A stretch of DNA of 25,349 bases from a virus: positions 1 to 25,349 of IMG/VR virus record IMGVR_UViG_3300044617_002013; one strand, 5' to 3'. The notes under the pieces are model-generated. The model worked only from the letters and a program-made list of their open reading frames with translations, had not been told where the DNA came from and made no database searches. The translations under genes and the position numbers were made by a program. Each line of letters begins with the position of its first letter. Position 1 is the first letter of the stretch. Shown one piece after another: positions 1 through 25,349 of this stretch.

Positions 1-1
1 A

Positions 2-175
2 GAAATCAACCTCGCAGTACCAACACCTACCCCTACAGAAACACCGACTCCAACGCCAACACCTACCCCTACAGAAACACCGACTCCAACGCCAACACCT
101 CAGTCACAGAACACAATAACATACCTTGATAATGAGATAACATTTAACGGTCAAAATTTAACATATAGTAATTAA
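2..175 (+). CDS. C-terminal end of a Thr/Pro-repeat protein (partial)
   Basis: An open frame enters from the left edge (first full codon at base 2) and stops at TAA 173-175. It encodes about 57 residues: a short lead-in, then a Thr/Pro/Glu stretch (PTPTPTETPT twice), then a non-repetitive tail ending in LTYSN. The composition matches the Thr/Pro linkers of the large protein at 4933-9081, so this is probably the last linker and tail of another modular virion protein upstream. The start and main body lie outside the window, so no function can be given. The stop codon lies 23 bases before the next start, in the same direction, which fits one late operon. Confidence 0.75.
   Translation, partial: EINLAVPTPTPTETPTPTPTPTPTETPTPTPTPQSQNTITYLDNEITFNGQNLTYSN
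20..100 (+). repeat. 36-bp in-frame tandem repeat (2.25 copies)
   Basis: Two perfect 36-bp copies (20-55 and 56-91) are followed by 9 bp of a third (92-100). Each unit encodes 12 residues of Thr/Pro with one Glu. Because 36 is a multiple of three, gain or loss of units would keep the frame and only change linker length. Perfect identity at the DNA level suggests recent duplication by slippage or recombination. Confidence 0.9.
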
Positions 176-198
176 ATAATAAAAATAATAATAATAAT

Positions 199-1692
199 AT
201 GCCTATTGAACTTACAACAGCGGACTCTAGTACAATTAATTCTATTAGAGAGACATTAAGTGCAGCAGAGACTTTTAAATTAGAAGCTCCTAAAAGCGAT
301 AGCAGAAGTATTTCCAACGGAGAAGGGGAATTTGACACTACGGTACTTTTTCTATCTGCATTAGGAACTGGTCCTGAAGGAAGTCTCGGTAAAATAACTG
401 TCACGTTTCCTCCTACTGACGGGCTTTATCAAAGACAATTACTTAGAAGACTTCGTAGAAAATACGACGGTAATAATGACTTTCCTTACAATTACTCAAA
501 TGTCAAATTAACGGTAAACCCCGGAGAAGGAGAAATTATCACAAATGTTATTGGTATGGATTGGGGTAACGAGGATGTTTATGATATTTATGTTGATCAA
601 ACACCTACCTCTGATCCTTATACTGTAAACTATATTGAGTTCGAATATGATTTTGTCAATACAGTAGGTCTCGATGTTGAAAATAACATTTTCGGAATGG
701 CTACAGATGATAATGATATCGATATTATTTCCGGGAGAGATATTGATTTGGAAGCTGCTGATGATGTATATATTTCCGCGGGGAGTAATTTTGAGTTAGA
801 ACATAACAGATTAGATGATCAAAATGAAGATGACGGTATTCAACTCGTTACTAACAATGCTGATAATCGACACACATGGACATTTAATTTTTTAGGAGAT
901 TTAAGCACACCAGGAAATATACACATTAATAAATCTTATTCTCAAAACAGCTCCATACTCTCTCACCCTCTTTCTTCTGGAGATGGTAATGGTTATACAA
1001 CATTAGAACTACACCCTGATGCTACTCGTTCTTCTTCGGATCAATACCTAATAATTGATCCGACAGGAGGTACACCGCCTCATATTCACATCCGAGCAGG
1101 CGGGCAGCAAGATAACTCTAGTGCTGAACTAATAGTAGGCGGAGAAACAGGTCACGTGAAAATCGGTGCAGGTGTGAACCCTAGTGTTACTGTAAAGAGT
1201 AATAATCATGATTTTATTTTCAATGCAAGCGGTAACGTAATATTACCGAGTAACGGTAATGTAACATTCAGTACTAATCCTGCAACAGCATACTCTGTGC
1301 GTGTTGTAGGGGTACCCTCACAAAGCACTGGTGCTACAGGAGATAAGCAAGGTGATATTGCACTTGATTCAAATTACATTTATTATTGTATTGAAGATTA
1401 CGGTGGTACACAATACAATGTTGTACACGAACCTCTTGGAGGCAGCGCAGATGGGGTTAATAACGGATATTTAGTGCTTGATAGTTATCAGTTACCGCAA
1501 GTAGGTTGGCAGGTTACATATAACGGCTCTACTGCGATAATCAATCAAGTTAATAACGGTGGTAATCCTGGTTATTATACTGTATTCGTCGACACACCTC
1601 TTGTAATACCCGGTCAGGCTGCTTTTACATGGGGGCCAGTACCTTCTACAGATATCTGGAAGAGAGTTAATTTTACAAACGATATTTGGTAA
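199..1692 (+). CDS. virion structural / tail-fibre-like protein, unknown role
   Basis: This 497-residue protein has no signal peptide or membrane segment. Residues 1-160 are a mixed domain not recognised. From about residue 160 it has stretches typical of fibre and virion proteins in marine T4-like phages: DIDLEAADDVYISAG, a WTFNFLGDLSTPGNI-type segment (around 230-245) and beta-rich Gly/Asn-rich sequence. The C-terminus (about 415-497) is a compact domain with Tyr/Gly/Val-rich strands and ends in NDIW. The assignment rests on these sequence habits and on lying directly before the portal gene, not on a named family. ATG 199 is preceded by an A/T-only leader without a Shine-Dalgarno sequence. 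A weak late-promoter-like ATTAAATA lies at 171-178, overlapping the upstream stop. Confidence 0.65.
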   Translation: MPIELTTADSSTINSIRETLSAAETFKLEAPKSDSRSISNGEGEFDTTVLFLSALGTGPEGSLGKITVTFPPTDGLYQRQLLRRLRRKYDGNNDFPYNYSNVKLTVNPGEGEIITNVIGMDWGNEDVYDIYVDQTPTSDPYTVNYIEFEYDFVNTVGLDVENNIFGMATDDNDIDIISGRDIDLEAADDVYISAGSNFELEHNRLDDQNEDDGIQLVTNNADNRHTWTFNFLGDLSTPGNIHINKSYSQNSSILSHPLSSGDGNGYTTLELHPDATRSSSDQYLIIDPTGGTPPHIHIRAGGQQDNSSAELIVGGETGHVKIGAGVNPSVTVKSNNHDFIFNASGNVILPSNGNVTFSTNPATAYSVRVVGVPSQSTGATGDKQGDIALDSNYIYYCIEDYGGTQYNVVHEPLGGSADGVNNGYLVLDSYQLPQVGWQVTYNGSTAIINQVNNGGNPGYYTVFVDTPLVIPGQAAFTWGPVPSTDIWKRVNFTNDIW

Positions 1693-1728
1693 AAGGTAAG
1701 ATACCTCTTTATTTGTTTGAGGTAGGTA

Positions 1729-1736
1729 GATAAATA
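1729..1736 (+). promoter_or_regulatory. T4-type late promoter octamer (GATAAATA)
   Basis: This matches the T4 late promoter TATAAATA at 7 of 8 positions. It sits in a 50-base gap, 6 bases before the GTG start of the portal gene. With T4 spacing (first transcribed base about 6 nt after the final A) the transcript would start around base 1742, essentially at the start codon. A 6-bp hairpin (TACCTC 1702-1707 with GAGGTA 1719-1724) lies just upstream and could be a weak terminator or a protein site; that part is uncertain. Confidence 0.6.
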
Positions 1737-1742
1737 TAAAAA

Positions 1743-3650
1743 GTGATCTACAGACCTTATACAAATACAAATGCAGTACCAGGTACAGGTGGAGACGTTA
1801 CCGGCTCTAATGTTGCACCTACTACAAACTTACTAGGTTCTTTTCTTTCTAAGTTACCATATGCGTACCAAATAATTGATAGTATCATACAAAAAAACCC
1901 GAAGTATGATATTTTTAAATCTGTTACCCCGGTACGTGATGAATACGTACAAGATGAATCTATCTTTTTACAACAAGATGGAATATCTCCACAAGATGCA
2001 AGCGTAGGTGCACCAGGATCTTTACTAATTAACAAAGATTATCAAAACTTTGTTTACGCAAATATTGATAAAGATAAATTTCGAAGATTGCAAGATTACA
2101 GAAGAATGGCAGCTTATGCTGAATTATCTGACTGTATTAACGAAATTGCAGATGAATGTATAGTTAAAGATGAAAATGATGATATTTTAGTTTTTAATTT
2201 ACGTGGTGAGTATCCAAAAGAAGTTAAGAAAACAATAGAAAAAGAGTTTAAAAAATTCATTAATATTTTTGATATTGAGAACAAAGGGTGGGGATACTTT
2301 AGACAGTTTTTAATTGATGGAGAATTATTTTTTGAAAATATTATTGATTCAAAACACCCTGAATACGGTATTATCGGGCTTATTAGTTTACCGACAGAGC
2401 TTATAAACCCTGTTTATAATAATGTACAGAATGAAAACGTAAAAGGGTTCTTATTGAGAAAGCCTGTACAAGGCCCATCAACTACTATTAATAAAAAAGA
2501 TCAAGAAGAAATTTTCTTTTTACAGCAAAGTCAAGTTACATATATACACTCTGATATTTGGAATGAGTTTAAAACAATAAGATTACCTTTTATTGAAAAC
2601 GCTAAAAGGGCGTATCGTTTATTATCATTAATTGAGGATTCTGTTGTTATATATCGTTTAGTTAGAGCACCAGAGAGGTTAAAATTTAAAGTTTATACAG
2701 GCTCCATGCCTGCTCCAAAAGCAGAAGCGTATTTGAAACGTTTAATGCAGGCCCATTGGACTAAAAAGAATTACGATACCCAACAGGGCGGAAGAGTAAC
2801 TAATGTTTATGATCCGCAATCGATGTTGGATGCTTATTGGTTTACAAAAGACGCTCAAGGTAACGGTAATGACGTAGAGATCTTACCTTCTGGTGGTAAT
2901 TTAGGAGAAATAAAAGAGTTAGATTATTTCTTAAAAAAGCTTTATAATTCTTTAAGTGTACCAATTGGTAGATTTATGGTGGCTGACAGCCCGTTTAAAG
3001 ATGGGAAAGAAATAACAAGAGAAGAGCTTCGATTTGCCAGATTTATTATCCGTATACAACGCCAATTTGCTGCAGGTATAAGAGAATCATTTATAGCACA
3101 TTTAAAATTAAAAGGTCTTTATAGACAATATAAAATAAGAGAGAGATATTTACATGTAAAATTTAATATACCTACATCTTTCATGGCCATGAAAGAACAA
3201 GAGCTTTTAGAAATTAAATTTACTAACTATACAAATGCTATTAATACTAATACCTTAGCGCCATCTTATGCTCAAAAATATTTCCTTGGGTTAACAGATG
3301 ATTTAATGAAAGAAAACCGGGAATGGCAAAAGAAAGATGCAGCATTAAAATGGGAATTAGCTCAAATTGAAAACATGGGGCCTAATTTTAGAGAAATAGC
3401 GCAAGCGCAAATGGGTGAGTTAGGAGCTGGTGGAGGAGAGAGTTCAGGGGGAGGAGTAGGCGGGGGCGGTATGGAAAGCGGTATAGAGAAAGTAAGCGGT
3501 GGGGGTAGTTCACCTGGAGCTAGTAACATACCGGAATTCGGTGAAGGTCCATCAGAAGCTGGAGCCGGACCAGAGACTGGCGCAGCTGCTCCAGAGCAAA
3601 CACCAACTACAGCTCCAGGTACTTCTACGCCTGGAACTACACCTGTATAA
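1743..3650 (+). CDS. 20: portal vertex protein (gp20-like)
   Basis: The portal is the 12-subunit ring at one head vertex. It starts prohead assembly, passes DNA and docks the neck. The 635-residue protein has gp20 hallmarks: YAELSDCINEIADECIV (about 120-140), the LPFIENAKRAYRLLSLIEDSVVIYRLVRAPER block (about 282-312), then YLKRLMQ and LPSGGNLGEI...DYFLKKLYNSLSVPIGRF. T4 gp20 is about 524 residues. The extra length is mostly a Gly/Ser, then Pro/Thr/Ala-rich tail from about residue 555, which looks disordered; similar low-complexity tails occur on other marine T4-like portals. The start is GTG at 1743, with an octamer promoter 6 bases upstream and no Shine-Dalgarno sequence. The gp13-like neck gene follows after 38 bases with its own promoter motif. 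Confidence 0.95.
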   Translation: MIYRPYTNTNAVPGTGGDVTGSNVAPTTNLLGSFLSKLPYAYQIIDSIIQKNPKYDIFKSVTPVRDEYVQDESIFLQQDGISPQDASVGAPGSLLINKDYQNFVYANIDKDKFRRLQDYRRMAAYAELSDCINEIADECIVKDENDDILVFNLRGEYPKEVKKTIEKEFKKFINIFDIENKGWGYFRQFLIDGELFFENIIDSKHPEYGIIGLISLPTELINPVYNNVQNENVKGFLLRKPVQGPSTTINKKDQEEIFFLQQSQVTYIHSDIWNEFKTIRLPFIENAKRAYRLLSLIEDSVVIYRLVRAPERLKFKVYTGSMPAPKAEAYLKRLMQAHWTKKNYDTQQGGRVTNVYDPQSMLDAYWFTKDAQGNGNDVEILPSGGNLGEIKELDYFLKKLYNSLSVPIGRFMVADSPFKDGKEITREELRFARFIIRIQRQFAAGIRESFIAHLKLKGLYRQYKIRERYLHVKFNIPTSFMAMKEQELLEIKFTNYTNAINTNTLAPSYAQKYFLGLTDDLMKENREWQKKDAALKWELAQIENMGPNFREIAQAQMGELGAGGGESSGGGVGGGGMESGIEKVSGGGSSPGASNIPEFGEGPSEAGAGPETGAAAPEQTPTTAPGTSTPGTTPV

Positions 3651-3675
3651 AATATTTCTAACAACAGGCAATCTT

Positions 3676-3683
3676 AATAAATA
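3676..3683 (+). promoter_or_regulatory. T4-type late promoter octamer (AATAAATA)
   Basis: This 7 of 8 match to TATAAATA lies between the portal stop and the gp13-like ATG at 3689, with 5 intervening bases. T4 spacing would put the first transcribed base on the A of that ATG, giving a leaderless mRNA. Confidence 0.55.
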
Positions 3684-3688
3684 TAAGT

Positions 3689-4549
3689 ATGTCTGTATTT
3701 CCTGCTAATTATCGAGGTGGTACCACCTTAAACCCACAAATTACGTCTTATGATACTTTAGCTTTAAGAGTAAAATATCAATTAGGTCACCCGTTAGTTA
3801 ATATTGAAATCTCTGATGAGCAAATGTATAGCAATATTACAGATGCAATTGAATACTTTACAAAATGGGCCGGCCAAACAGAAGAATATCTTGTTTTTGA
3901 TTCCAGACTTTATAAAAAAGGTATAGGCTTAGATGTTGGAACCATGATTAATTCAACACCAGAAATGCTTAACTCAGTAACAACAGGGTTAACAGCTAGT
4001 TATGATTATGATCTCGCTTCTTACAGAAAAGTTGTAGATTGTTTTTCGTTTAATTATGGAGAATCTACTGGTATAAACACACTTTTTACACTTGAGCAAG
4101 CTCTTTCACAGCAAATTTATTCTTCTTACATGCTTGGTAGTTTCGGTTTTGATTTAACAACTTGGGAAGTTTTAAAACAATTCATAGACTTACGTACAAA
4201 AGTATTAGCTATGACTCCGCATTTTAGATTTGATAATAGAACACAAAACTTACGTATTATACCTGAACCTAGTTCTACACAAACATATTACGGTGTAGTT
4301 GGGTGTTATATTGAAAGACCGGTCAAAGATGTAATAAGAGAGCGATGGGTTTTTAAATACACACTAGCGTTAACGAAGATTGCTGTAGCGAATGTGAGAG
4401 GTAAAATAAAGAATACCGCGCTTATGGGTGGAGGTGTTGTAAACGCTGATGATTTTATGAGTCAAGGGTTAAAAGAAAAAGATGAACTTGAAAAAGAGCT
4501 AATGAATAGTTATACAGATAATAACCCTCCAATGTTTTTTCTTGGTTAA
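3689..4549 (+). CDS. 13: neck / head-completion protein (gp13-like)
   Basis: In T4, gp13 with gp14 forms the neck that closes the filled head and receives the tail. The 286-residue product is close to T4 gp13 (309 residues). Supporting features are an N-terminal segment reading KYQLGHPLVNIEISDEQMYSNI (about 29-50), matching the 'LG.PVINIEVTDEQ' opening of the family; a central RTQNLRIIPEP strand; the helical RWVFKYTLALTKIAVANVRGKIKN stretch; a GGGVVNADDFMSQG turn; and a C-terminus with NNPPMFFLG, matching the family's 'PP.FFIG' ending. It lies directly after the portal, three bases before the next gene. No recognisable gp14 follows in this window. The start at 3689 is supported by the octamer promoter and the alignment of the N-terminus. 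Confidence 0.85.
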   Translation: MSVFPANYRGGTTLNPQITSYDTLALRVKYQLGHPLVNIEISDEQMYSNITDAIEYFTKWAGQTEEYLVFDSRLYKKGIGLDVGTMINSTPEMLNSVTTGLTASYDYDLASYRKVVDCFSFNYGESTGINTLFTLEQALSQQIYSSYMLGSFGFDLTTWEVLKQFIDLRTKVLAMTPHFRFDNRTQNLRIIPEPSSTQTYYGVVGCYIERPVKDVIRERWVFKYTLALTKIAVANVRGKIKNTALMGGGVVNADDFMSQGLKEKDELEKELMNSYTDNNPPMFFLG

Positions 4550-4552
4550 GAT

Positions 4553-4936
4553 ATGTCTAAAATATCAAAAACATACGAGTTTTTTAATGAGCATGCAGTT
4601 TTTATAAATTCTGTCGATTTAAATCTCGATAAACAAACTAATGTTATAAATCTACAGTTTCACGCTGTGTTACCTGTTGCGTACACGTATAATTATTTGG
4701 ATAGAGTACGTTTAATCTTACAGCATTCAGATTTATACGATCGTATAACATTTTCTCCGTTACTTACCTCAAGAGTTTTTGTACCTTATGAGATAATGAT
4801 GCCAATACCTTCAAGTGAAATTTCTGACAGTGATCAAGATAATTTTTCGTATGATGAAGAGGTTGTAGCAGGTACTAACCCTGAAGATGAAACCGATTTC
4901 TCTATTTCATTCTTTAACGTTTTTAGATTCTTATGA
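4553..4936 (+). CDS. unknown 127-residue protein between gp13 and the giant adhesin
   Basis: This small acidic protein has an aromatic, beta-rich N-terminal part ([21 protein letters not shown]...) and a C-terminal acidic region (about 90-118, [17 protein letters not shown]) before a hydrophobic ending ([10 protein letters not shown]). It has no membrane segment and no family I recognise. It starts three bases after the gp13-like stop, and its TGA overlaps the next gene's ATG (ATGA at 4933-4936). That suggests coupled translation and perhaps a fixed ratio with the giant protein downstream. The position of T4 gp14 was considered, but length and sequence do not support it. An adaptor or chaperone for the downstream protein is possible but is only inferred from position. 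Confidence 0.7.
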
Positions 4937-7900
4937 GAGATCCATTACCCATACAAACTAGAGATCTCATAAAAAGAAATATAGAAGATTTTCCTATCTT
5001 TACACCGGAATGGTATTTTGATTCCGTTAATTGGTCACAAATTTTTTCAAATATACAACCATTTAACGAAGTAGATGTTTTTGAAACAGAGCTTGAACAT
5101 ATACAAACTGATGTCACTGAACCGAATTATTACACAGACACACCGTGGAAAATAAGAATAGGTAAAGGTGGTCAGCTTTATTCTTTAGTTGTACCTGAGT
5201 ATGGAGAGTTAATGCCTATACAGTATAAATCTCAGACAGCTCTTTCCCCTTGGGTCGAAGATTGTGTAAATATAATGCTATTTAGTCCGTCGACATATTT
5301 TATTGATTTAACTGCCAGGGTTTTTAATTTTGAAAGCAAGGTGTATGGATCTGGTATGAATTTAATACCCGGGTTGGACCCGTCGAATACAAAGCTATTT
5401 TACTCCCCTCAGTTATTTAAACAATATAATGCAGAAGAAAAAAGCTTTTCAATTGCAAATTTAGGCACAGTACCTACACCAAGTGTAAATCGTAGCGATG
5501 TTATTATTTACAACAAATATAGAGATATAGGAGCCGGGGCAATTGAGGTTACCCAATACGCTTACAATTTTGGTAATTCTGTCTACGAGCATATATTTTC
5601 CCCGCATTTAGCTTTACGCTCATCAAAGCTCGGTGTGCCAGTTGTAAGTAAAAGTAATAACACATATGAGTACTATACATCGAATGATGTTTTAACAGGC
5701 ACTAATTTTTTAATTTCAAATCAAGAATACGGTGGGTGGTTTACTTGGTCAAGTGAGGAAAAAAACCCTGCAGCTATGGGGGTCACGTTAGTTACAGGTG
5801 TAGATAAAGAGTGGGGGTATCAAAGTGGTTTAGAGATAAATTCGCCCCAGCGTTGGCAGGTAAGTGAAACAGTTTTAAGTTTTGGAAAATCTTTAAGCGG
5901 GTCATTACAAGACATTAGTTACTGTAATTTAGATACGCATGTAGCATTAGCTCCTGGAGAAGGATTTTACAATCGTTTTTATATTGTTATTGGGCCATTA
6001 TATAAAACTGCAGGTGTTTCAAACGCACTTGTTGAGTATGTAGAAACAGGTAAAAAAACTTTTACTAACACCCAAGTTGGTGGTGGAATGCCTCTATATA
6101 ACGTCTTTGAAAACGGGCAAAGAATATTAACAACACGAAAACCTGAAAATGTTTTAAATATAGAGCCTGTAGGAGCTTCTTTACCTGTACCTGTAAAAAA
6201 TTCTGTTCCTCTATTTCTTTTACGAAATAGATACACAGGTGGTTTTAAAGTAACCACTGATCCGTATTTGTTAGCAAGTAAAGTTCCGGTGCAGAACCCT
6301 TACCCTATAGATCATCAACATTATAATAAATTACAAGGTAAAGTTGTTTATAGACCGTATGATGAAACCACGACATGGGTAGAGTTTTTAGGTTATGCTG
6401 CGCCTTTAAATGTAAACGCGCTTTCTGGTAACTATCAAAGACTAACCGATGTATTACCCGTTAACATATTTGAGACTGGAGAAGGTGTAGCTGCTTCAGC
6501 TCTTATGATACAGAAACCTGTTTTGTTACCAAAAGGTTTAGAGATAAAACAAAAAGTTAACTGCACGGTTATTAACCCTGAGCGACCGTATTATTTTCTT
6601 GTTGATGAAAATATTGAAACATTTTGTTTAACAGTTGGTACAGTGAGCGGTGTAACATTTACAAACTTTTTTAATGCAACAAGTTTTAGCGCTTGTAAGC
6701 TCGAGCTTAGTTTAACCCCGTATATTTCAGCGCAACGTACAGAATTGTTTGTTACTCAAAACACGCAACTATCTACGATACAGAATGAAATATATACATT
6801 CTACTATTTCAACACTGGTCTTACCTTAGGGTTTTCGAAAGTAACAACCCCGCTATCAGTACCTATACTATCAGCACTAAAAGAAACTATATACGTAACA
6901 CCAACACCTACAAAAGCTCCGTCGACACCTTTACCCACATTAACACCAACAAGAACATCAACTCAAACACTAACACCAACTAACACACCAACCAATACCC
7001 CAACAGCAACTGTACAACCTACACCGACGAGGACACCAACGATTACACCGACTAGGACACCAACGATTACACCGACTCCAACGCGCGGCACATCAACTCC
7101 AACCCCAACAGTAACTCAAACACCAACACCAACAAACACCCCTGTAACACCGCAACCAACTCCAACAGTAACCCGTACACCAGTAACACCAACACCAACA
7201 CTATCCCCGACGCGCACGTCAACACCGACCCGTACACCGGTAACACCAACACCTTCCTTAACACCGACAAGAACACCAACTCTAACTCCAACACAAATAA
7301 ACGACACTTTGTTTTCGTTCACATATAATAATACACCTTTAACAGGGTATTTTTATATACCTCAAACATCAAGCACACTGGATGTTATACTAGCGTTGCA
7401 CGGTACTACTTTAAACGATACAGTTGCTTTAACTGCAGCAAAAACCATACTAACTAATATAAAAACCGGTATTGGGGTTACAGATATGGGTATTATGTCT
7501 ATAGCATACCCTCAAGAGAATATGCTATTTGGAAATAATATAGCGTATGCAGAAGCAGCATTACTATGGTTAAAAACTAACCCGGTGAATGTGTTTGGAG
7601 CTAATATTCGAAAAATATTTATTATAGGTCATTCCCAAGGTGGTTACCTAGCGACCCGTTTAAATAATCTACATCAAACAGACGGGGTTATTTCTAATGC
7701 ACCGGGCCCGATTAATCTAAATATTAGATGTCGTTCAGAAGAATCTGGAAGTCAACCATCAAGCCGGGAATGTCAATTACTTCATTTAGCATTTGGTAGT
7801 GCGTTTACATCTCCGCAACCTTACTATAATCGTTCTTTAATGAATTTTGTTGCGGAACAAAAATCTAAAACATTATTTGTGCAAGGTTTACTGGATACTG

Positions 7901-9081
7901 CATTTCAAATTGCAAGGTTTGAAGAGCTTGAAACCGCATTAGGTACTTGCACGACATGTGCGCCTTATGAAATTGTTAAAATAACAAACGGTACGCATAC
8001 ATCTGTATTCGATACATTAGAGGGTCAACTAGCTGCTCGGCGGTTTCTTTATACAGGTTCAGCGTTTCCAACACCCACACCAACTCAAACCCCTACCTTA
8101 ACACGTACTCCTACACTGACACCAACATTAAACACAAACAACGGAAATATACCAGAAAGTAATATACAACCCGGGGATGTTCGTTATGTGGTAATTAATC
8201 CGTGTCTTGCAACATTTATAACTGATAGCGAAATTGTTGACTTTTCGGGAAAAACTTGGTGTATGTTTAGAAAAATAGCCTGCATAGAAGGTACCATATT
8301 GGTAAACCCAGTCTTATTAGCAGGTTCAAATTTTTGTAACGCTCTTGCAATTGCAGCAGATAATCTCAACGTATTAAACACAGATACAAGTGTAGAGCTC
8401 TTCCGAGACGGGTACACTCGTCAAGGGGTAGTAAGGTACAATATACATTTAGAAAGAAAAGAAATTTGGTTTAGTACAGAGTGTAGTATATGTGAAGTAA
8501 CTCCAACCCCGACTCCAACTCAAACGACAACACCAGCTCCTACCCAAACTAACACCCCAACAGTAACACCAACAGTAACACCGACGCAAACTATAACACC
8601 ATCTGTAACCCCGACAAACACCCCTACGGTGACTATAACAAAAACTCCAAGAGCTACACCAACTAATACTCCCACCTCAACACCGACACCGACCGTTACT
8701 GTGACACAAACTTCAACTATAACCCCGACATTAACTCTAACACCAACGCGAACAAAAACAATGCCTGTAACTCCAACACCCTCTAAGACTAACTCCGGTA
8801 CATGTATACCATCAACAGGTAACTGGGTTATAAAAGCAGGAGAAAAAATAAAAATATGTGGTACTGTTAATCTTGCTGGTGCTGGTAGAAGAATCGATAT
8901 ATACGGCAACGTGTGGATAGATGGAGCAACATTAATTGCTACTGGAGGTATATTTGTTCACGGTACATTATATTTTGATGGTGGTACGGTAGGTGGGAGT
9001 GGAGGTCTTACGGTGTACGGAAAGATGTCATCTACAGATCCTACAGACCCTGCTAACTATAAATGTGCAACATTTTGTTAA
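4933..9081 (+). CDS. giant modular virion protein with embedded alpha/beta-hydrolase (esterase/depolymerase-like)
   Basis: This 1382-residue mosaic protein has these parts: residues 1-655, beta-rich, family not recognised; 656-788, Thr/Pro linker; 789-1045, an alpha/beta-hydrolase; about 1046-1070, a short Thr/Pro linker; 1071-1189, a Cys-containing domain of unknown type; 1190-1286, a third Thr/Pro linker; 1287-1382, a Gly-rich repeated beta-strand cap ([20 protein letters not shown] type) suggesting a small beta-helix. The hydrolase shows ILALHG (oxyanion-hole strand), the nucleophile elbow GHSQGG with Ser901, a likely acid Asp988 (GLLDTAFQ) and His1022 (NGTHTSVF), so the triad looks intact. 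The fold class resembles esterases and polyester or feruloyl-esterase-type enzymes; the substrate is unknown. It overlaps the preceding gene by four bases. A tail-fibre or head-decorating enzyme that acts on host surface polymer is the best inference. Confidence 0.8.
6898..7296 (+). repeat. Thr/Pro linker 1, with 24-bp tandem units
   Basis: About 133 codons are almost only Thr and Pro, with occasional Arg, Ile, Val, Gln and Asn ([16 protein letters not shown]). Two near-identical 24-bp units lie at 7021-7044 and 7045-7068, and a partial third follows. The linker separates the N-terminal 655 residues from the hydrolase and is expected to be extended and flexible. The reverse strand over this region is open only because of the biased composition. 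Confidence 0.85.
8500..8790 (+). repeat. Thr/Pro linker 3 (a shorter linker 2 lies at 8068-8140)
   Basis: About 97 codons of Thr/Pro-rich sequence ([18 protein letters not shown]) join the Cys-containing domain to the C-terminal Gly-rich cap. A 25-codon version (8068-8140) follows the hydrolase. The same two-residue rhythm recurs in the partial gene at 2-175, so these segments are shared building blocks of at least two phage proteins. Confidence 0.85.
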
Positions 9082-9090
9082 AAAAATAAC

Positions 9091-9555
9091 TTGAAAAGAA
9101 AAAGAACATCGAGTTTTAAACAAGGAGTGTTTAGACCTAAAAATATACAAAAATATAAAGGCACACACCCTATACTCTATCGTAGTTCTTTTGAACTACG
9201 GTTTATGAGATGGTGTGATTGTAACCCATCGGTTTTAAGTTGGGGATCTGAGTCAATTGTAATACCATATCATAACCCGCTCACAGGTAAAATCTCTCGT
9301 TATTTTGTCGATAATAATATTACATTTAAAGATAAAAACGGTGTTATAAGTAAATATTTAATAGAAATAAAACCATTAATACAAACGTTGCCACCTAAGC
9401 CGAGTCGAAATACAAAAGCCCTTTTAAGGCGACAAGCTGAATATGTAAAAAATAGTGCTAAATGGGAAAGTGCGACGCAATGGGCTAAAAATAAAGGGCA
9501 TAGTTTTATTATTTTAACTGAGAGAGAATTAGGAATTTCTAAACGTAAAGATTAA
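9091..9555 (+). CDS. 4: head-completion nuclease (gp4-like)
   Basis: In T4, gp4 is needed to finish the DNA-filled head, probably by trimming or protecting the DNA end before neck assembly. The 154-residue product matches T4 gp4 (about 150 residues) along its length: FRPKNIQKYKGTHPILYRSSFE, LSWGSESIVIPY, RYFVDNN, YLIEIKP and the C-terminal FIILTERELG. A TnsA/PD-(D/E)XK-type active site can be read as Glu35, Asp74, Glu92 and Lys94. The first residues are basic (MKRKR). The start is a TTG at 9091, nine bases after the previous stop. No in-frame ATG precedes the conserved N-terminal motif, so TTG is required. It has no Shine-Dalgarno sequence. It stops eight bases before the next gene. Confidence 0.92.
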   Translation: MKRKRTSSFKQGVFRPKNIQKYKGTHPILYRSSFELRFMRWCDCNPSVLSWGSESIVIPYHNPLTGKISRYFVDNNITFKDKNGVISKYLIEIKPLIQTLPPKPSRNTKALLRRQAEYVKNSAKWESATQWAKNKGHSFIILTERELGISKRKD

Positions 9556-9563
9556 ATACAAAT

Positions 9564-9923
9564 ATGGAAAACATAAAAAATGTTATTAAAAAGACGTTAG
9601 AGTTATGCCAAGAGCGAATTGAAAACAATGTTTTATTAATTGAAAGTAAAAATAAATTTTATAGGACTCTTGAGTATACTAAGGCAAGTTTACCTATTAA
9701 AAAGGTTTATGATGTGTCTGAAATGCCGCTTTGGGAAGTTCAAAAACTTCCAACAGAGCCTGGTACATACATATATGAAGGTATGGATAAGCTTAATAAA
9801 GAAGTTGCGAATTGGATGTACGGTTGGGCTTTAAACGGTAAACCAAAAAACGTAAAAGTAGCGTTTGTTTCTGAAAGTTTTCCAAATACAGTGGGTTACG
9901 GCGCACAAAAAATATTTTTATAA
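9564..9923 (+). CDS. unknown 119-residue protein
   Basis: This soluble protein has a helical, charged N-terminal half (about 1-40) and a mixed second half containing MPLWEVQKLPTEPGTYIYEG and ANWMYGWALNGKPKNVKVAFVSESFP. It has no membrane segment and no recognised family. It lies between the gp4-like nuclease and a small basic protein, spaced by eight bases and by one base, so it is probably co-transcribed with both. A weak octamer, ATTAAATA (9551-9558), overlaps the gp4 stop. If it is a promoter with T4 spacing, the transcript would begin exactly at this ATG. Confidence 0.7.
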   Translation: MENIKNVIKKTLELCQERIENNVLLIESKNKFYRTLEYTKASLPIKKVYDVSEMPLWEVQKLPTEPGTYIYEGMDKLNKEVANWMYGWALNGKPKNVKVAFVSESFPNTVGYGAQKIFL

Positions 9924-9924
9924 A

Positions 9925-10098
9925 ATGCCATATAAACTTAAAAAATTTAAAAAAGGTTATAAGGTTTGTAAATCATCGGGTAAATGTTTTAGTAAAAAAC
10001 CATTACCACGCAAGCGTGCAGAAGCTCAAAGAAAAGCAATATACGCAAACGAAAGTATAACGTTTGTAAAAATAATTGAGCAGATTTTATCTGAATAA
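9925..10098 (+). CDS. small basic protein (57 residues), 'YKVC...CFSKKPL' type
   Basis: The start is ATG 9925, one base after the previous stop, and the protein is MPYKLKKFKKGYKVCK...CFSKKPLPRKRAEAQRKAI.... It is rich in Lys/Arg, with two Cys framing a short loop, then a basic helix. Short proteins with this pattern (GYKVCK, CFSKKPL, then a basic helix with an AI ending) recur in large DNA viruses and phages; I recall the pattern but know no demonstrated function. Nucleic-acid binding is plausible from the charge only. Its stop is just two bases from the stop of the converging reverse-strand gene, so the two transcripts must overlap or end inside each other. Confidence 0.75.
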   Translation: MPYKLKKFKKGYKVCKSSGKCFSKKPLPRKRAEAQRKAIYANESITFVKIIEQILSE

Positions 10099-10100
10099 AA

Positions 10101-10940
10101 TTATTGCAGTTTCCCGACTACTCGAATTTTATTTGGTTCAGCAGGTTCTTTTACAGTGCTTGAATGTTCTTTTCTTGGAGTCGATAAATCACTCTTTAAG
10201 ACAGAGCCTCTTGTTGCAACGTTAAACGCTAACACTAATGACACCGCTAAAGGATCAAAAACACAAATTAATATACAAATAAATAAAATAACAACTTTAT
10301 CTAAAGGTTTATTAATAACATCTGCTACAAATTTAAAAGTACCAATATCTTTAACTTGATTAAATTGTTGCTTAAGTGCTATTATTTCAACATCTTTCTT
10401 TGTTTTTTCTTCCTGTATGATTTTGTTTCTTTCTATAATCTGTTGTAACTCTTGATTTGCTTTGTCTATAGCAGCATAAGCTTGCTCCCTTGGTAATCTA
10501 TAATTGCCTGCTTCTTGTACTCTTTGTTCTTGAGTAGCTCGAACTTGGTTTAACATTTCGACTCTTTTATTATTCTGTTCAAGTTCAGTATCAAAAGCAC
10601 TTTTTTGAGTCTCAAAAACTTGAATTTGAGCTTCGACTTGAGAAAACTTAAAACTATTAACCTGATAAGCAGCTGACAAATAACCGAATATACCAATAGA
10701 TGTTATTACCATTAATATTAAAACCGCGCTTATTAAATATGCCTTAAGCCACCAAATAGTCTGTCTCCAGTACCTATAAAGATAAGAAGTAGCAACAAGC
10801 TTACCAAACTCTAAAGCTCCAGCCATTACAACCACTTGATAAAAACTACCAGAAAATAATGTTGCGATACCAAGTACAGAAAAGTAAGCAGCTGAACCTG
10901 CAACAAGAAAAGCAGCTAAACCTAATATAAATGTAAACAT
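10101..10940 (-). CDS. membrane protein with central coiled coil
   Basis: This 279-residue protein is on the opposite strand to the head genes. It has hydrophobic segments at about 4-28, 34-52 and 63-90, a long polar heptad-like coiled coil at about 92-195 (Gln/Glu/Lys-rich, for example QELQQIIERNKIIQEEKTKK), then a fourth hydrophobic segment at about 217-243 with the motif CVFDPLAVSLVLAFN, and a basic tail. Marine T4-like phages carry coil-containing membrane proteins with a similar FDPLAV signature; the role is not known to me. Placement in the host inner membrane is expected. It could be a membrane-anchored assembly factor, as T4 gp40 is for the portal, but only its position beside the prohead genes suggests this. 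It is read from its own octamer promoter, divergent from the protease gene. Confidence 0.8.
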   Translation of the reverse strand: MFTFILGLAAFLVAGSAAYFSVLGIATLFSGSFYQVVVMAGALEFGKLVATSYLYRYWRQTIWWLKAYLISAVLILMVITSIGIFGYLSAAYQVNSFKFSQVEAQIQVFETQKSAFDTELEQNNKRVEMLNQVRATQEQRVQEAGNYRLPREQAYAAIDKANQELQQIIERNKIIQEEKTKKDVEIIALKQQFNQVKDIGTFKFVADVINKPLDKVVILFICILICVFDPLAVSLVLAFNVATRGSVLKSDLSTPRKEHSSTVKEPAEPNKIRVVGKLQ

Positions 10941-10948
10941 AACATTTG

Positions 10949-10956
10949 TATTTATT
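10949..10956 (-). promoter_or_regulatory. T4-type late promoter octamer on the reverse strand (AATAAATA)
   Basis: Read on the reverse strand this is AATAAATA, eight bases before the ATG of the membrane protein. T4 spacing predicts a leader of about three bases. Finding the motif on the minus strand at the matching position supports it as a real promoter element rather than background A/T. Confidence 0.55.
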
Positions 10957-10986
10957 CTTTTTTTGCTAGAAAAGTTACACTACTAG

Positions 10987-10994
10987 CATAAATA
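10987..10994 (+). promoter_or_regulatory. T4-type late promoter octamer (CATAAATA)
   Basis: This octamer lies ten bases before the protease ATG at 11005 and forms a divergent pair with the reverse-strand octamer at 10949-10956. T4 spacing predicts a five-base leader. It overlaps the right arm of a small inverted repeat (TGCTAG 10964-10969 and CTAGCA 10983-10988). Confidence 0.6.
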
Positions 10995-11004
10995 ATTAAC
11001 AATT

Positions 11005-11679
11005 ATGGGACTAAAATTTTTAGTTGAAGAATGCCACGAAGGTCTTGACACGTTAATTGTTGAAAAAAACGCTAACGAAGAACAAAAAGTTTTTATCACT
11101 GGGCCTTTCATGATGGCTGAAAAGAAAAATCAAAACGGTAGAGTTTATAGATTAGATGAAATGGTTAAAGAAGTTAATCGCTATACTTCTGATATGATTA
11201 GAACAAAGCGTTCAATTGGAGAACTCAACCACCCACAATCTATAGAGGTAAACCCTGTTAATGCATGTCACATGGTTACTGAATTAAAACAGCAGGGAAA
11301 TTATTTTATCGGTAAGTCGCAGGTTTTAAACACCCCAATGGGTAAACTTTTACAGTCTTTGATAAAAGATAGCGTACAGATGGGTATTTCAACAAGAGGT
11401 TTAGGTAATATTACTGAAAACACCGACACAAAACAAGTTTCAAATTTTCATTTAATCTGTTTAGATGTTGTACATCAACCTTCCGTAAAAGATGCAATGC
11501 TTGAATCTGTTATGGAGTCTAGAGAGTGGATGCTTAAACCAGATGGTCGAATAATTGAATGTGTTGGTAGAGCGTATGAACAACTCGATAGTGTTACTGA
11601 AGTTTTACCAAAACATGACAAAGATGGATTTTTAAGAGAGTCTTTGCTTAAATTTATACAAACAATTAAAGGTCTTTAA
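11005..11679 (+). CDS. 21: prohead core protease (gp21-like)
   Basis: In T4, gp21 is a serine protease packed in the prohead core. It cleaves the scaffold to peptides and trims the capsid protein before DNA packaging. The 224-residue product is close to T4 gp21 (212 residues). Visible family motifs are ITGPFMMAEKKNQNGRVY (about 31-48), SIGELNHP with the likely catalytic His76, and MGISTRGLG with the likely nucleophile Ser129, followed by LICLDVVHQPSV with Asp154. This His...Ser order and spacing is that of the herpesvirus/T4 prohead-protease clan. The gene lies directly ahead of the small core protein, the scaffold and the capsid gene, as in T4. It is expressed from the octamer at 10987 and has no Shine-Dalgarno sequence. 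Confidence 0.95.
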   Translation: MGLKFLVEECHEGLDTLIVEKNANEEQKVFITGPFMMAEKKNQNGRVYRLDEMVKEVNRYTSDMIRTKRSIGELNHPQSIEVNPVNACHMVTELKQQGNYFIGKSQVLNTPMGKLLQSLIKDSVQMGISTRGLGNITENTDTKQVSNFHLICLDVVHQPSVKDAMLESVMESREWMLKPDGRIIECVGRAYEQLDSVTEVLPKHDKDGFLRESLLKFIQTIKGL

Positions 11680-11683
11680 ATAT

Positions 11684-11845
11684 ATGACAAAAAACGAAAA
11701 CACCCTTATAAAGCAGTTTATTGGAAAAATCGCAAATAAAGATTTTTCTAATGCTAATAGTCTTTTAGAAAAAGTTGTTTCTGAGAAAATTAAAACTCAG
11801 GTTCGCAACGTAGTACAAAAAAATAAAGCAGAACAGAATAAATAA
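11684..11845 (+). CDS. small prohead-core-like protein (53 residues)
   Basis: The start is ATG 11684, four bases after the protease stop, and it ends at TAA 11843-11845, eleven bases before the scaffold gene. The sequence is a charged helical peptide, IKQFIGKIANKDFSNANSLL then EKVVSEKIKTQVRNVVQKNK. The '.IANKDF..AN..LE..V..K' pattern is common in short prohead core and scaffold-associated proteins of T4-like phages. T4 has two small core genes (67 and 68) beside gene 21, but upstream of it; this protein occupies the downstream side. Role as a minor core component is inferred from position and composition. Its final codons contain the octamer that would drive the scaffold gene. Confidence 0.7.
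   Translation: MTKNENTLIKQFIGKIANKDFSNANSLLEKVVSEKIKTQVRNVVQKNKAEQNK
11837..11844 (+). promoter_or_regulatory. T4-type late promoter octamer (AATAAATA) inside the end of the small core gene
   Basis: The match overlaps the last codons and stop of the 53-residue gene and lies twelve bases before the scaffold ATG at 11857. T4 spacing predicts a leader of about seven bases. It would allow extra scaffold transcript independent of the protease gene. Confidence 0.5.
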
Positions 11846-11856
11846 TATTTACACAT

Positions 11857-12882
11857 ATGAACTTCAAAGAAATTCTTAAAGAGCAGTTTAAAGATCTTGT
11901 AACTGAAGAAACCTTAACAACAGTTTATGAGGCCTTTGAGCAAGCTGTCACAGAAAAAGCGCAACAAAAGGCAGAACAAATTGCTGAAGAAAAATTAAAT
12001 GAGCAAACTGAAAAGCTTCAAGAAAAAATCGATCTTGAAGTTGAAGCTGCTCTTTTAAAGGTTGATGAAGATCACTCTGAAAAACTTCAAAAATTAGTTG
12101 AATCTATTGATGCTGATCATACAGCTAAGCTTGAAAAGCTTATCGAGGCTATTGATACAGATCATACAGCTAAATTACAAAAGGTTCTTAAAAAGATTGA
12201 TGAAAGCCACACCGAGATGCTTCAGCAAGTTATTAGCAAATACGAAACCGCTCTTGCGACAGAAGCTAAAGAATTTCAAAGTAATTTAGTTAGTGAGGTT
12301 TCAAACTATTTAGATCTTTATCTCACTAAAACTGTACCAACAGAACAAATTTCCGAAGCCGTTAATAATATTCAAGCTAGAAAGACCCTTGATGCAATTC
12401 GCGGGTTAGTAGCTATTGATGAATCATATATCGACGGTGAGGTAAAAGAGGCTCTTCAAGACGGAAAAAAGATAATTGATTCTCTAAAAAAAGAATTAAA
12501 TGAAGCAGTTTCCGTTAACACAGAGCTTAATCATAAATTAAATGAAGTAGAGGCTAATCTTCTACTTGAGCAAAAAACAAAAGAGTTACCTACCTCTACA
12601 AAAGGGTATGTAACAAAACTACTAAAGGGTAAATCCGCTGAATATATTCAAGAAAACTTTCAGTATGTCGTAGATATGCATGAAAGAGAGCTTTCTGAAA
12701 AAGTAGAAACATCGAAAGAACAGAACGTAGCTCGCAGAATTGTTGAGTCGACAGATCGCCCTACTGTAGATGAACCTTTAAATGATGAGGTTTCTCCTAT
12801 AAACGCTGAGCAAAATACTAGCCTTGTTGGAGATTACCTGAGCGTAATGAAGCGTGGTGATAATTCTCCTCTCTATAGATAA
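11857..12882 (+). CDS. 22: prohead scaffold / core protein (gp22-like)
   Basis: The scaffold fills the prohead and sets the size and shape of the gp23 shell, then is digested by the gp21 protease. This 341-residue protein (T4 gp22 is about 269) is very rich in Glu, Lys and Gln and almost wholly alpha-helical. Residues 70-129 hold four 15-residue repeats (D..H...L...I... pattern). The C-terminal third contains LLLEQKTKELPTSTKGYVTKLL followed by AEYIQENFQYVV, which matches the conserved 'KT..L....K..........FI.ENF.Y' region of T4-like gp22. The position between the protease and the major capsid gene confirms the assignment. The extra length over T4 is partly explained by the repeat block. Confidence 0.92.
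   Translation: MNFKEILKEQFKDLVTEETLTTVYEAFEQAVTEKAQQKAEQIAEEKLNEQTEKLQEKIDLEVEAALLKVDEDHSEKLQKLVESIDADHTAKLEKLIEAIDTDHTAKLQKVLKKIDESHTEMLQQVISKYETALATEAKEFQSNLVSEVSNYLDLYLTKTVPTEQISEAVNNIQARKTLDAIRGLVAIDESYIDGEVKEALQDGKKIIDSLKKELNEAVSVNTELNHKLNEVEANLLLEQKTKELPTSTKGYVTKLLKGKSAEYIQENFQYVVDMHERELSEKVETSKEQNVARRIVESTDRPTVDEPLNDEVSPINAEQNTSLVGDYLSVMKRGDNSPLYR
12064..12243 (+). repeat. four 45-bp (15-residue) repeats inside the scaffold gene
   Basis: Units begin at 12064, 12109, 12154 and 12199, each starting with Asp and carrying a His at position 4, followed by helix-forming residues (D-x-D-H-T-A-K-L...). Units 2 and 3 are the most alike at DNA level. Fifteen residues over four helical turns is 3.75 per turn, which favours a right-handed coiled coil instead of the usual heptad. 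Confidence 0.85.
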
Positions 12883-12902
12883 TCTATCACGCATAACTTA
12901 AA

Positions 12903-12910
12903 CTTAAATA
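12903..12910 (+). promoter_or_regulatory. weak late-promoter-like octamer (CTTAAATA) before the capsid gene
   Basis: This is a 6 of 8 match to TATAAATA, in the 47-base gap before the major capsid ATG, with 19 bases between. It is weaker than the other octamers. The capsid gene may also be read through from the scaffold promoter. Confidence 0.3.
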
Positions 12911-12929
12911 GAGAAAAAAAATTAATATT

Positions 12930-14399
12930 ATGGAAAAAAATACACTTCTACACATCGATAAAACGAGTGCTGAAGCTTTGATTGAAAAGTGGGCGCCAGT
13001 ATTGGATTACACATCCGAGAAAGTTGCACCTATCTCTAACGATCACACACGCTTAAGCACTGCGATTCTATTGGAAAACCAGGAAAAATGGTGTTTTGAA
13101 GCTGAAAACGTTGCTGGGCAATCCGGTTCCGTGTTCGGTGGAAACGCATATAAAGCAAATCCTGGCACAATGCCTAACGGAGATACATATGCCCAGGGCG
13201 ACGCTCGTCTCCCTAAGGTTCTTATCCCGATGATTCGTCGTACATTCCCCGAACTCATCACAAATGAGATCGTCGGTGTACAGCCCATGACAGGTCCTGT
13301 TGGTTTAGCTTTCGCTCTTCGTTATAGATACGAAGATACCGCTCTCGGTTACAGCACCAGAGGCGATGGTCAGCCTGGTATGCTAGGTCAAGCTAGTGGT
13401 AGTCAGGTTAACTCTACAGGTAGAGAAATCGGTTACAACTACTTAAACACTGCGTTTACAGGTGCTTCCAGTGCCGCTCTCAGTGGTCTTCCAGGTGAGT
13501 TTGAACTCGCTCTTGAAGACGGTGGTGTTGCTGCTCTTATCAGTCAGTTCGAATTAACCTCTAAGATCCCTCAACTCACAATCGAATTCAGTAAAACAGC
13601 TGTTGAAGCCGGTACACGCCGTCTCGCTGCTAAGTGGTCGGTTGAGCTCGAGCAAGATCTTCGTAACATGAACGGTATTGATGTTGACTCTGAATTAACA
13701 AACGCTATGTCGTATGAAATTCAGGCCGAAATCGACCGTGAAATGATTGCTCGTATGCTTCAGACCTGCTTAAACGCTGGTAAAGGCACAGGTTACTCGA
13801 TCTGGGACGCCACATCCGCCGATGGTCGCTGGTCTGGTGAGCGCGCCCGTGACTTCTACAATAGAGTTATTGTTGAAGCCAATCGCGTCGCTGTTCGCAA
13901 CCGTCGTGGTGCTGCTAACTTCATCATCGCTACACCTCGTATCTGCGCGATTTTCGAATCGCTTCCTAACTTCTCTTGGATGCCTGTTGCCGGTAACGTC
14001 AATACAGCACCTACTGGCATTGCCAAAGTTGGCTCTGTTGGTGGCCGCTTCCAGATCTACCGTGATACACGCACAGAGGCTCAGAACATTGGTGGAGCAG
14101 GATACACCGGGTATACTGGTGCAAATTCTGGTAATGGCGCTCGCGTACCTCAACTCGATTACGCGTTGCTCGGTTACAAAGGCACTGAGTATTATGACAC
14201 AGGTATTGTTTACTGCCCATACATCCCTGTTATGGTTCAGAGAACAATTGCTCCTAATGACTTCTCGCCACGTGTTGGTCTCTTGACCCGCTATGGTGTT
14301 GTTGATCACATTTTTGGAGCTAACCTTTACTATCACCTCTTGATTTGTAAGGGTCTTGGTACCTCGTTCATGCCTGGCCAAGCCGCTGTTTATCTCTAA
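12930..14399 (+). CDS. 23: major capsid protein (gp23-like)
   Basis: This is the main shell protein, assembled around the scaffold as hexamers and trimmed at its N-terminus by the gp21 protease. The 489-residue product fits the family (T4 gp23 is 521). Recognisable blocks are the N-terminal ALIEKWAPVLDY and STAILLENQEKW (about 16-54), the LPKVLIPMIRRTFPELITNEIVGVQPMTGPVGLAFALRYRY core (about 92-130), the Glu-rich ELEQDLRNMNGIDVDSELTNAMSYEI segment, RRGAANFIIATPRICA, and a C-terminus with YHLLICKGLG. The exact cleavage site cannot be fixed by eye; acidic sites near residues 49-60 are candidates. The gene is visibly richer in C-ending codons (CTC, CGC, ATC, AAC) than its neighbours, as expected for the most highly expressed gene. 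A strong terminator follows 21 bases after the stop. Confidence 0.97.
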   Translation: MEKNTLLHIDKTSAEALIEKWAPVLDYTSEKVAPISNDHTRLSTAILLENQEKWCFEAENVAGQSGSVFGGNAYKANPGTMPNGDTYAQGDARLPKVLIPMIRRTFPELITNEIVGVQPMTGPVGLAFALRYRYEDTALGYSTRGDGQPGMLGQASGSQVNSTGREIGYNYLNTAFTGASSAALSGLPGEFELALEDGGVAALISQFELTSKIPQLTIEFSKTAVEAGTRRLAAKWSVELEQDLRNMNGIDVDSELTNAMSYEIQAEIDREMIARMLQTCLNAGKGTGYSIWDATSADGRWSGERARDFYNRVIVEANRVAVRNRRGAANFIIATPRICAIFESLPNFSWMPVAGNVNTAPTGIAKVGSVGGRFQIYRDTRTEAQNIGGAGYTGYTGANSGNGARVPQLDYALLGYKGTEYYDTGIVYCPYIPVMVQRTIAPNDFSPRVGLLTRYGVVDHIFGANLYYHLLICKGLGTSFMPGQAAVYL

Positions 14400-14420
14400 G
14401 ATCCAAAATAGCAAAAAAAT

Positions 14421-14456
14421 AAAAAAAAAGCTCTGGTTCGCCAGAGCTTTTTTTTT
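14421..14456. terminator. bidirectional intrinsic terminator after the capsid gene
   Basis: A GC-rich 8-bp stem (AGCTCTGG 14429-14436 and CCAGAGCT 14441-14448) closes on a TTCG tetraloop. It is flanked by an A-run on the left and a T-run of eleven or more on the right, so the A/T arms can extend the stem to 16 bp. Each strand ends in a U-tract. It therefore serves the capsid gene on the plus strand and the converging gene (ending at 14464) on the minus strand. Confidence 0.93.
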
Positions 14457-14463
14457 TTTGCTG

Positions 14464-14994
14464 TTAGAACCAGCTAGGTTTCGGTCTTATAGACCAAGTA
14501 GCAAACGGTTTATCATGTCTAATATAAGCTTGGTATTGTTCTGGTACTGAAAGTAAATTAAAGTTAGATAACTGTCGACAGACGCTATCTTGATTAATGG
14601 CGATCGTAAAAGGCGTCAGATTCGTTTTTGTGTGAATTGTGTTGTTTTTATTTTGTAAGCACCACTTAATGAACGTTATAGTAAAATGCTCTGGGGAACC
14701 TGGCCATCTGTAATTTCTTTCATTGAACATCTCTAATGCGTGTTCCACAAGCCATAAAAAATTATCGTGAGATTCTTTAACCCATAATGTACATTGATGT
14801 TTTGCGTACCCTTTACCGGATTTTCTAATTTTATTAGTTTTAGTTCGCGGGCAAGAAGGATGCGAAAGTTGTTCATTTGTAAAACAATTTTGTAGCATTA
14901 TAGCTGATTCAATCATCATTTTAGACCTACAGTGTTGATCACAAAGTTCTTTTGCTGCTACAATAGGGTCTTCGTTAGTTACAAAAATATTCAT
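14464..14994 (-). CDS. conserved-type phage protein of unknown function (176 residues)
   Basis: This soluble protein opens MNIFVTNEDPIVAAKELCDQHCRSKMMIESAIML. The 'DP..AA..L.D.H..KM..E...ML' opening, a mid-section with HQCTLWVKESHDNFLWLVEH and an ending with VPEQYQAYIRHDKPFATW...PSWF match a family I recall from many phages as hypothetical. I know no established activity. Conserved His and Cys (His21, Cys22, His67, Cys69, His76) suggest metal binding or catalysis, but this is inference. It lies alone on the minus strand between capsid and fibre genes, ending 7 bases from the bidirectional terminator. It has no octamer promoter; a TATAAT-like hexamer (minus strand, 15014-15019) about 20 bases before its start could be a host-type -10, which would fit early or middle expression. 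Confidence 0.8.
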   Translation of the reverse strand: MNIFVTNEDPIVAAKELCDQHCRSKMMIESAIMLQNCFTNEQLSHPSCPRTKTNKIRKSGKGYAKHQCTLWVKESHDNFLWLVEHALEMFNERNYRWPGSPEHFTITFIKWCLQNKNNTIHTKTNLTPFTIAINQDSVCRQLSNFNLLSVPEQYQAYIRHDKPFATWSIRPKPSWF

Positions 14995-15013
14995 TTAGGG
15001 TATTATTGTAAAA

Positions 15014-15019
15014 ATTATA
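15014..15019 (-). promoter_or_regulatory. possible host-type -10 hexamer for the 176-residue gene
   Basis: Read on the minus strand this is TATAAT, about 20 bases before the ATG. No clear -35 is visible at 16-18 bases upstream, so this is weak and A/T-rich background could explain it. Confidence 0.25.
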
Positions 15020-15051
15020 GGAACAGGCAAATTGTTTTCTTAAGTTTATTA

Positions 15052-15059
15052 GATAAATA
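15052..15059 (+). promoter_or_regulatory. T4-type late promoter octamer (GATAAATA)
   Basis: This octamer lies ten bases before the ATG at 15070 and opens the fibre gene cluster. T4 spacing predicts a five-base leader. It follows the terminator and the minus-strand gene, so the fibre cluster needs its own promoter here. Confidence 0.6.
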
Positions 15060-15069
15060 ATACAATATA

Positions 15070-18000
15070 ATGGAAACACCCTGTAGTAGACCGATACAGA
15101 ATATAGCTGAAAATGATTTCTTAGGTAATTCGTTACGTAAAATAAACGATAATTTTCAAATTTTACAGTTAAATGTTTGTCAATTAGAGCATGTTATAAA
15201 AGGATTAAACCGTCAATTAGATGAACTCGGTATACCAGAAGACCCTCGTTGCGGTAAAAAAGAAGAATGGGAAACATGCCCGGAATTAGAGCGTGTTGTC
15301 AATCCCCCGGACCCGGAAACCTGTTTACAGGATTCGAGAATACCTTTAATTAATAGTTTTATAAACTTAAAAAACCTTGGATGTAGCTTATACACCACAA
15401 TTGAAAAACTTTCAAGCGTTGTAATGCGTAATGCTGCTGGTAAAGAAACAACTCAAGCCGGGCCCTTTGAACCAACTGGGTGCACCCATACAGATGGTAT
15501 TAGCCCAGATGAATATATTGGAGATTCATATGACAAGATTCGTAGTAATTTGTTACGATTACGAGATGAATATTGTCGGTTATCTAATATTACAAACAAT
15601 TTAGAAAAACGTATTACATGTCCAAAACCACCGCCAAGACGACAAAGATTATTAAATCGTTTTACCATGCAAGGAGAGGGTGGTTATGCGTGGAATACAT
15701 ATAATTTTGTTAACCGAGATAAAATTTACGCTACCCCTGAATATAGTGTAGGTATACAGGCAAATATGGGAGGCGCTGTAGAATACAACAAATATAAGTA
15801 TACAACAACATACGATGGTACTACCTATTATGGTTTAAGTGGCGCTATTCGTGTTTCTCTAGCCGCTAATAATAATTCAGTAATACTCCGTAACGGGTTA
15901 GTGTACTATAGCGGTAACGGGCCGTATATGAGTAATTGGATCAAGAATAATGCAAGCATAATGTGGGATATGTTTATGCCTTCTACCCACGGTAACGGCG
16001 GACCGACCCAGGTTGTTTTACTTACAACTGGTAATCTTTTTTTTGTTGATTTAAGAAATTTTGCTACAAATCCTAATTTCGTACCACCTATTATATTACC
16101 AAATATAGAAAGATTTTTAGCTATAAACCAGTCGCATAATTCAGATTTACTTGTTTTATCGAAAGATAAAAAAGTCTATCATGTTGTAACTCATAGTACG
16201 GGTGGTAGCCCGTCCCCGTATGCGTATCAAGAAATTACAAATATTGGAGATACTGATGATATAGAGTTTATGTCTATAGGAGATGGTGCAAATAGTTGCT
16301 ACGTTTGCTATAGTTCTGATTTAAAAAAAGTATACCCTATTAATTGTAGTAACCCTAATCGAGATGGTCACGGTTCTAATTCATTTGGCTGGTTTACGAG
16401 TAAAAACAATACCGCAAGCAATATTTTTTTAGATAACGATGAATATTTTGTTGATGCTTGTGGTAATGAGTTTGATGTTGTTTTTTTAACCAATAAGAGA
16501 GTGTTGTGTTATAGTACTATAGATAATGAATACGATAGATGTGGGATAACATATTGGCAACACCCATTGCCTTCAGGCTCAAAAGCCGTTCGTATGTCTA
16601 CATCTTGCTCGTATTCAATGGCTGTTGAGCTTTCAGATGGATATTATTTGCTTTCAAGAAGACCGATAACACAATATGCAACTGGGGATAGCGCTGGGGT
16701 GGCATGTATTGGTTTTCCGACATATCAATATTTTGCGAAGTTTGAAATATGGAATACTTTGCAGCGAAATCTTTCAGCTACAAGGCCTGATATATTTGGC
16801 TTCGGGGACGATGCTAAAAACACAGTAGGGGAATGTTCATGCGATGACCCTCCACCACCGGAACCTCCACCAGACTGCGTACCGAGACGTTGGGATTTAT
16901 TAGACCGGTTTGCTATGCAAGGTGAAGGAGGTTATGAAAACTGGACGTATAATTTTGTTGATAGAGATGTTATTTACGGTAGTCAATTATACAAAGATCA
17001 TTCATTTACAAGTGTTTTAGGTAGTGGTAGTAACTTAACTACATATTATTATACTACCTCTCTTGGTGGAAAGACGTGGCACGCATTAAAAAATGCTATT
17101 AGAATTTGTGACGGTAATTACAATCAATCTGGTATATTTAGAGACGGTAACGCGTATGTTAACGGGGATAAGTATCCTCATCCTTGGATTTTAAGCACAT
17201 ATAAAGAATGGATTGATCTCTTTATGCCGTCTTCTTATGAAAATGTTACCCAGGGTCACATCACACAAGGGGTTTTAACAAGAGACGGTAAGTTGCGTGC
17301 AATACTTTTAAACTTAACTACAACTAATTTCCCGGCAAAAGCCAGCTGGTTAGTGTCCGGGCCACCAGTTATACAAGGAGAAACTGATACAGGCGCTGTT
17401 GTTGAACTAAACAACATTGACCGGTTTTTAACAATAAATCAATCTCATAATGGAGATATTTTTGTAGCAGGTAAAGATAACCGGGTGTGGCATGTCGGTT
17501 TTTGTAGAGGGGCTCGAACCGCAGATCCGTTTCGAGGGGCGTATGCTAAACAAATAAAAAATTTAGAAGCTAATCAAATAAAATGTATATGCATCGGGGA
17601 CCCATCTAGATCAGCATATGTAGTTTATAGATCTAATCCGTCTGTATTATTTGAAATAGACTGCAGTAACCCAGGGAGAGATTTAAGTAATTGGGGCTGG
17701 TTTACTGAAAGAAATCTTACACCAATATGCTCTGGGCCAGGGCAGCCATTAAATCTACGTGGGGCTACTTATAACAATTTTTTAGAAACCGGGGAGTTTT
17801 TTGTAGATATGTGTGCAAATGAATTTCATTGGGTTTTTCTTACTAATAAAAATGTACATTGTTTTCGAGGTCAATCTTCAGTATCAGGTTATAAAAAATT
17901 CCCTATACCGCCAAGCGTGAGCGCGGTAAGAATGTGTACATCAACATCGTACTCAATGGCGGTAGAGTTATCAGACGGGTATTATTTAGCTGCTTACACA

Positions 18001-18621
18001 ACAGCAGCTGCTTTTGAATCAGCCACTGATTTAGGTAGCTCTACAGGGTATGGAGCTCCATATCAATATGTACAAAGAGTGCCTTCCTGGACAATGCTTG
18101 CTCAAGTGCTCTCTTCAGGAAGACCGGATGTTGTACCATTTGGCACAACATGTGATCAAGATCCGACGTGGAATTGCTTAAAAACATTCGTAGAAGATGC
18201 CCAGGTAATGACGTTTGGAAAATCTAAAGATGTTATCTTGCAATCAAATACATTTTATGCTTTATCTGCATATCAAGAGGGTGGCGCGTTTATGGACGGA
18301 GGCGGGGTCGGTTTTACAGGGTCAGCTATAGTTACTTTTAGACATCCGGGGTACCCTGCGGTACCTGATGTTGTTTTTAGACACGATTCAACACCAACAC
18401 CTGGTTTTGATGATGCTGTTATTTACTGGTCTACTGCTGCTGGTACAGTAAGTATATACAGTAACCATCCCGGGGCATTAATAAGAACTGAACCGTTACC
18501 TTGGAAAGAACGAAACGACATATTCGTCTCTCATACGTTTATCGACGGAGTGTACCGTTCGGTTATTGCAAAACAATATCAAGACGCTGAACAATGGGTG
18601 TGTTTTTTCCCGACTGAATAG
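15070..18621 (+). CDS. large fibre/adhesin-like protein with two RCC1-like propeller repeats
   Basis: This 1183-residue protein begins with NDFLGNSLRKINDNFQILQLNV (about 15-36), a helix pattern common at the N-terminus of fibre proteins in marine T4-like phages and likely the virion-attachment end. Residues about 190-575 and 606-1022 are two copies of one large domain, each opening RR..LL.RF.MQGEGGY...TYNFV.RD and closing with a W.....LS..RPD motif. Within each copy, strand patterns such as FLAINQSHN, YVCYSS and YSMAVELSDGYYL recur, which resembles RCC1-type beta-propellers. The copies are joined by a Pro-rich, Cys-bounded linker (CDDPPPPEPPPDC). Residues 1023-1183 are a different beta-rich cap with no family I recognise. 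A receptor-binding or side-fibre role is inferred. It has no membrane segment. Confidence 0.75.
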   Translation: METPCSRPIQNIAENDFLGNSLRKINDNFQILQLNVCQLEHVIKGLNRQLDELGIPEDPRCGKKEEWETCPELERVVNPPDPETCLQDSRIPLINSFINLKNLGCSLYTTIEKLSSVVMRNAAGKETTQAGPFEPTGCTHTDGISPDEYIGDSYDKIRSNLLRLRDEYCRLSNITNNLEKRITCPKPPPRRQRLLNRFTMQGEGGYAWNTYNFVNRDKIYATPEYSVGIQANMGGAVEYNKYKYTTTYDGTTYYGLSGAIRVSLAANNNSVILRNGLVYYSGNGPYMSNWIKNNASIMWDMFMPSTHGNGGPTQVVLLTTGNLFFVDLRNFATNPNFVPPIILPNIERFLAINQSHNSDLLVLSKDKKVYHVVTHSTGGSPSPYAYQEITNIGDTDDIEFMSIGDGANSCYVCYSSDLKKVYPINCSNPNRDGHGSNSFGWFTSKNNTASNIFLDNDEYFVDACGNEFDVVFLTNKRVLCYSTIDNEYDRCGITYWQHPLPSGSKAVRMSTSCSYSMAVELSDGYYLLSRRPITQYATGDSAGVACIGFPTYQYFAKFEIWNTLQRNLSATRPDIFGFGDDAKNTVGECSCDDPPPPEPPPDCVPRRWDLLDRFAMQGEGGYENWTYNFVDRDVIYGSQLYKDHSFTSVLGSGSNLTTYYYTTSLGGKTWHALKNAIRICDGNYNQSGIFRDGNAYVNGDKYPHPWILSTYKEWIDLFMPSSYENVTQGHITQGVLTRDGKLRAILLNLTTTNFPAKASWLVSGPPVIQGETDTGAVVELNNIDRFLTINQSHNGDIFVAGKDNRVWHVGFCRGARTADPFRGAYAKQIKNLEANQIKCICIGDPSRSAYVVYRSNPSVLFEIDCSNPGRDLSNWGWFTERNLTPICSGPGQPLNLRGATYNNFLETGEFFVDMCANEFHWVFLTNKNVHCFRGQSSVSGYKKFPIPPSVSAVRMCTSTSYSMAVELSDGYYLAAYTTAAAFESATDLGSSTGYGAPYQYVQRVPSWTMLAQVLSSGRPDVVPFGTTCDQDPTWNCLKTFVEDAQVMTFGKSKDVILQSNTFYALSAYQEGGAFMDGGGVGFTGSAIVTFRHPGYPAVPDVVFRHDSTPTPGFDDAVIYWSTAAGTVSIYSNHPGALIRTEPLPWKERNDIFVSHTFIDGVYRSVIAKQYQDAEQWVCFFPTE
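15637..16800 (+). repeat. propeller-type domain copy 1
   Basis: This is the first of three homologous domains of roughly 390-445 residues (the others at about 16885-18140 and 20545-21880). It opens RRQRLLNRFTMQGEGGY and ends near LSATRPDIFGF. The copies are diverged at DNA level but keep the same order of motifs, so the duplication is not recent. Confidence 0.75.
16885..18140 (+). repeat. propeller-type domain copy 2
   Basis: This opens RRWDLLDRFAMQGEGGY and ends near LSSGRPDVVPF. It shares with copy 1 the motifs FLTINQSHNGDI, SAYVVYRSN, FVDMCANEFHWVFLTNK and the STSYSMAVELSDGYYL strand pair. Confidence 0.75.
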
Positions 18622-18647
18622 ATTTAACAACAATAAAAATATAATTA

Positions 18648-18655
18648 TATAAATA
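18648..18655 (+). promoter_or_regulatory. perfect late-promoter octamer (TATAAATA) abutting the next ATG
   Basis: This is an exact 8 of 8 match to the T4 late consensus, but it ends only one base before the ATG at 18657. T4 spacing would start transcription inside the coding region, so either the spacing differs, the gene is read from further upstream, or the match has another role. Confidence 0.4.
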
Positions 18656-18656
18656 T

Positions 18657-20441
18657 ATGGCTACAAGCAAAACATTAAGAGAATTTACGGCATCAACAAC
18701 CCCACCAGCGGATACAGATTTTATAGTTGGTTACTCACAACCAGTATATGGCGGGGAAAGAAGGTGGACGCTTGCACAAATAAAAACAGCGGTAGGGTCT
18801 GATCAAGGAGGAGATGATAATAAAGCAGATCCGTTAATACCGGATGTAGAAAACGGGTTTATAAAATTCTTAGCTAAACATGCTCCTTCAAGTTACGCTT
18901 GTGCTGCTGTAACTTCTACAAACCGTGTCATTGTGTGGGGCCGAGCCAACGGGTATAATGGCGGTGCTGGAGGTCAGCTTGCCCCATCTTTCGTATCAAG
19001 CTCTCAAATTGAACCGATGCAATATGCAAGGGTACCGTTTTATTCAAATTGGGATCGAAACGCAGGTGCTGATGGGGTAGATTATTTAGATGAGAATCCA
19101 AACGTACAAATCGTTGATTTATACTGGACGGTTAGAGTCGGGTTTGCACTCTTAAGTGATGGTACCGCTTGGGTTACAGGTTACAATGAAGGAGATATAG
19201 GTCTTGGTACAGCTCCAACAACAGGTAACGGGTATAAACCAACGTGTGGTTTTGTAAAACTAAACTTTTCCGGAGCTTCAATTAAAAAAATACAATGTGG
19301 TTCAGATAACAACGATACAAGCCGTACGTCGTTATTTGCGGCTCTCGATACAACTGATACACTTTGGATGTGGGGAGAAACAAAAGATGCTGTTTTTGGA
19401 AAAGGTACAGCAGTTCAAATATTAAATACTCCAAGTAAAATAACTAGTCAAACAATTGTTTTAGATAAAACAGGTAGTACCGGGGCATTTAATTTTGAAG
19501 GTCAGGTGCTTGATTTTTCAATAAACAGCGTCGATACAAACACTACAGCAATCGGTATTGTAACTAAAAACGGGCAATTATTTTTTGGTGGGGATAATTC
19601 ACAAAGACAGAGAGGTGCAGGAGGTGCAAACGCTACAACTACTATGCTTTATTGGAACCGGGCTTATAAATACACTATAGCTGGCGGGGAGTCTTTAGTT
19701 GTAGACGCTGTAACAGTCAGTCGGAGTGTGTTTGGTGGGGCGTTTAATCATTACTATGTTGATACCGGGGGGTCAGTTTGGGCGTGCGGGCAAAATAGTT
19801 TTGGGCAGTTAGGTAACGGTACAACTACGAACCCTACAGCATCTCCACCAAAAGGGTTTTTTACGTTAGTACAAATACCAGCAGGGTATAAAGCCGTAAC
19901 GACTAAACCAGCTGTTTTTCATAATAGCTACTGGCACCCGGTTCTTTATGCATTATGTGTTGACACTACTACTAATAAAAATGTACTTTTTAGCTGGGGG
20001 TGTAACCGTAGTGTGGGTTACTGTGGAGTTGACTCAACAGCTTCTCTTATTACCGTGCCCACTATTTGTAAGTTTAGAAATTCAAGCGGTGTTAAAGTAC
20101 CTTTAACAAATTTAAAAGATGTGTATATAAGTGATAACTTTGGATCCGATGGGGATAGTCAGAGTTATGGAAGTGTTTGGGTAGTCGATAATGATGGTTA
20201 CGCATACACCGCAGGGTATAGAAATTACAATGAACCACCGTTATATGATGCTCACAGTAGACAGTATTTTATAAGATTACCATTCAAAAACATTAAAGAT
20301 ATTGTTTTAAGTGGTAACGTTACAGGGCATCAATGGTCAATTTTTTTAGTAAAAAACGGGGCTGTATACGGTATAGGTAATGTTGCTTATAAATTATTCG
20401 GATCTGCAGATGTCGCAAAACACCCAATAAGATTACTTTAA
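18657..20441 (+). CDS. RCC1-repeat fibre/adhesin-like protein
   Basis: This 594-residue protein begins MATSKTLREFTASTTPPADTDFIVGY...ERRWTLAQI, a phage fibre-type N-terminus seen in marine T4-like phages. From about residue 80 to the end it is a propeller of RCC1-like blades: VIVWGRANGYNGGAGGQ, FALLSDGTAWVTGYNEG, LWMWGETKD, the textbook blade VWACGQNSFGQLGNGTT (about 374-391), VLFSWGCNRSVGYCG and AYTAGYRNYNE. RCC1 propellers are known as protein-binding rings in eukaryotes and occur in some bacterial surface proteins; a receptor-binding role here is inferred. The next in-frame Met is about 120 residues on, so ATG 18657 is the likely start. The stop lies inside a perfect palindrome. Confidence 0.8.
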   Translation: MATSKTLREFTASTTPPADTDFIVGYSQPVYGGERRWTLAQIKTAVGSDQGGDDNKADPLIPDVENGFIKFLAKHAPSSYACAAVTSTNRVIVWGRANGYNGGAGGQLAPSFVSSSQIEPMQYARVPFYSNWDRNAGADGVDYLDENPNVQIVDLYWTVRVGFALLSDGTAWVTGYNEGDIGLGTAPTTGNGYKPTCGFVKLNFSGASIKKIQCGSDNNDTSRTSLFAALDTTDTLWMWGETKDAVFGKGTAVQILNTPSKITSQTIVLDKTGSTGAFNFEGQVLDFSINSVDTNTTAIGIVTKNGQLFFGGDNSQRQRGAGGANATTTMLYWNRAYKYTIAGGESLVVDAVTVSRSVFGGAFNHYYVDTGGSVWACGQNSFGQLGNGTTTNPTASPPKGFFTLVQIPAGYKAVTTKPAVFHNSYWHPVLYALCVDTTTNKNVLFSWGCNRSVGYCGVDSTASLITVPTICKFRNSSGVKVPLTNLKDVYISDNFGSDGDSQSYGSVWVVDNDGYAYTAGYRNYNEPPLYDAHSRQYFIRLPFKNIKDIVLSGNVTGHQWSIFLVKNGAVYGIGNVAYKLFGSADVAKHPIRLL

Positions 20442-20452
20442 AGTAATCTTAT
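20427..20452. promoter_or_regulatory. perfect 13-bp palindrome across a stop codon
   Basis: Bases 20427-20439 are the exact reverse complement of 20440-20452, with no spacer. The centre lies in the TAA stop of the RCC1-type gene and the right end touches the TATAAATA at 20450. It is A/T-rich and has no T-run after it, so it is a poor intrinsic terminator. A DNA-binding site or an mRNA hairpin that protects the 3' end are alternatives. Confidence 0.6.
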
Positions 20453-20457
20453 AAATA
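20450..20457 (+). promoter_or_regulatory. perfect T4-type late promoter octamer (TATAAATA)
   Basis: This 8 of 8 match lies 15 bases before the ATG at 20473. T4 spacing predicts a leader of about ten bases. Its first bases are shared with the palindrome at 20427-20452. Confidence 0.65.
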
Positions 20458-20472
20458 TTATATATACAGGGT

Positions 20473-23463
20473 ATGCGCGTTACAAAAATACACCCAATAA
20501 AGCAAGGTTTTTTTCAAGAATCTAACATCCCTGTAGCTCCTGATCGAAGACAAAGCCTTTTAAATAGATTTACAATACAGGGTGAAGGTGGTTACGGGTG
20601 GAACACTTTTAACTTTGTCGATAGAGATAAAGTATACGCCCCTTCAGTCTATGCAACCGCTAATTATACAAACATATTAGGCGGTTACCCAACCGGTCCC
20701 TCGTATACTACATACGCATATACAACGAGTTTTGATGGTACAACATACATTGGGTTAAGTGGTATTTTACGTATGGGAGCAGGTAATTATAACTCAGGCG
20801 CAATTTTCAGAGATGGTAATGTTTTTTATACCCAATATACCCCTCAACCTAATCAAAGTGTATTAAACGAAGGCTCTAGAGGACCGTTTTTTTATCAATG
20901 GGTAAAAGATAATATGGGTAAATTTAAAGATTTATTCATGCCATCATCATATTATCATACAAGATGTCAAGCAGTATTACTATCTACTGGAGATCTATAT
21001 GAATTAGATCTTGATGATCGACCAACAACACCGGCTTTAATTCTCAATAATGTTGATAGATTTTTAGCTATCAACCAGGCCCATAATTCCGATTTTATTG
21101 TCGCAAAAACAGATAACACGGTTTGGCATGTAGCGTTTAAAGGTAACTTAATAAATACCCCGACAAATCAATCTGAAGCACGGCAAATACCCGGGTTAAA
21201 TGCGAGCGATATTGCATTTATACAAATAGGAGATCCATGGAACTCTCTTTATGTTTGTTATAAAAACGATAATACAAAAATTTATCGTTTAATAACCGAT
21301 ATGACTGGTGTGCTGAGATCTTTAGGAAAATTTCAATGGATAACCGGGGTATCTCCTACCCCTATGAACACAGCTCCTTTTGACTGGTTTGGTATTCAAT
21401 CAGGAGAAAGCTTAACTACACCAGCTGTTGGTCCATCTGGAGCAGTTTACGGTAAACATAAACCTCTTAACGGGTTTACACCATTTAATTTACTCGAGAC
21501 AGGAGAATACTTTGTTGACGGGCAAAGTAATGAATTTCATTTTACCTTTTTAACAAATAAATACGTACATACGTTTAGAGGTTATGGTACTGAACACTAC
21601 GGGTACGCAAATGGTTTAGCTTATAAAAAATTTGCGTTACCAGCAAATACAGAACCGGTACGTATGTCAACATCAACGTCATACTCTATGGCGTTAGAGC
21701 TTTCAGATGGTTATTATCTATTAAGTCATAGCGGGTATTCAAATTATCTTGGCGGGCCTATTGCTCCAGGTGGTATGTCTCCTCTTTATTACGATCCTTA
21801 TCAGTTATTTGAAAAGTTTACAATTTGGGACACTCTAGTACGAAATCTTTCGAGCGGTAGACCAGATATATATGGATTAAATAGTAACACTAAAACAATT
21901 CGTCCAGGGTTAACCGCTACTACTACATTTAACGGAGATGAATTAAATGGTATAGAAGATATAAACGGAAAAAACGTAATCATATTACCGCAAAAAACAC
22001 CAAAACTTTTTGAAGGTTTTTGGTATATGGAGCTTTTTGATAACCCGACGGACATATACAGACCGTCACCTATAACTGATAATTGCGTTGAAGCATATGG
22101 ATTACCATGGCGATGGTCTGCAATTACCGATGCAATAACTCCACTTGATAGAGTGTATCTTAATAGACCGAAAAAATGGTCTCAAGTTGAGTGTGGAGAT
22201 CCTTTTGAAAAACGATGGCTAAGGCAAGAGAGACTACAACCTGCTCCTCCTCTACCAAAAGCAAATACCATTTGTAAAAAAGATAAAGTTATATGGACTA
22301 TATCCACTCGAAATTGGTCTGTAACTTCAGTAGTAGGGGAAAGTGTAACAGATTTTCCCTACACATTAATGTATTCAACCGACGGTAAAACACCGTACAC
22401 AGTTTCAGAAAAAACACAAACCGATATTAAGATATCTGCATGCCAAAATTTAATTTGTGAACAAGTATTAAACACCTTAACACTGTATACAGATCAAACA
22501 TCAATGTTTCTTGTGCACAAAGATATTGTGCGTGCTGTAGAAGATTATATAAAACCTTTAATTGTGCGGTACTTCACGTCAAATGGGTACCATGTATTAG
22601 CGAAAAATATAAAAAATGTCGTTACTGTAAAACCTATTGTAAATAAAAGATATTTAAAAACTCTATCTGATGCTGGAGTACCAGTGCTTTCAAGCGGAGG
22701 TAATACAAATATTTCAATGGTGTTTATAGATACACCGACAGCTTATTTAACAAATTGTGTAAACGGGACAAAAACTAATGATTTTAAATTAGATATTACT
22801 CAGTATAGAGATATTCTCTCTAAAACAACGACAAGAGAATCTTATAAATTTACAATATTTTCTGTTACATCTGGAGAAAATATTGATATTTGCCCGTCCG
22901 CTACAATACAACTATCTGGTATTAGCGTAAGCAATCACCCTGACTACTCACTACCCCATAATCTCTCTGATATGGATGTTGAGCAGCGCTATCGGTTTAA
23001 TATACCATATAAAGACGGTAGTAATTTACCTGGTCGAGTAAACTCTCAAGCGAGCGTCGAATATTACAAAAATTTAATTATAGAAGAATTAAAAGAGCAT
23101 GGAATCGATCTACAAACGCTAACATCAACAAAAACAATTTATACTTTCTGTGACTCTGTTACCGCTACTGTACTACCTCCCCCTGTATTAAAGCTGTATA
23201 CACCTAACCGCTTTGTACCTATTAATGAGCCTGTAAAATTTGAAAACTTATTAACAAACCCAGAAACTCTAGAATCGATTACGGTAGATTTTGGAGATAA
23301 TATTATAAAAACATACACAGGAGAAGATATGTTAAAAGATTTTTTTGTAGTGTATAGTATTAACGGTTATAAAACATTAAGTATTACTATTACAACACAA
23401 AATAAATCAAAAGTGGTATTAACATACCCTAATATAGTGAATGTTGTTTCGTACTATGACTAG
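20473..23463 (+). CDS. large fibre-like protein: propeller domain plus PKD-like C-terminus
   Basis: This 996-residue protein has three parts. Residues about 25-470 are a third copy of the propeller-type domain of the 15070 protein (RRQSLLNRFTIQGEGGYGWNTFNFVDRD ... LSSGRPDIYGL). Residues about 480-900 are an unfamiliar region with a Pro-rich break (LQPAPPLPK) and a Cys-containing segment. Residues about 905-990 resemble a PKD-type Ig-like fold: PINEPVKFENLL, ITVDFGDN and YSINGYKTLSITI, which is the usual 'DFGDG...Y...G.Y.V.L.V' pattern. PKD domains are common in extracellular binding proteins. The short N-terminus (1-24) lacks the fibre-type helix of the other genes. Start ATG 20473 follows an exact octamer. 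The stop overlaps the next gene by eight bases. Confidence 0.75.
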   Translation: MRVTKIHPIKQGFFQESNIPVAPDRRQSLLNRFTIQGEGGYGWNTFNFVDRDKVYAPSVYATANYTNILGGYPTGPSYTTYAYTTSFDGTTYIGLSGILRMGAGNYNSGAIFRDGNVFYTQYTPQPNQSVLNEGSRGPFFYQWVKDNMGKFKDLFMPSSYYHTRCQAVLLSTGDLYELDLDDRPTTPALILNNVDRFLAINQAHNSDFIVAKTDNTVWHVAFKGNLINTPTNQSEARQIPGLNASDIAFIQIGDPWNSLYVCYKNDNTKIYRLITDMTGVLRSLGKFQWITGVSPTPMNTAPFDWFGIQSGESLTTPAVGPSGAVYGKHKPLNGFTPFNLLETGEYFVDGQSNEFHFTFLTNKYVHTFRGYGTEHYGYANGLAYKKFALPANTEPVRMSTSTSYSMALELSDGYYLLSHSGYSNYLGGPIAPGGMSPLYYDPYQLFEKFTIWDTLVRNLSSGRPDIYGLNSNTKTIRPGLTATTTFNGDELNGIEDINGKNVIILPQKTPKLFEGFWYMELFDNPTDIYRPSPITDNCVEAYGLPWRWSAITDAITPLDRVYLNRPKKWSQVECGDPFEKRWLRQERLQPAPPLPKANTICKKDKVIWTISTRNWSVTSVVGESVTDFPYTLMYSTDGKTPYTVSEKTQTDIKISACQNLICEQVLNTLTLYTDQTSMFLVHKDIVRAVEDYIKPLIVRYFTSNGYHVLAKNIKNVVTVKPIVNKRYLKTLSDAGVPVLSSGGNTNISMVFIDTPTAYLTNCVNGTKTNDFKLDITQYRDILSKTTTRESYKFTIFSVTSGENIDICPSATIQLSGISVSNHPDYSLPHNLSDMDVEQRYRFNIPYKDGSNLPGRVNSQASVEYYKNLIIEELKEHGIDLQTLTSTKTIYTFCDSVTATVLPPPVLKLYTPNRFVPINEPVKFENLLTNPETLESITVDFGDNIIKTYTGEDMLKDFFVVYSINGYKTLSITITTQNKSKVVLTYPNIVNVVSYYD
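20545..21880 (+). repeat. propeller-type domain copy 3
   Basis: This is the homologue of the two domains in the 15070-18621 gene, here at the N-terminus of a different protein. It shares the opening RR.SLLNRF.IQGEGGY, FLAINQAHNSDFIV, SLYVCYKND, FVDGQSNEFHFTFLTNK and STSYSMALELSDGYYLL, with the W....RNLSSGRPDI closing motif. Confidence 0.75.
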
Positions 23464-25349
23464 TAATTTTATAAATGTCGAAAAATGCGTACCGGTTGAT
23501 CAAAAAAAAGCGGTAATATGTACGCCATCAGGTTTTATTGTACCTAATGAAATAGTATTAGCAGATAATATTAATAATGCTTTTTTAAAATTACAGCAGG
23601 CGATACAGCATTTTGAAGATTCGAGCTGTATATTAGAAGATTATATAGAGTATTACGGTTGGTTAGGAGTATTACCGAATTCTTTGTTCTCAGAAGAAGC
23701 CTTAGCAAATAACTGTAATGTTATAAAGTGGCAAGATATTGAAGAAGGATGTTTAAGTGTACCTCCTACGGGTGTAACATGGGAAGATTTAGAGTGTAGA
23801 GTCGGAGAAAATATTGATTGCAAGACTTATGTAGAAAATTGGTGTGCTCGCACTAACTGTTTCGGTAAGTATTGTATGGATTGGAGTTGGAAAAAACTCA
23901 CAACATCCCAATCTGAATTACCTATAACTTGGAGACGTACAAAAGAGGGAGAATCCCATGCAAAAGTTTGGGAGTTTGAAGAGTGTGATAACGATAACAG
24001 CGTCGGTTGTAATGAAGGTAATTGGAATGTAAATATACCATATATAGATGAATACTATGACCCACTTAAAGCATGTACAAACGAAAAAAGATGCATTTAT
24101 ACAGGTGTAGCGTCTAGAGAAAATATAATTTATGCAACACGTTCTACTTCGGTTTGTGTATTATCTTCAGATTACGAATCAACGCTTATAGGAGCACGAC
24201 ACACTTTGGATAGTTCTATAGGGTTTAAAGATCTTTGTGGTATTGCAATTGATAGTAAAAATAACTTCTTTGTTATAGATCGAGTTTTATGCCGAGTGGC
24301 GGTGTATAGTTATAAAAAGAATACTACTGAACCCTGGACATTAGAAAATATATGGGGTGAACCGGGGCCGCGAGCAATAAACAACAGATTTTTTAGACCT
24401 AATGATATACACATCGATAAACATGATACCGTTTGGGTACCCGATACCGGTAATAACTGTGTAAAGCAATATACAAATACAGGTAATTGGATTCAAACAT
24501 TATTTGATAATGAGTTTTTAAAAAGACCGCCTCTAAGTGTTGGTGTTGATGAAGCTGACAAAGTACACATACTTGTTGAAAATGCTATTAGAGTTTACAG
24601 TTATGAAGGTAGTTTTTTATTTGAGTATAGTATTGATGTAACCTCTCCGCCAAAAAAAATTAATACAAATTATAATAGACAAATTATATATGTGACCTAC
24701 GAAACATGTGTTAAAAAATATACGAGGGTAGGTTTACCGTTTAAAAATCTTTTTGAAGATAATCGATTTTGTGGTACCGGTGTTGGTGGTATATATCAAG
24801 ATGAATACAGAAACGTTTTAGTTTTATACGGGGATAAAATTTTAAAGTTTGTACATATTTTAAAACAAAAAAATACAAAAAGTATTATGACAGAAAGTTT
24901 TTGGAATACGGTTTCAAAAATTTTTATTGATAGGGATGAATATGTACAAGATTGGGTTTATAATAAAGCTTTTCAGCGTATGTGGGATGCAATAGAAGCG
25001 TTCAGATCAAGTTTATTTTATGATACTACGTACTGTAAAGGTTACAGACCACCAATATTTCAAAAACATGAAGTCTGTATAGGTCAAAATGAACCAGTAA
25101 CTTCTATAGTTATAAATAGATGTTTAGAAAATTTATGGGCAAATCTGTGTAGTGTGGTTTCCTACTACGACCCTGAATGTAAAGAACCCGTACCAATGAC
25201 CCAAATTTGTGAATCTCCAACTATAGAATGGAATACTCAAGTATACCCTGTACCTGCAAACCTTGGAGCTGAAGATATATGGTCTGTTACATCAGATAAC
25301 CTTAAAGCTACTTTTAGGATGGGAGATACATGTGGTGGAAACCGTACTG
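23456..25349 (+). CDS. NHL-repeat virion protein (partial, runs off the window)
   Basis: The frame opens at ATG 23456, overlapping the previous gene by eight bases, and stays open to the edge (about 631 codons). The N-terminal region has NAFLKLQQAIQHFEDSSCILEDYI, a helix like those at fibre N-termini, then a Cys-rich, Trp-rich stretch (about 85-200). Residues about 255-400 contain NHL-type propeller blades: LCGIAIDSKNNFFVIDR, FRPNDIHIDKHDTVWVPDTGNN and LSVGVDEADKVHILVEN. Later the sequence contains MWDAIEAFRSSLFYD and CSVVSYYDPEC; the preceding protein ends in NVVSYYD. The C-terminus is missing. A late virion or adhesion component, translated in coupling with the preceding gene, is the best inference. 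Confidence 0.8.
   Translation, partial: MTSNFINVEKCVPVDQKKAVICTPSGFIVPNEIVLADNINNAFLKLQQAIQHFEDSSCILEDYIEYYGWLGVLPNSLFSEEALANNCNVIKWQDIEEGCLSVPPTGVTWEDLECRVGENIDCKTYVENWCARTNCFGKYCMDWSWKKLTTSQSELPITWRRTKEGESHAKVWEFEECDNDNSVGCNEGNWNVNIPYIDEYYDPLKACTNEKRCIYTGVASRENIIYATRSTSVCVLSSDYESTLIGARHTLDSSIGFKDLCGIAIDSKNNFFVIDRVLCRVAVYSYKKNTTEPWTLENIWGEPGPRAINNRFFRPNDIHIDKHDTVWVPDTGNNCVKQYTNTGNWIQTLFDNEFLKRPPLSVGVDEADKVHILVENAIRVYSYEGSFLFEYSIDVTSPPKKINTNYNRQIIYVTYETCVKKYTRVGLPFKNLFEDNRFCGTGVGGIYQDEYRNVLVLYGDKILKFVHILKQKNTKSIMTESFWNTVSKIFIDRDEYVQDWVYNKAFQRMWDAIEAFRSSLFYDTTYCKGYRPPIFQKHEVCIGQNEPVTSIVINRCLENLWANLCSVVSYYDPECKEPVPMTQICESPTIEWNTQVYPVPANLGAEDIWSVTSDNLKATFRMGDTCGGNRT

Follow-up and report, generated by a model that had tools for sequence, protein, structure and literature searches.

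Propellers of the RCC1 type are already known from phage particles. RCC1 proteins have been detected by mass spectrometry in the virions of phages W70 (PMC11370258) and GAP32 (PMC5259590), and phAPEC6 encodes eleven RCC1 copies (PMC7247149). The role suspected for these proteins is the organisation or packaging of DNA (PMC7247149 for phAPEC6; PMC11370258 for W70), which the phAPEC6 paper words as a suggestion based on the role of RCC1 in eukaryotes (PMC7247149), and PHROGs places the RCC1 proteins of phrog_4219 under DNA metabolism. In the part of the literature that was searched, no proposal was found that RCC1 forms the tip of a fibre.

In several phages, RCC1 is found with fibre genes. S-SRM01 (Kyanoviridae) has three RCC1 genes after the annotated long tail fibre distal subunit, over ~8 kb, and in G009, G027 and BUCT-ZZ01 the RCC1 gene comes after a fibre gene and a tail-fibre chaperone. 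In the Pseudomonas phages PollyC and SeaP1-3, a T7-type fibre ends in RCC1. The N-terminus of this fibre matches PF03906 with E-values of ~1e-4 to 6e-5, under the curated cut-off, and its residues 1-330 are common to the fibre of Andromeda and residues 1-300 to that of SeaD1; neither of these two fibres has a Pfam RCC1 match. Separately, the RCC1 region of S-SRM01 (L102) contains annotated TPR and sulfotransferase genes, and TPR-type and sulfotransferase-like genes were seen by eye after the RCC1 gene of G009 (L125, 4800-7322); this is perhaps a recurring neighbourhood.

We analysed a 25-kb virus fragment, the whole of which (25,349 nucleotides) is called the window here. It carries four genes, p1 to p4, with three copies of a ~400-aa domain (the QGEGGY domain), one RCC1 gene (p2) and one gene for an NHL-repeat protein (p4). 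RCC1 propellers are common to this locus and the Vequintavirinae/Rak2-like phages (W70_237-239, GAP32 Gp1, phAPEC6; phrog_4219), in several copies in W70 and phAPEC6, and p2 matches phrog_4219 at 5e-15. The QGEGGY domain has not been reported from those phages, and the RCC1 genes of W70, with their suspected role in DNA packaging, are numbered away from its fibre genes. S-SRM01 and BUCT-ZZ01 resemble the window in being T4-like phages whose RCC1 genes adjoin baseplate and fibre genes; they differ in having canonical RCC1 only, p4 had no match in them at the sensitivity used, and the search of phage records gave no QGEGGY domain. In PollyC (Pseudomonas Autographiviridae) and Ppr_SeaP1-4, the RCC1 propeller is, as proposed for the window, the outer part of a fibre; its head also occurs on fibres without RCC1, but is T7-type and the repeats are classic RCC1. 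The first-pass annotation had regarded a propeller-based apparatus as unfamiliar among T4-like fibres; this novelty is not supported, given the three RCC1 genes of S-SRM01 after its long-tail-fibre gene and the RCC1 proteins in the virions of other myophages (PMC11370258, PMC5259590).

Window, virus and gene order

The window contains a T4-like head module (portal, neck, head closure, gp21, gp22 and gp23, assigned with PHROGs), and the presence of gp20-gp21-gp22-gp23 identifies the virus as T4-like. Its gp23 was 76% identical to the best match of the IMG/VR scan and 81% identical to that of the sister contig L142, while identity to the best cultured phages was only ~32%; within that collection, the clade thus lacks a close cultured member. 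Following gp23 are one reverse-strand gene and then p1, p2, p3 and p4 (Table 1), and all four of these adjacent genes are open where the first-pass annotation had placed them. A T4-like late-promoter motif, TATAAATA, lies directly upstream of p2 and p3 (18648-18655 and 20450-20457); T4-type late promoters of this sequence were not enriched in the window (4 observed vs 4.7 expected by chance).

Table 1. Coordinates of the main features in the window.
Feature	Position	Strand	Description
gp23	12930..14399	+	Major capsid protein; phrog_138 1e-83; puts the phage in an uncultured T4-like clade
p1	15070..18621	+	1183 aa; N-terminal anchor, d1 and d2, C-terminal domain of ~140 aa without an assigned family
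Anchor motif 1 of p1	15115..15189	+	FLGNSLRKINDNFQILQLNVCQL; common to genes just after gp23 in L003 and L142
Anchor motif 2 of p1	15514..15585	+	YIGDSYDKIRSNLLRL; motif scan; phmmer E 0.001 to L003_8403
d1	15640..16812	+	Domain copy in p1; BLASTP and alignment
d2	16888..18150	+	Domain copy in p1; BLASTP and alignment
p2	18657..20441	+	594 aa; short N-terminal head, RCC1 propeller at ~residues 70-594; Pfam, phrog_4219, PDB profile
p3	20473..23463	+	996 aa; d3 joined to a ~520-aa part that sister L142 encodes in a gene of its own
d3	20548..21888	+	Domain copy in p3; nearest to the sister's single copy (59% identity)
p4	23456..25348	+	NHL-propeller protein, open at the window end; full length in L142 is 727 aa
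NHL propeller of p4	24104..24853	+	Six-bladed; AlphaFold, Foldseek

Three further genes in and around the head module were recorded. The gene between gp23 and p1 (14464-14994, reverse strand) has a similar gene in L142 at 6867-7397, and its function was not found. Between the head-closure and protease genes lies a reverse-strand gene (10101-10940) whose product, judged by eye, has hydrophobic segments and probably a coiled coil; similar proteins are encoded at the equivalent place in L003 and L142. Between the neck and head-closure genes, 4933-9081 encodes a 1382-aa protein in which long Thr-Pro repeats flank an alpha/beta-hydrolase domain with a GHSQGG motif (Pfam BD-FAE 7e-5, just under the cut-off); it may be a virion esterase with the host surface as its target.

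The N-terminal anchor of p1 was compared with proteins of the relatives. Its first motif matched L003_9499 (phmmer E 3.5e-5), and the anchor motif scan gave 0 matches in 1338 reversed ORFs. The same anchor starts small proteins after gp23 in L003 and after the p4 counterpart in L142, and is visible by eye in the cluster of a third contig, L137. The anchor of p1 is thus shared with proteins of its type encoded nearby in relatives, and these would presumably be located on the virion.

The repeated domain, its fold and the RCC1 gene

The ~400-aa domain is present in two copies in p1, where a Pro/Cys linker joins d1 and d2, and in one copy in p3. Compared in pairs by BLASTP (database size fixed at 100,000), the copies were 38% identical over 430-470 columns with E-values of 1e-76 to 1e-91, and the opening QGEGGY...NFV.RD and closing RPD motifs were invariant across d1, d2 and d3 together with many other columns. 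The three homologous domains with conserved end motifs that had been noticed in the first-pass annotation were thus confirmed, with limits within a few bases of those given there. None of the three copies had a match in Pfam or PHROGs or a credible PDB match by sequence, and the domain had no match in phage or plasmid records. Scans of viral and bacterial contigs with the three-copy alignment and its pieces also gave no matches. Two further viral contigs with the domain, L137 and L142, were recovered only with patterns from other stretches of the domain (A4, then A5); the range of the family is therefore probably underestimated.

The label "RCC1-like", given to d1-d3 in the first-pass annotation, found no backing at the sequence level: no RCC1 repeats were detected in them by Pfam, profile comparison or PDB sequence search, and the comparison of domain and RCC1 profiles was negative even with one added member. 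The label draws its support from a low-confidence structural model. An AlphaFold model of d3 built from three sequences was mainly beta (pLDDT 55, pTM 0.63), and its 13 best Foldseek matches in PDB were all RCC1-like domains, those of RPGR, Prp20, UVR8, RCC2, HERC2 and WBSCR16. The TM-scores of these matches were ~0.3-0.4, for a model with a pLDDT of 55. In BFVD, the leading named matches were mostly RCC1 proteins of phages and giant viruses. A poor model could produce such a resemblance by artefact, the domain being some unrelated all-beta fold, and the low model confidence and the lack of a sequence match to RCC1 would agree with this. We consider it quite unlikely, as the best matches were RCC1-like, and not WD40 or Kelch, in two independent libraries (PDB and BFVD), and blade-like strands of the pattern "hydrophobic - D/NGxVY" appear several times in the domain sequence. 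Judging from the model, the ~400-aa domain is likely a divergent RCC1-like propeller.

For p2, the RCC1 blades proposed in the first-pass annotation were recovered by Pfam. RCC1_2 (4e-9; 36.3 bits against a cut-off of 22) and RCC1 (8e-5; 23.6 bits against 21.7) both exceeded their thresholds, placing p2 among the RCC1 repeat proteins; WD40_RLD matched residues 153-469 at 1e-25 with 91 bits, under its 150-bit cut-off. Eight blade-like repeat cores were counted by eye, where an RCC1 ring has about seven blades. The head of p2 had no significant match to known fibre heads in a comparison with a profile of such heads. Three relatives have a common head of ~40-67 residues followed by RCC1, by an unrelated ~1000-residue tail or by only ~80 residues; the heads that bear RCC1 and the unrelated tail are 61% identical over 67 aa.

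The NHL protein and the modules of the relatives

The start of p4 is most likely that of Table 1, to judge from its agreement with the start of the sister protein. The best PDB sequence matches of p4 were the Pizza designs (E 3e-11 for Pizza6). The AlphaFold model has six blades with a pLDDT near or above 90 across most of the core, and Foldseek gave NHL domains as the best matches (TRIM71 NHL, TM 0.76 by target). Pfam NHL scored 13.8 bits, under its cut-off of 20; NHL repeats together with the six-bladed ring make p4 an NHL propeller protein, as the first-pass annotation had read from its blades.

At least 14 further records from the clade contain homologues of p4, including relatives without an RCC1 match, and the helical tail after the propeller is conserved among them. 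Some are ~1900-2200 aa in size and lie beside baseplate-type genes; others are near the neck gene, which the NHL gene closely precedes in L048, L131 and L132. This distribution makes the protein look structural, and it is probably a conserved structural component. The four genes would therefore probably not form one receptor-binding apparatus. NHL repeats have also been reported in the tail fibre of the Nitratiruptor phages NrS-2 and NrS-3 (PMC9723563), a phage tail protein with NHL repeats as in p4. That fibre belongs to siphophages and varies in repeat number, whereas the NHL protein of p4 type has been conserved as a component in much of the clade.

The sister contig L142 has the same order after gp23 as the window, but its p1 counterpart consists of the anchor and a single domain, the C-terminal half of p3 is a gene of its own, followed by a complete p4 counterpart, and no RCC1 match was found within the 57.7-kb record. 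Two domain copies and the RCC1 gene were thus gained or lost as modules. The single copy of L142 was 59% identical to d3 and 47% to d1. In the simplest reading, d1, d2 and the RCC1 gene were inserted between the anchor and the old domain, joining d3 to the next gene; the alternative is a loss of modules in L142. The tree of the five domain copies had supports too weak to choose between gain and loss. The idea that d1 was the original copy was dropped, since the L142 copy is nearest to d3 and the tree supports are weak. Inserted around the fibre module of L142, a homing-endonuclease-like gene (5270-6823, reverse strand) and a TnpB/OrfB-like transposase-type gene (13061-14320, reverse strand) were seen by eye, which are possible movers of modules.

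L137 is a fragment without a gp23 match, in which the domain ends a 1343-aa protein, behind PA14/GLEYA (2e-14 and 7e-18). The neighbouring genes code for proteins with legume-lectin (7e-17), tail-collar (4e-10) and RCC1 (7e-16) matches.

Proposed function

On balance, we favour the view that the window genes are the outer-fibre (adhesin) module of an uncultured T4-like phage, in which the propellers bind the receptor and are swapped as cassettes while the NHL protein is structural. In this proposal, p1 would be fixed on the virion through its N-terminal GDSLxxINxNF-type anchor and would display two RCC1-like propellers, and p2 and the d3 end of p3 would contribute two more. These propellers may serve to bind structures on the host surface, perhaps glycans, as receptors. 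Their duplication and swapping as cassettes would account for the single domain and no RCC1 in the sister against three copies and one RCC1 gene in the window. The NHL propeller of p4 would be a structural part, inherited vertically, with the task of joining or positioning the other proteins. Both RCC1 and the QGEGGY domain behave like outer modules that can be exchanged, in keeping with receptor binding; from the comparisons made here, binding of a receptor by the window propellers is likely, and the propeller proteins are most likely on the virus exterior, gripping the host. Independent backing for RCC1 as a fibre tip comes from the T7-type fibres of the cultured Pseudomonas phages and from the T4-like phages with RCC1 after fibre and chaperone genes. 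Against the proposal speak the low-confidence model of d3, its negative profile comparison with RCC1, the p2 head that resembled no known fibre head significantly, and the RCC1 genes of W70, numbered well away from its fibre genes. Of the propeller-based receptor-binding apparatus suggested in the first-pass annotation, the fibre-type module, the anchor of p1 and the exchangeable modules speak for receptor binding, while the idea of a single apparatus of all four genes is not supported.

The same gene positions would also suit proteins that decorate the outside of the head or tail or form whiskers there, such as head fibres or structural spacers, and not receptor-binding tips. In both the window and L142, the first forward-strand gene to follow gp23 is p1 or its counterpart, which may thus be a head fibre; anchored small proteins follow gp23 in L003 too, and in three relatives the neck gene comes shortly after the NHL gene. 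In other relatives, however, the NHL protein is encoded by baseplate-type genes, RCC1 comes after fibre genes, and the swapping of modules suits host recognition better than structure. We regard pure decoration as rather unlikely, and since head fibres may bind hosts themselves, the decoration and receptor-binding readings overlap.

The RCC1-type proteins could instead organise DNA inside the capsid, in line with the family name (regulator of chromosome condensation), the published suggestions for phAPEC6 (PMC7247149) and W70 (PMC11370258), the occurrence of RCC1 in W70 and GAP32 virions and the PHROGs class. This appears very unlikely in view of the fusion of RCC1 to T7-type fibre heads in cultured phages, the position of RCC1 genes after fibre and chaperone genes, the clustering of RCC1 with lectin, PA14 and collar genes in L137, and the eukaryotic basis of the published suggestion.

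The adhesin proposal for the window may extend to phage RCC1 proteins as a class. It is conceivable, if tentative, that they are exchangeable receptor-binding tips and not DNA-packaging proteins, with the QGEGGY domain as a second branch that shares no recognisable sequence similarity with them and is spread in fibre modules through duplication and fusion. The QGEGGY family has no name yet and escapes the annotation libraries that we used. Many phages encode RCC1 proteins, and the fibre fusions, chaperone neighbours and gain or loss of modules point to the exterior of the particle as their location, a question that is testable with the cultured Pseudomonas phages.
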